This document shows, piece after piece, positions 1-64,000 of a stretch of 64,000 nucleotides of DNA (its first letter is position 1; each line of letters opens with the position of its first letter). The notes beneath the pieces were generated by a model. That model worked only from the letters and a program-made list of their open reading frames with translations. It ran no database searches and was not told where the DNA came from. Position numbers and translations under genes: made by a program. Source of the DNA: Acidimicrobiales bacterium (GTDB lineage: Bacteria; Actinomycetota; Acidimicrobiia; Acidimicrobiales; SZUA-35); the NCBI GenBank assembly GCA_020629155.1, contig JAHDDW010000004.1, positions 6,018 to 70,017 on the forward strand. The letters run 5' to 3'.

Positions 1-126
1 CAAACAGTTCAACCACAACCCGAATTGTATTACAAGCGAATACGAAAGTCAAAACCCGAAGAGTCAGGCACGTTGTTCGTCTACCTCAAAACCCTGAAAA
101 TACGTGTTATGTCTGGGTGTGCATAG
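1..126 (+). CDS. Possible C-terminal tail of a gene entering from the left edge
   Basis: The first reading frame is open from base 1 to a TAG at 124-126, giving 41 residues ending in VMSGCA. It has a basic middle part (YYKRIRKSKPEE). I recognise no family. It overlaps the weak reverse-strand frame that follows, so at most one of the two is real. It could equally be a chance open stretch. Confidence 0.2.
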   Translation, partial: QTVQPQPELYYKRIRKSKPEESGTLFVYLKTLKIRVMSGCA

Positions 127-400
127 TGTTCTCTGAGGCCCACCACAAGGCCTCTACTTCATTGGAAGTGGAGGGTTTGTCCTTTTTCTGGTTTTCTGCT
201 GTTTTGATGGCGTCGTAGAGTGCTTGGAGTCTTGGGTTTGGTTCTGGTTTGGTATGTCCGCAATGTTTGAAAGTGTAGCCATAGTAGGCAGGGCTGGCTA
301 CACTTTCCTGCATAACTAAGATGCCACTGATGCCGCTGTCAAACAGAAACCTCAATAATTCGAACGCCCTGAAAGGTTGCACTGCCTCATGACGAATCAC
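107..400 (-). CDS. Hypothetical 97-residue protein, weak support
   Basis: An open frame of 97 codons on the reverse strand with an aromatic segment around residues 38-48 (AYYGYTFKHCGHT). No family is recognised and no ribosome binding site or TANNNT box stands at the right distance from the start. It lies in a gene-poor left end that may be decayed DNA. A chance frame is as likely as a gene. Confidence 0.2.
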   Translation of the reverse strand: MIRHEAVQPFRAFELLRFLFDSGISGILVMQESVASPAYYGYTFKHCGHTKPEPNPRLQALYDAIKTAENQKKDKPSTSNEVEALWWASENTMHTQT

Positions 401-549
401 ATATATGAAAAGCAGTTCGGTAAGTACAAGGTCGGGTCGATCGTTGGTCTAGAACGTTGGCAAGTTGACGCAGCTTTGGAGTGGGGGCTGTTGCCGCGAT
501 TAGTTCCTTTGACAGGGTAAGGAAAATTGGACGCCAGCAAGGTATAGCT

Positions 550-2316
550 TTAGCGGTTCATTACTGTGAGAACATTAATGCCCAGCCTACGTAGCACAAA
601 TGCGTAGACGCCAGCGCCGATCAGTACGATCATTGGGGCCACAAGTAGCGAAGGCAGCGGCACAAAACGTAGCGCAAGCATCACAGCGAACGCAGCTGCT
701 GATGCTGTGACAATATGTCTAAACCAGCCAGAAGCGATAGCAGCGCCTAGGTCCTTGCGTAGCGCTCGACGTAATAAAAACCATTCAACCCAAGAAGCGA
801 CGACTGCGCCGCAACCCACACCAAGCACGCCGAGGTGTGTTCGCTCGATAGCGGCAGAAGTAGTTGTATCTGGCAGCCGTTGCCAGATAGGCCAGTGAGG
901 TAGCTGCTCGATAGCTTTAACGGCTCCGTCTTCGATATAGAGCCAGTCAAATTGCATCATTGCGATGAATGAAACAATAGTCATAACAACAAGTCGCACA
1001 ATAGCTATACGTGCAGGAGTTTTGACGTTTCCAAGGCTATAGAGCGTGTTCTGTGTTATTCGTGCTGACATGGCAGCGGGCAACGCAAAAGCAAACACAG
1101 CCAGCAGCATCGCGACGGCAAGAACTTTATCATCGGTAAAGTTAGGGTTGTCGCTAAGGAGTCGTGAAGGCACGCCATAGAGTGCATCAATAAATACTGT
1201 GCTTGCGGCAACATAGGCTGATGTGATAAACCCAGCAGGAACAATAACTTTTTGTAATGCTGGGGTAAGCCTCGAAAGGATGCGTTCTTTGGCGTCGCTG
1301 TAGCGTGACATTTCAGCTAACTCGGCGGCTGCGATACTGAAACCAAACAGCGAGATAGGCATTAAATAAAGTGGGAGGACAAATCCATAAACGCCGAGCG
1401 CTCCCACCGCAAGCGCTCCAAGCAGTGCTGTGTCTAAGAGGCTTGATATCTGCACAACACCTCTAGCGCCAACAGCTGGGGCGAAGCGGCTAAGAACCGA
1501 TTTTAACTCTGGAGAAAAAGTAAAACGAGATGATGGTGTATGCGTTGTTGCCGAGGCTGGTTTAACCAGTCGATTTACTCGGGGAAGTTGCACAAAAAGT
1601 TGTAGGATGCTGCCAATAACAACAGCCCATGCCACCCAAAGCACCGCATCGGTTTCTTGCCAAGAAAAAATGATAGCGACCAGCAATGCGAGGATTTGTG
1701 CAGCGTTCCAAATAACTGGTGCAACATAGGATAGAAAAAAGCTTCGGTGGCTGTTTAAAATGCCGAGGCACCAGGCGGAAATGACCAGAAACCCTATGCC
1801 GATAGTAGTTATGCGAGTGAGGGTGATTGCTAATTCATAGAGCGTAGGGTCAGTTTCCCATGAGGTGAAAAGCCAAACGATAGGTCTCGCCGCAACAATA
1901 ATGATTGAGACGATAAGTGTCGTCACAGCTAGAAGTAACGCAAGCACAGATGTGGCAAGTCGATGCGCTTTGTCTTGTTCGCCGTCCTCTAACAGCTTTG
2001 AATAAACAGGAATGAAGGAAGCTGAAAGGGAGCCCTCTCCTAGCAGGTTCTGTAACAAGTTGGGGATGCGCATCGCAAACCTGAATGCGTCAGTTGTTTT
2101 GGTGTCAAGAGCCGCTGCTATGACTTGCTCTCTCACAATGCCAGCAAGACGTGACAGTAAAATGCCTGCGGCGACTAGATTGGATCCACTAGATTTCTTT
2201 TTCGGAGTAGTTTGAGTTTTTTCTTGGAGCGATGCTGGTGAATCTGGTTCGGTAGCTGACACTAACTCTAGGGTATCGTGGTTAGCTGTTAAGGAACAAG
2301 GCTGTACTGTATTCAC
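550..2316 (-). CDS. murJ: Lipid II flippase MurJ (MviN family)
   Basis: Integral membrane flippase that carries the undecaprenyl-linked peptidoglycan precursor lipid II across the cytoplasmic membrane. The family signature is clear: GILLSRLAGIVREQVIAAAL near residue 52, then RIPNLLQNLLGEGSLSASFI, followed by many hydrophobic segments up to the C-terminus. At 588 residues it is slightly longer than usual because of a Ser/Thr-rich N-terminal extension of about 45 residues. The start is GTG at 2314-2316; a later start inside the extension is possible. A 36-codon membrane protein gene lies just upstream on the same strand, which suggests co-transcription. The family assignment is secure; the exact start is not. 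Confidence 0.93.
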   Translation of the reverse strand: MNTVQPCSLTANHDTLELVSATEPDSPASLQEKTQTTPKKKSSGSNLVAAGILLSRLAGIVREQVIAAALDTKTTDAFRFAMRIPNLLQNLLGEGSLSASFIPVYSKLLEDGEQDKAHRLATSVLALLLAVTTLIVSIIIVAARPIVWLFTSWETDPTLYELAITLTRITTIGIGFLVISAWCLGILNSHRSFFLSYVAPVIWNAAQILALLVAIIFSWQETDAVLWVAWAVVIGSILQLFVQLPRVNRLVKPASATTHTPSSRFTFSPELKSVLSRFAPAVGARGVVQISSLLDTALLGALAVGALGVYGFVLPLYLMPISLFGFSIAAAELAEMSRYSDAKERILSRLTPALQKVIVPAGFITSAYVAASTVFIDALYGVPSRLLSDNPNFTDDKVLAVAMLLAVFAFALPAAMSARITQNTLYSLGNVKTPARIAIVRLVVMTIVSFIAMMQFDWLYIEDGAVKAIEQLPHWPIWQRLPDTTTSAAIERTHLGVLGVGCGAVVASWVEWFLLRRALRKDLGAAIASGWFRHIVTASAAAFAVMLALRFVPLPSLLVAPMIVLIGAGVYAFVLRRLGINVLTVMNR

Positions 2317-2357
2317 TTACGCATAGCACAAAATCTTCACAAAAGTAAGAGGCTTAT

Positions 2358-2468
2358 CTAGCCAGCGAAGGCCCAAAGTAGGAGAAATCCGACTACGATG
2401 AAAACGCTCGCAACAAAGATAATGTCAGATGGTCTAGATTTATGCGAGCGGTTAGGATCAAAACCCAT
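2358..2468 (-). CDS. 36-residue single-span membrane protein upstream of murJ
   Basis: The reading is a basic, Pro/Ser-containing head (MGFDPNRSHKSRPSD) followed by one strong membrane span (IIFVASVFIVVGFLLLWAF) and a short AG tail. The layout, N-terminal basic head then one helix, is typical of genuine small membrane proteins, and 41 bp separate it from the murJ start on the same strand. A CATACT box lies six bases before its ATG, matching the leaderless promoter pattern seen across the window. Its ATG (2466-2468) abuts the ATG of the divergent cytochrome gene at 2469. The function is unknown; a link to MurJ is suggested only by position. Confidence 0.6.
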   Translation of the reverse strand: MGFDPNRSHKSRPSDIIFVASVFIVVGFLLLWAFAG

Positions 2469-2819
2469 ATGACTAGTATGGTCAAGTTTTTTTCTATCGC
2501 TACGTTTTGTGGCTGTGTTTTTCTCTTTTCGGCTTGTGTCACGCGTGAAGCTTCACCAGCTGCGCCTTCTGACGATGCTGAGCTTGTGCAGGGTCAAAAA
2601 GTGTATAACTCGAAATGTGCGAGTTGTCACGGCTCTGCTGGCGAAGGTGGTGTTGGCCTGCAACTAAATGAAGGCGCTGTGCTTGCAGCGTACCCTGAGT
2701 TTGCGGCACAGGTTGCGTTGGTTAAAGAAGGTCGAGATGCAATGCCTGCATTTGCTGATTCGCTTTCAGAAGAAGAAATTAAGGCAGTCACTCGCTACAC
2801 CAGAGAAGTTCTAGAATAG
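2469..2819 (+). CDS. Small c-type cytochrome lipoprotein
   Basis: An electron carrier likely tethered outside the membrane. The N-terminus is a lipoprotein signal: hydrophobic stretch then FLFSAC, with Cys as the lipidation site. One haem attachment motif CASCH is followed by GSAGEGG, and a distal Met (AMPAF) is the likely sixth ligand, as in class I cytochromes (cbb3/CccA type). Starts are possible at 2442, 2469 and 2478; 2469 or 2478 gives a normal signal peptide. It would need the System I maturation operon encoded at 19.5-25.5 kb. Its partner oxidoreductase is not in the window. Confidence 0.85.
   Translation: MTSMVKFFSIATFCGCVFLFSACVTREASPAAPSDDAELVQGQKVYNSKCASCHGSAGEGGVGLQLNEGAVLAAYPEFAAQVALVKEGRDAMPAFADSLSEEEIKAVTRYTREVLE
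2475..2480 (-). promoter_or_regulatory. -10 box of leaderless promoter for the 36-residue protein
   Basis: Reverse-strand CATACT, six bases before the ATG at 2468, preceded by TTGACC. It lies inside the start region of the divergent cytochrome gene. Confidence 0.4.
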
Positions 2820-2888
2820 TTATTTCTGCTAAGGCTGCGAAAAAAATGTTCCGATTGTAGATGAGAGGGCAAACAAAGAAGCAGCGGC

Positions 2889-3644
2889 ATGGATTCTTAC
2901 AGACAATGGTCAGAAAATAAGATTGGAAAGCCTGAACTTTCAGTCGTTATTCCAACATATAACGAGGAATGGCGGATCATCCCGACGATTGGGGCGATCG
3001 CTTCTGCTGTGAGTGAAACGTATGCAAATTGGGAACTTATCATTTCTGATGACGGTTCAACTGATGAAACAGTCAAACTTGTTACTGAGCTACCGCTCAT
3101 AAACATGAGGGTAGTAACAAGTGTGAACACAGGCAAAGGCGGTGCAGTGCGTCGCGGTGTTCTGGAAGCCGAAGGTGACCTTGTTTTATTCGCTGATGCT
3201 GATCAGGCAACGCCTATCGAGCAGTTGCCTGCAATGATCAAAATGTTAGAAGACAATAATGCCGCTGTGGCAATAGGTTCTCGAAGCGTCGATGGCGCGA
3301 GTGTTGCAAATAAGTCGGCGTTTCGGGAGCTGCTTAGCAAAGGTTTGCAAACAATTGTGCGTCTAGGGTTTCGTCTTCCTTACCAAGACACGCAATGCGG
3401 TTTTAAGCTGTTCACGCGTGACGCTGCCAAAAAGCTTTTTTCTGTCCAAAAAATAGATGGGTTCTCGTTTGATCTTGAGCTTCTCTATATAGCTAGAAAA
3501 AATGGCTTGCCTGTGGTGGAAGTTCCTGTGGAATGGCATGACGCGCCAGGTTCTAAAGTGAGTGGCTCTCGTGACGCGCTTCGGTTTCTAGGTGACCTTC
3601 CTGTGATACGAAAAAACAGCCTTCAAGGGGCGTACGTTCTGTGA
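2889..3644 (+). CDS. Dolichyl/polyprenyl-phosphate glycosyltransferase, GT2 family
   Basis: Transfers a sugar from a nucleotide donor to a polyprenyl phosphate carrier at the membrane. The GT2 fold is visible in LSVVIPTYNEEWRI at residue 17, SDDGSTDET, and the metal-binding segment FADADQATP. The later QCGFKLF and DLELLYIA motifs are typical of the dolichol-phosphate glucosyltransferase (DPG synthase) branch. Length 251 fits that branch, which lacks C-terminal membrane spans. It stands alone between the cytochrome gene and the sigma-regulation module. Donor and acceptor cannot be told from sequence. Confidence 0.85.
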   Translation: MDSYRQWSENKIGKPELSVVIPTYNEEWRIIPTIGAIASAVSETYANWELIISDDGSTDETVKLVTELPLINMRVVTSVNTGKGGAVRRGVLEAEGDLVLFADADQATPIEQLPAMIKMLEDNNAAVAIGSRSVDGASVANKSAFRELLSKGLQTIVRLGFRLPYQDTQCGFKLFTRDAAKKLFSVQKIDGFSFDLELLYIARKNGLPVVEVPVEWHDAPGSKVSGSRDALRFLGDLPVIRKNSLQGAYVL

Positions 3645-3778
3645 GTTCTGCGAAAGATAGTACCTGTCGTTTCGATCTCACGTTATTTCGTAGCTGAGTG
3701 TAGGTCTAGTGCTTCTTGTCAGCTTCTTTAAAGTCTTCGTGTTGCTGCCGATGGTGATATAGCTACGAAAGAAGAGCC

Positions 3779-4135
3779 ATGGCACTTGCTATCACATTTC
3801 CTGAAAAAAGTAAAAGTTACGTATCGCTTAAGGGTCGATTCGATGCGCATGAAGCTGACCGTGTTGCCGCTGTTTTTGCTGGCCTTTTGGCGGCTGGAAA
3901 GACCGACATCGAGCTTGATTTGAGCGAGACAGTTTTTATCGATTCAACAGCATTGGCAGAGCTTGTACGGGCGATGAAACGTGCCCGAGAAGCCGAAGGT
4001 GACGTGACAATAATGTATCCGTCGCAGCCTGTGCAAATTATTTTAGAATTAACAGCTTTCGACAAAGCGTTTACAATCGTGTCAGAACAGCGCAAAGATC
4101 TTGACGTCAGCGCTGAAATTGCATCTAATGGCTAA
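3779..4135 (+). CDS. STAS-domain anti-sigma factor antagonist (RsbV/SpoIIAA type)
   Basis: A single STAS domain of 118 residues. The phosphorylation motif is FIDSTALAEL (residues about 59-68), with Ser as the expected phosphorylated residue. When unphosphorylated, such proteins bind the anti-sigma kinase and free the sigma factor. A purine-rich ribosome site (GAAAGAAG) precedes the ATG. Its end overlaps the start of the SpoIIE-type phosphatase gene by 8 bp, so the two are translationally coupled. The target sigma factor is not encoded in the window. Confidence 0.88.
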   Translation: MALAITFPEKSKSYVSLKGRFDAHEADRVAAVFAGLLAAGKTDIELDLSETVFIDSTALAELVRAMKRAREAEGDVTIMYPSQPVQIILELTAFDKAFTIVSEQRKDLDVSAEIASNG

Positions 4136-5651
4136 ATTTATAACACGAACAACACAAGTTTCACTGCCGTCGCCGCTTGACCTTATCGAAAACAAAGTGC
4201 TGCAAAAAGCTGAGTCATTATTGGCTGAAGGTAGCAGTGGTGTGTGCCTTGAATTGGCATCTGGCGATGATGTGACGCTCGCTGGTATAGCGCAAGGGCC
4301 AAGCCAACGAGTTGAATATAGCGTTCCAGGGTGCCGTGGAGCTTTGATTGTGTATGGGTCGATGCATTTTTCGACGCAGCGTCTTCGTCACGATTGGGAA
4401 CTGCTTGCATCACTCGCAGTTAAAGAGTTGGAGCTGCGACGAACAACACAGTCGCTTCTTGAAGCAAACGATCAGATGCTGGCACTCTATGAGTTAGCTA
4501 AAACATCGGCAACCTCACTTGGTGTCGAAACCTTGCTTGAGACGTTGGTGGCTGAAGCGTCAAGACTTATTGAATGTCAAAGCTGCATGCTGCTTTATAA
4601 AGATACAGCATCACAGGCAGTAGTAGGTAACGTTGCGTTACGAAGCGAGCTGTTCGCCTTGGCCTCAACGTGGCAGGAGAGCTCGCCGGAACGCAACGCT
4701 AAGATTATTCGCGCATCTGAAACAACATTGGGTGTGGATGTGGGTCTTGTTTCGCTTGTTTCGGGCATCGAAACCTTCGGTACGCTCGTCGTAGCTGAAC
4801 AGCCTGGGCAGCGAATCGCTACACCGAAACGCAAACTTATGGATGCTGTTGCCTCACATTTTGGTGGTCTTCTTTCGCTTTCAGCGATGCATGAAACAGA
4901 AGTGCAGACCGCTATTTTGCAGCGTGACGTTGAAACTGCTGGGTTGCTCGCCGACAAGTTGATGCCTACATGGACGCCAGAGGTCGCTGGCATCGAAGTT
5001 GCTGCTCGCAGCGATTGCGCACGTTTAGCCAGCGGCGACTTTTTTACTTACGCCGTGACGTCCTATGGCCTTGTAGCCGCTGTTGGTGATGTCTCTGGCA
5101 AAGGGTTGCCTGCGGCAATAGTTATGGCGATGGTATCATCGGCGACAACGGCTGCTGCGCATCGTTATGATCAGCCTGATCCAACCGAGATTTTGCAAGC
5201 AGTACATGAAGATGTTTTTGCCTATCTTTCTGAAGCTGGCGTGTTTGTAACGTTGGTGATTGCCACCTGGGACGCAGAGCAGCAAAGTCTTGCTGTTGCT
5301 AATGCTGGCCATTCACCTGTGCTGCTAGCGTCGAAGGGATTTGTGCGTGCAATCGCTGCGCAAGACCCACCTCTTGGAGTGCTTGATGCTATCGATAGCA
5401 TGCCTGAAATAGTGCCGTTCGAAGAAGGTGACGTGCTTTTTATGGGTTCTGACGGGCTTGCAGAGCAAGAAAATAGTGACGGCAAGCAGTTGGGATACGG
5501 CAAACTTGAATCACTTGTCGCTGGCGCTGCAATTACATCCTCAGAAGCTTTGGTCGAAGACATATTCGCAGAAGTCGAGCGTCACGGCCATGGCGTAGCG
5601 CAAGATGATGATCGTACCGCATTAGTTGTTAAGCGGAAGCAGGAAATATGA
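4128..5651 (+). CDS. GAF-SpoIIE PP2C-type serine phosphatase (RsbU/RsbP type)
   Basis: Dephosphorylates the STAS antagonist in a partner-switching circuit. I place the start at ATG 4128, overlapping the STAS stop codon. The protein has an N-terminal sensory half with a GAF-like domain (about residues 110-250), a short coiled linker (about 250-280), and a C-terminal PP2C/SpoIIE domain with metal-binding aspartates in SGDFF, GDVSGKGLPAAI and MGSDGLAEQE. The GAF domain would receive a signal of unknown nature. It ends with a 4-bp ATGA overlap with the anti-sigma kinase gene. Confidence 0.9.
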   Translation: MAKFITRTTQVSLPSPLDLIENKVLQKAESLLAEGSSGVCLELASGDDVTLAGIAQGPSQRVEYSVPGCRGALIVYGSMHFSTQRLRHDWELLASLAVKELELRRTTQSLLEANDQMLALYELAKTSATSLGVETLLETLVAEASRLIECQSCMLLYKDTASQAVVGNVALRSELFALASTWQESSPERNAKIIRASETTLGVDVGLVSLVSGIETFGTLVVAEQPGQRIATPKRKLMDAVASHFGGLLSLSAMHETEVQTAILQRDVETAGLLADKLMPTWTPEVAGIEVAARSDCARLASGDFFTYAVTSYGLVAAVGDVSGKGLPAAIVMAMVSSATTAAAHRYDQPDPTEILQAVHEDVFAYLSEAGVFVTLVIATWDAEQQSLAVANAGHSPVLLASKGFVRAIAAQDPPLGVLDAIDSMPEIVPFEEGDVLFMGSDGLAEQENSDGKQLGYGKLESLVAGAAITSSEALVEDIFAEVERHGHGVAQDDDRTALVVKRKQEI

Positions 5652-6043
5652 GCGCGACGCTTGAGCTGCCTGCCGAGCTGATCGCAGGACGTCAAATAGG
5701 GCCGTGGCTTGTTGAGGTGTTAGGTAAATCGGATGCGCCAGAAGAGACGATCGGCAAGATCGAGCTTGCTTTAGTAGAGCTTTGCAACAATATTATCGCT
5801 CACGGTTATGCATCATCTGCTGGCTCTATCCAACTTGAATCGACAGTCATAGATGACGTGATAAAGGTTACCGTCATTGATGCTGCCCCAGATTTTGACC
5901 CTGAAAACGCAAAAAAGCCAGATGAGGACAATCCGCAAGTGCATGGCTATGGCCTGATGCTTATTAAGCAGCTGACAACAGACTTCACTAAAACGAGAGA
6001 AGCAGACAAAAACCATTGGTGCCTCACTTTCGCGTTAACGTAG
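5648..6043 (+). CDS. Anti-sigma regulatory factor, serine/histidine-kinase-like ATPase (RsbW/SpoIIAB type)
   Basis: A single HATPase domain of 131 residues. The N box reads ELCNNIIAHGY, the G1 box VIDAAPDFDP, and the G2 box HGYGLMLIKQL. Such proteins bind a sigma factor (or another target) and phosphorylate the STAS antagonist on serine. ATGA overlap with the upstream phosphatase gene means coupled translation and balanced amounts. With the STAS protein and phosphatase it forms a complete partner-switching set; whether the final target is a sigma factor or another protein is not shown. Confidence 0.88.
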   Translation: MSATLELPAELIAGRQIGPWLVEVLGKSDAPEETIGKIELALVELCNNIIAHGYASSAGSIQLESTVIDDVIKVTVIDAAPDFDPENAKKPDEDNPQVHGYGLMLIKQLTTDFTKTREADKNHWCLTFALT

Positions 6044-6153
6044 CAACTTTGGGATTGTTGAAGGTAGTGGCTAGTTCTGCTTGTAAAAATGATGAATGCT
6101 CTATGCGCGTTGGCGTCTTCAATAGTCCAATTTACAGGTTATCCTACTTGTGG

Positions 6154-6159
6154 TAGTAT
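6154..6159 (+). promoter_or_regulatory. -10 box of leaderless promoter for toxin-antitoxin pair
   Basis: TAGTAT six bases before ATG 6166, with TTTACA at 6131-6136 (17-bp spacer) as a -35 element. Confidence 0.65.
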
Positions 6160-6165
6160 AGTCGT

Positions 6166-6408
6166 ATGGTCAATATCGAACCCAAAGTAAAGATGTCAAT
6201 TACTCTAGATGAGTCAGTTGTAGTAGCTGTCAAAGAATTAGCCAATGGTAACGTGAGTTCGTTTATTAATCAAGAGCTTACTGACTCTGTGTACAGACAT
6301 CGTGCCTTGCAATTTCAGGACGATCTTGATGATGAGCTCGGCCTTGTTTCTGAGAGCACAAGGCGTTGGGCTTCAAAGCAGATTGAGAGTATGCGAGAAG
6401 ACGCTTGA
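6166..6408 (+). CDS. Antitoxin of PIN-type toxin-antitoxin pair
   Basis: 80 residues. The N-terminal KMSITLDESVVVAVKELA resembles a ribbon-helix-helix DNA-binding strand and helix, and the acidic C-terminal half (DDLDDELGLVSES) would wrap the toxin. The family is inferred from size, fold pattern and the following PIN gene, which it overlaps by 4 bp. It is expected to neutralise the toxin and repress its own leaderless promoter. The pair sits inside an otherwise colinear partner-switching gene group. Confidence 0.75.
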   Translation: MVNIEPKVKMSITLDESVVVAVKELANGNVSSFINQELTDSVYRHRALQFQDDLDDELGLVSESTRRWASKQIESMREDA

Positions 6409-6815
6409 TCAGCATAGTTCTAGACGCACAGGCGGTGTATGTTCTTGCAGAAAAGAGGAAGTCGCAGACGTTAGACAGAGCCAGAGCTATTATTCAGCAG
6501 CTACTTTCTGAAGGAGCCACTATTCTAATTCCAGCTTCCACAATCGCAGAAGTTCGTCGAGGAAAGTACGCAGCAGGAATAGACAGAGTTCTGAATAGTC
6601 ACAAGATTGTTGACATTGACAGAAGTATTGCTTCGCAAGCCGCTGAAATTCTGCATAAACATACACTTGACTCTACGTTTATGGCAGACGCTTTTGTCAT
6701 TAGTGTTGCAAGTCAAGTCTCTACAGAAGAAGTTTTTGTAATAACCTCCGACCCTAAAGACTTGAAAATGCTTGCCTCTATTCTGCCTAGAAAAATACAT
6801 GTGGTGCAAATATGA
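6405..6815 (+). CDS. PIN-domain RNase toxin (VapC-like)
   Basis: 136 residues with the PIN acidic residues in order: VLDAQA (Asp7), IAEVRRGK (Glu near 48), MADAFVIS (Asp near 94) and TSDPKDL (Asp near 113). PIN toxins cut RNA, often tRNA or rRNA. The start is TTG, overlapping the antitoxin stop codon by 4 bp. A second, diverged pair with the same layout lies at 39269-39903; the two toxins share the SDPKDL/GDPKDL end motif. The RNA target is unknown. Confidence 0.82.
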   Translation: MISIVLDAQAVYVLAEKRKSQTLDRARAIIQQLLSEGATILIPASTIAEVRRGKYAAGIDRVLNSHKIVDIDRSIASQAAEILHKHTLDSTFMADAFVISVASQVSTEEVFVITSDPKDLKMLASILPRKIHVVQI

Positions 6816-6849
6816 TTGGAACATGTCTAGCTGAGATGTAGATAATGCT

Positions 6850-7191
6850 TTGGCTTACGCTTTTGGTGTCGATAAAGATAGTGTGACTATTTCTATTGAA
6901 CAACGAACTGACGAGCGTGTCCTTGTCATTAACGACCGGTTTGATGCGGTGCTAGCGCCCCAGATTAGAGAACAGCTTGATGCTCTTTTGGATTCGACAA
7001 ACGAGGTGACCATCGACTTAAGCCAAATAGAATTCATCGATTCAGCTGGTTTGGCTGCTTTGGTATTTGGTATGAAAAGAGCCCGTAAACAAGGCGGCGA
7101 GCTCCATCTGATACGACCAGTGCAGCGACAGGCATTCAGAATATTTGAACTCACAAAGTTTGACGCCGTTTTCAGTTTTGTAGAAGGATAA
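6850..7191 (+). CDS. Second STAS-domain anti-sigma factor antagonist
   Basis: A single STAS domain of about 113 residues with the phosphorylation motif FIDSAGLAALVFGMKRAR; the Ser after Asp is the expected site. It resembles the first STAS protein at 3779 in the motif and in the following K-R-A-R segment. The start is probably TTG 6850, which is unusual. It is followed after 4 bp by a receiver-domain gene with an AAGGA ribosome site. The toxin-antitoxin pair separates this gene from the anti-sigma kinase it may regulate. Confidence 0.85.
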   Translation: MAYAFGVDKDSVTISIEQRTDERVLVINDRFDAVLAPQIREQLDALLDSTNEVTIDLSQIEFIDSAGLAALVFGMKRARKQGGELHLIRPVQRQAFRIFELTKFDAVFSFVEG

Positions 7192-7195
7192 AACA

Positions 7196-7564
7196 ATGGC
7201 TCACCTTATGGTTGTAGATGACGACACAGTGGCAAGAGTTCTTGCTCGGCACATCATAACTTCTCTAGGTCATAGCGTTGTTGAAATGGCTGACGGCGAC
7301 GAGGCGCTTGATTACATAGGCGGCAATGGTCTGCCAGATATGATTCTTTGCGACCAAGAAATGCCTGGCCTCACAGGAGTGGAATTTCGCAAATCGCTGG
7401 GGGAGACAACCGTGCCATTCGTATTATTGACTGGCTACGGCGACTCTCGCGACTTTCTCCAAGAAGAGGACGAAGCTCTTTTTGACATCGTTGCGACTAA
7501 ACCGATTTCATCGAAAGAGCTTGGCACCTATATAACGCAACTTCTCGCCACAAAAGTCGGCTAG
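7196..7564 (+). CDS. Stand-alone response regulator receiver domain
   Basis: 122 residues consisting of a receiver domain only. The acidic pocket is VVDDDTVAR (near residues 5-8), the phosphoacceptor is Asp in ILCDQEMPG (near 52), the switch Thr is in LLTGYG, and the conserved Lys is in VATKPISSKE. There is no output domain, so it must act by protein contact, plausibly on the upstream STAS/phosphatase module. No histidine kinase lies nearby. Confidence 0.88.
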   Translation: MAHLMVVDDDTVARVLARHIITSLGHSVVEMADGDEALDYIGGNGLPDMILCDQEMPGLTGVEFRKSLGETTVPFVLLTGYGDSRDFLQEEDEALFDIVATKPISSKELGTYITQLLATKVG

Positions 7565-8044
7565 ATCCAGGTTGGATTATATGTCAAGGGATTCACAGTC
7601 TTTTTTAGCTGTTTTTAGTATTTCGTCAAACGAATGCGTTGAAAATTACCTTCTTGCGCTTCAGTGTTGCAATTGGTTCCACAGTGACAAATCGGTGTCT
7701 TCTCAAAATGTCGCATCGAAGGTAGCGTTGTGCGAGAAGGACTGGTGAATCTTCGAGGACGTTGCCATGAAGAAACTGTTACGTCAGAGTGCGCTGATTG
7801 ATTGTCTAGCTATGTAAATGTCAACTAGTACATTTATTAGGGAATGAATGTGCAATAATATATATTGTTCCTGTTAAGAGTGGTTTAATTGGGTATGTGG
7901 TAGTATGTCGCCTATGGTTCACTCGCGCATACTGCAAACGGCCCCAAACATGGCGGTCAAAGTTTGGTCAGTTCAAAACCGTCGAGACGGCTTGGCTATA
8001 GCGTCGAAACATTGGTGCCAACGTATAGCGTCGCAGGAGGCAGT
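7565..8044 (+). other. Gene-poor stretch with a decayed copy of a kinase 3' end
   Basis: No convincing gene. Bases 7752-7806 resemble 9066-9120, which covers the last codons of the uridine-kinase-like gene; read on the reverse strand the copy gives DNQSAHSDVTVSS against DNQPAYSGLTVPS. This looks like the remnant of a duplication. AT-rich DNA at 7850-7875 may hold promoter elements. TATAGCGTCG occurs twice just before the NYN gene. Confidence 0.45.
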
Positions 8045-8781
8045 ATGAGGGTTGGTGTCTACGTAGATGGATTCAATGTTTACTACGGGGTCGGAGTTTA
8101 TTCGGTCGGCAAGCTTCGGGGTGGCGTTGGCTGGACTACCAGAAGCTAGCTGCCCGATTGATCTCTCGTAGGCAAGGTTGGGTAGCAGAAGGTGCGGTTG
8201 CTAGCTGGATTGTTTATTGCACGGCGATGATCGACCCAGCAAGCTCTGGTGACAAATGGGTTCGTCAAGATGCCTACGTTCGGGCACTGGTTGCAAACAA
8301 CTCGATAGATAAACTGGTTAAGGGGCGTTTTGTCGAGAATGTTAAAGTGTCACGGTTAGCTGTTCGTGGGAGGCGGGGACGGCCTCAGCGGGTCACATCA
8401 TCATGGCCAATTATGGTGCAAGACCGTAACGGTGGTGACGTTAGTGACGCCGGGTTTATGGTATCTCATGCGAACGTCGAAGAAAAAGGCTCAGACGTTA
8501 ACCTCGCTACACTGTTGACAATCGATGTCTATGACCAGAGCGTGGACGCCGCTATTGTGTTGTCTAACGATTCAGATCTGAAATTACCAGTCCAGTTAGC
8601 GAAAGAACGAGTGCCAGTAGCAGTTGTAAACCCTAGCAAGAACCGTCTTGCCGGTGATCTGGCAGGAGGCGCTAGTGATGGTGTTGGTGGGCACTGGTGG
8701 TACCAACTAGACCAAGCCGACTATACCTCATCGCAACTTCCCGACAAGGTAAGTGCCGTCCACCGCCCTGAAGGCTGGTAA
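8045..8781 (+). pseudogene. NYN-domain (PIN-like) RNase gene, frameshifted
   Basis: The NYN family of putative RNases is recognised by VGVYVDGFNVYYG at the N-terminus, EKGSDVNLATLL in the middle and VLSNDSDLKLP, which supply the acidic metal-binding residues. A strong ribosome site (AGGAGG) precedes ATG 8045. The frame breaks at the GGGG run 8118-8121: the first frame stops at 8147-8149, while another frame continues at once as WRWLDYQKLAARLISRRQGW. One extra G would join them. All catalytic motifs remain in the joined product of about 245 residues, so this may be a sequencing indel or a recent mutation. Confidence 0.75.
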
Positions 8782-8808
8782 ATATCTTGTAGAAAGAACT
8801 ATTTTAGG

Positions 8809-8837
8809 TTGACATTTGCGGTGAATCGTCCGATACT
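8809..8837 (+). promoter_or_regulatory. Consensus-like promoter just ahead of a terminator
   Basis: TTGACA at 8809-8814 and GATACT at 8832-8837 with a 17-bp spacer. The next feature is a terminator hairpin starting about 14 bases after the -10 box, so a transcript would be only about 35 nt long. Confidence 0.4.
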
Positions 8838-8850
8838 AGAGACATAACCC

Positions 8851-8880
8851 ACCTGGCCTCATAGGGGCCAGGTTTTTTTA
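8851..8880 (+). terminator. Rho-independent terminator after the NYN gene
   Basis: Perfect 8-bp stem ACCTGGCC (8851-8858) and GGCCAGGT (8866-8873) with a 7-base loop, followed by a run of T. Confidence 0.85.
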
Positions 8881-9078
8881 TTCCCAGACTTTGAGAACTA
8901 TGGTTGCACTGTTCGATAATTTTAAAACGTCAGACCCATAGAAAAACCAGATAGGTATCAAAAAATCAAAACTTGTTACAAACCGTATAGCGAGGGCAAT
9001 CGTCGCTGTCTTTTTGAACACTACATCCAGGGTAGTGTCATGAGGGGAAAGACTATATAGCAGGTTTCTAGAACGTTG

Positions 9079-9729
9079 TTAAGAAGGAACTGTTAGCCCA
9101 GAGTACGCTGGTTGGTTGTCAGAGGTTTGACTTCGCGCTGAGATTTCATGAGCAAGACGCATGACAAGTTCTAACGAGCTGCTTGAAGCATGGGTAATAA
9201 AGTCGGCTTTGCGGCGATTTGGTTGAACAAAAAGGTCGTGCATTGGTTTGATATCTCGGTAAAAATGAGCGGCTATTTCTTTCTCGTCGTCGTGTTGCTG
9301 TAGGTTCGTTTGTATTAAAGCAGCAAGACGAGCAGGTTCTGGACAATCTCGAAACAGCATGTAGTCAAGCCTGTTGCAAATCGAGGTGAAAGCAAAGAGC
9401 AGAGAGCCTTCCACAAGAAGAACAGGAGTTGGGGTAACTAGCTGACTGCCAGTTCGTTCACGCTGCTGAAAATCGTAGGTAGGTACCTCAACAGCCATGC
9501 CAGCAGAAAGAGCATCAAGATGTTGTGCTAACAGATACGAATCAACCAAGTCAGGGTGATGAAAGTTCTGTTTATCTCTTGCATCAGCTGAAAGATGGCT
9601 TAAATCACAGTAGTAAGAATCAAAACGCAGCAACGTAGCGATATCAGACCCAAGCTCTTTCTGAAGGTTCGCAGCAAACTCAGATGTGCCAGAACCTGAA
9701 CCTCCACAAATGCCTACCAAAAAAGTCAC
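9079..9729 (-). CDS. Uridine-kinase-like P-loop protein with altered Walker A motif
   Basis: 216 residues matching the uridine kinase/phosphoribulokinase family: DSYYCDLSHLSADARDKQNF near residue 37, then HHPDLVDSYLLAQHL and VPTYDFQQRERTG, and VLLVEGSLLF. Uridine kinases phosphorylate uridine and cytidine with ATP or GTP. The P-loop reads GICGGSGSGTSEFA; the lysine of GxxxxGK[ST] is replaced by Thr (codon ACA). Loss of this residue normally abolishes phosphoryl transfer. The GTG start lies six bases after a TACACT box. It may be an inactive paralogue, a regulatory homologue, or carry a sequencing error. Confidence 0.8.
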   Translation of the reverse strand: MTFLVGICGGSGSGTSEFAANLQKELGSDIATLLRFDSYYCDLSHLSADARDKQNFHHPDLVDSYLLAQHLDALSAGMAVEVPTYDFQQRERTGSQLVTPTPVLLVEGSLLFAFTSICNRLDYMLFRDCPEPARLAALIQTNLQQHDDEKEIAAHFYRDIKPMHDLFVQPNRRKADFITHASSSSLELVMRLAHEISARSQTSDNQPAYSGLTVPS

Positions 9730-9735
9730 TTCTTA

Positions 9736-9741
9736 AGTGTA
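9736..9741 (-). promoter_or_regulatory. -10 box of leaderless promoter, uridine-kinase-like gene
   Basis: Reverse-strand TACACT six bases before the GTG start at 9729. Confidence 0.65.
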
Positions 9742-9781
9742 GCACGAGTTATGGACTGTCTAAGGAATAGATTAAAATTGC

Positions 9782-10753
9782 TTAGGCTAGTTGGTCTAGC
9801 GTCGCTTCTATTTGCGAAGCGGCTATGGCTGAGCCTAAGGCGCCAGCTTGCTCTCCGAATGCTGCTGCGAGGACAGGAACAGCAGGACGATGCGTGCTTC
9901 CCATCAGCCAGCGGTTAATTTCTGCTTCTAACACTGGGATAAATTCTTGGTTGATAGCCGAGAGGCCCCCACCGAGTACAATAATTTGTGGGTCAAGCAA
10001 CGATATAAGCCCGCCTAAACCTCGCGCTACCCAAAGCGTGAATTCGTCTAGAATGCTTTTGGCCTGGGCGTCACCTTCTGCAAGAGCAAGCGAAACATGT
10101 TCTCCGCGTATAGATTCAAGATCGCCAGCGAGCGCAAGTATCCTGGTGGCAGAGCCTTTCTTGGCATGTTGTTTAGCGATGTTTGCAAGACCTGCTCCAG
10201 AAGCGACAGCTTCCCAACAGCCTGTTATGCCACAAGCGCAAACAAAACTGTCATTGGGGGCGATAAGCATATGGCCAGGCTCGCCAGCAAACCCGTTAGC
10301 GCCTTCCAAAAGCGCTCCGTTGCTTATAATGGCGCCGCCGATGCCTGTACCTTGGTTCACGATTATCGCATGGTTGTAGCCTTTGGCAGCTCCAAGTTGA
10401 TGCTCTGCGATCGCTGCCATAGTCGCATCATTCTTAACAACGCATGGCAGGTCAAACCGGTCAGCAATCATGGTAGCAATGTCCAAGTTCTCAATCCCTG
10501 GAACGTTAGGGCCATATCTCAAAATGTTTTTTGTGTCGACAAGGCCTGGTAAGCCTATGCCAACAGCTTTCGCTGGGCCATTGCGCTCCAACAGTTGTTG
10601 CGTGACTGAGATGATTGCTTTTATTAGCTCGTCTGTATCGTAAATCGTAGGCAGTCTAACGGTGTCGCTACTTGAGCCATCTGTAGCGTTGTGGCTGAGG
10701 CCAAGTACTTTCGTGCCGCCTACGTCAATCCCGATAAACCTATTTTCTGCCAT
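9782..10753 (-). CDS. glk: ROK-family glucokinase
   Basis: Phosphorylates glucose to glucose 6-phosphate in the cytoplasm. The N-terminal ATP site is FIGIDVGGTKVLGL; the sugar-binding part contains VKNDATMAAIAEHQLGAA and GTGIGGAII; the structural zinc motif is CACGITGCWEAVASG (Cys-x-Cys-Gly-x2-Gly-Cys), preceded by GEPGHM. Length 323 is normal. There is no N-terminal DNA-binding domain, so it is an enzyme rather than a ROK repressor. Other hexoses as substrate are possible. Confidence 0.9.
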   Translation of the reverse strand: MAENRFIGIDVGGTKVLGLSHNATDGSSSDTVRLPTIYDTDELIKAIISVTQQLLERNGPAKAVGIGLPGLVDTKNILRYGPNVPGIENLDIATMIADRFDLPCVVKNDATMAAIAEHQLGAAKGYNHAIIVNQGTGIGGAIISNGALLEGANGFAGEPGHMLIAPNDSFVCACGITGCWEAVASGAGLANIAKQHAKKGSATRILALAGDLESIRGEHVSLALAEGDAQAKSILDEFTLWVARGLGGLISLLDPQIIVLGGGLSAINQEFIPVLEAEINRWLMGSTHRPAVPVLAAAFGEQAGALGSAIAASQIEATLDQLA

Positions 10754-10760
10754 TTATCTA

Positions 10761-10766
10761 AGGGTA
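10761..10766 (-). promoter_or_regulatory. -10 box of leaderless promoter, glucokinase
   Basis: Reverse-strand TACCCT seven bases before the ATG at 10753. Confidence 0.6.
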
Positions 10767-10800
10767 TCTCTAAAAATAGTAGATTTGCTAGCACAAATGG

Positions 10801-11295
10801 TTAGGTCACTGATTTGGTTATGTCGACAGATGCAGCATTTGTGAGCTTTAAAAGTTCGTTAGGAGGGACAAGAAATTTTCGGTCACGAGTGCCGCCGCCG
10901 AGTATTACTTCAGGGCGCTGGAGCACATTAGTATCTATCCAAAGTGGGATCTCCTGAGGGAGTCCAATCGGTGTTACGCCACCTATTTGCATGCCTGTTA
11001 CTTGTTTCGTTGTTTGTGCATCAGCGAAAGATACTTTCCGTGCTTTGAGCGCTTTACGAACTTTGCTGTTTGTGTCGAGTTTGTCTGAAGCGAGCAGTAA
11101 ACAGGCAACAAGCTGGTTTTCCTTGCCAGAAGATGGCGAAAACTTCGCCGAGACGAGTATGGTGTTGGCGCAATCTTGAAGATCATAACCGTATTGTTCG
11201 CAGAACGCGTGAGTGTCGGCAAAAGCTGGGTCACACGAAACCAGCCGATGGGTGATTGAAAGATTTTCTAACTGTTTGAGTACATCATCTGCCAT
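10801..11295 (-). CDS. YbaK/prolyl-tRNA-editing-domain protein
   Basis: 164 residues of the YbaK/EbsC/ProX superfamily, which removes wrongly attached amino acids from tRNA. The family signs are the segment NTILVSAKF, the conserved Lys in DSNSKVRKALKARKVSFADA context, and GGVTPIGLPQEIPLWID followed by VILGGGTRDRKFLVPPNELL. The substrate (Cys-tRNA-Pro, Ala-tRNA-Pro or other) cannot be assigned. It stands upstream of glucokinase on the same strand, each gene with its own leaderless promoter. Confidence 0.85.
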   Translation of the reverse strand: MADDVLKQLENLSITHRLVSCDPAFADTHAFCEQYGYDLQDCANTILVSAKFSPSSGKENQLVACLLLASDKLDTNSKVRKALKARKVSFADAQTTKQVTGMQIGGVTPIGLPQEIPLWIDTNVLQRPEVILGGGTRDRKFLVPPNELLKLTNAASVDITKSVT

Positions 11296-11301
11296 GCCTC
11301 G

Positions 11302-11307
11302 ACTCTA
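11302..11307 (-). promoter_or_regulatory. -10 box of leaderless promoter, YbaK-like gene
   Basis: Reverse-strand TAGAGT six bases before the ATG at 11295. Confidence 0.65.
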
Positions 11308-11358
11308 TAGCATTTCGCCAGAACCTAGACGCTCAAGAGCCTGTCCTTTTCTAGATGG

Positions 11359-11450
11359 TTGATTTCAAGCTTATTCAGGTGGTCATTCCCACGAAAGTGG
11401 GAATGACTGCTGGGCAAGATCCCCAATTTCTCACAGATGGCCACCCTGGA
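11359..11450. repeat. Interspersed hairpin repeat, family A, copy 1
   Basis: Contains a perfect 8-bp stem, ATTCCCAC and GTGGGAAT, closed by a GAAA tetraloop (11385-11404), followed by ATCCCCAATTTCTCACAGAT. About 90 bases align with copy 3 at 38999-39090. An outer pairing GGTGGTCAT/ATGGCCACC encloses the hairpin. Similar GTCATTCCC palindromes are known as REP-like elements in other bacteria. Confidence 0.75.
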
Positions 11451-11528
11451 ATCAAGAGAGAGCAAAAACGGTAGCGCTACTTGTGTGTAAAATACTTTAA
11501 AGTTCGACGTGCTCTTGAAATCAACAAT

Positions 11529-12323
11529 CTAGAGAATAGTTAGCGAAACAGCAAGCTGGTCGGCTGCTGCTTTGCGATCAGCGAAGCTGTCAGGGCCGCC
11601 AAAGTCGTGAAATTCAGTAGCTTCTATGACTGCAACTTTTCCGTTAGATTCGATTACATGTATATAGCTGGCAGCTGTTTGCGTCGGGTTGTCTTCTCCT
11701 GTTTGCACTTGGTTCAGTAGCCATTGTCCTTCAACCACTGTCGAGATAGCGCCAGGAGTTTCGTTATAGCCTGAAGCGCTTGACGCTTGTAGGTCTTGCA
11801 GTACGTCTGCACCTGTTGTATTGCTAATGGCAGTAATGGTGAGAGATAAAGTGCAATCGCATTCTAAAGCTGCTGGGAAAGGGTCTGAAGTGAATGCTTT
11901 GCAATGAAACTGTGCAACGTTCGGTGCGTTTGCGGCGGTATTCCAATTTGTTGGAATGGTCACTTGATACTCAGCGGTAGCGCAGGAAGGTAAAGACGGC
12001 TGAGGTGTTGTCGAAGGCCCCTTTGCCGCAGTTGTGCTGTTCGTAGACGGGGGAGTAGTGACAGAGAGCGATTGCTTGCTCGTATCTGGTAGTTTTGCGG
12101 TCGATGCTGCTGTTGTCAAAGAAGTTGTGTTGCGTTTGCCGGTTGTGGATTGTTGCTGTTTTGTCGTGCTTGACCCCTCTTCGTCTGTAGTTTCTGCTGA
12201 GAACGCCAGTTTGTCTTGTGTGACGTCGACAATTTCTTTGCCTGTTTCTGTCGAAGAGTTTTGACAGGCACTGAAAAGAAGCGCAAAAGCGAGAAAAAGT
12301 GGTAGTACTTTTCTGAAAGTCAT
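11529..12323 (-). CDS. Secreted lipoprotein with Thr/Ser-rich linker
   Basis: 264 residues. The signal peptide ends in the lipobox LLFSAC, so the protein is probably lipid-anchored outside the membrane. Residues about 35-115 are a low-complexity Thr/Ser/Gln/Pro linker; residues about 115-264 form a compact domain with three cysteines (SCATAEY, FHCKAF, ECDC) that I do not recognise. The domain contains IEATEFHDFGGP near the end and may be a sensor or ligand-binding fold. Similar long linkers occur in the four lipoproteins at 45.8-51.7 kb, but the domain differs. Confidence 0.8.
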   Translation of the reverse strand: MTFRKVLPLFLAFALLFSACQNSSTETGKEIVDVTQDKLAFSAETTDEEGSSTTKQQQSTTGKRNTTSLTTAASTAKLPDTSKQSLSVTTPPSTNSTTAAKGPSTTPQPSLPSCATAEYQVTIPTNWNTAANAPNVAQFHCKAFTSDPFPAALECDCTLSLTITAISNTTGADVLQDLQASSASGYNETPGAISTVVEGQWLLNQVQTGEDNPTQTAASYIHVIESNGKVAVIEATEFHDFGGPDSFADRKAAADQLAVSLTIL

Positions 12324-12391
12324 ACTTGCGTATTCGGCGTTGATGTTTACGTACTTGAGGCGAATAAGCGCAATGTTCGAGGAAGGTCGAT

Positions 12392-13447
12392 TCAGGAATG
12401 TGGTTTTTGGTTCTTGCGGCGCGCTATCGCTGCAACTGTTAAAGCCGTCGCTGCTCCTCCAGATACTAAAAGGGCAGCATAGAGGCCTGCATTGCTGCCG
12501 TCTTGACTGTTTTGATCGGTTCGTGACGTTTCTGTCGAGTCGGGAGAGATAGCAGCTGTGACAGTTGGTTGAACGGTTAATGCGGTCTCTGTATCGGCCG
12601 CTTCACTAGTGGTTGTTTCGGTGTTAGTCGTTGCAGGAGCAATTGAAGAAACCAGGTCGGTTACGGCGGTTGAACTTGGTGCCGTTTGCGTCGTTGGTGA
12701 AGGAGCGGTTGCATAAGAGTTACGCACCTTCGTCACTGCCTCTGGTAGCTCGTTGCGGATCGTGTTGAAGGCGAAATCTCCAGGGCAGGAAGTGAGCGAC
12801 ATTTCTCGATGCGCCGAAATTGTGCGAGCTGTGACGCTTTGGCCTTGCGGCCATTTATTAGAACCACGAGAGGTGAACGTAGCAGTTGCCCCTGGGCTAG
12901 TGTCGACGTTGTAGGTATCGCCTAGCCAGGCAAGAAGTTGGACCATAGAGTTTCGAGCTTCAGGCGAGATAGGTGCCTCTTGATGGTTTCCAATGAAGCA
13001 GCAGAGCATTGCATGTCCTTGAGAACCTCCTGTGGCGTCACCTTGGACGGCCCCTGCTATGCTGCCTTGGCGTGCTTCCCAGATTATGCCGAAACGATCA
13101 ACAAAAAAGTTATAGGCAACGTCTGGCCAGCCTTTTTCGCTGCTGGTGTGAAAATTATAGAAACTCTGAATCTGTCTTGCTGCTTCGTCAGCGCTATAAC
13201 TGTTGCTTGAAGCGCTGTGATGGATAAGAAGAAACCGCACGTCTTGTTCAGCTTTGAGCGTGCCTTTCACAGGGTGATTTGTTGCCCAAGCAGAACGAGG
13301 TTTGATAGATGGTCTAGGTATCGTCGCAGGCTTTGTTGGTGTTGTTTGTGCGATGGCTTGTGTTGGTGACATAGCAGCTATTGCGGCTGCGCTGGCACCT
13401 GCAACACTAAGTTGTAAGGCTTGTCTTCTAGAAAATGTGGGTTCCAT
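12392..13447 (-). CDS. Tat-exported peptidoglycan-recognition amidase with C-terminal membrane anchor
   Basis: Predicted zinc N-acetylmuramoyl-L-alanine amidase (Amidase_2/PGRP fold). The N-terminus carries the twin-arginine signal FSRRQALQLSVAGASAAA. The domain (about 45-235) has zinc ligands in LLIHHSASSNSYSADE and AHREMSLTSCPGD, and the PGRP features YNFFVDRFGIIWEARQGS and GFIGNHQ-like CCFIGNHQ. Residues 240-320 are a Thr/Ser-rich stalk, followed by a membrane helix (GLYAALLVSGGAATALTVAA) and a basic tail. It would therefore cut peptidoglycan while tethered to the membrane. Actinobacterial relatives are commonly Tat substrates. Confidence 0.9.
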   Translation of the reverse strand: MEPTFSRRQALQLSVAGASAAAIAAMSPTQAIAQTTPTKPATIPRPSIKPRSAWATNHPVKGTLKAEQDVRFLLIHHSASSNSYSADEAARQIQSFYNFHTSSEKGWPDVAYNFFVDRFGIIWEARQGSIAGAVQGDATGGSQGHAMLCCFIGNHQEAPISPEARNSMVQLLAWLGDTYNVDTSPGATATFTSRGSNKWPQGQSVTARTISAHREMSLTSCPGDFAFNTIRNELPEAVTKVRNSYATAPSPTTQTAPSSTAVTDLVSSIAPATTNTETTTSEAADTETALTVQPTVTAAISPDSTETSRTDQNSQDGSNAGLYAALLVSGGAATALTVAAIARRKNQKPHS

Positions 13448-13543
13448 GTAGGTTCAACTATAGACGATGTCTTGACATTGTACATCGCTTCAATAGTTTG
13501 GTTTTGGCCTCTAAATGGTTGATAGAAAAGCTATAAAAAGAGA

Positions 13544-13549
13544 TAGCCT
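13544..13549 (+). promoter_or_regulatory. -10 box of leaderless promoter deciding the start at 13557
   Basis: TAGCCT seven bases before ATG 13557. It argues against the longer in-frame start at 13515. Confidence 0.55.
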
Positions 13550-13556
13550 ACAAACG

Positions 13557-13928
13557 ATGTCTTTATCAGATTTTCATGCGTGGTTTGCCTGGCTTGTTGT
13601 TGCAGCAAATGCAGCAGCTGGTGTTTGGGCATTAGCTGCTGCAAAGAAGCCGCAGCTTGGTTCTTTGTGGCTTTGGCGTTTTACGATAGGGGCGCAGTTG
13701 ACACTTTTTGTGCAAGTTATCTTGGGTGTAGTGCTTTATCAAGAGGTAGCCGACCAAGCGAATGATCTGCACCTATTCTATGGCTTTATCGCTATTGTCG
13801 CTGTGGCAATCTTGTTTGGCTATCGCCAGCAGCTCGAAAAACATATCTATTTGCTCTACGGGTTTGGTGGCTTGTTTATCATGGGCCTAGCGTTACGCAC
13901 TATCTACATTTCGGCGCTTACGGGATAG
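13557..13928 (+). CDS. Four-span membrane protein of unknown function
   Basis: About 123 residues with four hydrophobic helices: around 8-28, 42-62, 70-88 and 98-118. The motif LHLFYGFIAI between helices two and three includes a His that could bind a cofactor, but no haem-binding family is recognised. I use the ATG at 13557 because a TAGCCT box stands seven bases before it. The 3' end overlaps the convergent gene at 13918 by 11 bp. Confidence 0.7.
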   Translation: MSLSDFHAWFAWLVVAANAAAGVWALAAAKKPQLGSLWLWRFTIGAQLTLFVQVILGVVLYQEVADQANDLHLFYGFIAIVAVAILFGYRQQLEKHIYLLYGFGGLFIMGLALRTIYISALTG

Positions 13929-14289
13929 TCGAAAATCGTTCGGCTGATCTAGCGGCTCTATATGCCGAATGAGCAGCATCATTTGATGAAAGAGAAGTTT
14001 TTAAAATATAGTGTTTCGAGTCTTCTAAAACGCCGATATCGGTTTTTAATCGCGCTATTTCGGTGCCGTTAGAACCGTCGTCTATGCAGGCGACAGTCAC
14101 TATTGTTGGCTCGTTGCCGGTATATTGTTCGGCCCGGCGTATAGCTTCATAGACCCGTTCACTAAGAGGCCCAAGCGGCGTGTCAATCCCTCGAATAGGT
14201 AGCAAAGCATGCGTTTTGCCTTCAACAGCTATAGCTGCGTAAAGGCCTTTCGGATACCCGTCAACTGACAGTGTGTAAGAAACATCCAC
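13918..14289 (-). CDS. Conserved-looking hypothetical protein, possible RNase H-like fold
   Basis: 123 residues beginning VSYTLSVDGYPKGLYAAIAVEG, a pattern of Asp-Gly followed by Gly and hydrophobic strands that resembles RNase H-like proteins such as DUF429 or RuvC-type domains. The later part (ERVYEAIRRAEQ, IVTVACIDDGSNG) would supply a helix, a strand and acidic residues. This fold guess is weak. The start GTG has AGGA directly before it, spaced too closely for a good ribosome site, so the start is uncertain. Confidence 0.6.
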   Translation of the reverse strand: MDVSYTLSVDGYPKGLYAAIAVEGKTHALLPIRGIDTPLGPLSERVYEAIRRAEQYTGNEPTIVTVACIDDGSNGTEIARLKTDIGVLEDSKHYILKTSLSSNDAAHSAYRAARSAERFSTIP

Positions 14290-14367
14290 TCCTAGAAGAA
14301 CGGCATATTTCTCTTGCTCTTAAGCCTTTAGTAAGAATCTTTAGCAAATTCTAGAAGCTGCGGCTGC

Positions 14368-14916
14368 TCAAAGACCTAGGCCTTCTGCAACCCAGGGAGT
14401 GCACTCTTGAAGTTCAGGTTTATAGTCTGGTGAATTAAAGAAGACAGCTTCTCTAAGATTGTCATGATTTCCTGTTTTGTCTAGTAAACAAGTCACGCTG
14501 TCTTCTGGCCAAGCGTAGTACACAAGAAGATAGTTGATTAAATCGTCATCGCTTAAACAGTCAACTTCGTCATTTGTCACTTCATATAGCCCGTCTTCAG
14601 CGTCAAAAAGATATTCGTCGTTCTCATTAGTAATTACGGTCAGAGCATCTAATCTTTTTTCTAGTTCTTCCTGATCTTCAATTTGACTTAGGCGCAAATT
14701 GGCTAAACAGCTGACCGTCTCATTAGAGAAGGGATCGTAATATTCTCCCAAAATTTGTGAATATTTGGTCAACAAGGCAGAATCTTCTTTTTCCTCAGTG
14801 GTTACGGCTTCAGCCTGTTCATTTGTATCGCTTGCGCTAGTATCTTCTCCTTGAGTGCAACTGCTTAAAAAAATAAAAGCCAAGCAGCAGAAAAGTAGTT
14901 TCGCATAAAAAGTCAT
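14368..14916 (-). CDS. Acidic lipoprotein with cysteine pairs
   Basis: 182 residues. Signal peptide with lipobox FLSSC, then an acidic Ser/Thr/Glu linker and a domain of about 135 residues that is very acidic and has four cysteines (VSCLANLRL, VDCLSDDDL, VTCLLDKTG, QECTPW). Three of these follow the pattern V-x-C-L, hinting at three short repeats of about 50 residues. No family recognised. It differs from the CLYRP lipoprotein family. Its ATG lies six bases after TAGTAT. Confidence 0.78.
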   Translation of the reverse strand: MTFYAKLLFCCLAFIFLSSCTQGEDTSASDTNEQAEAVTTEEKEDSALLTKYSQILGEYYDPFSNETVSCLANLRLSQIEDQEELEKRLDALTVITNENDEYLFDAEDGLYEVTNDEVDCLSDDDLINYLLVYYAWPEDSVTCLLDKTGNHDNLREAVFFNSPDYKPELQECTPWVAEGLGL

Positions 14917-14922
14917 AGATCC

Positions 14923-14928
14923 ATACTA
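14923..14928 (-). promoter_or_regulatory. -10 box of leaderless promoter, acidic lipoprotein
   Basis: Reverse-strand TAGTAT six bases before the ATG at 14916. Confidence 0.65.
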
Positions 14929-14948
14929 GCTTGTTTAAGGTTGTTTAT

Positions 14949-15902
14949 CTATAAGACGTTTGTGAAGCCTAGAAGAAGAAACGCAGCAATACCGATTGCG
15001 ATACGGTAGTAGCCAAAAACGTCTAAGTTCTTTTCTTGCAGCCACGAAACCATCCATTTAATAGAGGCAAGCGCTGAAATAAAGGCAACGATCATGCCGA
15101 CCGCTGGGTTGAGATAGCCAAATTGGTCGATCAGTTCGTCGCCTCCGTCAAGGATCGACAGGGCCGTAGCGGCGGATAAGGTGATAAGCCCGAGCAGAAA
15201 GCTAAACTCGACAGCTGCAGCTAGCGACATTCCCACAACGAGCGCCGCAATAATAGTTATAAGGCTGCGGCTGGTTCCCGGCCATAATGCTAGCGATTGC
15301 GCAAGCCCGATGAGCACTGCTTGCTGCAAGCTGATGTTGATAAGCTCTGTGCCTGTTTGTTTCATGACACCGCTGCGAGTCAAAACCAGGATTGCAATGC
15401 CGCCGACGATCCAAGCTCCTGCAATAGGTGGCACACCAAAAAGGTTGTCACGCACGGGGCCTCGCAAAACCAAACCGATAATCGCTGTTGGGATGAATGC
15501 CCCAAGCACAGCCAAGAGCACTTTACGCCCGTCTTCGCTGCGTCCAAGCAGACCGTCAAGCATTTGACGAATACGAGCTTGATACAAGACAAGAACGGCT
15601 GCGATAGCGCCGATTTGGATAGCGATTGCGTAGGTTTCTAGCGCGCTGTCAGAAGCTTCTGTGCCGCCTAAACCAAGCAGCTTGTTCGTTATCAATAAAT
15701 GGCCTGTCGAGCTTACTGGCAAATATTCTGTCAGGCCTTCAACAAGGCCGAGAACCACAGCAGAAAACAAAGTAAGTTTTGTTGACCCCTCATCAGCTTG
15801 GAGCCCATAAGCTGTCGATTGAATACAAACTAAAAGAAATGGTATGCCTGTGACTGCCGCAAGCACAGCACGGCCTCGATGCGTTCGTGGAATAATTGAC
15901 AC
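14949..15902 (-). CDS. uppP: Undecaprenyl-diphosphatase UppP (BacA)
   Basis: Membrane enzyme that dephosphorylates undecaprenyl pyrophosphate so that the lipid carrier can be reused for cell-wall and polysaccharide synthesis. The catalytic segment GLVEGLTEYLPVSSTGHLLI is intact, as is the second motif ALWPGTSRSLITI. Eight or so hydrophobic helices fill the 317 residues. An N-terminal signal-like helix precedes the core, longer than in E. coli. The GTG start lies six bases after TAACCT. Confidence 0.94.
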   Translation of the reverse strand: MSIIPRTHRGRAVLAAVTGIPFLLVCIQSTAYGLQADEGSTKLTLFSAVVLGLVEGLTEYLPVSSTGHLLITNKLLGLGGTEASDSALETYAIAIQIGAIAAVLVLYQARIRQMLDGLLGRSEDGRKVLLAVLGAFIPTAIIGLVLRGPVRDNLFGVPPIAGAWIVGGIAILVLTRSGVMKQTGTELINISLQQAVLIGLAQSLALWPGTSRSLITIIAALVVGMSLAAAVEFSFLLGLITLSAATALSILDGGDELIDQFGYLNPAVGMIVAFISALASIKWMVSWLQEKNLDVFGYYRIAIGIAAFLLLGFTNVL

Positions 15903-15908
15903 GTCACA

Positions 15909-15914
15909 AGGTTA
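15909..15914 (-). promoter_or_regulatory. -10 box of leaderless promoter, uppP
   Basis: Reverse-strand TAACCT six bases before the GTG start at 15902. Confidence 0.65.
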
Positions 15915-15962
15915 TCAAAGAATTGCTGGCTTAGACCAAGCTAAACTCGATTGCTGTATACC

Positions 15963-16457
15963 TTATGTGCCTGTTGGTTTAGTCCAACGAAAGTATGTTT
16001 TTGAAGCTTTGGGTTCGTACCCCAATTGTTCATAGAAGGACAACGCTAAGTCGTTGTTGCTATCTGCGGTCCACTCGATATGAACACAGTCCATTTCCTC
16101 GTTAGCAATTTGGATGAGCGTATCCATAATGTATGTAGCGACTCCTTGTCTTCGATGTTCTTTAACAACAAAGAGTTCTTTTAGAAATAAAGTGTTGGTC
16201 GCAATTGCAGCTGGCCAGTGGTAAGAGTATGAGGCAAACCCAATGAGCTCTTGGCCGAAATGACACAGAAGTCCTTTCGCAATTGGATTATCGCTGAATA
16301 AAGCTGTTGCAGTTTGGCGTTCCACTTCGGATAAATCAGTAATCGGCTCAGCCCCATAGTATTGCTCTATCTTGGAGATCATGCGAGCTATTTCGGCAGT
16401 ATCACTGGCGTTTGCTTCTCGAATAGCATATCCAGCTGGTTTACTAGAGGCAGTCAT
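15963..16457 (-). CDS. GNAT-family N-acetyltransferase
   Basis: 164 residues with the acetyl-CoA binding motif FVVKEHRRQGVATYIMDTL (R-x-x-G-x-A) around residue 98, followed by VHIEWTADSNNDLALSFYEQLGYEP, the typical motif B. The N-terminus IREANASDTAEIARMI is the usual first strand and helix. Family members acetylate small molecules or protein amines; the substrate is unknown. The ATG lies six bases after TAGAGT. Confidence 0.88.
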   Translation of the reverse strand: MTASSKPAGYAIREANASDTAEIARMISKIEQYYGAEPITDLSEVERQTATALFSDNPIAKGLLCHFGQELIGFASYSYHWPAAIATNTLFLKELFVVKEHRRQGVATYIMDTLIQIANEEMDCVHIEWTADSNNDLALSFYEQLGYEPKASKTYFRWTKPTGT

Positions 16458-16463
16458 TGTAAC

Positions 16464-16469
16464 ACTCTA
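16464..16469 (-). promoter_or_regulatory. -10 box of leaderless promoter, acetyltransferase
   Basis: Reverse-strand TAGAGT six bases before the ATG at 16457. Confidence 0.65.
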
Positions 16470-16482
16470 GCTTGTTTACGAT

Positions 16483-17067
16483 CTAGAACAATCTAGCAAA
16501 GACGTTCTTATCGCTATGTCTGATTGACCAAAGTTCGGCGCAAATATGTGGTGCAGCTGGCGCTAGTTGCTGGAGTAGCGTATCTAAGGCGTCATGAAGC
16601 GTCTTTTGGTTAGCCCCATCGTCGTCTTTTATATACCGATAGAGAAGGTTGCTAAACCCCATAAATCCAGCGATCAGCGCTCGGTATTTTTGGGTTTCAT
16701 ACTGTTGGCTAGCTTTGTTGTGTAGTTCTTGCGTGGCTGCTTCTATCTGCAGATCGATAGGAAGAAGTTTGCCGCGTTGGCAAAGGTTTGGAATATGCAT
16801 GTCGTCGGTGCGAGCTAGTCGCCAAAGGCGTTGTAAGAAGCGGTCAGCGCCAGTTGTGTCAAAGCTAGTGCCCTCAGCTTGCAGAACATTGTGTTGTAGA
16901 CACGTGATGCGAAGCAAGTCGCTGTTTTCGCTAGGTAAAATTTGTTGAGGCCACTGCGATTGCCAAATTTTTTGCCAGCGATGTTCTATTTCCGCTGGAT
17001 CATACTTCAGCTGTACATATAATGGGACGTCTAACTCCATAAGGCTTGGTACCTTATACCTTTTCAT
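16483..17067 (-). CDS. Short leucyl-tRNA-synthetase-like protein without catalytic domain
   Basis: 194 residues made of two parts of leucyl-tRNA synthetase. The N-terminal LKYDPAEIEHRWQKIWQSQW matches the first helix of LeuRS; it is followed after about 30 residues by FDTTGADRFLQRLWRLAR and a helical segment ending LLQQLAPAAPHICAELW, which match the anticodon-binding helical domain. The Rossmann catalytic domain, HIGH and KMSKS motifs, and editing domain are all absent. The frame is intact, so it could be a functional tRNA-binding or regulatory protein, or an in-frame deletion remnant. An alternative start is the ATG at 17040. Confidence 0.7.
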   Translation of the reverse strand: MKRYKVPSLMELDVPLYVQLKYDPAEIEHRWQKIWQSQWPQQILPSENSDLLRITCLQHNVLQAEGTSFDTTGADRFLQRLWRLARTDDMHIPNLCQRGKLLPIDLQIEAATQELHNKASQQYETQKYRALIAGFMGFSNLLYRYIKDDDGANQKTLHDALDTLLQQLAPAAPHICAELWSIRHSDKNVFARLF

Positions 17068-17164
17068 CAGATTGCGTGAACAGCAAGACGCTAAAAGCTC
17101 GATAGTAACAGCCTAGGTAGAGCGAGAAAAAGGTGAAGGTGTCCCAATTTGAGAACATTCTCAT

Positions 17165-17428
17165 TTAGTCCCAGTCATCGTTTCGGTCTGCTTTGTCAGC
17201 TGCTTTTACTGCATAGCTAAACACGATAGCAGGTGCCAAAAAAGCTGAACCAATAACAAGGGTCGCAACGATGGCAGCTGGAAGCTGGTTGCCGTTAAAA
17301 CCGCCTGGTCGCATGAGCCCGATAATAAAGAGCAGCACACAAAGTCCATAGAGGCCGTACCCTGCACGCATGCCGAGCGAAACGAGACGGCTTATCTTTG
17401 CACGTTTTATTAGGATTGGATCTTCCAT
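17165..17428 (-). CDS. Two-span membrane protein
   Basis: 87 residues: a basic head (LIKRAKISRLVSLGMR), helix one (GYGLYGLCVLLFIIGLM), a Pro/Gly loop, helix two (AAIVATLVIGSAFLAPAIVF) and an acidic tail (KADRNDDWD). Small proteins of this layout are common in actinobacteria; the function is unknown. The ATG lies seven bases after TATCCT, giving it its own promoter. Confidence 0.72.
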   Translation of the reverse strand: MEDPILIKRAKISRLVSLGMRAGYGLYGLCVLLFIIGLMRPGGFNGNQLPAAIVATLVIGSAFLAPAIVFSYAVKAADKADRNDDWD

Positions 17429-17435
17429 CGTGTAC

Positions 17436-17441
17436 AGGATA
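17436..17441 (-). promoter_or_regulatory. -10 box of leaderless promoter, two-span protein
   Basis: Reverse-strand TATCCT seven bases before the ATG at 17428. Confidence 0.6.
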
Positions 17442-17449
17442 GCTTTTGT

Positions 17450-17803
17450 TCAGGCAGTGACATCGCGCGGCTCGACGATTTGCTGGGCTTCATTCCACGG
17501 TTGCGTATTGATGAGCAGCATTTTAAGTTTGCCGCTGAAGGTATATTTTGTGCCTGGCGGCAGCACAACCAAGCTGCCTTGGTCCACCTCTAGCTTGTCA
17601 TTATCGACCAAGAAATAGCCAGAACCGTCGAGAATGTAGTAGCTAAATTCGACTTTGGTTTGTGTATACCAGACACTCAAATGGGTTTCGCAATTGATAA
17701 TTAGATGATTTGTGTGCTTGCTTGAAGTCCCAAAAAATTTGCCGCTATGGCCGTCAATATCTTCAAAATCAAAACTCTTGGGTTCTTTATAGACGTAGCT
17801 CAT
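17450..17803 (-). CDS. Small cupin-domain protein
   Basis: About 117 residues forming one cupin barrel: KVEFSYYILDGSGYFLVDNDKLEVDQGSLVVLPPGTKYTF shows the G-x-G...P-G-x-x-Y/H pattern of cupin motif 1-2, although the usual metal-binding histidines are largely missing. It may bind a ligand rather than catalyse oxidation. I choose the second ATG (17803) because TAGGCT lies six bases before it, inside the last codons of the sortase gene; the first ATG is at 17809. Confidence 0.72.
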   Translation of the reverse strand: MSYVYKEPKSFDFEDIDGHSGKFFGTSSKHTNHLIINCETHLSVWYTQTKVEFSYYILDGSGYFLVDNDKLEVDQGSLVVLPPGTKYTFSGKLKMLLINTQPWNEAQQIVEPRDVTA

Positions 17804-17809
17804 GCCCAT

Positions 17810-17815
17810 AGCCTA
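17810..17815 (-). promoter_or_regulatory. -10 box of leaderless promoter deciding the cupin start
   Basis: Reverse-strand TAGGCT six bases before the ATG at 17803, just after the sortase stop codon. Confidence 0.5.
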
Positions 17816-18817
17816 CTAGACAGCGGGAATCCACTTGTCGAGATGTGTGAAACAATAGAAAAGTGAAGTGATCACAAGCGGGCTTGCGGCAAGGTAGACA
17901 GGCCAGCGTTTCCACGCCCTACCGATGATTACAGCTATTGATGCTAAGCCAAGCGTAAGTACGCCCCAGATAAGAGTCGGTCGCGCTTCTTGCGGCTGCC
18001 AGTCGAGTGATTCTGTGAGTGATTCGTCTGCATCAACCACAGCTGCGCTTTCTATATCTTTCATCGCAACTTCACTCGGCAATTCACTTGGGGGTGCCTC
18101 GGGCGAGGCAAGTTTTGCTGTCACGACGATTCTGAGTCGGGCTGAATATTTCGGATGGCAAGCGGTAAGAGTCAGGCGGTTATCGCCTGTGTCGGCGAGC
18201 ACTTCTACCTTGTCTGGAGTAACAATTTGGTAGCCAGACGAGGCGCCAGCTTCATCAATATGTTCTTCGATAACATAGCGAAATCTGCCTTGTAGCGTAG
18301 TGACAAAGATCTCATCACCTGGTTTTACTTTGTCTATATCAAAAAACGGTGCGCCATGTGTTGTTCTGTGGCCTGCAATCGCCGAGTTGCCAGCTTGGCC
18401 AGGTAATGGTGTGCTTGGATAGTGGCCTGGGCCTTCACGCAGAACGTCTCTGGTGACGCCTTCAACGAAGGTTTTTTTAACATTAATCGCAGGTATTTCT
18501 AGTGTTCCGACTGCTTCGCCAGATTGTGGGATGTTTTCGGGGTCTAACGCAACAGGCTCGGGCGCTTCCTGCGTGCTTTCTGGTAGATCCATCACAGGGT
18601 TGTCGGTGTCATCATTCTTGATATCGGCTTCTTGAGGTTCGACAGAAGCAATAGCGGCGAGTCTGTCTTCAAATTCTGATTCGAGTGAGTCTTGTGCCCT
18701 GGCTTCGGCTAGACCTGTGCCCCAAAGTTGGAAGCCTGCGAACAACAAAATAAGAACACCAGTAATAATAAGGAACTTTCCTACCGCACCTAGGATGTTT
18801 GCCGTGGTCTTGCTCAT
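17816..18817 (-). CDS. Class E sortase
   Basis: Membrane transpeptidase that attaches surface proteins to the cell wall. N-terminal membrane anchor (GKFLIITGVLILLFAGFQLWG), an acidic linker, and the sortase barrel from about residue 100: AGHRTTHGAPFFDIDKVKPGDEI holds the catalytic His, TLTACHPKYSARLRIVV holds the catalytic Cys and Arg. Two C-terminal membrane helices (LIWGVLTLGLASIAVIIG and PVYLAASPLVITSLFY) are a class E feature. No protein in the window has a clear LAxTG-type sorting signal, so the substrates lie elsewhere. The ATG lies six bases after TACTAT. Confidence 0.9.
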   Translation of the reverse strand: MSKTTANILGAVGKFLIITGVLILLFAGFQLWGTGLAEARAQDSLESEFEDRLAAIASVEPQEADIKNDDTDNPVMDLPESTQEAPEPVALDPENIPQSGEAVGTLEIPAINVKKTFVEGVTRDVLREGPGHYPSTPLPGQAGNSAIAGHRTTHGAPFFDIDKVKPGDEIFVTTLQGRFRYVIEEHIDEAGASSGYQIVTPDKVEVLADTGDNRLTLTACHPKYSARLRIVVTAKLASPEAPPSELPSEVAMKDIESAAVVDADESLTESLDWQPQEARPTLIWGVLTLGLASIAVIIGRAWKRWPVYLAASPLVITSLFYCFTHLDKWIPAV

Positions 18818-18823
18818 CGGTTT

Positions 18824-18829
18824 ATAGTA
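18824..18829 (-). promoter_or_regulatory. -10 box of leaderless promoter, sortase
   Basis: Reverse-strand TACTAT six bases before the ATG at 18817. Confidence 0.65.
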
Positions 18830-18898
18830 GACCCGCTCAGAGAAATAACGAATGATTTATTCATTAAAGTTAGCATCGGTGTTGCTGGCGAATAATTC

Positions 18899-18980
18899 AG
18901 GGCATCCCTAGAAATTGTAGATGCCCTCGGTATTTCCGCTCCGCTTGGGGCGTTTCTACGCAGATTTTAGTGGTTCTCTG
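18899..18980 (-). repeat. Interspersed hairpin repeat, family B, copy 1
   Basis: On the reverse strand it reads through AACGCCCCAAGCGGAGCGG and then a stem GGGCATC/GATGCCC (18900-18926). It aligns over about 80 bases with 51737-51809 and, less well, with 54679-54757. Confidence 0.75.
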
Positions 18981-19067
18981 GCAAAGCTGTTTTATACAAA
19001 ACGAATAAATAGCGATTCTGTTATTGATCGTTGCTTTAGAGCAAATTTTTCTCGAAGTATATGATTG

Positions 19068-19319
19068 TTAGTCCCATAAAATTGTCTTTATCTGCGATGG
19101 ATCTATCGATCTCGGTATAGCCATTTTGGTATAGAGCTTGATTCCGCCTTTTTGTTCTCCAGTTGTGCTTAGCCTGATAGTAGTTATTCCAGCAGCTTTA
19201 ATTTTGGATTCGAGGAGCCCGAGAAACCAGCTGCCTACTCCTAGGCCTTGAAGATCTGGTGTGACACGCATTCTTTTTACTTCGGCTGTGATTTGTTGCA
19301 TCGTCTGGCATAGAAACAT
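19068..19319 (-). pseudogene. C-terminal half of a GNAT acetyltransferase, truncated
   Basis: The frame encodes EVKRMRVTPDLQGLGVGSWF, the acetyl-CoA motif A of GNAT enzymes, then a helix and strand (KIKAAGITTIRLSTTGEQKG). The N-terminal half of the fold is missing, and directly upstream lies a family A repeat (19328-19390). The end (KMAIPRSIDPSQIK) departs from the usual motif. I read it as a remnant cut by the repeat or by a deletion at its border. Confidence 0.65.
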
Positions 19320-19327
19320 TCGACCAC

Positions 19328-19390
19328 GTCATTCCCAGCCACGACTGGGAATCTAGCCAAGGAGAGATCCCCAATCAAGTTGGGGATGAC
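19328..19390. repeat. Interspersed hairpin repeat, family A, copy 2
   Basis: Two stems in tandem: ATTCCCAG/CTGGGAAT (19331-19352) and ATCCCCAA/TTGGGGAT (19367-19387), bounded by GTC at the left and GAC at the right. This is a compact variant of the elements at 11359 and 38999. Confidence 0.75.
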
Positions 19391-19512
19391 AGGGAAGTAC
19401 TCAGTGATGTAAAGATCCAATATGTCTGCGAATCGCACTTTGTACTAGAACCATAGGTTTAGGTAGAAGAACAGAGTCGTAATCAGAAACCGAAGAGCTA
19501 GCATAAATAGAA

Positions 19513-20229
19513 GTGTCTAGCCAAGATTCAACAAATGACAAGACTGATGTTGTCGAGCTGCAAAACGCTGTGGCGTTAATTAACAGGTTTCCTGCGCTTT
19601 CAGGTGTTGACCTTCGGTTTGAAGCAGGCGAGATATGCCACTTGTGTGGGCCAAATGGTGCTGGGAAAACCACGCTATTGCGTCTGCTAGCTGGGTTGCT
19701 GCCGCTTCATTCAGGCAGTGCAACTGTTTTTGGCTATGACACGAGCAGCCGTTTTGATCGCCGTCATTTGCGCCGCGTCGCTGGCTTGCTTGCACATGAA
19801 TCTTTTCTGTATGACGAGTTGAGCGTTGAAGAGAATCTTCAATTTTGGGCGAAAGCGCATCGAGGTGACTATCGCACAGGCAGGAATATTCTAAAAAGTG
19901 TAGGCATCGGTTCTCGTCTTGCGTCTGTGCCTGTTCGCGGGCTATCGGCAGGTCAAAAACGCAAAGTGTCACTCGCTATTTTTGTTTGCCGTCGTCCTCG
20001 CCTGTGGCTCCTTGATGAGCCGCACGCTAGCTTGGACGAAAAAGGCCGTGATTTTGTTGACAAACTGTTGTTACGCGCGGTCGAGTTTGGCTCAACCGTA
20101 GTTTTCGCTTCGCATAACCATGAACGTTCATCTGCGATAGCAACAAAAACTATTTCTCTTGTCGGTGGCCAAGTGCACGAAGAAGCTGAGCAAGAAACTG
20201 CAATAAAAGAGGTCAAAGATGTTTCGTGA
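19513..20229 (+). CDS. ccmA: Haem exporter ATPase CcmA
   Basis: ABC ATPase that works with CcmB in the System I cytochrome c maturation pathway, releasing haem-loaded CcmE. Walker A is GPNGAGKTTLL (about residue 50), the signature is LSAGQKRKVSLA, and Walker B is LWLLDEPHASLD. The GTG start follows TAGCAT by eight bases. It overlaps ccmB by 11 bp, heading a tightly packed operon that runs to 25491. Identification rests on the following ccm genes as well as on the sequence. Confidence 0.92.
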   Translation: MSSQDSTNDKTDVVELQNAVALINRFPALSGVDLRFEAGEICHLCGPNGAGKTTLLRLLAGLLPLHSGSATVFGYDTSSRFDRRHLRRVAGLLAHESFLYDELSVEENLQFWAKAHRGDYRTGRNILKSVGIGSRLASVPVRGLSAGQKRKVSLAIFVCRRPRLWLLDEPHASLDEKGRDFVDKLLLRAVEFGSTVVFASHNHERSSAIATKTISLVGGQVHEEAEQETAIKEVKDVS

Positions 20230-20908
20230 CGCGTGGTTGATCGCTAAGAAAGATATACGAATTGAGCTGTCGTCGAAAGTCATTTTTGCGCAAGTGCTGC
20301 CATTCTCATTGCTTTTCGTTGTGCTCGCTGGCATGGTCGTCACCACCGATTTTGTGACCAAAGGTGCAGAAAGCCGAAATGTGTTAGAGCAAGTAGCGCC
20401 AGCGGTTTTTTGGATTATCGCTACCTTTGCAGCAATTATGGCACTTGGTCGATCACAAGCGGTTGAATCGTCAAACGGCAATCTTGACGCGTTGCGTATG
20501 GCGGGGCTTGATCCAGCAGGCATTTTCCTCGGCAAAGCCGCTGCTGTCTTTATACAACTTCTTGCTTTGGAACTCATTGTGGGGTTTGCTGCGTTCACGC
20601 TTTATGGCGTGCCACTTGCTTCTGTCGGACTGCTTGCCGCAACGGTGCTGGCGACCACACTGGCTGTTGCCAGCTCAGGCATGGTATATGCTGCTGTTGC
20701 CGCTGGCACAACAACGAGAGAAACGTTTGTGCCGCTGCTTATCTTGCCAGTGCTGCTGCCAGTGCTTTTGGCTGCTACTCGGGCAACAGAGTCAGCGCTT
20801 TTTGGGGTTTCTGGTGGGTGGAATTGGTCAGCAGCGTTGTTTCTTTTTTCGTTGCTGTATGTTGGTATTGGTATGCTCACCTTTGATGTGCTTATGGAGG
20901 AGTCATAA
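20219..20908 (+). CDS. ccmB: Haem exporter permease CcmB
   Basis: Six-helix membrane partner of CcmA. The N-terminus FRDAWLIAKKDIRIELSSKV is typical of CcmB, and hydrophobic helices follow from about residue 22 to the end. A conserved middle segment contains NGNLDALRMAGLDPAGIFLGKA. Length 229 is standard. It overlaps ccmA by 11 bp and ccmC by 1 bp (TAATG), so translation is coupled across the three. Confidence 0.9.
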   Translation: MFRDAWLIAKKDIRIELSSKVIFAQVLPFSLLFVVLAGMVVTTDFVTKGAESRNVLEQVAPAVFWIIATFAAIMALGRSQAVESSNGNLDALRMAGLDPAGIFLGKAAAVFIQLLALELIVGFAAFTLYGVPLASVGLLAATVLATTLAVASSGMVYAAVAAGTTTRETFVPLLILPVLLPVLLAATRATESALFGVSGGWNWSAALFLFSLLYVGIGMLTFDVLMEES

Positions 20909-21675
20909 TGGCGAAACCTTCGACAAGTAGCAAATTTACGATCACGTTAGGGTTACTCTTTCTAGCATGGCTAACAGGCATGCTTTTTCTGGCCTTGATC
21001 TATTCGCCAGCACATCCAGAACAGCAAGAGTCAGTGCGGCTCATGTATATTCATCTGCCGTCTATCGCGGTTGCCTATACTGCGTTTTTCTTAACGTTTA
21101 TCGGAAGTGTTCTGTACCTTGCGAAAAAATCTATTTTCTGGGATCTTGTCGCTGCGTCAGCTGCTGAAATAGGCGTTTTGTTCTGCACGGTTTTATTGTT
21201 CTCTGGCATGTTGTGGGGCAAAAAAACGTGGGGGATTTATTGGGACTGGGAAGACCCTCAGCTTCTATCAACAGCGGTAATGTATGTGGTTTATATCGGC
21301 TATCTTGGTTTACGCCGCATGGATTTAACGGCAGAAGCTATTTCGCTTCGGTCTGCAATCGTTGGGATCTTAGGAATAGGCACTGTTATTGTGGTGCATT
21401 ACGCGGTTAAGTGGTGGCGTAGCGGTCATCAAGATCGAACGATCGACCCCGAAAAGCTTGCAACAGGCACAACCGAGGGTATTTTTCAAATCAATGATAG
21501 ATATCTTTTCACAACAGTGTGGGCGATTGCGACGTTTATGGCGTTAGGGCTCTGGTTGCTTGTACATCGTTTCCGTGTTGCTTGGTTAGAGCGCCAACTG
21601 GCTGAAATTGATGTTGAAGAAGCGATAGAATTACGTCGTCAAGAGTCGGCAGCATATATAGGGAGCGAGCGATAA
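20908..21675 (+). CDS. ccmC: Haem handling protein CcmC
   Basis: Membrane protein that loads haem onto the chaperone CcmE. The tryptophan-rich haem-handling segment reads WGKKTWGIYWDWEDPQLLS (about residues 103-121), the usual WWD-type signature. Six membrane helices are visible, with periplasmic-side His residues in YIHLPSIAVAY and VHYAVKWWRSGHQ acting as likely axial ligands. Its stop codon is directly followed by ATG of ccmD. Confidence 0.93.
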   Translation: MAKPSTSSKFTITLGLLFLAWLTGMLFLALIYSPAHPEQQESVRLMYIHLPSIAVAYTAFFLTFIGSVLYLAKKSIFWDLVAASAAEIGVLFCTVLLFSGMLWGKKTWGIYWDWEDPQLLSTAVMYVVYIGYLGLRRMDLTAEAISLRSAIVGILGIGTVIVVHYAVKWWRSGHQDRTIDPEKLATGTTEGIFQINDRYLFTTVWAIATFMALGLWLLVHRFRVAWLERQLAEIDVEEAIELRRQESAAYIGSER

Positions 21676-21810
21676 ATGGGTTGGGATTTTGTCATTATCG
21701 GCTATGTGCTCGCTGGTCTGCTTTTTTTGACCTATAGTGTGACGCTTTTGCGTAAAGGGCGAGCGTTAGCGGCTCGTGTCCCAGAAGATAAGAGGACGTT
21801 CCTTGACTGA
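21676..21810 (+). CDS. ccmD: Small subunit CcmD
   Basis: 44 residues: one membrane helix (FVIIGYVLAGLLFLTYSVTL) followed by a basic tail (LRKGRALAARVPEDKR). It begins at the base after the ccmC stop codon and overlaps the start of ccmE, exactly where CcmD is found in System I operons. CcmD stabilises the CcmABC-CcmE complex. It is short, but position and topology make the call firm. Confidence 0.88.
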   Translation: MGWDFVIIGYVLAGLLFLTYSVTLLRKGRALAARVPEDKRTFLD

Positions 21811-22321
21811 CGAAGAAGAATTTGATCTTCCTGATTTAACACCAGCGGCGCATACAAAGGCAAAAAAACCTTCAAGGTCGTTACGGAATTGGGTTATATC
21901 GCTTGTGATCTGCGGAGTACTTGGGTTCTTGCTTTTTAAAGCGGTAACAGGGGCGAGTGTTTTCTACCTCAACGTTGATGAAGCTGTCGCTCAACGCGAA
22001 GAGCTAGGAGCAGATACATTTCGTATGCAAGGTGTTGTTCTAGCCGAAACAGGCGGTGAAGGCACAGCGCAAGACTTGACATTTACTGTTGGTTATAACA
22101 ATACAACAGCCCAAGTCACCCACGTTGGGGAAGAGCCGACAGAGCTGTTTGAATGCGGCCAAAACGTTATTGTCGAAGGCACCTGGATAGGGGAGCGTTT
22201 CCAATCGCGGCAAATCGTTGTGAAACATTCCGAAGAATATTTAGAAGAAAACCCTGACCGTGCCGAAGAGATCAACGAGATAGACAAATGTTCTGCTTTG
22301 CCGTACGAAACTGACTCATGA
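21803..22321 (+). CDS. ccmE: Haem chaperone CcmE
   Basis: Membrane-anchored periplasmic haem carrier. After an acidic head there is one helix (WVISLVICGVLGFLLFKAV), then the OB-fold domain. The covalent haem-binding His is in VVKHSEEY near the C-terminus, matching the family motif with His and distal Tyr. I prefer the TTG at 21803, which has AGAGGA six bases upstream and overlaps the ccmD stop; a GTG at 21776 is possible. It ends with an ATGA overlap with ccmF. Confidence 0.92.
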   Translation: MTDEEEFDLPDLTPAAHTKAKKPSRSLRNWVISLVICGVLGFLLFKAVTGASVFYLNVDEAVAQREELGADTFRMQGVVLAETGGEGTAQDLTFTVGYNNTTAQVTHVGEEPTELFECGQNVIVEGTWIGERFQSRQIVVKHSEEYLEENPDRAEEINEIDKCSALPYETDS

Positions 22322-24384
22322 ATGCGGTTTTAGGGACAGGCTTTGTTGCTTTAGGGTTTTCTGCCTCGCTCATGGCAGTCATCCTCGGCACTGTCGCGAT
22401 ACTAAAGAAGCAAGCAAAATTATTGCGTTACGTGCGTCCGTGGGCGATGCTTGTGATTGCTGCTGGCGTTGGCGCTTTCATTGTGATGGAAGTAGCGCTC
22501 TTTCAGCGTGACTATGATCTGGCGTATGTCCAAAAAGTGGGTGCCGATAAAACTCCTGCTATCTATAATTTTGCTGCGTTATGGTCTTCGTTAGAAGGTT
22601 CGATTCTGCTTTGGGTGCTTGTCCTCGTCGGCTTTCTTGCCGCTATGTTGTGGAAGTTTAAAGACAAAGCCGATGACGAGCTCTGGCATTGGGCACTGTT
22701 ATTGATGCTGGGCGTCTGTAGTTTTTTCTTTCTGCTGTTGCTTGGCCCTGCCGACCCGTTTGTTGTAGCTGAGGTACCAGAAAGCTTTGTCGGCCCAGGC
22801 CCTAACCCACTGCTGCAAAATCATATTTTGGTGGCGTTTCATCCGCCGATGTTATATATCGGCTATGTCGGTTTCACCGTTCCTTTTGTGTTTGCCCTCG
22901 CTGCGCTGATAACTGGCCGTCTTGGCGAAGGGTGGCTTCTTGCAACTCGGCGTTGGACGCTTGTCGCTTGGGGTTTCCTAACTTTCGGTATTATCCTCGG
23001 TGCTTGGTGGAGTTATGAAGTGCTTGGCTGGGGCGGGTTTTGGGCGTGGGACCCTGTTGAAAACGTATCGCTGCTGCCGTGGCTGACAGGCACCGCTTAT
23101 CTGCATTCAGTTATTATCCAAGAACGCCGTGGGCTGCTACGTGTGTGGAACCTTTCCCTAGCGTGTGCAACGTTTCTACTTACTATTTTCGGCACCTTTA
23201 TTACTCGCTCTGGTGTGATTGACTCTGTGCATGCCTTCGCCGACGGCAATGTCGGGCCGTTCCTCCTTGTCTTCCTTGCCCTCGCATCGCTGTTGACTGT
23301 TGCACTCATCGGGTTTCGTGGTGACATTTTGCGGTCTTCTAGCAGGGTAGAAGTTCCTTTTTCTAGAGAAGGTGCATTTCTCTTTAACAACCTTTTGTTT
23401 GCTGCGTTCGCGTTTGTGATTCTGTTAGGCACGGTGTTTCCGCTTCTTGCTGAGCTTCTTGACGGCTCGCGGCTGAACATTGGGCGGCCTTATTTTGATT
23501 CGATGGCCACACCAATAGGTTTAGTGCTGCTATTTCTTATGGCTGTGGCGACGGTTTTGCCTTGGGGTAAAGCAACGATAGAAACAACGGCCGACAGGTT
23601 ACGATTTCCTGTGCTGCTTGCGTTGTTTGTTGTGGGCCTAGCGGTTCTGATATTTGAAGCGCGTGGCCTGCGTAGCGTTATGGCGTTCGGTCTAGCTGCC
23701 TTGGTTGCTGGCGCATCGTTTAGGGTTTTGTTTCTAGCGGTGCGACGCAATGGTTGGCGAGGCCTTGTTGGTCGCAGTGGCGGCGGTATGATCGCGCACC
23801 TTGGTGTTGTGCTGTTGGCGTTTGGTTTGACAGCAAGTGAAAGCTATAAGTTCGAGCGTTCTGTTGATGTTGCATTGGGAGAAACTGTTGACGTTGCTGG
23901 ACATAGTTTCACAAACATCGGGGCACAGGTTTCGCCGACGGCTGAAGAGCTGCAAGCGATGGACGCCGAAGAATTTGAGCTGTTGACACGTGTGAAAGTA
24001 TCTGCACAAGTACAAATCGATGGTGGGCAAATCTATGAACCAGCGTTAAGCGTGTATCCCCGTGGCAATATTGGTCAGGCGATCTCTGCGGTGATCGAGT
24101 TTGCTAATGAAGACGAAACAGGTGCGCTTCTACCGACACAAAAAATCCCGACGCCTTCAGTACAAGTTGGGTTCACAAAAGATATTTTCTTGACACTTGA
24201 TCGCATCCCATCGCAAGATGGTTCTATCGGCCTGACTGTTGTCACACGTCCGCTTGTAGCGTGGCTTTGGGCAGGCGGTTTTGTGCTTGCTCTCGGCTCG
24301 TTATTGGCCTTGATCCCTAGTCGTAAAAGAGTGTCTGCTAACAAAACATCCTTAACCCAGGAGGTTGTCGATGTCTCCACTTAA
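22318..24384 (+). CDS. ccmF: Cytochrome c haem lyase subunit CcmF
   Basis: Large membrane protein of 688 residues that, with CcmH, attaches haem to apocytochrome c. The WWD signature WGGFWAWDPVENVSLLPWL is complete (about residue 240), with upstream PPMLYIGYVGF and a second conserved GTFITRSGVIDSVHAFA. A soluble domain near residues 510-640 precedes the final helix. Length is normal for CcmF. It overlaps both neighbours, ccmE by 4 bp and ccmG by 14 bp. Confidence 0.95.
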   Translation: MNAVLGTGFVALGFSASLMAVILGTVAILKKQAKLLRYVRPWAMLVIAAGVGAFIVMEVALFQRDYDLAYVQKVGADKTPAIYNFAALWSSLEGSILLWVLVLVGFLAAMLWKFKDKADDELWHWALLLMLGVCSFFFLLLLGPADPFVVAEVPESFVGPGPNPLLQNHILVAFHPPMLYIGYVGFTVPFVFALAALITGRLGEGWLLATRRWTLVAWGFLTFGIILGAWWSYEVLGWGGFWAWDPVENVSLLPWLTGTAYLHSVIIQERRGLLRVWNLSLACATFLLTIFGTFITRSGVIDSVHAFADGNVGPFLLVFLALASLLTVALIGFRGDILRSSSRVEVPFSREGAFLFNNLLFAAFAFVILLGTVFPLLAELLDGSRLNIGRPYFDSMATPIGLVLLFLMAVATVLPWGKATIETTADRLRFPVLLALFVVGLAVLIFEARGLRSVMAFGLAALVAGASFRVLFLAVRRNGWRGLVGRSGGGMIAHLGVVLLAFGLTASESYKFERSVDVALGETVDVAGHSFTNIGAQVSPTAEELQAMDAEEFELLTRVKVSAQVQIDGGQIYEPALSVYPRGNIGQAISAVIEFANEDETGALLPTQKIPTPSVQVGFTKDIFLTLDRIPSQDGSIGLTVVTRPLVAWLWAGGFVLALGSLLALIPSRKRVSANKTSLTQEVVDVST

Positions 24385-24949
24385 AGTTGGTTCGATGGTG
24401 GCTGGGTTCTGCATTGCAGCGGTGATAGCGCTTATAGCGTTCAGCCCAAGCTCGTCAACAGCTACTTCTGATAGTCAGAACTCTGATCTGATAGGTAACA
24501 CGTCGCCAGAGTTTGAGGCAACCTCGCTTGATGGAGAAGCTGTTTCTGTGAGTTTTGATGTAAACAGCACAAACGAAGACGAATGGGTAGTGCTCAACTT
24601 TTTTGCTCTGTGGTGCATTGAATGCAAGAAAGAACACCCAGCGCTAGAACAATTTAATGATGTGCTGGCTGACTCTGGTAAGGGTCGTATGATCTCGGTT
24701 GTTTTTGGCAATGAGAACCTTGAACAAGTCGAAAAGTTTTTTGTTAGTCAAAATAAAAATTCGGATGGTTTGCCGTGGCCTGTGATTGATAAACCTAGGT
24801 TGTCGTTTGATCTTGGCGTCAACAAAATTCCTGAAACGGTTGTGATTAATTCGCAGGGCACGATTGTGTATCACGTGAAAGGCGAAGCCGAATGCGGCAA
24901 GCTCGCTGGTGCTATCGGCCTTGATGTTGCCGAATGCGGTGGCTTATGA
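24371..24949 (+). CDS. ccmG: Thioredoxin-like thiol reductant CcmG (TlpA family)
   Basis: Membrane-tethered thioredoxin fold that reduces the cysteines of apocytochrome c. N-terminal helix MVAGFCIAAVIALIAF, then a thioredoxin domain with the redox pair in FFALWCIECKKEHPAL; the usual W-C-x-x-C becomes Trp-Cys-Ile-Glu-Cys. The cis-Pro loop is NKIPETVVI. A perfect AGGAGG ribosome site lies six bases before ATG 24371, which I take as the start inside the end of ccmF. Confidence 0.9.
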   Translation: MSPLKVGSMVAGFCIAAVIALIAFSPSSSTATSDSQNSDLIGNTSPEFEATSLDGEAVSVSFDVNSTNEDEWVVLNFFALWCIECKKEHPALEQFNDVLADSGKGRMISVVFGNENLEQVEKFFVSQNKNSDGLPWPVIDKPRLSFDLGVNKIPETVVINSQGTIVYHVKGEAECGKLAGAIGLDVAECGGL

Positions 24950-25491
24950 ACGATTCTTCAACGTGGATGCATAGACATCAGAACAAACTTTTTTGGGTGA
25001 TCGTGTTTGGCGCTTTTGCTGGCCTGTTCGCTGTCGCTGCCTTCGACTCGACAACCGAGAGCGACAACGATCGCTTGCAGCGTCTACGTGAATCCTATGC
25101 TTGCCCAACGTGTGACGGGCAAAGCGTTGCCGAGTCACAGGCAAGCGTTGCAGAAGTTATTTCGGCGGTGATTGAAGAAGAAATCCGCACGGGAGCAACC
25201 GATGTCGAGATCCGTGATCTTCTTATTAAGCAATACACCGCTGAAGTTTTACTGAATCCTTCATCTGAAGGTATCTGGGCGTTTATTTGGATAGCGCCGC
25301 TGGTTGTGCTTGCTGGTGGATCAGTCGCTGTGCTGCTTGCATTGAATAGACAGCGTGTTTCGTTATCCAATTCAAAAGTCTTGCTTGTGTTAGGGTTTAC
25401 TGCGTTGTTAGTTCTTGGCATAGCCTATGGAATGACCCAGTTTGTCGGCGAACGAGGCGTAAACGACCTGATTACAGGCGACACCGAGTAA
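24946..25491 (+). CDS. ccmH: Cytochrome c maturation protein CcmH
   Basis: Thiol-disulfide component that hands the reduced apocytochrome to CcmF. N-terminal helix, then the active-site segment YACPTCDGQSVAESQA; the family usually has R-C-P-x-C, so Arg is replaced by Ala here. A periplasmic three-helix bundle (AEVISAVIEEEIRTGATD...) precedes two C-terminal helices. Start ATG 24946 overlaps the ccmG stop by 4 bp. No CcmI gene follows; its role may be absent or located elsewhere. Confidence 0.92.
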   Translation: MNDSSTWMHRHQNKLFWVIVFGAFAGLFAVAAFDSTTESDNDRLQRLRESYACPTCDGQSVAESQASVAEVISAVIEEEIRTGATDVEIRDLLIKQYTAEVLLNPSSEGIWAFIWIAPLVVLAGGSVAVLLALNRQRVSLSNSKVLLVLGFTALLVLGIAYGMTQFVGERGVNDLITGDTE

Positions 25492-25516
25492 CCATCTTCC
25501 TGCTCGAAAGATGGTT
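25490..25516 (+). terminator. Stem-loop at the end of the ccm operon
   Basis: Perfect 9-bp stem AACCATCTT/AAGATGGTT with a 9-base loop, starting at the ccmH stop codon. No T-run follows, so it may act with other factors or only protect the transcript end. Its right arm contains the ATG proposed for the next gene. Confidence 0.45.
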
Positions 25517-26185
25517 GAACAGGGAACGCAACTGAGCGAGGAAAAAACTTCGTCGACAGAGAACCAATCGTTGGCTGCAAAGCCAACAGGGGAGCAAGCT
25601 GGTACTGAAGATAAAAAAGTTTGTCTATCTCACTTTTGACGACGGCCCGATCAAAGCAGTGACCCCAGCTTTGTTAGAAATGCTCTCTGGCCATGATGTG
25701 AAAGCAACTTTTTTGTGCGAGGTGACAGAGTTGAGATCAACTCACGGCTTGCGAAACGGATTGTTCGCGAGGGGCATCAAATTGCTAATCATACCTTTAG
25801 CCATAGCGACCTTATGAAGTTGGATGATCCACTTGCTGATCTGCATAAGACAGGCAAAGTAATTGAAAAAGTGACAGGTGTCTCTGTTCGTTGCTATCGT
25901 CCGCCCTACGGATCGATGGCTGAACCTTTGCGAAGTGAACTTGCAGACGCTGGTCTGAAAGAATGGCGCTGGAATTTTGATACCTTCGACTGGCGACCAG
26001 ATGTGACAGAGGATGACATCCGAAAAAAACTTGCGCTAATCGGGACTAGCGAAGGTCCTTCTGGTAAAGCCATTGTACTTATGCATGATCAAACTAAAGA
26101 ATCAATGAAGTCTGTGCGAGCATTAGATAGTTGGCTAGAGGTGAACAAAAACAACTTCGATTTTCAAACATTGCCTCAATGTTGA
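25511..26185 (+). pseudogene. NodB-type polysaccharide deacetylase, two compensating frameshifts
   Basis: All NodB motifs are present: VYLTFDDGP (metal-binding Asp-Asp), HTFSHSDL (His pair), RPPYGS, NFDTFDWRPD and LMHD. The reading frame changes twice: one base is gained near the A6/T3 runs at 25612-25622 and one is lost in the T6 run at 25709-25714. Correcting both gives a continuous protein from ATG 25511 with an acidic Ser/Glu/Gln-rich head of about 35 residues. No signal peptide is visible. The break may be a sequencing artefact because every motif is intact. Two intact homologues lie at 30737 and 34610. Confidence 0.72.
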
Positions 26186-26248
26186 ATAGGGGTTGTCAGC
26201 TTAGGTGCGATTTCTAGTTGTAGCAAGTTAGATTGCTTTGATGTCTGC

Positions 26249-26254
26249 TAAACT
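26249..26254 (+). promoter_or_regulatory. -10 box of leaderless promoter, 30-residue peptide
   Basis: TAAACT six bases before ATG 26261. Confidence 0.55.
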
Positions 26255-26260
26255 TACTCT

Positions 26261-26353
26261 ATGAGTACAAGAATGTTGCTTATTCTTTCAGTCTTATGCG
26301 GGCTTCTTATCTTGGGTGCGTTTTCGGCACAAATCATTATCAGCTTGCGTTAA
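26261..26353 (+). CDS. 30-residue hydrophobic membrane peptide
   Basis: The product is MSTR, then a single hydrophobic helix (MLLILSVLCGLLILGAFSAQ) and a short tail ending SLR. It has a TAAACT box at the exact leaderless distance, which is the main support for expression. It lies alone upstream of dapB, which has its own promoter. Unknown function; small hydrophobic peptides may bind membrane complexes. Confidence 0.5.
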   Translation: MSTRMLLILSVLCGLLILGAFSAQIIISLR

Positions 26354-26401
26354 GCAGAGAAGTCGTCTGATACATGAAGATGAATAAAAAGCCATCTCCT
26401 G

Positions 26402-26407
26402 TAGGAT
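26402..26407 (+). promoter_or_regulatory. -10 box of leaderless promoter, dapB
   Basis: TAGGAT six bases before ATG 26414. Confidence 0.65.
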
Positions 26408-26413
26408 CAGTGC

Positions 26414-27214
26414 ATGAGTCAAAAAGTTGTTAATGTTGGTGTCCTTGGAGCAGCTGGCCGTATGGGTCGAGAAGTATGTCGGGCAGTGGAAGCTGCTGAC
26501 GGTCTGAATCTTGTGGCAGGCGTCGATCCTGGCGCGGCAGGAGAGACAATTGCAGATCTTGCTGGAATTGACTCTGAGGTTGTCGTCTCTGACTCCTTGG
26601 ATGTGTTAGTCGCTGCTGGCGTTGACGTGGCGATAGATTTTACACATGTTGACGTAGCGAAGCAAAACATGGTTTTTTGCGCACAAAATAGTATTCACAG
26701 TGTGATTGGCACGTCTGGGTTTGCTGAAGATTCTCATGATGAAATTGCGTCTTTGTTTACTTCTTCTAATTGTTTGATTGTCGCAAATTTTTCTATCAGC
26801 GCTGTTTTGCTAGAACGTTATGCTGCGATGGCCGCTCCTTATTTCGACACGGCTGAAATTATCGAGTTGCACCATAACCAGAAAGTAGATGCCCCGAGCG
26901 GTACATCAGTTGCTATTGCCGAGCAGATGGCTGCGGCGAGTGACCAATGGGCAGACGATCCGACAACGCTAGTGAGTATCGACGGTGCTAGAGGAGCGGA
27001 AGGCCCTGGAGGCATCCGACTGCATTCGGTACGCATGGATGGAATGGTCGGCCATCAAGAAGTGCTTTTGGGTACCACGGGTCAAACATTAACGTTGCGG
27101 CAAGATTCATATAACCGTACGTCATTTATGCCAGGCGTAGTGTTGGCAGCGAAAAAAGTAGGCGACATAGCTGGGCCTGGTTTGTCAATTGGTTTGCAAG
27201 CCGTAATGGACTAG
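26414..27214 (+). CDS. dapB: 4-hydroxy-tetrahydrodipicolinate reductase DapB
   Basis: Reduces 4-hydroxy-tetrahydrodipicolinate with NAD(P)H in the lysine and diaminopimelate pathway, feeding peptidoglycan synthesis. The nucleotide site is VGVLGAAGRMGREVC at residue 6; the catalytic and substrate motif is IELHHNQKVDAPSGTSVAIAEQM (His-His and Lys). The C-terminal QTLTLRQDSYNRTSFMPGVVLA is conserved. Length 266 is standard. Leaderless: TAGGAT is six bases upstream. It is monocistronic here. Confidence 0.95.
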   Translation: MSQKVVNVGVLGAAGRMGREVCRAVEAADGLNLVAGVDPGAAGETIADLAGIDSEVVVSDSLDVLVAAGVDVAIDFTHVDVAKQNMVFCAQNSIHSVIGTSGFAEDSHDEIASLFTSSNCLIVANFSISAVLLERYAAMAAPYFDTAEIIELHHNQKVDAPSGTSVAIAEQMAAASDQWADDPTTLVSIDGARGAEGPGGIRLHSVRMDGMVGHQEVLLGTTGQTLTLRQDSYNRTSFMPGVVLAAKKVGDIAGPGLSIGLQAVMD

Positions 27215-27218
27215 AGGG

Positions 27219-27896
27219 CTATTCCTGGTTGTCTTTATCATCTGAAGTGATTTCGAGCACTCCTTTAAGGCCAGAACCTTTGCCTTTAAATTCAGAAAAG
27301 ACAAACCAGACAACCATTAACGCCGAGAAGACAAGAACAGGGATTTGGTACTCGCCTATGAAGTTTCGAACCGTTTCGATAGCGCCACCAGCTTTAAAAC
27401 CGAACCAGCGTATAGCTATAAGTCTTGCGACAGTGCCTAAAGCGACAAGAGGAAAAAATATTTTCGCAGGGATTTTCAAGACAGCTGCGATCAGATAGAA
27501 GATGGTGCTGGGAGCGATAAGTAACATGAGATATGCATATTTTTGCAAGGTTTTTTGTTCCTTGCGGACAAGAGGGCCATATGTTTTGCTTCGATTCTCA
27601 ATCCACGTCAGGGTCTTTTCGCTGTACCAAAAGCCGAGTAGGAAATAGATGGGCGTTGCCAACATAAGCCGTGCGAAGGCTATCGAATAGTAGGGCAGAG
27701 CTGCGATTTCTTCTTCACCATGACTTAAAATAAGGTTTTGATTAATAGGGTTTAAAGCAATAAGAATTTCTCGATGTCCTTCAAGTAGCGCCCCGAATAA
27801 CAGGTTTCCAGTCATTGCTAGGATAAAAATGGCGAATGCTAACGCAACAAAGATGCGAACGATCGATTTGGCTGGTGGCTGGTTTCTTGTAAACAC
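27219..27896 (-). CDS. DedA/SNARE-associated-like membrane protein
   Basis: 225 residues with four to five membrane helices (about 12-32, 70-92, 116-140, 145-165, 185-205) and a charged C-terminal tail. The middle pattern LLIAPSTIFYLIAAVLKIPAKIFFPLVALGTVARLIAIRWFG resembles the VTT/DedA domain, whose members move phospholipids or undecaprenyl phosphate between leaflets. This match is by topology and general pattern only. The start is a GTG with AAAGG seven bases upstream. It converges with dapB with only 4 bp between the stop codons. Confidence 0.6.
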   Translation of the reverse strand: MFTRNQPPAKSIVRIFVALAFAIFILAMTGNLLFGALLEGHREILIALNPINQNLILSHGEEEIAALPYYSIAFARLMLATPIYFLLGFWYSEKTLTWIENRSKTYGPLVRKEQKTLQKYAYLMLLIAPSTIFYLIAAVLKIPAKIFFPLVALGTVARLIAIRWFGFKAGGAIETVRNFIGEYQIPVLVFSALMVVWFVFSEFKGKGSGLKGVLEITSDDKDNQE

Positions 27897-28097
27897 TAGT
27901 AGACCTTTTTTGGCGTTTGGCTCCGCTTATACAAGTATAGGTGGGAAACCTTCACAGCTTCGTGCCTACTATAATAAAACTCGGGAGTTCAGTGGGTTCG
28001 TTCAGTTTGAGCTGAGTGAATCGCAGATTATCCTATTATGAAAGATGCCGCAAAGATCCAATAAATGTTTGGCTGGCTAAGTAGTGTGAGGTGGCTT

Positions 28098-29081
28098 ATG
28101 GAAAAGAACGAATTGATATGTGTGATCCTTATGCGTGAGAAATTTGGGATTACAAAAGAATGTATCCAAACATTGATAAATCAAACACAAGATTGCCCTG
28201 TCGTTTTCTTGCATACAGGTATTCCTAAAAGTCTTAGTAAGGGTTTAGAACAACTCTCGGAGAACGAACCTCGGTTTAGAACTCACCAAATCGCAAGCCA
28301 CTTCATGTTGCCAAATGATGTTTTGAATGTCGCAATGGAAAAGTTTGGCGAACAGTATAAGTATATGCTTACTATCGATAACGACGTAGTTCTAGAAAAT
28401 AATGCTATTGAAGCTATGGTAACGTGTGCAAGACAAACAGGAAGCGCAGTAATTCAGCCTTTACTATTAGAAGGCCGTGAAGACGAAGTGCATTACGACC
28501 CGCCAATCTCAAAAATACAATTAACAGATGATGGTGTCTACACGTACTGTGCAAGAACTTTAGAGAAAGCAGCTGAACGTTTCCCAAGAATACCGATAGG
28601 CGATACTGGAGTTCAAAGAAGGATTTATCATGTAGAACGGCATTGCCTTCTGCTAGAACCAGAAGGCTTGAAAGGGATTTTTCCGCTTGAGCCGTATCTT
28701 AATACGCGTGAATGGTTAGATCTAAGTCTTAGACTTTTCGTAAAAAATGTAGCAATACATTTTGAACCAAATGCTACAGCACGATACATTATCAAGCCAG
28801 TAAGTCAAGAAGACAGTGACTATTTTCAGCTTCGATGGGACAAAAAACTCGCTGAATTCTCCAATGAGTATGTAAAAAATAAGTGGAATATCCTCAATTT
28901 CCTTGATTCGAATAAGTTTGTTGCTGGGATGAATCGCTATTTTAAGGCAGCTATCTCACCACAACCTAATGTTTTCAGAGGAGCCCCAATAGCGGCGAAC
29001 CGGGTTGTAGCGCCTACTATGGCGTTTCCAAGGTATAGGAGTGGCAACAATCATACACCTGCTCCTATGTCAACGTTATAG
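28098..29081 (+). CDS. GT2-like glycosyltransferase opening the polysaccharide cluster
   Basis: 327 residues with a GT-A-like layout: an N-terminal Rossmann part (ELICVILMREKFGITKECIQ...), the metal-binding segment YMLTIDNDVVLENNAIEAM (Asp-x-Asp), and a central region with IQPLLLEGREDE. The far C-terminus is Pro/Ala/Asn-rich and may be extended. I choose the ATG at 28098 with GAGG seven bases upstream; 28065 is possible. It starts a run of polysaccharide genes; this part is AT-richer than the ccm or valS regions. Donor and acceptor unknown. Confidence 0.68.
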   Translation: MEKNELICVILMREKFGITKECIQTLINQTQDCPVVFLHTGIPKSLSKGLEQLSENEPRFRTHQIASHFMLPNDVLNVAMEKFGEQYKYMLTIDNDVVLENNAIEAMVTCARQTGSAVIQPLLLEGREDEVHYDPPISKIQLTDDGVYTYCARTLEKAAERFPRIPIGDTGVQRRIYHVERHCLLLEPEGLKGIFPLEPYLNTREWLDLSLRLFVKNVAIHFEPNATARYIIKPVSQEDSDYFQLRWDKKLAEFSNEYVKNKWNILNFLDSNKFVAGMNRYFKAAISPQPNVFRGAPIAANRVVAPTMAFPRYRSGNNHTPAPMSTL

Positions 29082-29095
29082 TTTTAAGCCTACCG

Positions 29096-29737
29096 ATGAC
29101 CTCCAACAGTTCACCAGATTTTTTAACCATTTTTGATATGGACGGTGTCATTTTTGCAACAGATGCTACTAAAGGCGAGGGGCTTGCTAATTGCTTCCCA
29201 GAGCAATATCGGCAAGCCGTTGCTGCATACAATAGAGATATGGGCGGAGTCCCTCGCTCAGATAAGTTTGACTACATATTCAGAGAAATCTGCCCAGAAC
29301 TTGAACATAACCGTACTGAGATTATAGAGACGTACAACGAGTTTGTATCTAACTTGTACCAGAAAGCTGATCTCATTCCAGGGGTTGTGACACTTCTAAA
29401 GTCAGGTTTGACAATTAACTGGTTGGCTACATCTGCTCCTACTAAAGAAGCAGAAAAAGCACTAGCGATCCATGGAATTCATCAATATTTTGACAGAATC
29501 TATGGATACCCGACACGGAAAGAGGAAGTTCTAGAAGCTTCCAAATTGTTTGGCCTTAAAACTATATTCTTTGGTGATTCGCAAGCGGATCGTCAGTCTG
29601 CCAAAGCAACGAAGACAAATTTTGCTGGTGTAGATTACGAAGTTCACGGGAGATTTACAGAGAAGACTTACATTGTTAAATCTTTTGATGGTATTGATAT
29701 TAGAGAAACTTATACGCAAACTTGTACTCAGCTGTGA
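29096..29737 (+). CDS. HAD-superfamily phosphatase
   Basis: 213 residues. Motif I is FDMDGVIF with the nucleophile Asp, motif II is LATSAPTKEA (Ser/Thr), a Lys lies in YPTRKEEVLEA, and motif IV is FFGDSQADRQSA with the metal-binding Asp residues. A helical cap domain lies between motifs I and II. Such enzymes hydrolyse phosphate monoesters, here perhaps a sugar phosphate for the surrounding polysaccharide pathway. It follows the glycosyltransferase after 14 bp. Confidence 0.83.
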   Translation: MTSNSSPDFLTIFDMDGVIFATDATKGEGLANCFPEQYRQAVAAYNRDMGGVPRSDKFDYIFREICPELEHNRTEIIETYNEFVSNLYQKADLIPGVVTLLKSGLTINWLATSAPTKEAEKALAIHGIHQYFDRIYGYPTRKEEVLEASKLFGLKTIFFGDSQADRQSAKATKTNFAGVDYEVHGRFTEKTYIVKSFDGIDIRETYTQTCTQL

Positions 29738-29791
29738 CACGATAGCAAGTAACAAAATTTTTGAGACTTAGCGAATAAACCCTGCCAGCGG

Positions 29792-29797
29792 TATAAT
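29792..29797 (+). promoter_or_regulatory. Perfect TATAAT -10 box ahead of a short leader frame
   Basis: TATAAT lies six bases before a GTG at 29804, the leaderless arrangement, and 43 bases before the glycosyltransferase ATG. Confidence 0.6.
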
Positions 29798-29803
29798 ACA
29801 GAT

Positions 29804-29851
29804 GTGAATCAATTCTCTGCTCAGGTAAAGACAACCTCAGATGAAACTTAG
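29804..29851 (+). CDS. Possible 15-residue leader peptide overlapping a glycosyltransferase start
   Basis: GTG-initiated frame VNQFSAQVKTTSDET ending TAG, overlapping the following gene by 11 bp in another frame. Support is its exact leaderless spacing from TATAAT. If translated it would couple to, or compete with, the glycosyltransferase start. Confidence 0.35.
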   Translation: MNQFSAQVKTTSDET

Positions 29852-30740
29852 TGTTGTCATTCCGTCAAATGATTTACCACAACGGCTTGATCTTGTTCTA
29901 AGCCAGATCTTCCAAGCAGCCAGTATGCAAGAGGTCGAATGTATCTTGGTTATCGATCAAGCTCGGCTTTCTACAAGACTTGCAGCCAGGAAGAACCAGG
30001 TGGCTAGTTCTTTCCCCTTAACGAAGATTTGTTTGAATAAAAACGGTCCCAAAGGCGCATACGTGTGCCGTCATCTTGGAGTTGCAAATGCAAGCGGAGA
30101 AATCGTAGTATTCCTGGACGACGATACCGTTCCAACTGATGAATATTTTTCGCTTGTGGAAAGGGTAATGACCTTGAATCTAAATGTGGATGGAGTAACT
30201 GGCCCGATCGTTGAAACAGCTTCTGATGTTTTCGGAGAATTGCGCAAGGTCGGATATCAGCTACGATATAAAAAGCATCTTTCGCCTCTTTATCAACAGC
30301 AGCTTAAACGTCGCTACGGTTTGAGGGAGGGCCTGTATTCGCCATATGTTAGCGGAGGAAACTTCGTAATAAGAGCAGCGGCCTACAAGAAATTCGGTGG
30401 TTATGAACCTGTTCCTGGAATAGGACAAGACCGAATTTTCGGGCAACGAATATTTGATAAGGGAGGGAGTTTGCTATTTGCACAGGACTTGAGTGTGGGC
30501 CACGAAAATCAAGGTGGATGTGTGCAACTAGTTAAAGGAAGGTTTCAAAGTGGTATTCGTTCAACAGAAGAGAAAAACTCTACCTCAAGATGGGACGCTG
30601 AGTTGTTTCGAAGTCTAGGACGTTCTCATGGTCTTGTCGGTCGTATAGTTGTAACTCTTCACTATGGTGCCTTCGTTGCAGGCCGAGTTTTTTCGCAGAT
30701 GCGACGTAAATCAATTTTTCTGAATTCTAGGGAATCATGA
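29841..30740 (+). CDS. Family 2 glycosyltransferase
   Basis: 299 residues. GT2 opening LSVVIPSNDLPQRLDLVLSQI, the donor metal site VFLDDDTVP (near residue 92), and an acceptor region YVSGGNFVIRAAAYKKFGGY that is typical of GT2 enzymes, where a later Asp or Glu (GQDRIFGQRI) is the base. Probably builds a surface polysaccharide from nucleotide sugars. It overlaps the deacetylase gene that follows by 4 bp (ATGA), so the two are coupled. Confidence 0.86.
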   Translation: MKLSVVIPSNDLPQRLDLVLSQIFQAASMQEVECILVIDQARLSTRLAARKNQVASSFPLTKICLNKNGPKGAYVCRHLGVANASGEIVVFLDDDTVPTDEYFSLVERVMTLNLNVDGVTGPIVETASDVFGELRKVGYQLRYKKHLSPLYQQQLKRRYGLREGLYSPYVSGGNFVIRAAAYKKFGGYEPVPGIGQDRIFGQRIFDKGGSLLFAQDLSVGHENQGGCVQLVKGRFQSGIRSTEEKNSTSRWDAELFRSLGRSHGLVGRIVVTLHYGAFVAGRVFSQMRRKSIFLNSRES

Positions 30741-31411
30741 AAGTACGCGCACTTGGTTTTCATCATGTTGATGACACCCTTGCTGACTATACAAGCGTCC
30801 AGACGTCGCTTTTTTTCGACGTTATCAAACAGCTCGCAGCTGAGTCTGTTTTCGTTGTGCCTAGTAGTAAGAATCAAAGCAAACGTGATTTGTATATCAC
30901 GTTTGATGATGCCTACAAATCTATTTATGAACCGTGTATAGCAGCCAATAGGAAATGGGGATTCACCGCCACAATATTTGTCGTAACAGATTATATCAAC
31001 AAGCCTAATCTTTGGAATGTAAAAGCTAAGTATCTGCGGCATCACATGAGTCTCACGGAGTTACATCATCTTCAATCTCTTGGATTTGAGATCGGCAACC
31101 ATACCGCTTCGCATCAATATCTACCTAAATTATCAGAGTCTCTTTTGCACGAAGAAATTATGGAGAGCGCAGAAAAAATAAAATATGAGTTCGGTAGGTC
31201 TAAAGCATTTGCATACCCCTTTGGAGCGTGGTCTGAACGAATAGTAGACATAGTTTCTAGAGAACACGATATTGCATTTTCGACATTTAACAAGTCTCGA
31301 AATGTCGATTCAGCTACGTCTAAATTTAATTTGCGGCGATTCATGGTGTGCGGACATCATACGCCAGCTGATGTTAACGCATATCTCCATGGCCTAGACG
31401 AAAATTTATAG
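30737..31411 (+). CDS. NodB-type polysaccharide deacetylase
   Basis: 224 residues. Motif 1 is DLYITFDDAYKS (the second Asp binds metal), motif 2 NHTASHQYL (His pair, H-x3-H), and motif 3 FAYPFGAWSERIVD. The overall order matches cytoplasmic or secreted NodB homology enzymes that remove N- or O-acetyl groups from sugars. No signal peptide is visible. Coupled to the upstream glycosyltransferase; both likely act on one repeat unit. Confidence 0.85.
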   Translation: MKVRALGFHHVDDTLADYTSVQTSLFFDVIKQLAAESVFVVPSSKNQSKRDLYITFDDAYKSIYEPCIAANRKWGFTATIFVVTDYINKPNLWNVKAKYLRHHMSLTELHHLQSLGFEIGNHTASHQYLPKLSESLLHEEIMESAEKIKYEFGRSKAFAYPFGAWSERIVDIVSREHDIAFSTFNKSRNVDSATSKFNLRRFMVCGHHTPADVNAYLHGLDENL

Positions 31412-31441
31412 TTCATACCTCATCGAAGACAGAGCGGAACA

Positions 31442-32755
31442 ATGAAATTACGAGAAAAACTGGAAATGAAAACAGCTAAAGTAGCTGTTATCGGCCTTGG
31501 ATATGTTGGGCTGGCTCAAGCACTTAGAATTCACGATGGTGGTTTCGAAATAGCTGGCTACGACATATCTGAAGAGAAAATAAAAATGCTATCTAACGGC
31601 GTCTCATATGTCGAAACAGTATCTGATGGGCATATTGCGAAAGCTAATAGATCTGACAAGGTGGTTTGGACTCATGATAAACGAGAACTTACAAGTTGCG
31701 ATGTCTTTGTTATCTGTGTGCCAACTCCGCTGTATGATGACAAGACTCCAAACCTTGATTTTGTTATCAACGCATTAAAAACAGTTAGAAACTTGAGAGA
31801 AAAAGACTTTATGGTGTTACTTGAGTCGACCACATTTCCTGGAACAACAGACGCGCTAGCTAAACCGTTACTTGAAGAAAATGGTCTTCAGCTTGGGAAG
31901 GATTTTTACCTCGCATATTCGCCTGAGAGAGAAGATCCTGGTAACCTACCGTTGGAAGTTGTACCCAAAATTGTATCTGGATGCGATGATGATTCTCTGA
32001 ATTGTGCAACGCAATTCTACGACTGTTTCATTGACGAGATTGTGCGTGTGAGCAGCCCAAGGGTCGCTGAAGCCACTAAATTGTTAGAAAATACTTTTCG
32101 AGCAGTAAATATCTCTCTAGTAAACCAATTAAAAGTTTTGTTTAATCGTATGGAAATCGACATTTGGGAAGTTGTCAAAGCTGCTTCAACAAAACCATTC
32201 GGCTATATGCCATTTTCCCCTGGGCCAGGTGTTGGAGGTCATTGTATTCCTATCGATCCGATGTACCTCTCTTGGGCAGCAAATCAGTACGGGTTTGATT
32301 TATCAATGGTTAATCTAGCTGATAAAATTAATAGATCTATACCTGATTTTGTGGTTAGTGAAATCGTGCAAAAGCTAGATAATAACGACGTAAGAGGAAA
32401 ATCTATACTGGTGATTGGGCTTGCTTATAAACCTAATATCTCTGATACCCGTGAGAGTCCAGCCTTAACGATAATCCAAAATCTATGTAAACTTGGAGCA
32501 GTCGTTGAGTTCCATGACCCTCATGTTAAGGTAAACCCTTTTACGGAGCAAAGTTCTTGTAACAAGCCAGTCCCAATAATCGATTTATGCGAGGTGACTA
32601 GCGGACAATACGATGCTGTAGTTATTTTAACAGACCATGACGTAATAAATTATGAGAAGTTGTTGGAGTTAGAGTGTCCCATTATCGATACCCGTAACTC
32701 CTTTCGTCGGCGAGGGTTTGATGAAAAAGTAGCTAAGTATCTATTGCATGCATGA
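31442..32755 (+). CDS. Nucleotide-sugar 6-dehydrogenase, UDP-GlcNAc/UDP-ManNAc type
   Basis: Oxidises the C6 hydroxyl of a UDP sugar to a carboxylate in two NAD-dependent steps. The N-terminal Rossmann motif is VAVIGLGYVGLAQALRI; the central helix includes EATKLLENTFRAVNISLVNQ; the catalytic Cys is in PGPGVGGHCIPIDPMYLSW, a form typical of the WbpA/UDP-N-acetylglucosamine dehydrogenase branch; the C-terminal domain has GLAYKPNISDTRESPAL. Length 437 is usual. It supplies an acidic sugar for the cluster. Confidence 0.88.
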   Translation: MKLREKLEMKTAKVAVIGLGYVGLAQALRIHDGGFEIAGYDISEEKIKMLSNGVSYVETVSDGHIAKANRSDKVVWTHDKRELTSCDVFVICVPTPLYDDKTPNLDFVINALKTVRNLREKDFMVLLESTTFPGTTDALAKPLLEENGLQLGKDFYLAYSPEREDPGNLPLEVVPKIVSGCDDDSLNCATQFYDCFIDEIVRVSSPRVAEATKLLENTFRAVNISLVNQLKVLFNRMEIDIWEVVKAASTKPFGYMPFSPGPGVGGHCIPIDPMYLSWAANQYGFDLSMVNLADKINRSIPDFVVSEIVQKLDNNDVRGKSILVIGLAYKPNISDTRESPALTIIQNLCKLGAVVEFHDPHVKVNPFTEQSSCNKPVPIIDLCEVTSGQYDAVVILTDHDVINYEKLLELECPIIDTRNSFRRRGFDEKVAKYLLHA

Positions 32756-32847
32756 CCCGCAAATTCTGCACAACAACCATGTAGATATCAGCGGTCTATA
32801 TCGGAAAGACTAAGGAACAATTTTGATAACTGCTAGGCTGGGTTAGT

Positions 32848-33429
32848 ATGGGCGAGCACAAAAAAACTATTTTTATTATCCCTGGATATACAGAACAAGC
32901 AACTCAGACGCAGTATCAACCTTTATGCAATTTTTTTGAAGAGAATCAGTACTTGGTGCAGAAACCAGAAATTACGTGGAAATACCGAACTATGTCTGAT
33001 TATGTTAGCTACTTCACCGATTTCTATGTGCAACACAAAACAGACTATAACGATGTTCTAGGGTTCTCTTTCGGAGCTATGATCGCATTTATATCAGCTC
33101 CTCAACTTCAGCCAGATTCATTGTATCTGTGCTCTTTGTCGCCATATTTCCGTGATGATTTGCCAGGCCTTAAAAAGACGTGGTTGAAACAAATCGGTAG
33201 AAGACGGGTAGAGCATTTCCGAACGCTGGATGCGAAACAACTAGGACGCAAGATAGACATGCCGACAACAATTTTTTGTGGCGACAAAGAAGATAAGTCT
33301 GTGATGAAACGATGCACGCAAACAAGTCAAGAAGTGCCTAACGCAAAGCTTGTTGTTGTGAAAGACGCACCGCACGATATTGGGCATCCAAACTATACAA
33401 AAACAGTGATTGATGCTGTAGCGTTATGA
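32848..33429 (+). CDS. Small alpha/beta hydrolase
   Basis: 193 residues. IFIIPGYTEQA is the usual first strand and oxyanion turn, VLGFSFGAMIAF is the nucleophile elbow with Ser, FCGDKEDKSVM offers the acid, and KDAPHDIGHPNY offers the His. The small size suggests no lid domain. Substrate unknown; it might be an esterase acting on an acyl group of the polysaccharide. TAGGCT lies eight bases before the ATG. Confidence 0.78.
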   Translation: MGEHKKTIFIIPGYTEQATQTQYQPLCNFFEENQYLVQKPEITWKYRTMSDYVSYFTDFYVQHKTDYNDVLGFSFGAMIAFISAPQLQPDSLYLCSLSPYFRDDLPGLKKTWLKQIGRRRVEHFRTLDAKQLGRKIDMPTTIFCGDKEDKSVMKRCTQTSQEVPNAKLVVVKDAPHDIGHPNYTKTVIDAVAL

Positions 33430-33594
33430 CCAGTTGGCTCTTTTGCTTTAGCTAAATTTTTGTATGAAAAGAAGTCTGCGCTACTTGGGTTGGTGGCGTT
33501 TCCAAAGCTAGATTACCGCATATTTACCTAGATGATTGCTTTGCTAACCAGGGAGGCCTACATTATCGGAGGGCGCACGTAGAGGAGTTGTAGT

Positions 33595-34629
33595 ATGCGT
33601 GTTCTCGTTACTGGAGGATGCGGTTTTATAGGTAGCCATCAAACGGTTGCTTTGCTTGCCGCTGGTCATCATGTGACTATCGTTGACAATCTTTCTAATG
33701 CTTCGGTTCGTGTGCTTGACGCCATCGAACAGATCACAGGGCAGCGGCCAGACTTTCACAAAATAAATGTGGCCGATACCGCAGCGCTCTATGAAATAAT
33801 GAGGCAGTCTTCAACTGAAGCTGTTATTCATTTTGCTGCATCGAAACATGTGCCAGAATCGTTCAGCCGCTGTCTAGACTATTACGAAAACAATGTCGGT
33901 GGGCTGCTTTCATTGCTGCGAGCATGTGAACACGCAAGTGTCTATAAAATAGTGTTCAGTTCATCAGGGTCGGTCTATGGAGAAACCGAAACACTACCCA
34001 TAAAAGAATCACATCGCCATGCCCCCTCTAACCCTTATTCGTCTTCAAAGTCGATGGCAGAAAAAATCCTGTCTGACCTTTGTGACAATGATCAGCGTTG
34101 GTCGGTAGCGGCGCTGCGCTATTTTAACCCAGCTGGGGCGCATCATAGCGGCTTGATTGGTGAAGATCCGACAGGGCTGCTCAGCAACTTATTGCCTGTG
34201 CTTATGCACGTGGCGGTTGGGAACAAAGAAAGTGTCTCTATTTTTGGGGAAGATTTTAACACGCCTGACGGCTCAGGCGTCCGTGACTATGTGCATGTCG
34301 AGGATGTGGCCGAAGCCCACCTTCGAGCCTTGAAGCTACTTGACAGCCCAGCGCATAAGAAGAAGGGTTTTGTTGCGATGAACATAGGTAGGGGTGAAGG
34401 TGTCTCGGTGAAAGAAATGATTGCCGCTGTTGAGCATGCCACAGGTGCACCTATCAAAACAGAAGTAAAACCTCGTCGTGAAGGCGATGTCTCTGCGTTA
34501 TATGCAGACTGTTCGTTGGCCACAGGACTGCTCGGTGAAATGGACTACAAATCGTTGGATCAAATCTGTGTTGATGCGTGGCGGTGGCAGAAGCACAATC
34601 CATCAGGGTATGAGAGCAATGTTCGTTGA
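33595..34629 (+). CDS. galE: UDP-glucose 4-epimerase GalE
   Basis: Interconverts UDP-glucose and UDP-galactose. The NAD site is VTGGCGFIGSHQTVALL at residue 5; the active site Ser/Tyr/Lys are in SSSGSVYGE and SNPYSSSKSMAEKIL; the substrate region ALRYFNPAGAHHSGLIGEDP is the GalE signature. Length 344 is standard. An SD-like AGAGGAG lies seven bases before the ATG. Codon use is like the core genes rather than the AT-richer genes just upstream. It overlaps the deacetylase that follows by 20 bp. Confidence 0.94.
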   Translation: MRVLVTGGCGFIGSHQTVALLAAGHHVTIVDNLSNASVRVLDAIEQITGQRPDFHKINVADTAALYEIMRQSSTEAVIHFAASKHVPESFSRCLDYYENNVGGLLSLLRACEHASVYKIVFSSSGSVYGETETLPIKESHRHAPSNPYSSSKSMAEKILSDLCDNDQRWSVAALRYFNPAGAHHSGLIGEDPTGLLSNLLPVLMHVAVGNKESVSIFGEDFNTPDGSGVRDYVHVEDVAEAHLRALKLLDSPAHKKKGFVAMNIGRGEGVSVKEMIAAVEHATGAPIKTEVKPRREGDVSALYADCSLATGLLGEMDYKSLDQICVDAWRWQKHNPSGYESNVR

Positions 34630-35341
34630 ACGTTTGCGTGCGCCTTTGTTGAAGCTGCCGCCAGGATCTTCGCTGCGACGGTCGGTGTTGCGCCGTATCG
34701 TCGGTGCGGCTTGGCCGACCTATGCCGTTGCAAACAAGGCTGGCTCGAAGGAAATATTTTTAACCTTCGACGATGGCCCACATCCGCTCTATACTAAACA
34801 GCTTCTTGCTGTTTTGGCACAAAACGGCCATAAAGCAACGTTTTTCATGACAGGTCGCCAGGCCGCGCAACATCGTAGCGCAGTCACAGAAGTGCTCGAT
34901 GCTGGCCATCGAATAGGAAGCCACGGGTCTGCCCATCTTGACTGGGAAAAGGCTTCTAAACGCAACCGTTTCAAAGATTATTGGCGTGGCCATAAAGAGC
35001 TAGAAAAAATCGTAGGCAGCCGAGTCAAGCTGTTTCGCCCTCCCCATGGTTGCGTTGATCTTGTGTCGCTTGCCGCAGCTTTTGTTCTACGCGCTCGCTT
35101 TAGCATGTGGTCGTCCGACAGCCTGGACTGGCAGTTGCAAGCCTCCACAGCGTCTATGGTCGCCAACGTTAAAAAAACGCTGGAACCTGGTTCGATTGTG
35201 CTTTTCCACGACCATATCGTTCACAACCATGAAGCGCAGGACCGTACACAGACGGTTGCAGCTGTCGAACGCCTGCTGCAACATGTTGAAGAGCTAGGGA
35301 TGAAAAGCGCTGTTGTGCCATTGCGAGGTCGCAATGGATAG
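34610..35341 (+). CDS. NodB-type polysaccharide deacetylase
   Basis: 243 residues from ATG 34610, inside the end of galE. Motif 1 EIFLTFDDGPHP, motif 2 GSHGSAHLDW (His pair), motif 3 LFRPPHGCVD, motif 4 WSSDSLDWQL, and motif 5 VLFHDHIVHN are all intact, so an active metal enzyme is expected. The family removes acetyl groups from peptidoglycan or polysaccharide. No signal peptide is evident. It overlaps the fused glycosyltransferase gene by 8 bp. Confidence 0.9.
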   Translation: MRAMFVERLRAPLLKLPPGSSLRRSVLRRIVGAAWPTYAVANKAGSKEIFLTFDDGPHPLYTKQLLAVLAQNGHKATFFMTGRQAAQHRSAVTEVLDAGHRIGSHGSAHLDWEKASKRNRFKDYWRGHKELEKIVGSRVKLFRPPHGCVDLVSLAAAFVLRARFSMWSSDSLDWQLQASTASMVANVKKTLEPGSIVLFHDHIVHNHEAQDRTQTVAAVERLLQHVEELGMKSAVVPLRGRNG

Positions 35342-37019
35342 CTTTGTTTCTCCAGCAGTTTCGGTGATTATTCCTTGTTTCAATTTAGGCAAGTTCCTTG
35401 GCGAAGCCATCGAAAGTGTGCTGAGTCAAAACTGCCCCGAACACATTATCGAAGTGATTGTTGTTGACGACGGTTCAACCGACGCAACTCGCCTGGTGGC
35501 TCTTGGGTTTGGCGCAAAAATCCGCTATTGCTATCAAACCAATAGTGGTTTAGCTGCGGCGTTGAATAAAGGGTTGCAGCTTGCTTCTGGTCATTATACG
35601 GTTTGTCTTGATGCCGATGATCGTCTAGCGCCAAAGGCGATCACCTCTGGTTTAGAGTGTTTTGAAACTAACCGAGCGAGCGATCTTGTATTTGGAGGGT
35701 TCTCTCGCATCGACCATTACGGCCTGCAAACGAATGACCTACTTGTTGAATATCCATGCCCAGCCGACCCGTATGAAGCGTTACTACGGCAAAATTTTAT
35801 TCGTATGCATAGCACTGTCATGTATCGCACCACAGCGTTGAAACGAGTTGGCGGTTTCGACGAAAACTTGCAAGCGTTTGAAGATTATGACATGTTTCTG
35901 CGAATCGCACGCTCAGGTTCGTTCGCTTCGCATCGTGGTCATGTGGCTGAATATAGAACCTATGGAACGTCAATGTCGGCCGACCCGTTTTTTATGTTAC
36001 CAAAAGGGTTAGCGGTCCTTGAGCGTCAACGTCGCCACGTGTTAGGAAACCTTCGCTACGAAAAAGCTATGAGCGAAGGCGTTCGGTTTTGGTGTGATTA
36101 TTACGGAACGCAGATGAAAGCGATTCTATATCCGCCTGGCTGGTGGAAACAAACCGAGCAGCAGGCACGAAGCAATGTGCGTCAGCTTAAACGTGTCGCT
36201 ACGGCAACAGCATCTCCTCGCTACTTCCGCTACGCTCGGCGCATTGTCACCCAGGTTGTAACTCCAATGAATGTATTGTTTTCAAAAGCGGATCGAGGAT
36301 CTATGAAGAAAGAAAAATTTGCACCACGTCTAGCCTTGTGGCGTATTGCCCGCAAGTTGAAGTTGGTGCAGCCGTCGCCTTCAGTCGGCAAGGTCGACTT
36401 TGGTGATTTGCGGCGGACTAGACCGTTTGATCAATCGTTTGGAGCAAGCCGAGGGTTACCGGTCGATCGCTACTATATAGAGAAGTTTTTGCAGGCGAAC
36501 AGTCGTGCAATCGGTGGTCGGGTTTTAGAGATCGGCGATTCTAGCTACACAAATGCATTCGGCTCTGCGGTAGAAAAAGCTGAAGCACTGCATATCAATG
36601 ATCCGCTAGCTGACTATGTCGGCGATCTCGTCGATGGTTCTGTGCTGCCTAGCGCTACGTTCGATTGCCTTATCGTCACACAAACATTGCACCTTTTGGA
36701 AGATGTCGCTTCTGCGTTTGAGACAATACATCGTGTTCTAAAACCTGGTGGTGTTGCACTGATCACCGTGCCTGGGGTTACACAGGTGTGTAGCGATGAG
36801 TGGGCGAAAATTTGGCGATCAAGCTTTACACAGCTATCGTTGTCAGAACATGCAGAGCAAGAATTTCATCCTTCAAAATGTCGCTATGAAACATTTGGCA
36901 ATGTGTTAGCTGCTGCAAGTCTCCTCTATGGCGTCGCTGCCGAAGAATTAGAGTCTGACGAGCTAGATTTGTTCGACGAAAAATACCCTGTCACCATAAC
37001 ACTGCGCTGCACAAAGTAA
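35334..37019 (+). CDS. Glycosyltransferase-methyltransferase fusion protein
   Basis: 561 residues with two domains. Residues about 8-230 are a GT2 domain: VSVIIPCFNLGKFLGEAIES, VVDDGSTDAT, VCLDADDRLAPKAI, and VGGFDENLQAFEDYDMFLR. Residues about 370-550 are a class I SAM-dependent methyltransferase: GGRVLEIGDSSYTNAFG (motif I, altered from G-x-G-x-G), LPSATFDCLIVTQTLHLLED and HRVLKPGGVALITVPG. One protein could add a sugar and methylate it. The link is a basic helical stretch. Start ATG 35334 overlaps the deacetylase end. Confidence 0.86.
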   Translation: MDSFVSPAVSVIIPCFNLGKFLGEAIESVLSQNCPEHIIEVIVVDDGSTDATRLVALGFGAKIRYCYQTNSGLAAALNKGLQLASGHYTVCLDADDRLAPKAITSGLECFETNRASDLVFGGFSRIDHYGLQTNDLLVEYPCPADPYEALLRQNFIRMHSTVMYRTTALKRVGGFDENLQAFEDYDMFLRIARSGSFASHRGHVAEYRTYGTSMSADPFFMLPKGLAVLERQRRHVLGNLRYEKAMSEGVRFWCDYYGTQMKAILYPPGWWKQTEQQARSNVRQLKRVATATASPRYFRYARRIVTQVVTPMNVLFSKADRGSMKKEKFAPRLALWRIARKLKLVQPSPSVGKVDFGDLRRTRPFDQSFGASRGLPVDRYYIEKFLQANSRAIGGRVLEIGDSSYTNAFGSAVEKAEALHINDPLADYVGDLVDGSVLPSATFDCLIVTQTLHLLEDVASAFETIHRVLKPGGVALITVPGVTQVCSDEWAKIWRSSFTQLSLSEHAEQEFHPSKCRYETFGNVLAAASLLYGVAAEELESDELDLFDEKYPVTITLRCTK

Positions 37020-37257
37020 GAGCTGATAGTTTGGTTGGACAACGTTTGTTCGTATGGAGAGCAGCGATGCGAGAAATTGGGAAGATATGGCTATCGCAAC
37101 GAATCGTCTGTGCGTTCGTACGGCGTTGCCCTGGGTTTGGTTGACTGGTTTATTGTTAGGCCGCTTGCGCGGTTTGTTCATATTGTATAGGTGGCCTGGT
37201 AGTGCTCAGTCTTCGATCTCAGAAGGTCGTTCTCTAATCAAAATTTCGGGTTGTATA
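37020..37257 (+). other. Short stretch without recognised gene, next to IS remnant
   Basis: Several short frames but none that I recognise. It may contain the decayed 5' part of the IS30 transposase that follows, yet no transposase motif can be read here with confidence. Confidence 0.4.
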
Positions 37258-37575
37258 TGGTGTTGGCCTGCTTTGCGGGTTCGTTCACGAGGGACTCGTA
37301 ACGCCCGCCAAGCAATCAAATCTTCTATCAAAGACCTTCCTGAACATCTACGTCAGACACTGACCTGGATCAAGGAACTGAATTAGCTGGACACGCGCAA
37401 CTAAAAATAGATACAAACCTAGATATCTACTTCTGTGACCCTCAATCGCCGTGGCAAAGAGGAACCAACGAAAACACTAACGGCTTATTACGCCAGTACT
37501 TTCCTAAAGGCACAGACCTCTCAAGACACACTCCAGATAATCTCAAAGCAGTCGCTCACGCTCTCAACACACGAC
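37258..37575 (+). mobile_element. IS30-family transposase remnant (C-terminal part)
   Basis: Reading across two frames gives the IS30 DDE domain end: [11 protein letters not shown], then [51 protein letters not shown] and ALNTRP. The catalytic Glu is in [11 protein letters not shown]. The frame breaks at 37367-37368, where GG should be GGG, giving a stop soon after. The N-terminal half cannot be recognised, and the normal C-terminus is replaced after NTRP at about 37553. No terminal inverted repeats were seen. It marks the end of the polysaccharide cluster. Confidence 0.8.
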
Positions 37576-37830
37576 CTAGCCATCGATTGTTGAAGATTCC
37601 TTTGCAGTATCTTCCAAAATGGACAACCAACGTCGGAGGACCGCTAGAGGCAGTTCTGTTGCAGCGTGAAACTCAAGAGTTGAAAGTTCAGCGTTGTTTG
37701 CAATAGTTATAACTCCAAAGAAGCCATGCGGATTTGACAATTCCATACATTCGACCGACCAATCTTCCGATCCTGTTTGTTGAAGTAGAGTGAACTCGTA
37801 CAAACGATCACCATATTCGAAGTAGCCCAT
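37576..37830 (-). CDS. Hypothetical 84-residue protein
   Basis: Aromatic-rich N-terminus ([18 protein letters not shown]), then [20 protein letters not shown] and a helical end ([15 protein letters not shown]). A good ribosome site (GGGAGAG) lies before the ATG, and the next gene upstream on the same strand ends 11 bp away. No family recognised. The pair could be a small accessory module, such as an immunity protein with its partner, but nothing in the sequence proves it. Confidence 0.5.
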
Positions 37831-37841
37831 ACAATCTCTCC

Positions 37842-38036
37842 CTATAGAAAGCCTATAAAATCGCCGTTTGGGTCAAACCTTGCGCCGTAGCGTGGACCCC
37901 TGAGATCCATCACCTGCCCAAATTTCGGGTGGGCCCACTTTTGAATAAAACAAACTGGCGAACCTGAGCTTTCGTCGCGGGCTATCGACAGGTGACCATG
38001 AGCGTTAGATTTCAAAGGAACATAGAGAGTCTCCAT
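37842..38036 (-). CDS. Hypothetical 64-residue protein
   Basis: METLYVPLKSNAHGHLSIARD, then WAHPKFGQVMDLRGPRYGARF and GDFIGFL. Together with the preceding 84-residue frame it makes a possible two-gene operon beside the IS30 remnant. I do not recognise it. It might be the C-terminal part of a larger gene whose upstream part decayed, because 38037-38300 has no matching frame. Confidence 0.42.
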   Translation of the reverse strand: METLYVPLKSNAHGHLSIARDESSGSPVCFIQKWAHPKFGQVMDLRGPRYGARFDPNGDFIGFL

Positions 38037-38480
38037 ATAAAGTTATCGCCAAAAGTCTCAAATAGATTTAGCCAAAACACCGAGCGGAAAATCCGCCCAA
38101 ATCCGCCGCACCACCCGGATTTCCTGCAACCAGACGGATTAACGGCGGACATAACCCCAGGTCACGAACTTATCGAAATTCCCCGAACAGCCGATTCTGG
38201 ACTATTTAAGCGATTTGAGAACCTGAAAGTCAAGCTGAGCTCCAGATTGCCATTTTTTGTTGAGGGAGTCAGCTTCGCTCAATTGCGTCAGCGTTGAAGT
38301 TGGTAAGGACTCGATTCTTGCAGCGTATCTATCGTTCGTAATCTCTCATATCTCATATGTTTGATTATGTTAGATTGTGTTAGATTAAGGCAAAGAAATT
38401 AGGCATTCGTCTCGAAAAATTGTTTAAGATATCATGATTTTTTCAACGACAGTAGGGATTCAAGAGTTTAAGAATATTGA
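38037..38480. other. Stretch without convincing gene
   Basis: A forward frame from 37992 to 38297 is open for 101 codons but overlaps the small reverse gene and has no recognisable features. Around 38348-38386 the TTAGATTGTG motif occurs twice in tandem. I see nothing else. Confidence 0.4.
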
Positions 38481-38888
38481 TTAAGAATGGATCTCACAAA
38501 ATTCTAGTAGGTTGCCATCAGGGTCTTGGATGAATGCGTAACTTGCACCAAAAAATGCTTCACCTGGCTCTGTTGCGATTTCTACGCCCTTTGCCGCAAG
38601 ATTTGCTAGTGCTGCTTTCAGGTCATCTACCTGAAAGCAGATATGTTTTGTGCCCTTAACAGTAATGTCAGACATGATTTCTTTCCTATGCTCTGCTAAA
38701 GGTTCAGAGTCAGAAAACTCAAAAAGTTCTATTGCTAGACAATCAGGTTTGCTTAACAAGACTGCTTTATATACCTTGTTATCAGAGTAATTATCAGCTG
38801 TCTTCTGAAACCCGAGCATTGTCTCATACCAAACGGTCGTCTGTTCTATATCAGAAACCGTGAATGCGATATGATGCGCTTTAAACAT
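38481..38888 (-). CDS. VOC-superfamily (glyoxalase/dioxygenase-like) protein
   Basis: 135 residues with two beta-alpha-beta-beta-beta units: AHHIAFTVSDIEQTTVWYETMLGF and KHICFQVDDLKAALANLAAKGVEI. Likely metal ligands are His6, Glu near 54 (AIELFEF), His in TKHICFQ and Glu near the end (DPDGNLLEFCE). Members include glyoxalases, lactoylglutathione lyases and fosfomycin-resistance enzymes; the substrate is not assignable. The ATG lies six bases after TAGAAT. Confidence 0.87.
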   Translation of the reverse strand: MFKAHHIAFTVSDIEQTTVWYETMLGFQKTADNYSDNKVYKAVLLSKPDCLAIELFEFSDSEPLAEHRKEIMSDITVKGTKHICFQVDDLKAALANLAAKGVEIATEPGEAFFGASYAFIQDPDGNLLEFCEIHS

Positions 38889-38894
38889 GGGGTG

Positions 38895-38900
38895 ATTCTA
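38895..38900 (-). promoter_or_regulatory. -10 box of leaderless promoter, VOC protein
   Basis: Reverse-strand TAGAAT six bases before the ATG at 38888. Confidence 0.65.
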
Positions 38901-38998
38901 CCTTGAAGTCAGCGCTCTGGGCTACAAATATCGTAGGCTAACGCAAAGCGGTGAAAGTGCAGAAAGCGTAAGTAGTACATTTTTGCTTCTCTTGTAGC

Positions 38999-39090
38999 TG
39001 TTGATTCCTAGCCTATTTAGGTCGTCATTCCCACGAAAGTGGGAATCTCTGATGGTCATCCCCGATTTCTCGCAGATGACCATCCCAGAG
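38999..39090. repeat. Interspersed hairpin repeat, family A, copy 3
   Basis: ATTCCCAC-GAAA-GTGGGAAT hairpin at 39027-39046, then a second stem GATGGTCATC/GATGACCATC at 39051-39084. It aligns with copy 1 (11359-11450) over about 90 bases. Confidence 0.78.
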
Positions 39091-39233
39091 TGAAACCAGT
39101 GTTTGTCTCGCCTGGACGGCAAAATCGGTTTTGCTGAAGCTGCGCTCGCTACCTTTGACGAAAAATATCTGGCAACCGTCACTGTTCGCTCTACGAAGGG
39201 GCATTTGAGACATTGATATGCCCGACAAGCAGC

Positions 39234-39262
39234 TTGCCATTTTGGTAGCACTTTGGTAAGAT
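39234..39262 (+). promoter_or_regulatory. Leaderless promoter of the second toxin-antitoxin pair
   Basis: TTGCCA at 39234 and TAAGAT at 39257-39262, 17-bp spacer; ATG 39269 follows after six bases. Confidence 0.65.
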
Positions 39263-39268
39263 GTTAGT

Positions 39269-39496
39269 ATGAATAAATCTAAATCAAAACTGTCTTTGTC
39301 CCTTGATGCTGATTTAGTTGAAGAGCTGGAAACTTCAGGAAAGAATATCTCAGCACAAGTCAATGAAGCGCTTCGTTCTGAAATAACTCGGCGTAAACGG
39401 CATAGGCTTTTAGGGTCGATGCTTGATGAGCTGGAAACTACACATGGCGCGGTTGATGAAAAACTTGTTGATAAATACTTAGATTTACTTGTATGA
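39269..39496 (+). CDS. Antitoxin of second PIN-type pair
   Basis: 75 residues: a basic start with SKLSLSLDADLVEELETS (strand and helix as in ribbon-helix-helix or CcdA-like antitoxins), ISAQVNEALRSEITRRKRHR, and a C-terminal toxin-binding region. Family inferred from the motif and from the following PIN gene, whose ATG overlaps its stop by 4 bp. Probably represses its own promoter. Confidence 0.78.
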   Translation: MNKSKSKLSLSLDADLVEELETSGKNISAQVNEALRSEITRRKRHRLLGSMLDELETTHGAVDEKLVDKYLDLLV

Positions 39497-39903
39497 GTGT
39501 TCTTGTCCTTGATTCTGAAGCAGTATCTCTTCTGGCCCATAGGCCTAACCAGAAAACTGCAGAAATTAGAGCGGCTCTAACAGCAGCATTTAGACTGAAA
39601 CGCAGAGTAATAGTCCCTGCGGTAGTTCTTGCAGAGCTTTATAGAGGTCCTAAGCATAGTACATTGATAGACGCATGTCTGAGCAGAGAAACAGGTATCG
39701 AAATTCTTGATACTGATAAATCATTTGCTCGTCTCGTGGGCGGGATACTCGTCGGTGGGGATGCAGATTCTAGGCATATCGTTGATGCCCATGTTGTTGC
39801 TGCTGCGGTGCAAGCGGGCAGAGGAGTAATCGTGACTGGCGATCCTAAAGATCTGATTTCTCTAGCAGCACCGTACTCTAACGTGACAGTTGTTACAGTA
39901 TAG
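39493..39903 (+). CDS. PIN-domain RNase toxin (VapC-like), second pair
   Basis: 136 residues, same length as the toxin at 6405. Acidic residues: VLVLDSEA (Asp7), LAELYRGP (Glu near 48), IVDAHVVAAA (Asp near 98), TGDPKDLIS (Asp near 116). It is predicted to cut RNA when not bound by antitoxin. The pair lies between a family A repeat and valS, a common kind of site for such mobile pairs. Confidence 0.86.
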   Translation: MSVLVLDSEAVSLLAHRPNQKTAEIRAALTAAFRLKRRVIVPAVVLAELYRGPKHSTLIDACLSRETGIEILDTDKSFARLVGGILVGGDADSRHIVDAHVVAAAVQAGRGVIVTGDPKDLISLAAPYSNVTVVTV

Positions 39904-39960
39904 GTTTCAGAGCTGAAAACGTACGAGCTGAAGATATATGTCGAAATGTTATAAAGCGGC

Positions 39961-39966
39961 TAGTCT
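39961..39966 (+). promoter_or_regulatory. -10 box of leaderless promoter deciding the valS GTG start
   Basis: TAGTCT six bases before GTG 39973; an out-of-frame ATG lies at 39969. Confidence 0.6.
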
Positions 39967-39972
39967 GTATGA

Positions 39973-42900
39973 GTGGAAAAGCAACCGTTAGCAAAGTCGT
40001 ATTCGCCGCAAGAGCAAGAAACAGCAGTCACAAAACGTTGGGACGAAGCTGATGTTTTCGCAGCACCCGCAACGCTTGGCGACAAACATACCGATTCGTT
40101 TTCGGTGGTTATCCCACCGCCAAATGTAACTGCCGCGCTTCACCTTGGTCACGCGTTAAATAATACGCTGCAAGATGTGCTGGTTCGCTATAATCGCATG
40201 CTTGGTAGAGCGACGTTGTGGATGCCAGGCACCGACCACGCGGGTATCGCCACACAAACAGTGGTCGAAAAACGCCTGCTAGCTGCTGGGACGAAACGCC
40301 TTGACATGGGCCGTGAAGCGTTTATAGAAAAAACGCAAGAATGGAAAGATGAATACGAAGCAATTATTTTAGACCAGCTGAAAGCTATGGGTGCGTCGTG
40401 CGATTGGGATCGGACTCGTTTCACTATGGACGACATGTGCTCTGTTGCTGTGCGTCATGCTTTCTACACGTTGTTTAAAGATGGCCTAATTTATCGTGGG
40501 AAACGCCTTGTTAACTGGGACCCTGCCACGCAAACAGCATTAGCCGATGACGAAGTTGAAATGGAAGAAGTCGCAGGCCACATGTGGTATCTTGACTACC
40601 CGTTAAGCGACGGTTCAGGTCACATAACAGTGGCGACAACACGGCCAGAAACAATGCTTGGCGATACCGCAGTTGCGATCAACCCTAATGACCCTCGCGC
40701 AGAAGCGCTTCGAGGCAAAACAATTATCGTGCCGATTGTCGGGCGTGAAATCCCTATTGTTGAAGATGACTATGTGATCATGGCTGACGCAGAAAGCTCA
40801 GACACAAAAGCACAATATGCAAGCGGGTTTCTGAAAGTTACGCCAGCACACGATGTGAATGACTATGACATCGGCCAGCGGCACGATTTGCCAATCATCA
40901 ACGTTATGGGTCCTGACGGTGCTATTTCTGCGAGTCATGGTTGGGAAGATGTTTCAGACGAAGCCCAAGCCTTTGTTGGCCTTAGCCGTGAAGACGCACG
41001 TGATGCAATTGTCGCATGGTTCGACAAAAACAATCTGCTAGCTGAAGTGCGAGACTACACACATAGCGTCGGGCATTCTTATCGGAGTCACGTGTCTATT
41101 GAGCCGTGGCTTTCAGACCAGTGGTATGTCGCTGTGACTGATGATCGTTTGCGTGGCGCTGCTATGCGTGCACAAAATGTCGATCAGCTGCCAGATGATG
41201 CGCAAGACAACCGTGGCGGCAATGCTGTTGGCGATGGCGAGTTAACGTTCTATCCGCCTCGGTATGCTCGCACGTTTAGGTCGTGGCATGAAGGGTTGCG
41301 TGACTGGTGCATTTCTCGTCAGCTGTGGTGGGGTCATCAAATCCCTGTGTGGACAAAAACCTATACGAGCGATATTGAACTTGGCGACGGTTATGTAGCG
41401 GCGCAAAACAGCAGATGGGAATCATCTGGCGCGGTGCATATGCTGCGTCGTGTTTCAGATACCGAAGTTGAAGAAGCGGTTTGTTTGCCGCCACAAGCAA
41501 CACTAGACCGCCTTGATCGCAGTGACGCTTCATCAGATGAAGTTGGCCTGATCAAAGCGTTAGAAGCAGAAGGTTTTGTTCGTGACCCTGATGTGTTAGA
41601 TACGTGGTTTTCATCTGCGTTATGGCCGCTGTCAACAATGGGGTGGCCATATCCGCAAGACTTTAGCGACACCGTCGGTTTGCTAGAAACCTATAAACCA
41701 ACGTCAGTGCTGAGCACTGCGCGGGAAATTATCACCTTGTGGGTTAGTCGCATGACAATGTTTAACCGTTATTTCGCTGATGGGCAGCTGCCGTTTAGCG
41801 ATGTATTTATTCACGCGATGGTACAAGACGGTCATGGCCAAAAAATGTCGAAAAGTTTAGGCAACGGCGTCGACCCTCGCGATATTACCTTTAGTCACGG
41901 TACTGATGCGATGCGTTTCGCGCTGACACAGATGACAACTGACACACAAGACGTGCGTATGCCAGTTGATTTGGTTTGTCCTCATAGCGGCGAGGCGTTC
42001 ACTCCAGAATATATAACGACTGCGGCTGGTCATGTGGTGGCCGCACCGACGCAGGTTTCGCCGTCAGATGAGTCAAAAAAGATGGTGACTGCCTATGGCG
42101 TTGCTGCTGGGCTTGTCGAACCGAGCGAAGAGATGCCACTCGCTCGTAACACGTCGCCAAAGTTCGACGCTGGCCGTAACTTCGCCAACAAGGTATGGAA
42201 CGCTACACGATTTGCGTTGTCGCGAATTGACGCAACAGAAACACTACCTGTCGAGGTTGATGTTACAAACGCACGTTTTGCTGATCGGTGGATTATCGCC
42301 CGTTTGCATGCAACGCTAGCTTCGTTAGACGCAGCGTATGCAAACTATCAGTTCCATACGATTGCCGAAACGGTCTATGATTTTATTTGGCATGATGTGT
42401 GCGACCGATATCTCGAAGCGGTGAAGCCAACTATCGACGACGATTTGAGTCAGCAAGTTATTCTCCGCTCTGTGCTCGATTCTGTGTTGCGTGTGCTGCA
42501 CCCTATCTGCCCGTTTGTAACCGAGGTGTTGTGGCCACATGTTGAAGAGGTGCGTGTCGGCGAGGTCAAAGGCGTCGTGCTGCCTGCTTCTGCGTTAGCT
42601 GCGCAAGCTAGCTGGCCGCGAGTTGATGAAACCATAGTTGACAGCGATGTCATTGCCCGTTTCGACCGTCTAGAAGTTCTTATCAGCCAGGTTAGAGCCC
42701 TCCGTGCACAGCTAAATGTGAAACCGAAACAAAAAGTGACGCTGCATGTTACAAAAGAGGTAGCGTCGTTGATCGCAGCAGGCGATGGTTTGCTAGAAAC
42801 ATTAGCTGGTGTCGGGTCGGTAGAAACAGGAACGCAGCAGCGCCCACAAGGCGCAAGTTCGTTAGCCTTTGAGGGGAGTGAGGTGCTTGTTTCTGATCTT

Positions 42901-43113
42901 GTCGAAACACTAGATGTTGCAGCTGAACAGCAGCGCTTAGCAAAGGTAATTGCTGCAACAGAAAAGCAGATCGCTAACTTGCAGGGTCGCCTTGCGAATG
43001 AAAACTATGTGTCAAAAGCAAAACCTGCGTTAGTGCAAGACACCCGTGATTCCCTTGTGGTAGCAGAGAAAGACCTCGCCGCTGCACAAGCGTCGCTAGA
43101 AGCGTTAAAGTAG
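39973..43113 (+). CDS. valS: Valyl-tRNA synthetase
   Basis: Charges tRNA-Val with valine. HIGH-type motif PPPNVTAALHLGHALN (residue about 50), editing domain with TTRPETMLGDTAVAINP and DVNDYDIGQRH, class I signature GQKMSKSLGNGVDP, and the C-terminal coiled coil (KVIAATEKQIANLQGRLANE). It is 1046 residues, longer than most, largely because about 65 residues, starting PVDLVCPHSGEAF, separate TDTQDVRM from the GRNFANKVWNATRF motif that usually follows closely. The GTG start is supported by TAGTCT six bases before it. Confidence 0.95.
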   Translation: MEKQPLAKSYSPQEQETAVTKRWDEADVFAAPATLGDKHTDSFSVVIPPPNVTAALHLGHALNNTLQDVLVRYNRMLGRATLWMPGTDHAGIATQTVVEKRLLAAGTKRLDMGREAFIEKTQEWKDEYEAIILDQLKAMGASCDWDRTRFTMDDMCSVAVRHAFYTLFKDGLIYRGKRLVNWDPATQTALADDEVEMEEVAGHMWYLDYPLSDGSGHITVATTRPETMLGDTAVAINPNDPRAEALRGKTIIVPIVGREIPIVEDDYVIMADAESSDTKAQYASGFLKVTPAHDVNDYDIGQRHDLPIINVMGPDGAISASHGWEDVSDEAQAFVGLSREDARDAIVAWFDKNNLLAEVRDYTHSVGHSYRSHVSIEPWLSDQWYVAVTDDRLRGAAMRAQNVDQLPDDAQDNRGGNAVGDGELTFYPPRYARTFRSWHEGLRDWCISRQLWWGHQIPVWTKTYTSDIELGDGYVAAQNSRWESSGAVHMLRRVSDTEVEEAVCLPPQATLDRLDRSDASSDEVGLIKALEAEGFVRDPDVLDTWFSSALWPLSTMGWPYPQDFSDTVGLLETYKPTSVLSTAREIITLWVSRMTMFNRYFADGQLPFSDVFIHAMVQDGHGQKMSKSLGNGVDPRDITFSHGTDAMRFALTQMTTDTQDVRMPVDLVCPHSGEAFTPEYITTAAGHVVAAPTQVSPSDESKKMVTAYGVAAGLVEPSEEMPLARNTSPKFDAGRNFANKVWNATRFALSRIDATETLPVEVDVTNARFADRWIIARLHATLASLDAAYANYQFHTIAETVYDFIWHDVCDRYLEAVKPTIDDDLSQQVILRSVLDSVLRVLHPICPFVTEVLWPHVEEVRVGEVKGVVLPASALAAQASWPRVDETIVDSDVIARFDRLEVLISQVRALRAQLNVKPKQKVTLHVTKEVASLIAAGDGLLETLAGVGSVETGTQQRPQGASSLAFEGSEVLVSDLVETLDVAAEQQRLAKVIAATEKQIANLQGRLANENYVSKAKPALVQDTRDSLVVAEKDLAAAQASLEALK

Positions 43114-43141
43114 GAAATAGGTTCGCTGGCTTGCCTGGTAA

Positions 43142-44269
43142 CTAGCCACCTGAGGCGGCAGAATCTCCTTCTGTTCCAGCCTTGTGGTCGTCGTATGGAT
43201 CGTCTAACCAGTTTGCTGGCAGCACAACTTTTTGCGGTCCTCGGGTGTGTCCTCGTGCTACACGCAGGTTTTCTTCGGGTAGTTCAACATCGGGCAGTGT
43301 GTCGAGAAGCGATTGCAGGTGGTTAAGATTTTCAACCTGGTTTAGCAGTCCACGGATTTCGCCGCCGACAGCGTAGCCTTTCAAATACCAGGCAGTATGT
43401 TTGCGGAACTCACGGATCCCTTTGTAGTCGCCGAACCACTCGCACAGCAACTGGGCGTGGCGAAACATGCCCAGGCTAACATCGGCCATAGTTGGCGCAG
43501 GCGGCAACACCTTGCCAGTGAACGCAGCGGCAAGTTGACCGAAAAGCCATGGTCGCCCTAAACATCCTCGACCGATAACGACACCATCACAGCCTGTTTG
43601 GCTCATCATATCTAACGCATCTTGCGCTTGCCAAATATCACCATTGCCAAGCACGGGAATGTCAGTCACATGCTCTTTTAATGCTGCTATTGCTTGCCAA
43701 TCGGCTTTGCCAGCATAGAGCTGCGAGACAGTTCGCGCGTGGAGTGCAACAGCAGCTGCGCCAACATCTTGCGCTAGCTTGCCTGTGTCTAAATATGTGA
43801 GATAGTCATCATCTATCCCCATACGAAACTTCACTGTCACAGGCACAGCGCCTGCAGCGGTGACCGCAGCTTCGACGATAGCTCGAAATAAGTTGCGTTT
43901 ATAGGGCAGCGCCCCGCCGCCGCCGTGACGAGTAACTTTGCGCATCGGGCAGCCAAAATTGATATCGATATGGTCGACGCCATCTCGTTCAATAAGTAGT
44001 GTAACTGCTTGGCGCATAACGGAAGGATCGACGCCTGCAAGTTGTAAGCTGCGAGGCGATTCATCTTCTGCGAATTGCGCTAGCTTGTTCGTTTTCTCAT
44101 TATTTTCGCACAACGCACGGGCTGAAATCATCTCGCTTACATACAAACCAGCGCCATATTCTCGGCAGAGTCGACGAAAAGGTGCGTTTGTTACACCTGC
44201 CATAGGTGCTAGCACAACAGGCAGGTCTATGCGGAGAGGCCCAATTTGTAACGGCTGATAAGAAACCAT
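43142..44269 (-). CDS. dus: tRNA-dihydrouridine synthase (DusB-like)
   Basis: Flavin enzyme that reduces specific uridines in tRNA to dihydrouridine. VVLAPMAGVTNAPFRRLCR at the start of the barrel, INFGCPMRKVTRHGGGGALPY with the catalytic Cys, VTVKFRMGIDDD, ALHARTVSQLYAGKADW and IPVLGNGDIWQAQDALDMM. I use the ATG at 44269, since a CAGAAT box lies six bases before it; an upstream frame extension of eight codons exists. Convergent with valS, with 28 bp between them. Confidence 0.93.
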   Translation of the reverse strand: MVSYQPLQIGPLRIDLPVVLAPMAGVTNAPFRRLCREYGAGLYVSEMISARALCENNEKTNKLAQFAEDESPRSLQLAGVDPSVMRQAVTLLIERDGVDHIDINFGCPMRKVTRHGGGGALPYKRNLFRAIVEAAVTAAGAVPVTVKFRMGIDDDYLTYLDTGKLAQDVGAAAVALHARTVSQLYAGKADWQAIAALKEHVTDIPVLGNGDIWQAQDALDMMSQTGCDGVVIGRGCLGRPWLFGQLAAAFTGKVLPPAPTMADVSLGMFRHAQLLCEWFGDYKGIREFRKHTAWYLKGYAVGGEIRGLLNQVENLNHLQSLLDTLPDVELPEENLRVARGHTRGPQKVVLPANWLDDPYDDHKAGTEGDSAASGG

Positions 44270-44275
44270 GCATCT

Positions 44276-44281
44276 ATTCTG
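44276..44281 (-). promoter_or_regulatory. -10 box of leaderless promoter, dus
   Basis: Reverse-strand CAGAAT six bases before the ATG at 44269. Confidence 0.45.
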
Positions 44282-44321
44282 CCTTTGTCGCAACGTTTCA
44301 ACTCACTCGACATATCGAAAT

Positions 44322-45779
44322 GTGCAAGAAGTGCGATTTGCTGTAGAAGCAAGGCATGACTATGCTTTGGAAGTGGTTCAAAAGCAACGAACAGCAAAAA
44401 CACTTTCTTTTGAACCTTCTAGCCATAGCGAAGAAACGACCGAAGAAGCAGAAACAGAACCGCTTATCGTCGAAGAAACACATGACAGCCCTGTTGTGAA
44501 CCGTCCAGCGGCTTTGCTCGGCGAGTTAGGTGAGGGGGCATATTTCCACGGCTCAGCTGCGGAGATGAAACAACTGCCTGATTCATGTGTGGGGTTTATC
44601 GCTACGTCGTTGCCCCTTTCAGCTGAAGGTATTGCTACTACTCAAGGCAAATGCGGCGACGCCTGGAAGGCATATCGCAACAATCTTCATGCCGTTTTTG
44701 TTGAATGTAAACGTGTGTTAGAGTCAGGCGGTCGTATAGCTGTCGCCCTTACAGACACAGGCTTTTCATTAAAAGAAAACTTGTGTGCAGAAATTATAGC
44801 GTTGTTGCGAGACGAGTTGAAGCTTCTGTTTCGAGGCGAAATTGTGTGGGGAAAGTCAAAAAGTTCGGTTGGAGCCCATGCGTGGGGTTCTTTCGCGAAA
44901 GCGTCGAACCCTTTGCTGCGTGTAGTGACTGAACGGATAGTGGTATTTTCTAAAGATAGTTCAGCGCGAGCGTTAACGGTTAAAGAGCGTCGAGATCAAG
45001 GTTTGCCGTTCGAATCAACGCTTTCAAATGATGAGTTTCTTGAAGCGGCTTGCGATCATTGGCGCATCGGCTCTGTTTCAGCTGAAGAGGAATCGTTTCC
45101 TGTTGACTTGGTGAAGCGACTTATTGACCTCTATAGCTATGAAGGCGATATTGTACTTGACCCGTTTGCTGGTTCGGGGTCGACGCTTGTTGCTGCGGCG
45201 GCTTCGGGTCGGATAGGAGTTGGCTATGACGCTGATGCGCAAAATGTAGAGCATGGCCAGCAGCGCCTTGCCTGTGAGGTAGGCCCTTTGCTCCGAAGGC
45301 GAAAAAAATATCTACAAGTTGTTTCTCTGGCAAGTAGTGCGAAAGATATAGCGAGGACTGCGCTTGAAGAGGCTGGATTTTTTGTGCTTGAGTCAAAAAA
45401 GCATCGGACAGCTGCTGAATGCGTCTTGTTTGATTTCTGCATCAGGAATACCTATGGACAGTCTTGGTGGGTTGATGTGGTTGGCGGCTATAACAGCGTG
45501 AACCCAGGCCTAGCAGACGTTCATGCAGCGGTTGAGTTTATTGGGCGAACTGCTATTGCATCTGGTTCTGAAAAAGCGTATCCTGTGTTGGCTTTAACGT
45601 CGGCGCTGCCTTTGCAAGGGTCGAAAGCCCAGAAAGCGCTTGCTGTACTTGGAGCTGATCGGTTGTTTGATGCGATTGACCTTCTTGACCCTTCAGGGTT
45701 GGATCGGCTGGCTCACTACGGCGATGGCGGTGCCCAACAGCCAGGTTTTTGGGCAGCAGCTGAGCTAAACAAAAACTAA
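44322..45779 (+). CDS. Orphan DNA methyltransferase-like protein with altered catalytic motif
   Basis: About 485 residues of the actinobacterial orphan amino-methyltransferase type. The SAM-binding motif VLDPFAGSGSTLVAAAASG is intact near residue 300, and RVLESGGRIAVALTDTGFS matches the region after motif IV. The catalytic motif IV, normally T-S-P-P-Y, reads ATSLPLSAEG, so the tetrad is lost. The C-terminal about 160 residues (FDFCIRNTYGQSWWVDVVGG...LDPSGLDRLAHYG) form the extra domain seen in this type, possibly nuclease-like. The start is uncertain; GTG 44322 is one option. There is no cognate restriction enzyme. Confidence 0.78.
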   Translation: MQEVRFAVEARHDYALEVVQKQRTAKTLSFEPSSHSEETTEEAETEPLIVEETHDSPVVNRPAALLGELGEGAYFHGSAAEMKQLPDSCVGFIATSLPLSAEGIATTQGKCGDAWKAYRNNLHAVFVECKRVLESGGRIAVALTDTGFSLKENLCAEIIALLRDELKLLFRGEIVWGKSKSSVGAHAWGSFAKASNPLLRVVTERIVVFSKDSSARALTVKERRDQGLPFESTLSNDEFLEAACDHWRIGSVSAEEESFPVDLVKRLIDLYSYEGDIVLDPFAGSGSTLVAAAASGRIGVGYDADAQNVEHGQQRLACEVGPLLRRRKKYLQVVSLASSAKDIARTALEEAGFFVLESKKHRTAAECVLFDFCIRNTYGQSWWVDVVGGYNSVNPGLADVHAAVEFIGRTAIASGSEKAYPVLALTSALPLQGSKAQKALAVLGADRLFDAIDLLDPSGLDRLAHYGDGGAQQPGFWAAAELNKN

Positions 45780-45836
45780 GCCAACTGGCGATTGGGTGGC
45801 TCCACAGGCCGAGTTGTTTGGTGAAGGTTGTTGAGT

Positions 45837-45842
45837 TATGCT
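45837..45842 (+). promoter_or_regulatory. -10 box of leaderless promoter deciding the lipoprotein start
   Basis: TATGCT six bases before ATG 45849. Confidence 0.6.
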
Positions 45843-45848
45843 GGGACA

Positions 45849-47060
45849 ATGCGCGCAAAGTATAAAATTGGGTTCACTGGGTTAGTAGCTTTCTGTTTGT
45901 TTGGGGCAGCTGCTTGCGGAAATAGCGATTCGACTTCTTCTGCTGGGGCAGAGTCCGCTGATCAGACTGCAGCATCTGCTGTAGCCAGCGAAGAGGAAGT
46001 ATATGTCTTGCCAGAAAACAATGGATTGTTATTCGAAGATGTTGCAGCTGCACCTGTAGCTTTTGATGCGCCAGTAACAACGATTCCTGAGGTTAAAGTC
46101 TCAACTACATTTGTCGAAAACTATACGACAACCAGTGAGGTTACTACTACAACTGCCCCTACAACAACTAGCTCTGAGCCGACCTTTGTTATTAACGTTG
46201 CTCCCGAGTCAGATGTAACTTCTGGTCAAGCTTCAATCTCATCTTCAACATCTACGATCGATGAGAATGTTATAGAAATTGGAGAAGTGGCTAGTGATGA
46301 GCCTTTACGCCGTTTGCTGAGGCCAGCAAATTGCCTCTCAACCAAGTTGAAAGTCGACAATCTTGTTGAGCCTTTCGATGATCCTGCAAATGATGAAGTC
46401 TATAAACGTTTCGTGTATGACGCTTTCTGGGCTTGTCTCTATAGGCCAGTAGATGTCATTCCTGATGATGATGGCTGGTTAATGCGTTTGAAAGAAACTG
46501 CTGCTCAAGAGTTTGTGACGGTAGCTCATCTAGAAGCTGTTGCTGCGGATATGCTTGTAAGAGGTATTCATCCATCACGAGAAGCAAGTTGTATGCGCGG
46601 CACCTATGAATGTTCTCCTGAGTTGGATTTAAAAAATGCTGAAGGGCAACCCATTCCGATTGAGTGTGCATTCGCAAAAGGGCAAGCTGGTTATGAAAAA
46701 ATTCAAGTATCGCACGAAAATGCTAAATTGCGAATGCAAAGTCTCTGTCCTGATGCAGAACTCGATATTGAAGTAGTTGTTCCAGCGGTTCCAGTTCCCG
46801 TCGAGAAACCGCCAGCAGCTCCAAAAGTAAATCGCCCAGGGGGAGGGACTGCTGCAGAAAAAACTACGACAACAACGAATCCAAGGGTTCCTATGCGTGA
46901 TCATCGTTCAGGTGTGTTGGGTACCCAGACTATTCCAGATCACCGTTCAGGTTTGAAGGGTAGCTCATCTGAAAGTAAGAAAAAATCTTCATTGACGATA
47001 GGCCCAGTATTCGAAAAGCCTGCAACTACTAAGCCGTTTCGATTTTATGATTATCAATAG
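45849..47060 (+). CDS. Six-cysteine (C-L-Y-R-P) family lipoprotein, member 1
   Basis: 403 residues. Signal peptide with lipobox GAAAC, an acidic and Thr/Ser-rich linker (about 25-155), then a domain with six cysteines: PANCLS, AFWACLYRPVDV, SREASCMRGTYECSP (two), IECAF and SLCPD. The same cysteine order and the C-L-Y-R-P core recur in the genes at 47130, 50330 and 51057. This member is the longest and has a Pro/Thr-rich tail with a DHRSG repeat (two copies). No known family is recognised. It is probably lipid-anchored outside the cell with three disulfides. Confidence 0.82.
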   Translation: MRAKYKIGFTGLVAFCLFGAAACGNSDSTSSAGAESADQTAASAVASEEEVYVLPENNGLLFEDVAAAPVAFDAPVTTIPEVKVSTTFVENYTTTSEVTTTTAPTTTSSEPTFVINVAPESDVTSGQASISSSTSTIDENVIEIGEVASDEPLRRLLRPANCLSTKLKVDNLVEPFDDPANDEVYKRFVYDAFWACLYRPVDVIPDDDGWLMRLKETAAQEFVTVAHLEAVAADMLVRGIHPSREASCMRGTYECSPELDLKNAEGQPIPIECAFAKGQAGYEKIQVSHENAKLRMQSLCPDAELDIEVVVPAVPVPVEKPPAAPKVNRPGGGTAAEKTTTTTNPRVPMRDHRSGVLGTQTIPDHRSGLKGSSSESKKKSSLTIGPVFEKPATTKPFRFYDYQ

Positions 47061-47117
47061 TATCAATTTAACAGACGTAGAGTTTGTTCCCTTCTGTAAT
47101 ATTCGTTTTGAAATGGT

Positions 47118-47123
47118 TAGCAT
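47118..47123 (+). promoter_or_regulatory. -10 box of leaderless promoter, lipoprotein member 2
   Basis: TAGCAT six bases before ATG 47130. Confidence 0.65.
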
Positions 47124-47129
47124 TAAACA

Positions 47130-47864
47130 ATGAGCACAAAAATTAACATTTCTATTCTGTTGCCACTATTTCTTCTTTTTTCTGCTTGTGGCGGTGGGCA
47201 AAAAACTCAAGAAGCTGTCGAAGAGAATAGTGCTGAGTCTGAAGGGGAAGTCTCCGTCCCATCTGAGTCGTTAGATTTTGAGGTTGCTGATGAAACCCCT
47301 GTTACAGATGCAGAGAAAGAGTCTGTGTTATTGTTTGATGGTTTTAGCTCATCTTCGGTTGTCGAAAAAGATGAACCTGAGGTCTTAGAATTTGGAGAAG
47401 AAAAAACAACTACTAGTTCGAACAGCGGTTCGTCTACCACGCAGACGCAAACAACGAACGCCCCTACAACCACAGCAAAGCCATCAAAACCGCAGCTTGT
47501 TTTCCTAGCTCCGCAGGATTGTAAATCTACTCCGACTGGTGGAAATGCTATAGACTTTGTTGAAGCTCTTTACCGAAACTGTTTATATCGTCCTATTGTC
47601 GCAGATAACAATCAGATATGGGTTAAACAAATAAACGATGGTCTTAAGAAACCTGAAGAGATAAGAGACATCAGTATCTACACCTCCCCTGAATCTCGTT
47701 GTTTGCGTGGGGAGATTGCATACAAGGACAGTTGTCCAGATAGTAAAGTTCTTGAAGATGCGAAGGGTTATGAAATTTTCTGTGACCCTGCGAGTTTCAA
47801 AGCCCCTCAATATACTGCTCGTGCAGCTGAACGGTTAAGAGTCGTGTGTTCAAATGCTAAGTAG
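47130..47864 (+). CDS. Six-cysteine (C-L-Y-R-P) family lipoprotein, member 2
   Basis: 244 residues. Lipobox FLLFSAC, acidic linker with a Thr/Ser/Gln-rich stretch, then the domain: PQDCKST, YRNCLYRPIVA, ESRCLRG, DSCPD, IFCDPAS and VVCSNAK. All six cysteines align with the other three members although overall identity is low, so the disulfide frame is what is kept. It has its own leaderless promoter, 69 bp after member 1. Convergent with the propeller gene at 47868, with only 3 bp between the two stop codons. Confidence 0.82.
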   Translation: MSTKINISILLPLFLLFSACGGGQKTQEAVEENSAESEGEVSVPSESLDFEVADETPVTDAEKESVLLFDGFSSSSVVEKDEPEVLEFGEEKTTTSSNSGSSTTQTQTTNAPTTTAKPSKPQLVFLAPQDCKSTPTGGNAIDFVEALYRNCLYRPIVADNNQIWVKQINDGLKKPEEIRDISIYTSPESRCLRGEIAYKDSCPDSKVLEDAKGYEIFCDPASFKAPQYTARAAERLRVVCSNAK

Positions 47865-47867
47865 CCG

Positions 47868-48947
47868 CTACGGAAAATAAGTAGCTGGTGAGTCAGCGTT
47901 GGGTAAGAAAAGTTCTGGCTCCGAACCGTCAGTAATGTTTAAACTCCAAATATCAAATTCTGGTTGGATCTCTTCAGGTTTTTCATTTGTGTGTAAAGCG
48001 TACAAGATAGTGTCATCAGACATCCAGTTAATCTGGTCATCAACCGACCGTGTCTCTCCTAACGGTGTCCGCTCGCCAGTAGCAACATCGATTGTCACCA
48101 ACTGAAAGTTTTCGCCATCCATTTCTTTCACCACAAGGGTAGAGCCATCAGGCGATAATGACGGGCAGCTACCTAACCAGCCTGTCGGTTCTAGCGTTCT
48201 AGTACTAATAGTGCCTTTCAAAATGTCAATATCAGTACCTAGACCGTGCGTGATATAAAATTGGTCATCGTCAATAAAGGTGACACCCCAAAAATTGCCT
48301 TCGGGATCAACGTATTTTGGGTCATCAGATTCGACTTTGAAATTACGAGCACCCCATCTTCTGTTAACGTTTTCTACGCTGGCAAACTCTACAAAGGTCG
48401 AAAAATTGCCGACGTCTTGATAACTTGTTCCAGAGGCAAATACTGTTGAGGCTGTCCACAGACCACCAGGAGAAACTTGCGCTCGACTCGGCAGAATCGT
48501 GTTCCATTCATCTCGTTTCGGCAGATCAGGTTTTGTTAAATCAAAAAACTCTGCGACGTATGCCGAAATGCCTCGTTCTCCTAAACAAAACCCAGTATGA
48601 GCCGCAAGGTGAACTCGTGTGCAAGTCTTATCAAATAGTTCACGACTGCCGTCGTCGTTGCGCAGCGCAAGCTTGCCGTAATCATCGCCTGGAACCCTGT
48701 TGACAACAAGCACGTCACCTTGTTCGAAGTCAACGTCGGCTCCAAAAGAAAGCTCTTCTGGGGGAGAAGCTAGCGTAGAGCGAGGCGCCGTCTTCGAAGA
48801 TTCAAAGGACGCTACTCGTTCACTAGCCTCCTGGTTTCGTGCTGCCAGGTCCTTATTTTGTTGCGATCGGACGTTGAGGATGTAACCTCCAGCGCCGAGC
48901 ATCAACACTAAAGCGATTGCCGTAATCAGTAGAACTTGTTTTTTCAT
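47868..48947 (-). CDS. Membrane-anchored TolB-like beta-propeller protein
   Basis: 359 residues. One N-terminal helix (VLLITAIALVLMLGAGGYIL) without a lipobox Cys, then repeats of the PD40/WD40-like type: SRAQVSPGGLWTASTV, CPSLSPDGSTLVVKEMDGENFQLVTIDVATGERTPL and DDQINWMSDDTILYAL. These S-P-D-G-(x)-x-(L/I) blades mark a propeller that probably binds another protein outside the membrane. Its start overlaps the MFS transporter stop by 4 bp, so the two are co-translated. Confidence 0.75.
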   Translation of the reverse strand: MKKQVLLITAIALVLMLGAGGYILNVRSQQNKDLAARNQEASERVASFESSKTAPRSTLASPPEELSFGADVDFEQGDVLVVNRVPGDDYGKLALRNDDGSRELFDKTCTRVHLAAHTGFCLGERGISAYVAEFFDLTKPDLPKRDEWNTILPSRAQVSPGGLWTASTVFASGTSYQDVGNFSTFVEFASVENVNRRWGARNFKVESDDPKYVDPEGNFWGVTFIDDDQFYITHGLGTDIDILKGTISTRTLEPTGWLGSCPSLSPDGSTLVVKEMDGENFQLVTIDVATGERTPLGETRSVDDQINWMSDDTILYALHTNEKPEEIQPEFDIWSLNITDGSEPELFLPNADSPATYFP

Positions 48948-50197
48948 GCGTGAGCCACCTGTATTTTAGAAAGTGAAAAATATGCAAAAACTAGAGTGAT
49001 AAAAAGGCCACCAGAAAATAGTGAAAGCGCTAGTGGTAACCCAAATTGCTGCCACAACAAACCAAAAAGTGGTGCTGCGATAAGTTTGCCAAGCGAAATC
49101 GCTAACGTGCTTGATGCAATAGCAACACCTCGCGAATCTTCAGGAGTTAAAGAACTGATAATCGCTGGCACGACACCATCGGTTGCTGCGTAGTACACAC
49201 CTAAAAGCCCAAGAGTTGCCAACCCGATCGTCGTCGAGATAGATGTCGTAAGTAAGAGAATATATGCTGCGAGAAGAAACAGATTACCTGCTAAAAAAAC
49301 GGCTGTTTTGCTGAACTTGTCAGCAAGTGAACCTATTGGTACCGCCAGAACTAAATAGGTGACAGCAGTTCCAGAAAAAAGCAGCGGGAAAAAGACTTTA
49401 TCCATCGAGCTTTCTTGGAAAATAATAAGATACAAAAACGAGTCGCTAATAGTCATGAAACTAACTGCTGCGACAGCTAGGCAAACCAGTCGAGTGTTTG
49501 AGTCAGCGAGTGTTTGTTTGAGGCTAGCCAAAAGGTTTTTTTTGGCTTGTATTTTTGTCTTGATAACAGGCTGTTGGGCCAGAAAAATAATGAAACTTAA
49601 CCCTATAAATGCCGTTGCAACACTCATTGCAAAAACACTTTCGTATGCTCCTGGCGTGACTTCAAGCAGCAAATACGCCACGATAGGCCCAAGTAAAGCG
49701 CCAAAGGTATCCATAGCTCGGTGTGCGCCAAATGCGGTAGCCAGTCTATCTTTAGAAACACTCAACGATATGAGGGCGTCTCGTGGGGCGACTCGGAGCC
49801 CTTTGCCGACACGGTCAGCCAGAAGAAATAATGTTATAGGCAGCCATGTTAAAAAGCTGGTCAGGAAAAGCCCAACTCTTGTGAAAGCCGAGATGCCGTA
49901 GCCAGTGGCCGCTATGCGTTTATGGTTTTGGTGTCGATCGCTTAGCGCACCGCCCCAGAGTCGAAGCGACGCGTTAGCACCCTGATAGGCCCCTTCAAAA
50001 AGTCCATAACTGAGATAGCTGAAACCAAGCGCGGAAGTGAGATACAGCGGTGTAATCGCGACAATCATTTCTGAAGAAATATCGGTGAAAAGGCTTGTGA
50101 AACCCAAAGCAAAAATATTTCGGTGGATGTGTTGGTTTTGGTTGCTCGTCGCTGGTTGTGTCCCAGTAGGTTTTTTACGAACGCTTGCTAGATACAC
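48944..50197 (-). CDS. Major facilitator superfamily transporter
   Basis: 417 residues with twelve hydrophobic segments. The first cytoplasmic loop reads WGGALSDRHQNHKRI, an MFS motif A (G-x3-D-R/K-x-G-R/K type), with a second copy in PIGSLADKFSKTA. The N-terminal GFTSLFTDISSEMIVAITPLYL resembles drug or sugar efflux members of the family. Substrate unknown. The next gene, a beta-propeller, overlaps it by 4 bp. GTG start with no clear leaderless box. The gene is flanked on both sides by six-cysteine lipoprotein pairs. Confidence 0.88.
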   Translation of the reverse strand: MYLASVRKKPTGTQPATSNQNQHIHRNIFALGFTSLFTDISSEMIVAITPLYLTSALGFSYLSYGLFEGAYQGANASLRLWGGALSDRHQNHKRIAATGYGISAFTRVGLFLTSFLTWLPITLFLLADRVGKGLRVAPRDALISLSVSKDRLATAFGAHRAMDTFGALLGPIVAYLLLEVTPGAYESVFAMSVATAFIGLSFIIFLAQQPVIKTKIQAKKNLLASLKQTLADSNTRLVCLAVAAVSFMTISDSFLYLIIFQESSMDKVFFPLLFSGTAVTYLVLAVPIGSLADKFSKTAVFLAGNLFLLAAYILLLTTSISTTIGLATLGLLGVYYAATDGVVPAIISSLTPEDSRGVAIASSTLAISLGKLIAAPLFGLLWQQFGLPLALSLFSGGLFITLVFAYFSLSKIQVAHA

Positions 50198-50317
50198 CCC
50201 ACTAATATCGGCATATATCAGCTTTTTATTAACCGATAGGTAGAGTGCCTGAAAATAGATACTGGAGAGGACATGGTAGTGCGCTGGCGATGTCTACTAA
50301 AAAGTCATCCTCTGTAG

Positions 50318-50323
50318 TAGTAT
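50318..50323 (+). promoter_or_regulatory. -10 box of leaderless promoter, lipoprotein member 3
   Basis: TAGTAT six bases before ATG 50330. Confidence 0.65.
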
Positions 50324-50329
50324 AGGGGT

Positions 50330-50995
50330 ATGAAGGTTCGCAAAATAGTTGCTATAGCGGTAGGTTCTGTGTTTGTGGCGTCAGCATGTGGTGGCGGTGG
50401 AACTAGCGCATCAGAAACCTCGATCGAACCTGTTCCACAGTCGGTTGAGGTCACAAACCCTGTTCTAGATTTCAATGTTCCTGAGACAACTCCTTCTACA
50501 GCGCCACCGACTACTGATAACACTTCGCTATTTGAAGGTTTTGTGCCTGATGAGGATCAGAGCGAAATGATTGTCGAGCTTGATTCGCCTAATGTGGCGA
50601 AAGTTGCTGGCGAAACCGTCTTTGCTTTGGAGGCCCCTGGCGAATGTAAAGAAGTGCCGATCGGCGTTGATGTTGAGCTGAAGCAGATTATCTTCGATTT
50701 ATATTGGAGCTGCCTGTATCGCCCTATTGTTGTGACTGATGATGATTTCTGGTTGACGTTAGTGCTAAGCGGAGAGCATAGCAGAGAGTATCTACGAGAA
50801 AAAGGTGTAGGGTCATCTCGCGAAGCGAGCTGTATGCGTGGTGGGCTATGCGATTCTCCTATCCTGGTTGATTTAGGTGAAGGCGTGCGTGCTGAGTGCA
50901 GTTTCGACTCCATAGTGGTTCCTCATGAGCGAGCTGGTATTCGTTTGCAAAGTATTTGTGGCAACTCACTACGCTATACGGTTGCTGCAAAATAA
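50330..50995 (+). CDS. Six-cysteine (C-L-Y-R-P) family lipoprotein, member 3
   Basis: 221 residues. Lipobox FVASAC followed by a glycine run, a linker with SLFEGFVPDEDQS, then APGECKEV, LYWSCLYRPIVV, SREASCMRGGLCDSP, AECSFDS and SICGNS, all six cysteines. It is closest to member 4 (51057), sharing SLFEGF, DSPNV and APGECK, so the two are a tandem duplicate. Promoter and ATG are in the leaderless arrangement. Unknown function. Confidence 0.84.
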   Translation: MKVRKIVAIAVGSVFVASACGGGGTSASETSIEPVPQSVEVTNPVLDFNVPETTPSTAPPTTDNTSLFEGFVPDEDQSEMIVELDSPNVAKVAGETVFALEAPGECKEVPIGVDVELKQIIFDLYWSCLYRPIVVTDDDFWLTLVLSGEHSREYLREKGVGSSREASCMRGGLCDSPILVDLGEGVRAECSFDSIVVPHERAGIRLQSICGNSLRYTVAAK

Positions 50996-51044
50996 GCGCA
51001 AGAAGGCTGTGTCACGCCGATCTGATTTTGCGCCACTAGCTGAG

Positions 51045-51050
51045 TAGTAT
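51045..51050 (+). promoter_or_regulatory. -10 box of leaderless promoter, lipoprotein member 4
   Basis: TAGTAT six bases before ATG 51057. Confidence 0.65.
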
Positions 51051-51056
51051 GGAGTT

Positions 51057-51731
51057 ATGAACAGAAAAATAGTACTGTTTAGTTTCTTCCTGGCAGCAGC
51101 GGCTTGTGGCGGCGGAGAAATAGAAGCAACGACAATTACAACAGTTGAAGCAACTAGTGTCACTTCTGTTGGGGTTGCAGAACCGACTGTTGCTTTAGAT
51201 TTCGACATTCCTGAAGCTGAAACAACTAATACCACAGCGGCAACAGATGACAGCCTTTCACTATTTGAAGGTTTCACTCCTGAAGAGGTAGATCAAAGCG
51301 ATATAGCTATCGATAACGACTCGCCAAATGTAGAGAAAGTGGCTGATGAAATAGTGTTTACCGTCAACGCTCCTGGCGAATGTAAAAACGTGCCTATCGA
51401 TGCAGCTATTGCAACGAAACAGGTGATCTTCGATTTGCATTGGAGCTGTTTTTATCGGCCGAAGGTTATAACTGACGACAACGATTGGCTGCGTGGTATC
51501 GCCGCAGAAAGATATGATCGGTCTGAGCTGAGAGAGAAGGTTGCTGACGAAACACGAGAGTCTGATTGTTTCAAAGGCGGCTCCTGCGAAGGGGTTACTA
51601 TTGCGCTTGATCTAGGCGAAAATGTTAGAGTTGTCTGCGATTTCGATTCGGTTGCTGTCCCAAATGAACGTGCGCAAACTCGTTTGCAAAGCGTGTGCGG
51701 AGACACAGTTGAGATCACTATGGGCAGTTAA
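51057..51731 (+). CDS. Six-cysteine (C-L-Y-R-P) family lipoprotein, member 4
   Basis: 224 residues. Short signal ending in AAAAC, linker, then APGECKNV, LHWSCFYRPKVI, RESDCFKGGSCEGV, VVCDFDS and SVCGDT. The core motif is C-F-Y-R-P here, and M-R-G becomes F-K-G, so these positions tolerate change while the cysteines do not. A tandem copy of member 3. A family B repeat lies a few bases after its stop. Confidence 0.84.
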   Translation: MNRKIVLFSFFLAAAACGGGEIEATTITTVEATSVTSVGVAEPTVALDFDIPEAETTNTTAATDDSLSLFEGFTPEEVDQSDIAIDNDSPNVEKVADEIVFTVNAPGECKNVPIDAAIATKQVIFDLHWSCFYRPKVITDDNDWLRGIAAERYDRSELREKVADETRESDCFKGGSCEGVTIALDLGENVRVVCDFDSVAVPNERAQTRLQSVCGDTVEITMGS

Positions 51732-51736
51732 ATAAA

Positions 51737-51809
51737 GGCTAAAAACTGCGTGCTAACGCCCCGAGCGGAGCGGATAGACAGTGGGCATCTACAATTTCTA
51801 GAGATGCCC
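51737..51809 (+). repeat. Interspersed hairpin repeat, family B, copy 2
   Basis: Contains AACGCCCCGAGCGGAGCGG, then a perfect 8-bp stem GGGCATCT/AGATGCCC (51783-51809). It fills the gap between convergent genes and matches the reverse complement of 18899-18980. Confidence 0.78.
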
Positions 51810-51816
51810 TATCTAG

Positions 51817-53427
51817 TTAGTCGCTGTTTCGTATCACTAGCAGCCACGTTAAAAGACCAGAAACGCTAAGCAAGATTAGTGATAGCAGCCCCGATTTGGT
51901 TGCGAAACTTTCACCTTCAGCGCTGAAAATAGCGGTCGCTAACGTCTCAAATTCGATCGGGGCGAGCAGCAGCGTTGCCGGCAGTTCTTTAATCGTGGCC
52001 AACATGATTAGCCCAGCGCCTGCGAGTAGCCCAGGTTTCATCAACGGCCACTGTACTTCTTTCCATCGTTTAAGAATCGAATCGCTAAGTAGCCTTGACG
52101 AGTCTTTCAAAGAATGAGGCACCGCTTGGAGCGCTGTTTCAGCCGAACCAAGACCAAGCGAACCAAAATGGATGATATAGCCAAGCAAGAGCAAATAGAA
52201 GCTCTGATAGATAAAAGTGAAACCTGGGACTTTGAGCACCCATGTTACTAGTGTTAAAGCGATGATAACGCCTGGTGTTGCATACCCTGCCAGAATAGGT
52301 GTGCGAATAAACTTCGTAAATAATGATGTCGACCGTATTGTTGTCATAGCGACAGGGATAAGCAACAGCATCGTTACTACTGCTGTGATAGTGCTAGCTG
52401 TTGCGCTGGCGCTTGCCAGGTCAAGCACTTCTTTGGCTTCAATATTTGCTGCGCCTAGTCCGTTTCGCAGGCGCATTACAAGACCAGTTAATGGAAAAAA
52501 TAAGGCGAACAGCGGGACGGCTCCGACGAGTAGCGCCGCAGCGTAACGCCAATACCCAAGAGGCACAAGCCGTCGTTGTCTTCTAGACACGTCGCTTTGC
52601 TGACCATTGCCGCTGTATCTAAATTGCAGAAAAACGGCTGCTAAAGCGGTTGTGCCTAACGTTAGTGCAGCGCTGAAACCGACAAAAATATCGACATCAG
52701 AGGAGGAAGTAGCAGAGAAAATAACGGTCGAAAGGCTGTCATAGCCAAGCAAATCAACAGCGCCGTAGTCACTGAGACAGTAAAGAAAAACGATGAGCGC
52801 GCCGCCTGCGATCGCAGGTTTAATTTGCGGCAGCGTCACCCTATAAAAAATAGAGCGTTGTGATAGGCCTAAAAGGCGAGCGCTTTCTTCGACGTTGTAT
52901 CGTAGAGAAACAAATTTAGCTTTTGTGGTCAAAAACACATAAGGGTAGGTAAACAGCGTCATGACTAGCCATGTCGGCCAGAACCCCCGAGGTCGCCGTA
53001 TCTGTTCAACTCCTGCCTTTTCTAACAGCCAAGGAAGAAGGCTGTCTTGTTCAAAGATTGCGATAAGAGCAGTGGCGCCTATAAACGAAGGTAGCGCTAA
53101 CGGCATAATAAACAGGACAGTAAAAAGTTTTTTGTAACGTAGCGTAGTGCTAGTGACAAGCCAAGCCAGCGTGGTCCCCAAGATGGCAGTTGCCGCAGCA
53201 ACAGTAACAGAGAGCAGCAAGGTGAGCCCGAATGGCTCTTTGATTCGTGTGTATGCTTGGCCGATCGCTTCTTGTGTCGCCCCGATAGTGTTCCAACTTA
53301 CCGCTGTCCAAAAGAACGAATAAACCCCTGGAAGCAGAAAAACGCAACCCATGATAAAGCCATAGGTGGCGAGTAGCGTCTTTCTGTTTGAGGCTGCGGT
53401 CGTGTTCATCTGCGATGTCCCTCGCAT
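51817..53427 (-). CDS. Fe(III) ABC transporter permease (FbpB/SfuB type)
   Basis: 536 residues with twelve or so helices in two homologous halves, as in the fused iron permeases. Each half has a binding-protein-transport loop: SARLLGLSQRSIFYRVTLPQIKPAIAGG in the first and SSRLLSDSILKRWKEVQWPLMKPGLLAG in the second (E/S-A/S-x2-L-G motif, second one weaker). It is downstream of the binding-protein gene on the same strand. No ATPase gene (fbpC) is found beside them in the window. Confidence 0.88.
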   Translation of the reverse strand: MRGTSQMNTTAASNRKTLLATYGFIMGCVFLLPGVYSFFWTAVSWNTIGATQEAIGQAYTRIKEPFGLTLLLSVTVAAATAILGTTLAWLVTSTTLRYKKLFTVLFIMPLALPSFIGATALIAIFEQDSLLPWLLEKAGVEQIRRPRGFWPTWLVMTLFTYPYVFLTTKAKFVSLRYNVEESARLLGLSQRSIFYRVTLPQIKPAIAGGALIVFLYCLSDYGAVDLLGYDSLSTVIFSATSSSDVDIFVGFSAALTLGTTALAAVFLQFRYSGNGQQSDVSRRQRRLVPLGYWRYAAALLVGAVPLFALFFPLTGLVMRLRNGLGAANIEAKEVLDLASASATASTITAVVTMLLLIPVAMTTIRSTSLFTKFIRTPILAGYATPGVIIALTLVTWVLKVPGFTFIYQSFYLLLLGYIIHFGSLGLGSAETALQAVPHSLKDSSRLLSDSILKRWKEVQWPLMKPGLLAGAGLIMLATIKELPATLLLAPIEFETLATAIFSAEGESFATKSGLLSLILLSVSGLLTWLLVIRNSD

Positions 53428-53481
53428 CGCGAATGGACCAACCGTAGTATCGGCCTCAAATTTTGTATGATCGAAAATCGG

Positions 53482-54534
53482 CTAGTCGAAATCGGCGTCA
53501 TCGATCAGCTTTTGTGTTGTTTCTAAACCTTCGCCAAGTTCTTGATAATCGATATCGCTGACATCGAAGAAAGCAGCTTCTGGAAGTTCGCTGTTTGGAG
53601 TGATGCCATCTGCTAGAGGATATTCGAAGGTTTCGTCAACGAAATATTGTTGCGCCTCTTCTTCTAAAAGCCATGTGATAAGTGCATCTGCACCTTCTTG
53701 ATTGTCGCTTGCTTTTATTTTTGCGATTGGGCTGATCATCAAAAAACTGCCAGGATCGTCAGCATCAAATTGATGGTTTACGCCTTTGTGGTTTTCTGAT
53801 TCTGCAAGCTTTTGGTAATTGTAGTAGTGGTTGACAAGCCCTACTTTGACTTCGCCACTGCCGACAGCGTCGACAATCGGACCGTTTTTAGGGTAGGTGA
53901 CAGCTTCGTTGGCAGCCATATCTTTAAGCCACTGCGCAGTTTTTTCTTCGCCGTCTATCTCGCGCATTGCGGTCACAAAATCTTGGAACGATCCGTTATC
54001 AGGAGCGATGCCGACTTGCCCTTTCCATTTCGGATCGGTTAAGTCATAAACTGATGTCGGAAGATCACTAGCGTCGACGGTGTCTGAGTTGTAGACAACG
54101 ACGCGTTGCCGGCCTGTAACGCCTGTCCATAAACCTTCTTTGTCGCTGACTGTTTCTGGCGTGAGCGCAAGGATCTCATCTGAAAGCTCTGCAAGCTGCC
54201 CGCTTTTTTCTAACGTGCCGATTGGGCCAGGAGTTTTGGTATAGAAAACATCTGCTGGTGTTTTGTCACCCTCGGTTTTGATAAGTGCTGCCAACACGCC
54301 AGAGTCGTTGTATTGCACCTTGACGTCATAGCCGCTTGCTGCTTCGAAAGCTTCTATGGTGGGCTCGATAAGTTCTTTTGATCGTTCTGAATAAAGAACG
54401 ATTTCTTTCTTCTCGCCGTCAGTGCTAGAGGAATCTGCCGTCGAGCTAGCAGAGCCACAGCCGCTAGCTAAGCCAGCAAATGCTAGCGTTGTGAGAATAA
54501 GGGTCTTCTTTTTTGAAAAGGTAGGTAACTTCAT
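53482..54534 (-). CDS. Fe(III) ABC transporter substrate-binding lipoprotein (FbpA/FutA type)
   Basis: 350 residues from ATG 54534; a longer frame upstream exists but a TACACT box lies seven bases before this ATG. Lipobox LASGC. The fold begins EIVLYSERSKELIEPTIEAFE and continues with ADVFYTKTPGPIGTLEKSGQL and VGIAPDNGSFQDFVTAMR. The iron-binding tyrosine pair is seen in GLVNHYYNYQKL. It would capture ferric iron outside the membrane and deliver it to the permease encoded next to it. Confidence 0.9.
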   Translation of the reverse strand: MKLPTFSKKKTLILTTLAFAGLASGCGSASSTADSSSTDGEKKEIVLYSERSKELIEPTIEAFEAASGYDVKVQYNDSGVLAALIKTEGDKTPADVFYTKTPGPIGTLEKSGQLAELSDEILALTPETVSDKEGLWTGVTGRQRVVVYNSDTVDASDLPTSVYDLTDPKWKGQVGIAPDNGSFQDFVTAMREIDGEEKTAQWLKDMAANEAVTYPKNGPIVDAVGSGEVKVGLVNHYYNYQKLAESENHKGVNHQFDADDPGSFLMISPIAKIKASDNQEGADALITWLLEEEAQQYFVDETFEYPLADGITPNSELPEAAFFDVSDIDYQELGEGLETTQKLIDDADFD

Positions 54535-54541
54535 TTCAAGA

Positions 54542-54547
54542 AGTGTA
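54542..54547 (-). promoter_or_regulatory. -10 box of leaderless promoter deciding the binding-protein start
   Basis: Reverse-strand TACACT seven bases before the ATG at 54534. Confidence 0.6.
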
Positions 54548-54678
54548 TCGGATAGTTTCTGTAAAATGTTAAGCAATCCTAACATTTCGTAGAAAGTCTC
54601 TGTTCGTTCTAAGAGCAATGAACCAAAAGAACCCTTAAAGGCTATCTCTATATGGTTTTTCTACCAAAATGCTTTTCT

Positions 54679-54757
54679 AGAGAACCGCTAAAAGCTTTGT
54701 GCTAATGCGCCAGATGCAGCCGATATACAGAGCATCTACAGTATTTAAGAGACACCC
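54679..54757 (+). repeat. Interspersed hairpin repeat, family B, copy 3 (diverged)
   Basis: Aligns with 51737-51809 through TGCTAATGCGCC, CCGATATACAG and AGCATCTACAGTATTTAAGAG, but the terminal stem is degraded. AGAGAACC at its left edge is shared with copy 1. Confidence 0.6.
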
Positions 54758-54762
54758 TAAGT

Positions 54763-55346
54763 TCAGCCTACATGAGATAGCTGCTTCTGAAAGTTATCTT
54801 TTCCGCTGATAATAGCATTAGCAAAAGATTGAGGGTCGTCTCGATCGAAGTAAAGAATGTCATGAGCTAACCAATTAGTCCAAAGGCTAGTCAATTCTTC
54901 AACAGATTTCCCAGTAACGCGATCCTTCTCTACACCGCGTTGTAAGCACTCCTCGTACGGGACTTCAACAAAAATACTATACGAAAGATAACGCCTGAGT
55001 TCTTTGCGCAGAGCGCCGACTCCCTCAAGAATCATTACCGGCGTTATATGTTGATCCACAACAGGCTCAGGAGTATGATCGTCCCACCATTGGCCCGAGG
55101 ATAGCTGAGCGTGGTTGCTCCTTCTTCGATAAGAGCCAAGGTCAACGGAATAAGTTTCATATGCCAGTCTGATTCTGCGTCCCAGCCTGTGAAGTCATCG
55201 ATATGGAATGTCTCGGCTTGCAGAAGTTTGGCCAACTGATCGGCAAAAGTTGACTTGCCAGAGCCTCCATGGCCGTCAATACCGATGAGGATTGTTTCTC
55301 CAACTGACGGTTTTAGTGAGGCAAATAAGTTCTGTACTTGTTGCAT
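54763..55346 (-). pseudogene. P-loop kinase (uridine-kinase-like), frameshifted
   Basis: First part: IGIDGHGGSGKSTFADQLAKLL (complete Walker A), ETFHIDDFTGW. Second part in another frame: VMILEGVGALRKELRRYL and the lid-like ECLQRGVEKDRVTG. The frame changes at the CCC of 55094-55096 (GGG on the coding strand); one more G joins SYPR to QWWDDHTPEPVVDQHITPVM. The joined protein of about 194 residues has all expected motifs of a small nucleoside or pantothenate-like kinase. Sequencing indel or real mutation cannot be told apart here. Confidence 0.72.
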
Positions 55347-55398
55347 AATCGATGAGTATAGAATGAATTTGTCGGTGGTCTTGTAAATAAGTGAACCG

Positions 55399-55806
55399 CT
55401 AGTTCATTAGTAGAACAACAAATGGGGTTCCTGCTTGTTCCCATTTTTTAGCGACGCTTTCTAGAATGTCGCTGGCTTTTTCGGCTGCGTCAGGGTTGGC
55501 GTCTCGAAAAAGTTTGCTGTGTTCAAGAACGATAAGAAACCCGTTAGCTTTGTGCCATGAAAGGTCAGCTAGACAGTCTTCTAGCGCATCCCAGTTAAAA
55601 CCGAAATGGTCTGGAAATTTTGCTATGTTTGCCCACGCAGTAAAATAGTCTTCTTTGTTTGTGAGCTGTTTGCCGTTGAGATAGAACACTTTCCACTCGG
55701 CGGCTCCAGCCGCACTAAAAAGATCCTCAAGATCGGTAGTGCCGCCAATGGCATGCACTCCAGATTCGAGGCTCCCGGTAAACATGTTCGCAACGTCTAT
55801 TTCCAT
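55399..55806 (-). CDS. Barstar-family ribonuclease inhibitor
   Basis: 135 residues from ATG 55806, with GAAGG six bases upstream. The barstar fold is shown by WKVFYLNGKQLTNKEDYFTAWANIAKFPDHFGFNWDALEDCLADL, where the helix and the following acidic residues (Asp and Glu in DALEDCLADL) would fill the RNase active site, and by FLIVLEHSKLF. It overlaps by 10 bp the gene for a barnase-type RNase, so it almost certainly protects the cell from that enzyme before export. Confidence 0.88.
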   Translation of the reverse strand: MEIDVANMFTGSLESGVHAIGGTTDLEDLFSAAGAAEWKVFYLNGKQLTNKEDYFTAWANIAKFPDHFGFNWDALEDCLADLSWHKANGFLIVLEHSKLFRDANPDAAEKASDILESVAKKWEQAGTPFVVLLMN

Positions 55807-56390
55807 GACCAACCTTCGATTTCTTTAAAGCTAGTGTAATGGTCTGAGGTGTAATATCCTTCGCCATCGCCGCCTGTGACTATTCTTCTAGCTCCTCGAT
55901 CACGAGATCCTGGCGTTTCGACGGTGAACTCTCGATAATATTTGCTGTGCTCTATCGGTAGAATGCGCTCCCTGTTCTGGAACGTGCCATTATCTTGTCT
56001 GTAAGGGTAGGGGCCCTTATTCTCGATGAGTTCAAGGGTATCGAGCGCTTCTGGAGGTAGAGAATCAAGAACAATCGTTGGTAGGTCACTTTTTTGTATT
56101 ACTGCATTCGCTGAAGACTCCTGAGAGGTAGTGCGTGAAAGTGACGTTGTCTCGACTCGGGTCGTACCGGTAGTTTCTTGTGTCGTTTGAGTCTCGTTGA
56201 TTCTCAACGTTGAAGCTACGCCATTTTCTTGTTCTGTGTTAGATGGAGCACTGTCTTGCGTTGTGCCTATCTCGGTTTGCGAACTTGAAAGAGTGTTTGA
56301 TGGTTCGTCAGCTGTTGCAAACCATCCAAAGATGCCAACGAGTAATGCGATGACAGCGCCTGCGATAGTGCCTAGTTTCTTTTTCTGCAT
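55797..56390 (-). CDS. Membrane-anchored barnase-type guanyl-specific ribonuclease
   Basis: 197 residues. Residues 5-26 are a hydrophobic signal anchor without a clear cleavage site, residues 28-100 a Thr/Ser/Glu linker, and 115-197 the microbial RNase N1/T1 domain: GPYPYRQDNGTFQNRERILP, then YYREFTVETPGSRDRGARRIV and YYTSDHYTSF. The catalytic residues are expected at Glu158, Arg168/169 and His184. RNases of this family cut single-stranded RNA after G. The tether is unusual, as most members are freely secreted. The barstar inhibitor gene follows and overlaps. ATG lies six bases after TAGCAT. Confidence 0.88.
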   Translation of the reverse strand: MQKKKLGTIAGAVIALLVGIFGWFATADEPSNTLSSSQTEIGTTQDSAPSNTEQENGVASTLRINETQTTQETTGTTRVETTSLSRTTSQESSANAVIQKSDLPTIVLDSLPPEALDTLELIENKGPYPYRQDNGTFQNRERILPIEHSKYYREFTVETPGSRDRGARRIVTGGDGEGYYTSDHYTSFKEIEGWSWK

Positions 56391-56396
56391 ATGTTT

Positions 56397-56402
56397 ATGC
56401 TA
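56397..56402 (-). promoter_or_regulatory. -10 box of leaderless promoter, RNase-inhibitor operon
   Basis: Reverse-strand TAGCAT six bases before the ATG at 56390. Confidence 0.65.
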
Positions 56403-56508
56403 GTGGTATGTTGTCTAATTACTCGCCATAACAACGCCGCCATGTAGACGACATCACTAAGGATAACCAGTGGGCGGCGCCATGAAAAGGGCGCGACTTT
56501 GAGAGTGT

Positions 56509-58605
56509 TCACAAATTGCTTTGGAAAAAATTAGCCTGAGTATGCAGCAGGTTTTCGGCCACTTTATATTCAGGAGTCATATGGGTGACTCCTGATAGGG
56601 GCAGCACGCTATGTTGTGCGCCAGCTACAAGCAGTGCGCTGCTGAGCTGCAAGGTGTGGGCCGCAACAACGTTATCGTCTGCTAGGCCGTGAATTAGCAG
56701 CAACGGGTTTTGTAACGTATGCGCTTTAGTCAGCAGATCACAGCGCTCATAATTTTGTTGCTCTTTCTCAGGGTGGCCTAGATAACGTTCGGTGTAGTGG
56801 GTGTCATAGAGCCGCCAATCGGTGACAGGTGCGCCAGCGATAGCTGCTTTAAAAATATCAGGTCGCTCTACAACTGCTAGCGCAGCAAGATAGCCGCCGA
56901 AAGACCAGCCTTTTATCCCAACTCGTGTCATGTCAAAAAAGCTGTGTTGCCTGGCAGCTGCTGTAAGCGCATCGATTTGGTCTTCTAAAACTGGCGTGGC
57001 CAAGTCACCATAAATGGCATGCTCCCATGAAGGCCCACGGCCAGGCGTGCCGCGACCATCGGTAACCAACACCGCAAAACCTTGGTCGGCTAGCCATTGC
57101 GAAGCTAGATGCGAGTTATGCGAAGCAAGCACCCGTTGAGCATGCGGGCCGCCATATGGGTCAACAATGACAGGCAAAGTCGACGTTCCATCGTGGTCAT
57201 GCGGGGTAAAGATCGCCGATGCTAAAGCACGTTGGCCAAGAGTTTTAAGCTGGGGTTCAGCTTTAACGACAGGCGTTACGGCGAGTGAAGCGATAGATAT
57301 AAGACGGTTATCTGAACTAGCTTCATCGTGATAATGCCACGTAACTGAAGCATGTGGAGCTTCTAGCACCGATTGGATCAGTAAGAGCTGGTTTCCTCGA
57401 ACAACGGCGTTATGGGTGCCAGGCATGTTGGTCAGCTGCGTGACTTGTTGCGTTGCTTTATCGATGCTGAGTACATGAATTTCACTTGGTGTTGTCCATG
57501 CGGTGCAAATAATACGCTTTGCGTCGCTTGCGACAAGTGTTCGGATTTGGTAGCCGTCGGTAGGTGTATGAACGCCGTCAAGGAACAGGCCGTTAGCGTC
57601 CTCGGTTTTTTCTATAGTGCAAAGCTGATTGGCAGCTAATGAAGGTGTATGCAGCTCGACCCACACATCATTTTCTATTCGATGTATTGACGAACATGTT
57701 TGCCCTTTAATGTGTGCCACATCAACCATTTTTTGATCTCTTGTCTGTCTAATCAAGAGTGGGTCGCTATTTTTTTGCCACAAAACGTCAGCTAGATACT
57801 CGAAGTCAATATTTTGGGGATCGCTAGCCCATTCGATGCGGCTTGATTCTCCTGTTAGCGTGAAATGATGAAGCGTGACATGCGCATTGTTTGTGCCAGC
57901 GGCAGGGTAGTGCACAGGCCGTGCTGGTTTGTTCGGGTTCGCTGGGTCGCTTATCCACCAGGTTGACACGTGTGATTCGTCTACCTTTGTCGCTAGAAGA
58001 GCGTCGCTTTGCGGGCTCCACCAGAATCCTCGTGTTCGCCGCATTTCTTCGGCGGCGATAAATTCGGCTTTGCCATAAAACGTGGTCGAGACGTCACTTG
58101 TCGCAATTGTGCGTTGAGTAATCTCTCTCCAAGGTTGGTCGACCGTTGTTACTGCGACGAAAAGGTCAGTGTCGCTAACGTAGGCAACCTTAAGACCGTC
58201 AGGGCTAATGCGTGGATCAAAAACTGAACCAGCTGTTTCGATAGTATGCAAGGTGTCGGTAGCAAGTGCGTAGATAAAAAGTGAACCTTCTAAAGCGAAA
58301 CAAACAAATTGAAAAGTTTCATCGCAGTTGTATGCGGTGATTCCAGCAGCGCTTTCGCGGAAGCGTTCACGCAACGCCTTTTCAGCGTCAGTAGCAGCAG
58401 AGCTGATATGTATGGATTTGGGGTCGACTAGCAGATACTCTTTGCCTGTCTCGTCTACTTTCCAAAGGCAAAGTGTTGCGTCGTAAGGCCCTTTGGATCG
58501 AAGAAAAAGAACAAAAGGTTCGTTTGCTTGTTCTCCAAAGGTAAATGTTCTGGGGGAGCCACACGTAAAACGGTGGCTCTTTGCATATTGCGCTGGAAAT
58601 TTCAT
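56509..58605 (-). CDS. Dipeptidyl-peptidase IV-type prolyl oligopeptidase (S9B)
   Basis: About 698 residues: an N-terminal beta-propeller with PKYVS-like ISPDGLKVAYVSDTDLFVA and AAEEMRRTRGFWWSPQSDALL (the Glu pair that binds the peptide N-terminus), and a C-terminal alpha/beta hydrolase domain. The nucleophile is in KGWSFGGYLAALAV, the acid in HGLADDNVVAAHT, and the His in LSGVTHMTPE. No signal peptide, so it is probably cytoplasmic. The start ATG 58605 follows TAAGGT by seven bases; an upstream in-frame ATG at 58689 is less likely. Confidence 0.92.
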   Translation of the reverse strand: MKFPAQYAKSHRFTCGSPRTFTFGEQANEPFVLFLRSKGPYDATLCLWKVDETGKEYLLVDPKSIHISSAATDAEKALRERFRESAAGITAYNCDETFQFVCFALEGSLFIYALATDTLHTIETAGSVFDPRISPDGLKVAYVSDTDLFVAVTTVDQPWREITQRTIATSDVSTTFYGKAEFIAAEEMRRTRGFWWSPQSDALLATKVDESHVSTWWISDPANPNKPARPVHYPAAGTNNAHVTLHHFTLTGESSRIEWASDPQNIDFEYLADVLWQKNSDPLLIRQTRDQKMVDVAHIKGQTCSSIHRIENDVWVELHTPSLAANQLCTIEKTEDANGLFLDGVHTPTDGYQIRTLVASDAKRIICTAWTTPSEIHVLSIDKATQQVTQLTNMPGTHNAVVRGNQLLLIQSVLEAPHASVTWHYHDEASSDNRLISIASLAVTPVVKAEPQLKTLGQRALASAIFTPHDHDGTSTLPVIVDPYGGPHAQRVLASHNSHLASQWLADQGFAVLVTDGRGTPGRGPSWEHAIYGDLATPVLEDQIDALTAAARQHSFFDMTRVGIKGWSFGGYLAALAVVERPDIFKAAIAGAPVTDWRLYDTHYTERYLGHPEKEQQNYERCDLLTKAHTLQNPLLLIHGLADDNVVAAHTLQLSSALLVAGAQHSVLPLSGVTHMTPEYKVAENLLHTQANFFQSNL

Positions 58606-58612
58606 CGGCCTT

Positions 58613-58618
58613 ACCTTA
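58613..58618 (-). promoter_or_regulatory. -10 box of leaderless promoter deciding the peptidase start
   Basis: Reverse-strand TAAGGT seven bases before the ATG at 58605. Confidence 0.6.
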
Positions 58619-58715
58619 GCACGGTCCGCTAACGTTCTAGCAGTAACAGTTTTAACCTTTAAAAAATAGCAGGCGGTTCTGGCAGGCACATGCTGTGATT
58701 TTCAAAGCTCAGCAC

Positions 58716-58721
58716 TAGAAT
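58716..58721 (+). promoter_or_regulatory. -10 box of leaderless promoter, rpiA
   Basis: TAGAAT six bases before GTG 58728. Confidence 0.65.
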
Positions 58722-58727
58722 AGCTAG

Positions 58728-59450
58728 GTGAACTCTGCTCAAGAAAAGTCTATTATCCCTGCGTCGCAAGAACCTCTTGGTTTGCAATGGTCTGGAGAAA
58801 TCTCTAACCGTGCAACAAAAGAAGAGCTGGCGACCCGTGTTGCTGCTCGTGCGAAAGACGGCGAAGTTATCGGTGCTGGTTCAGGATCGACAGCATTTTT
58901 GACGGTGCAAGCGTTGGGTCGTCGCGCTGAATCTGATGCGTTGACTATCTCGGTCGTGCCGACGTCTATCGAAATAGCGATGGCATGTCGTGCCGTTGGG
59001 TTGACTACGGTGAATGGTTTAGCGAAACGCATTGATTGGTGTTTCGACGGAGCTGACGAAGTTGATCCACAAGGTCGTTTGTTGAAAGGTCGTGGGGGAG
59101 CGCTCTATAGAGAACGTGTGGTTTTTGAGGCTTCAAACAATATTTTAGTTGTGGCTGATGACTCTAAATCAGTTGAACGACTCGGCGAAAATTTTGCGGT
59201 GCCTGTCGAAGTTGAGGCGCAGTGGTTAGAGCATGCCTACAATGAGCTGTATCAACTCGACCATGTGGCTAGCGTCAAGTTGCGTATGGCTGTCGGCAAA
59301 GACGGCCCTGTGATCACAGAATCTGGCCGTGTGCTGCTTGACGTGTCGATGACGCTTATCGACGATGACGACGAAGCGCAAATTCTAGCTATTGCAGGTG
59401 TCTGCTGCACAGGTATCTTCAGCGGCTTTACCTTTGAACGCATTTCGTAA
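58728..59450 (+). CDS. rpiA: Ribose-5-phosphate isomerase A
   Basis: Interconverts ribose 5-phosphate and ribulose 5-phosphate in the pentose phosphate pathway. EVIGAGSGSTAFLTVQAL, then DWCFDGADEVDPQGRLLKGRGGALYRERVV holds the catalytic Asp, Glu and Lys residues. An N-terminal extension of about 25 residues precedes the domain. GTG start after TAGAAT. Length 240 is normal. Head to head with the peptidase gene, 122 bp apart. Confidence 0.93.
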   Translation: MNSAQEKSIIPASQEPLGLQWSGEISNRATKEELATRVAARAKDGEVIGAGSGSTAFLTVQALGRRAESDALTISVVPTSIEIAMACRAVGLTTVNGLAKRIDWCFDGADEVDPQGRLLKGRGGALYRERVVFEASNNILVVADDSKSVERLGENFAVPVEVEAQWLEHAYNELYQLDHVASVKLRMAVGKDGPVITESGRVLLDVSMTLIDDDDEAQILAIAGVCCTGIFSGFTFERIS

Positions 59451-59537
59451 ACCCTGTTGTCGTTGCGGCTGGTGACAACTTTTATTGTGGCGCTAGCACC
59501 CAATAGTGTGCGGTTCTATCTATGACCTAAGGATGAT

Positions 59538-60494
59538 ATGAATATTTTGGTGCTTGGAGGGTCAAATTTTATTGGTTGGAAACTGCTCGCGGTGCTCGGC
59601 CAAACTGGCCATCGCGTGACCGTCTTTAACCGGGGTAACCAGCAAAGACAGTACCCTAAAAATGTTGTTCACCATATTGTTGATAGGCGAGATGAAAAAC
59701 AGCTTGCATCTGCGCTTGGCAGCGAGCAGTTTGATGTGGCCTACGACATGTGTGGCTATGTTGAAGATGATATGGTGCATGTGCTTAAAATATTGCGCGG
59801 CCGTGTCGGAAAATATGTTTTTGTGAGCACAGCAGCGACGTATGCAGATCCGTTTCTTCTGCCTCTCACAGAAGAAGCCAAACAGGGTGTCCATAGCCGA
59901 TGGGGTGCGTATGGCGCAGCCAAGCTTGCGTGTGAGCGAATGCTTCTTTCTGCACATGAGCACAGCAGCTCGCCCTGCGTAATCGTGCGCCCGTCATATG
60001 TCTATGGTGTTGGCAATTCTATCAACCGCGAAGCGTTTATTTTCGATCGCATTAGTAAAGGGCGTACGCTTCTCCTTCCCTCTGGTGGAGAAGCCATTAT
60101 GCAACTAGGCGAGGTAGGCGATTTGTGTCAAGCGCTCTATCTTCTCGCTGAACACCACGTCGCATCGGGGGAGTGCTACAATATTAGTGGTTCAGAGCTG
60201 GTGACACTGTCGGGTCTTGTTCAGCTGATAAGCGACATTATGGGTGCAGATTTCCAGACGGTAACAGTTAACCCTCAAGCGCATGGGGTAACTGATCGTG
60301 ACATTTTTCCTTTTGACAATTGCTCATATTTCACAACAAGTCAGAAGTTCTCTAACCAATTTGGCTGGAAACCACAAGTGTCTTTGCGTGCTGGGCTGGA
60401 GGCCACATATGCCGATTGGCTGCGAGCTTCCAAGAGACTGCTCAACGACTATGAAAAAGAAGATACAGTTCTGGCGAACATTCGTAGCGGTTAA
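59538..60494 (+). CDS. NAD-dependent epimerase/dehydratase (extended SDR)
   Basis: 318 residues. The nucleotide-binding motif is NILVLGGSNFIGWKLLAVL; the catalytic segment is VFVSTAATYADP followed by YGAAKLACERML (Tyr-x3-Lys). The variant G-G-S-x-F-I-G and the general length suit the isoflavone reductase-like or sugar-epimerase-like SDRs. Substrate unknown. AAGGA lies nine bases before the ATG. Not part of an obvious operon; the next gene begins 174 bp away. Confidence 0.82.
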   Translation: MNILVLGGSNFIGWKLLAVLGQTGHRVTVFNRGNQQRQYPKNVVHHIVDRRDEKQLASALGSEQFDVAYDMCGYVEDDMVHVLKILRGRVGKYVFVSTAATYADPFLLPLTEEAKQGVHSRWGAYGAAKLACERMLLSAHEHSSSPCVIVRPSYVYGVGNSINREAFIFDRISKGRTLLLPSGGEAIMQLGEVGDLCQALYLLAEHHVASGECYNISGSELVTLSGLVQLISDIMGADFQTVTVNPQAHGVTDRDIFPFDNCSYFTTSQKFSNQFGWKPQVSLRAGLEATYADWLRASKRLLNDYEKEDTVLANIRSG

Positions 60495-60544
60495 GTTTTT
60501 TAGTATGGCTTAAATATCGAATAAATAATCTTATATAGCTATTG

Positions 60545-60635
60545 TGCAGGTTTTAGGGGTGTGTTTTCTGCAGGGTTTGCAGGTTTTAGGGGTGTGTTTT
60601 CTGCAAATTGTGCAGTTTTTGAGGGGGTGTTTTGG
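60545..60635. repeat. Three tandem 33-bp repeats
   Basis: Two nearly perfect copies starting at 60545 and 60578, each with TGCAGGTTTTAGGGGTGTG followed by TTTTCTGCA, and a decayed third from 60611. The ends TGCAG/CTGCA are inverted. On the reverse strand the 33-bp unit stays in frame and reads P-A-E-N-T-P-L-K-P-A. It lies just upstream of the ATPase gene promoter. Confidence 0.75.
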
Positions 60636-60656
60636 ATTTTTGCTTTTTCGTGTCGA

Positions 60657-60662
60657 TAAGAT
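60657..60662 (+). promoter_or_regulatory. -10 box of leaderless promoter, first DUF4143-type ATPase
   Basis: TAAGAT six bases before ATG 60669. Confidence 0.65.
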
Positions 60663-60668
60663 ACACGT

Positions 60669-62024
60669 ATGAAACGCTTTGCAGAGCAGAATCTATTTGA
60701 TTGGTACCAACGCAAAAATCGTAAGCCGCTTGTTATCCGAGGCGCTCGACAAGTCGGCAAATCGACACTTGTAAGAAATTTTGCGTCTACCCAGTCGATA
60801 AAATTGCATGAAATTAACCTTGAACGCAACATTGATTTGAAACCTATCTTTGAACAGATGTCGCCTGAAAGGATTATTGAAGAGGTGCAATTTCGGTTGC
60901 AAACCAAAATAGAACCTGGCGATATTTTATTTTTTGATGAGATTCAAGCTATTCCAGCTGCGATTGCTGCGCTGAGATATTTTTATGAAGAGAAGTCTGC
61001 CATTGCTGTGCTGGCAGCTGGTTCACTCCTTGAACTAACGCTTTCACAAATAAAATATTCGATGCCTGTCGGTCGTGTAGAATTTCTTTACCTTGGAGCG
61101 ATGACATTTAGTGAAAGTTGTGCGGCTTTAGGTCATAATGACCTTGTTGAACTTTTAGATACATTCACTATTGATTCTTTCCCAATGGCAGCTCATAAAC
61201 GGTTAGTGCAATTACAGAGAAACTATATTCTCGTCGGCGGCATGCCTGAAGCTGTTGCTGCATTCGAAGCATCAGGAGATATTTTTGAAGCCCAACGCAC
61301 GCATCGATCAATAGCTGAAACATATAGAAACGACTTTGGTAAATATTCCTCGCCAGCTGAACATGCACGCCTGCATACTATTTTTGATCGTTTGCCAACG
61401 CTCTTAGGGCAAAAGATAAAATATTCAAATCTTGATCCGCAGCAACAGAGTAGAGAGATGAAAGCAGCGTTAGAACTGCTTGTTCTGTCGCAGCTGATCA
61501 TGAAAGTGCACCATTCAAACGGAACTGCTATTCCTCTTCGGGCTGGTATAAATCAGAAAGTTTTTAAAACGTATCTAGTTGACTGTGGCTTAGCTTCGAC
61601 ACTTTCAGGGATACGCAACATTTCTGTTGAAGATTTAACGTCGGCTTCTTTCTTCAAGCAGGGCGAATTGGCAGAGCAGTTTATAGCACAACACCTGCAT
61701 TATCTAGATAGCCCGCTTGTGAAACCCGAAAGTTTTTATTGGCTTCGAGAAGGCCGTCAAGGTAATGCCGAAGTTGATTTTTTATTGCAGAGAAATACTG
61801 ATATTTTTCCAATAGAAGTGAAAGCGGGATCTAGTGGTTCGCTGAAGTCGTTGCAACAGTTTGTATCGTCTAAAGGCTCACTGCTCGCAGTGCGATTTGA
61901 TATGAACACGCCATCGCTATTCGATTTCGTCGCAGCGTCCGAGCAGGCGCAGCTAATATCACTGCCGCTATATGCTGTTGAACAGTTGGACAGGATTTTA
62001 GATACTGTAGCAGAAAGAGCGTAA
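60669..62024 (+). CDS. AAA-type ATPase with DUF4143 C-terminal domain, first copy
   Basis: 451 residues. Walker A GARQVGKSTLVRNFA, Walker B ILFFDEIQAIPAAI, then sensor region LAAGSLLELTL. The C-terminal DUF4143 part has LELLVLSQLIMKVHHSNG and a nuclease-like segment FYWLREGRQGNAEVDFLLQRNTDIFPIEVKAG, with D...E-x-K residues as in PD-(D/E)xK folds. Function of the family is not known; it is often variable and found near mobile or defence genes. Converges with a second family member downstream. Confidence 0.88.
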   Translation: MKRFAEQNLFDWYQRKNRKPLVIRGARQVGKSTLVRNFASTQSIKLHEINLERNIDLKPIFEQMSPERIIEEVQFRLQTKIEPGDILFFDEIQAIPAAIAALRYFYEEKSAIAVLAAGSLLELTLSQIKYSMPVGRVEFLYLGAMTFSESCAALGHNDLVELLDTFTIDSFPMAAHKRLVQLQRNYILVGGMPEAVAAFEASGDIFEAQRTHRSIAETYRNDFGKYSSPAEHARLHTIFDRLPTLLGQKIKYSNLDPQQQSREMKAALELLVLSQLIMKVHHSNGTAIPLRAGINQKVFKTYLVDCGLASTLSGIRNISVEDLTSASFFKQGELAEQFIAQHLHYLDSPLVKPESFYWLREGRQGNAEVDFLLQRNTDIFPIEVKAGSSGSLKSLQQFVSSKGSLLAVRFDMNTPSLFDFVAASEQAQLISLPLYAVEQLDRILDTVAERA

Positions 62025-62059
62025 GTCACCTGACAGCAAGGGTATGGCTACTCTTCTAA

Positions 62060-63214
62060 TTAACGAAATGTGCCACTCAAGATAGCTGGTAGATGCAGGA
62101 GGGCTTCTTTGATTGGTAAGATTGTGATGCCGTCTTGACGTTGCCTTTGTTTGCCTCCATAGATCATATATCTTTCAGCCATTGAGTAGTCTTGGTGAAA
62201 TGCTCGCAATCCTTTTGTGTGTGATTTTCTGATTGATGTCGTTCGTTTAACCTCGAAAGCAAGCAGACGATCTTTGCCGTAGAGAACAAAATCGACTTCT
62301 AAACCGCCTTTGGTTCTCCAATAATTTATTTCGTAGCGCGTTTGTAGATAGTTGTTTGTCGCAACGAGTTCTTGAAGGAAAAGGCTTTCGTATAGGATAC
62401 TTTCCTCGTTTTCTCGTTTATCCAAGAAACCTTTTGGTTTAATGATCGAATAAACGCCTATATCGAAAAAATAGAATTTGTTTTGCGAGACAAGAAGGCG
62501 TTTCGCTTTTTTCTTAAAAACTGGGAGACGATAGGCTAGAAGTAAGTCATAAAGTATTGAGAAGTATGACTCAGCGGCTTTCCGGTGTATGCCGCATTCT
62601 CGCGCGATTGATGAGACATTGATTTGTTCGCCTTGTGAGAAGCTGGCAACTTCAAGAAATCGAGAGAAATTGTCTAGATTGCGAGTCAGCCCTTCTTGAA
62701 GAATTTCTTCCTCTAAATAAACCTGCACGTAGCTTTCTAGATATTCTTTGGGGTTTATGTCTTTAGAAGGATCATGAACTGAAGGAAGTAAACCCCATTG
62801 CAGAATTTTTTCTAAAGAAACCGACGAGCCTAACTCGGCAATAGTAAGAGGATGTAAATTATATGTTAACGCTCGGCCAGCTAAAAGGTTCGCTTGAGAT
62901 TTACGCAACTTGCGTGCGTTCGAGCCTGTAAGAATGAATTTTATACCTTTGTTTTCTATTAGCCGATGAACTTCATTAAGCAGCATAGGTGAACGTTGCA
63001 CTTCGTCGATTATGACGGTTCTAGAGTTGTCGAAAATAAGATCTTCTAGACGTTCTGGTTGGGCGAGGAGTGATCTAAATGTCTGAGATTCAAGTAAGTC
63101 GATATAGATAGCATCTGGGAAACGTTTTTTTATTAACGAGGATTTACCCGTTCCACGAGGCCCGAATAGGAAAAAACTAGATGCGGAGGAAGTAGACAGA
63201 AATCTCTCGTACAT
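62060..63214 (-). CDS. AAA-type ATPase with DUF4143 C-terminal domain, second copy
   Basis: 384 residues. Walker A FGPRGTGKSSLIKKRF, Walker B TVIIDEVQRSPML, sensor FILTGSNARKL; the middle winged-helix part has ISVASIARECGIHRK-like VSSIARECGIHRKAAESYF, and the end holds INYWRTKGGLEVDFVLYGKDRLLAFEVKRT, the PD-(D/E)xK-like segment (Asp, Glu-x-Lys). Only the general layout is shared with the copy at 60669. The ATG lies seven bases after TATCTT. A long stem-loop region lies upstream. Confidence 0.88.
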   Translation of the reverse strand: MYERFLSTSSASSFFLFGPRGTGKSSLIKKRFPDAIYIDLLESQTFRSLLAQPERLEDLIFDNSRTVIIDEVQRSPMLLNEVHRLIENKGIKFILTGSNARKLRKSQANLLAGRALTYNLHPLTIAELGSSVSLEKILQWGLLPSVHDPSKDINPKEYLESYVQVYLEEEILQEGLTRNLDNFSRFLEVASFSQGEQINVSSIARECGIHRKAAESYFSILYDLLLAYRLPVFKKKAKRLLVSQNKFYFFDIGVYSIIKPKGFLDKRENEESILYESLFLQELVATNNYLQTRYEINYWRTKGGLEVDFVLYGKDRLLAFEVKRTTSIRKSHTKGLRAFHQDYSMAERYMIYGGKQRQRQDGITILPIKEALLHLPAILSGTFR

Positions 63215-63221
63215 GTTATTA

Positions 63222-63227
63222 AAGATA
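63222..63227 (-). promoter_or_regulatory. -10 box of leaderless promoter, second ATPase
   Basis: Reverse-strand TATCTT seven bases before the ATG at 63214. Confidence 0.6.
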
Positions 63228-63249
63228 CTTAACTGTCATTAAAATAGCA

Positions 63250-63313
63250 AATTTGGAGTCCAAAACTCCAAATTCCCATCGTTATTGGAGTTTGTTGCTC
63301 CAATTGTGATGGG
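63250..63313. promoter_or_regulatory. Clustered palindromes upstream of the second ATPase
   Basis: Two TTGGAG/CTCCAA palindromes: AATTTGGAGT/ACTCCAAATT (63250-63274) and ATTGGAG/CTCCAAT (63284-63304), the second enclosed by CCCATC/GATGGG (63275-63313), which makes one long hairpin. It starts about 20 bp upstream of the -10 box, so it may be an operator or an antisense or terminator structure. Confidence 0.55.
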
Positions 63314-63428
63314 GATTCTGCATGTGTGTAGAGTTGAATGTAGGAACCAAATGGGTATGTTCGCAAGTGAGCGTAGGCTAGTTGCTGAAGTTTTATGCGG
63401 TTGAACAGTTGAACAGGATTTTGGCTGA

Positions 63429-63914
63429 TCATTGCCAAGGTCGTTGTTGAACTAAGAAGCCTTCAGGAAAAGATGGAAGAGAAGCATCTCTGTCAACATA
63501 GTCGGCAACCGTGTCAAAACGGCAGCTGTGTTCTTGCTCACGCCCAAGGGTGATCAGCGAATATCTGCTGGCCACACCTGTAGCCTTACACACTGTTTTC
63601 TGCTTGAAAACGTGTGGCTCTATAGCATGGCCGCCAGCGTCGGTGTTTGAAAAAATCCTATGGTGAACAAATACGTCAGTCATCAAAACGGTTTCTATCC
63701 GCCAAAGAAAAACAATATGGTACTCACCAACACGCACAAAAGAGTGCTCTGTATAGAGTTCTTCTAGCCATTTCACAGCATCATCTTGTGAATGTAGAAG
63801 TTCTGTGGCGTCATTGCTTTGTCTTGTGCAAATAAGGTAGGCAATCGTGGGGATATCGCCGACTGTCACAGTAAATGGCATGTATTGCTTGTTGTGTATT
63901 GCTGGTTTTGTCAT
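63429..63914 (-). CDS. Hypothetical 161-residue protein
   Basis: From ATG 63914: MTKPAIHNKQYMPFTVTVGD, SQDDAVKWLEELYTEHSFVRVGEYHIVFLWRIETVLMTDVFVHHRIF and a charged end. I recognise no family. The segment EYHIVFLWRIETVLMTD suggests a buried beta sheet. The start overlaps no upstream gene but follows another frame (63922-63999) by 7 bp, so both may be in one operon that continues beyond the right edge. Confidence 0.55.
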   Translation of the reverse strand: MTKPAIHNKQYMPFTVTVGDIPTIAYLICTRQSNDATELLHSQDDAVKWLEELYTEHSFVRVGEYHIVFLWRIETVLMTDVFVHHRIFSNTDAGGHAIEPHVFKQKTVCKATGVASRYSLITLGREQEHSCRFDTVADYVDRDASLPSFPEGFLVQQRPWQ

Positions 63915-63921
63915 AATTCTC

Positions 63922-63999
63922 TTACATAAACCCGACATGTTTGAGTAAACGTTCATCGATGTCTACCCGTTTGATTTCAAGGGCTTCTTTTCGTTTTCG
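63922..63999 (-). CDS. C-terminal end of a gene entering from the right edge
   Basis: The reverse-strand frame reads from the window edge to TAA at 63922-63924: RKRKEALEIKRVDIDERLL then KHVGFM. Its end lies 7 bp before the ATG of the 161-residue gene, as expected for operon neighbours. Too short to assign a family. Confidence 0.45.
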   Translation of the reverse strand, partial: RKRKEALEIKRVDIDERLLKHVGFM

Positions 64000-64000
64000 C

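Follow-up and report, generated by a model that had tools for sequence, protein, structure and literature searches.

DUF4214 (PF13946) is a widespread protein domain that has no established function and is greatly expanded in the bacterial family to which the organism studied here belongs. It has been described as a likely surface-anchoring domain in segmented filamentous bacteria (PMC12780176). The literature on the domain is thin, and no tested function was found in it. DUF4214 is encoded in all 37 genomes of the family (f1) that were scanned, with 11 to at least 78 domain matches per genome, and is hardly found in most other families of the same order, an exception being a genome of family f3 (G040) with 65 matches. 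In the genome under study, at least seven unrelated exported domains are joined to DUF4214, the fusions comprising DUF1501, an M10-like peptidase, fn3, YkuD, NAGPA, M23, Excalibur and SpoIID. Here we compare these proteins with a group of small lipoproteins, encoded in the same genome, that have a conspicuous frame of six cysteines.

Results

The window, that is, the whole 64-kb stretch of DNA that was analysed, contains four lipoprotein genes, all on the forward strand, whose products have a common C-terminal six-cysteine domain (Table 1), as the preliminary description had it. With copy 3 as the query, a genome-wide search recovered the other three at E-values of 2e-62, 1e-10 and 2e-8, and the mutual similarity of the four copies is far above chance. 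Copies 3 and 4 are indeed a tandem duplicate, with about 51-52% identity, and a recent duplication does not account for copies 1 and 2, since their domains are only 24% identical; identity among the paralogues is 18-51%. The original count of four holds for the window, and the total for the genome is six. Copy 5 is a lipoprotein encoded on contig C18 (L004) beside nhaA and an aldehyde dehydrogenase gene. Copy 6, on contig C5 (L043), is flanked by bioD and cas3; it keeps the order of the six cysteines, lacks a lipobox and is probably anchored in the membrane by an N-terminal hydrophobic stretch. Its gene is followed after 29 bp by cas3, part of a type I-C-like cas3-cas5c-cas8c cluster that is read in the same direction, and is preceded by bioB-bioF-bioD-like genes.

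Table 1. Location of the six-cysteine genes, their domains, putative promoter hexamers and neighbouring genes. Coordinates are those of the window unless a locus is named.
Feature	Location	Strand	Basis or detail
Copy 1, lipoprotein, 403 aa, Ser/Thr-rich stalk and additional Pro/Thr/Lys-rich C-terminal tail	45849..47060	+	sequence
Copy 2, lipoprotein, 244 aa; sub-threshold Pfam DUF4214 match at residues 141-177	47130..47864	+	E 0.0066
Copy 3, lipoprotein, 221 aa	50330..50995	+	sequence
Copy 4, lipoprotein, 224 aa; tandem duplicate of copy 3 (52%)	51057..51731	+	sequence, genome search
Copy 1 six-cysteine domain	46305..46760	+	Cys 162,196,248,255,273,300
Copy 2 six-cysteine domain	47493..47861	+	Cys 131,151,191,202,218,240
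Copy 3 six-cysteine domain	50615..50977	+	Cys 106,128,168,174,190,210; DUF4214-like core ~50660-50836
Copy 4 six-cysteine domain	51351..51716	+	Cys 109,131,171,177,194,214
-10-like hexamer TATGCT, copy 1, 6 nt before ATG	45837..45842	+	sequence
-10-like hexamer TAGCAT, copy 2	47118..47123	+	sequence
-10-like hexamer TAGTAT, copy 3	50318..50323	+	sequence
-10-like hexamer TAGTAT, copy 4	51045..51050	+	sequence
Propeller-like protein, neighbour by synteny, considered outside the system	47868..48947	-	TolB-type, E 6e-5
MFS transporter, neighbour by synteny, considered outside the system	48944..50197	-	MFS_1, E 1.6e-31
ABC permease and solute-binding lipoprotein	51817-54618	-	SBP_bac_6, E 1e-23
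Barnase-type ribonuclease, then barstar gene	55399-56390	-	PF00545, E 3e-23; PF01337, E 5e-28
Copy 6	L067:5105-6004	-	cas genes at L067:243-5075 (-)

Read by eye, copies 1-4 begin with a signal peptide that has an (A/S)-A-C-G lipobox at its end; the box reads AAAC in copy 1, FSAC in copy 2, ASAC in copy 3, AAAC in copy 4 and ATAC in copy 5, and the lipobox cysteine that marks bacterial lipoproteins is thus present in copies 1-5 and missing from copy 6. In copies 1-4 a Ser/Thr-rich stretch lies between the lipobox and the C-terminal domain, and the only cysteines besides that of the lipobox are the six within the common domain, plus, in copy 1, one inside the signal peptide (C16). The six cysteines, conserved and even in number in proteins predicted to be exported, are probably paired as disulfides in the mature heads, and the lipoproteins are probably exposed at the cell surface. 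Outside the cysteines and the YRP core the copies had been described as very diverged, the disulfide frame appearing to be what selection keeps; divergence is indeed strong, but the Trp, the (S/T)-x-E motif and an Arg near C6 are kept as well, and copies 2-4 have in common a stalk motif, LDFxV...LFxGF, outside the six-cysteine domain. Each of the four lipoprotein genes has a TANNNT hexamer placed precisely 6 nt upstream of its ATG, compared with 2.1% of ATGs in the window, a spacing that fits the proposal of a separate leaderless promoter for each of copies 1-4. Elsewhere in the window, the plan of anchor, stalk and head recurs in the barnase-type ribonuclease, which has a hydrophobic stretch at the N-terminus, a stalk rich in Ser and Thr, and a head that is toxin-like.

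The weak Pfam match of copy 2, which missed the cut-off, was the starting point for a test of relationship to DUF4214. None of the six copies reached the gathering cut-off of that model (23.2 bits) in Pfam model searches. The best score was obtained by copy 5 (21.5 bits in a genome scan; 19.1 bits, E 0.0014, in a separate Pfam search), followed by copy 2 (16.9-18.9 bits), and copies 1, 3 and 4 gave no individual match. When the whole genome was scanned with the model, 33 of 37 matches were above the cut-off, mostly in multi-unit proteins; the four below it were copies 5, 2 and 6 (E 7e-4, 0.004 and 0.58) and one more match, within the reading frame of a genuine DUF4214 protein. Comparison of the six-cysteine profile with a profile of this genome's DUF4214 domains by hhalign gave a match over nearly the whole core, with a score of 37.3, an E-value of 1.4e-6 and a probability of 90, which is short of near 100. 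In controls, scores reached at most 15.0 among 100 column shuffles (18.7 with six members) and lay at 9.3-10.4 for reversed profiles. A reciprocal search of 38 other genomes of the same family with the six-cysteine profile, at a loose threshold, returned nine weak matches (E 0.002-0.08), eight of which fall in register on DUF4214 domains that score above the Pfam cut-off; the remaining one is in a frame with a stop. Other Pfam and NCBIfam matches, for example to MerP, fusolisin, New_glue and Cementoin, fell in the signal peptide or stalk, far below their cut-offs, and were rejected.

When 18 sequences were aligned together, Arg36 and Glu70 proved invariant and Trp46 and Ser68 almost invariant. 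All six copies have the Arg and the Glu of the DUF4214 core, five have the Trp, and most have Ser or Thr before x-E. Because of this match, the YRP core can be equated with the Tyr-x3-Leu-x-Arg helix of DUF4214. The core of the domain (C1-C3) is, on these comparisons, very probably a strongly diverged DUF4214. No relative of the C4-C6 tail was detected.

Structure prediction for the full domain from five family members alone gave an unusable model (pLDDT 45), and modelling of the core, from an alignment that included DUF4214 rows, gave four helices at a pLDDT of 73. Among solved structures the best matches of this second model were all phycobilisome linkers (Z 3.6-4.4, rmsd 3.3-4.8, 68-74 aligned residues), led by 3pru (Z 4.4, rmsd 3.3, 73 aligned) and 2l06 (Z 4.4, rmsd 3.7, 70 aligned); values of Z under 8 are weak evidence, and the match is not independent, since DUF4214 rows went into building the model. 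Sequences of true DUF4214 domains themselves have weak or sub-cut-off sequence similarity to the same linkers, one such protein of this genome matching PF00427 at E 2.4e-4, below the cut-off.

At an E-value threshold of 0.001, the six-cysteine profile found no other species among 198 genomes of relatives, 395 of the class and 396 of the phylum (overlapping sets), and no viral relative was found in viral contigs. The six-cysteine variant is therefore species-restricted among the genomes searched. Searches of other species with single sequences likewise gave nothing at this threshold beyond two marginal matches to the whole of copy 3, which were unconvincing, one (G064) lying over a frame with a stop and the other (G094) in the signal and stalk part.

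Discussion

Our preferred reading, to which we give a probability of about 0.5, is that these proteins are lipid-anchored, Ser/Thr-stalked and probably disulfide-braced heads, derived from DUF4214, that dock to or tether a component of the cell envelope. A single four-helix DUF4214 unit would have gained cysteines before helix 1 (C1), in helix 1 (C2) and in helix 4 (C3), with C4-C6 placed in an added tail some 45 residues long. Five of the six copies carry the head on a lipid anchor at the N-terminus and a stalk rich in Ser and Thr, and because of this arrangement it should extend outward from the membrane, either into the wall or through it. That DUF4214 is joined to chemically unrelated exported enzymes argues for attachment or docking rather than catalysis, and the lipoproteins would accordingly most likely be membrane-tethered, disulfide-stabilised heads whose binding target is a component of the envelope or another protein of the surface. 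Since to our knowledge there is no experiment on DUF4214 binding, the docking or tethering role is read from architecture, and we put it forward tentatively. Among ordinary DUF4214 proteins inspected for flanking cysteines (L009, L014, L016, L024 and L033), some, for example L016, L024 and L033, have their units flanked by one cysteine immediately ahead of the first and another behind the last. DUF4214 may thus have come to be braced by cysteines on more than one occasion.

The lipoproteins had originally been described as belonging to no named family, and a genuinely new disulfide-rich family would agree with the failure of any named family to pass its cut-off, with the lack of a solved structure found by sequence, and with the six cysteines and tail that ordinary DUF4214 does not have. 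The likeness to DUF4214 would then be due to chance or to convergence on a Tyr-x3-Leu-x-Arg...Trp helix pattern, which we consider improbable given the outcome of the reciprocal search and of the shuffled and reversed controls, and given the concentration of sub-threshold DUF4214 matches, genome-wide, on the six-cysteine copies. Together with the controlled profile-profile match, these results assign the core to a diverged DUF4214 and replace the original view. A functional unit with the MFS transporter and the propeller, for example in substrate capture or as assembly partners, is the least probable of the alternatives. In its favour, two copies do lie on each side of the operon in this genome, as first reported, with both operon genes on the reverse strand between the pairs; the MFS match is strong, with nearest matches largely in Actinomycetota, and the propeller match is weak. 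However, a genome of the same genus (G001) has dus, methylase, propeller and MFS genes in the same order (72%, 39%, 44% and 45% identity) with no six-cysteine gene between methylase and propeller nor upstream of the MFS gene, where rpiA follows. In G002, dus, methylase and propeller are kept, up to the contig end, without six-cysteine genes. The propeller-MFS pair is also kept in another genus (G006), and no lipoprotein match was seen in the stretch read around the pair of the other genus (L070). These genomes, and the different neighbours of copies 5 and 6, speak against the suggested tie to the transporter. On the simplest account, the methylase-propeller-MFS core was in place before the lipoprotein genes came to lie beside it, and the position of these genes therefore says little about function. 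The permease and solute-binding lipoprotein genes that adjoin copy 4 on the other side encode an ordinary importer.

Two further readings accept the anchored head and differ in what it would bind. The proteins might be membrane-tethered surface-recognition or decoy proteins (adhesins, or decoys for phages or toxins) that duplicate and diversify, with a target outside the cell. The extreme divergence of the paralogues, their absence from all other species searched and the architecture of a stalk with a small head would suit such a role, but no viral relative came to light in the viral contigs, and we regard it as unlikely, if the strongest of the competitors. It is considerably more doubtful that the six proteins serve as membrane receptors for DUF4214-tagged exported enzymes through DUF4214-DUF4214 contact. 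If that were true, the surface of an actinobacterial-type cell would have an enzyme arrangement resembling that of cohesin and dockerin, with the disulfide-braced variants as the anchored half. A small, single-unit lipoprotein of the disulfide type is an unusually tractable construct for finding the binding partner of DUF4214. More generally, a conspicuous cysteine frame beside a transporter can be a known module in disguise, and the link to its neighbourhood incidental.

Comparison with known systems

The likeness to the phycobilisome linker domain (PF00427) is confined to the weak fold similarity of the DUF4214-guided model: the six-cysteine domain has no direct sequence match to PF00427, whose members are cytosolic light-harvesting parts without cysteine frames. 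With DUF4214, the domain has in common the order of the helices, the Phe/Ile-x3-Tyr-x3-Leu-x-Arg pattern, the Trp of helix 2 and the Ser/Thr-x-Glu of helix 4. It differs in scoring below the Pfam cut-off and in being present as one unit per protein and not as tandem repeats, most DUF4214 proteins scanned here having at least two stretches, and it is combined with a lipid anchor and stalk instead of being fused to an enzyme. Judged from the alignment, the six-cysteine form is new in its cysteines and its C4-C6 tail, in having one unit only and in lacking the Gly of the Asp-x2-Gly turn. The finding is real but modest: a cysteine-rich variant of DUF4214, neither a family without relatives nor a transporter accessory.
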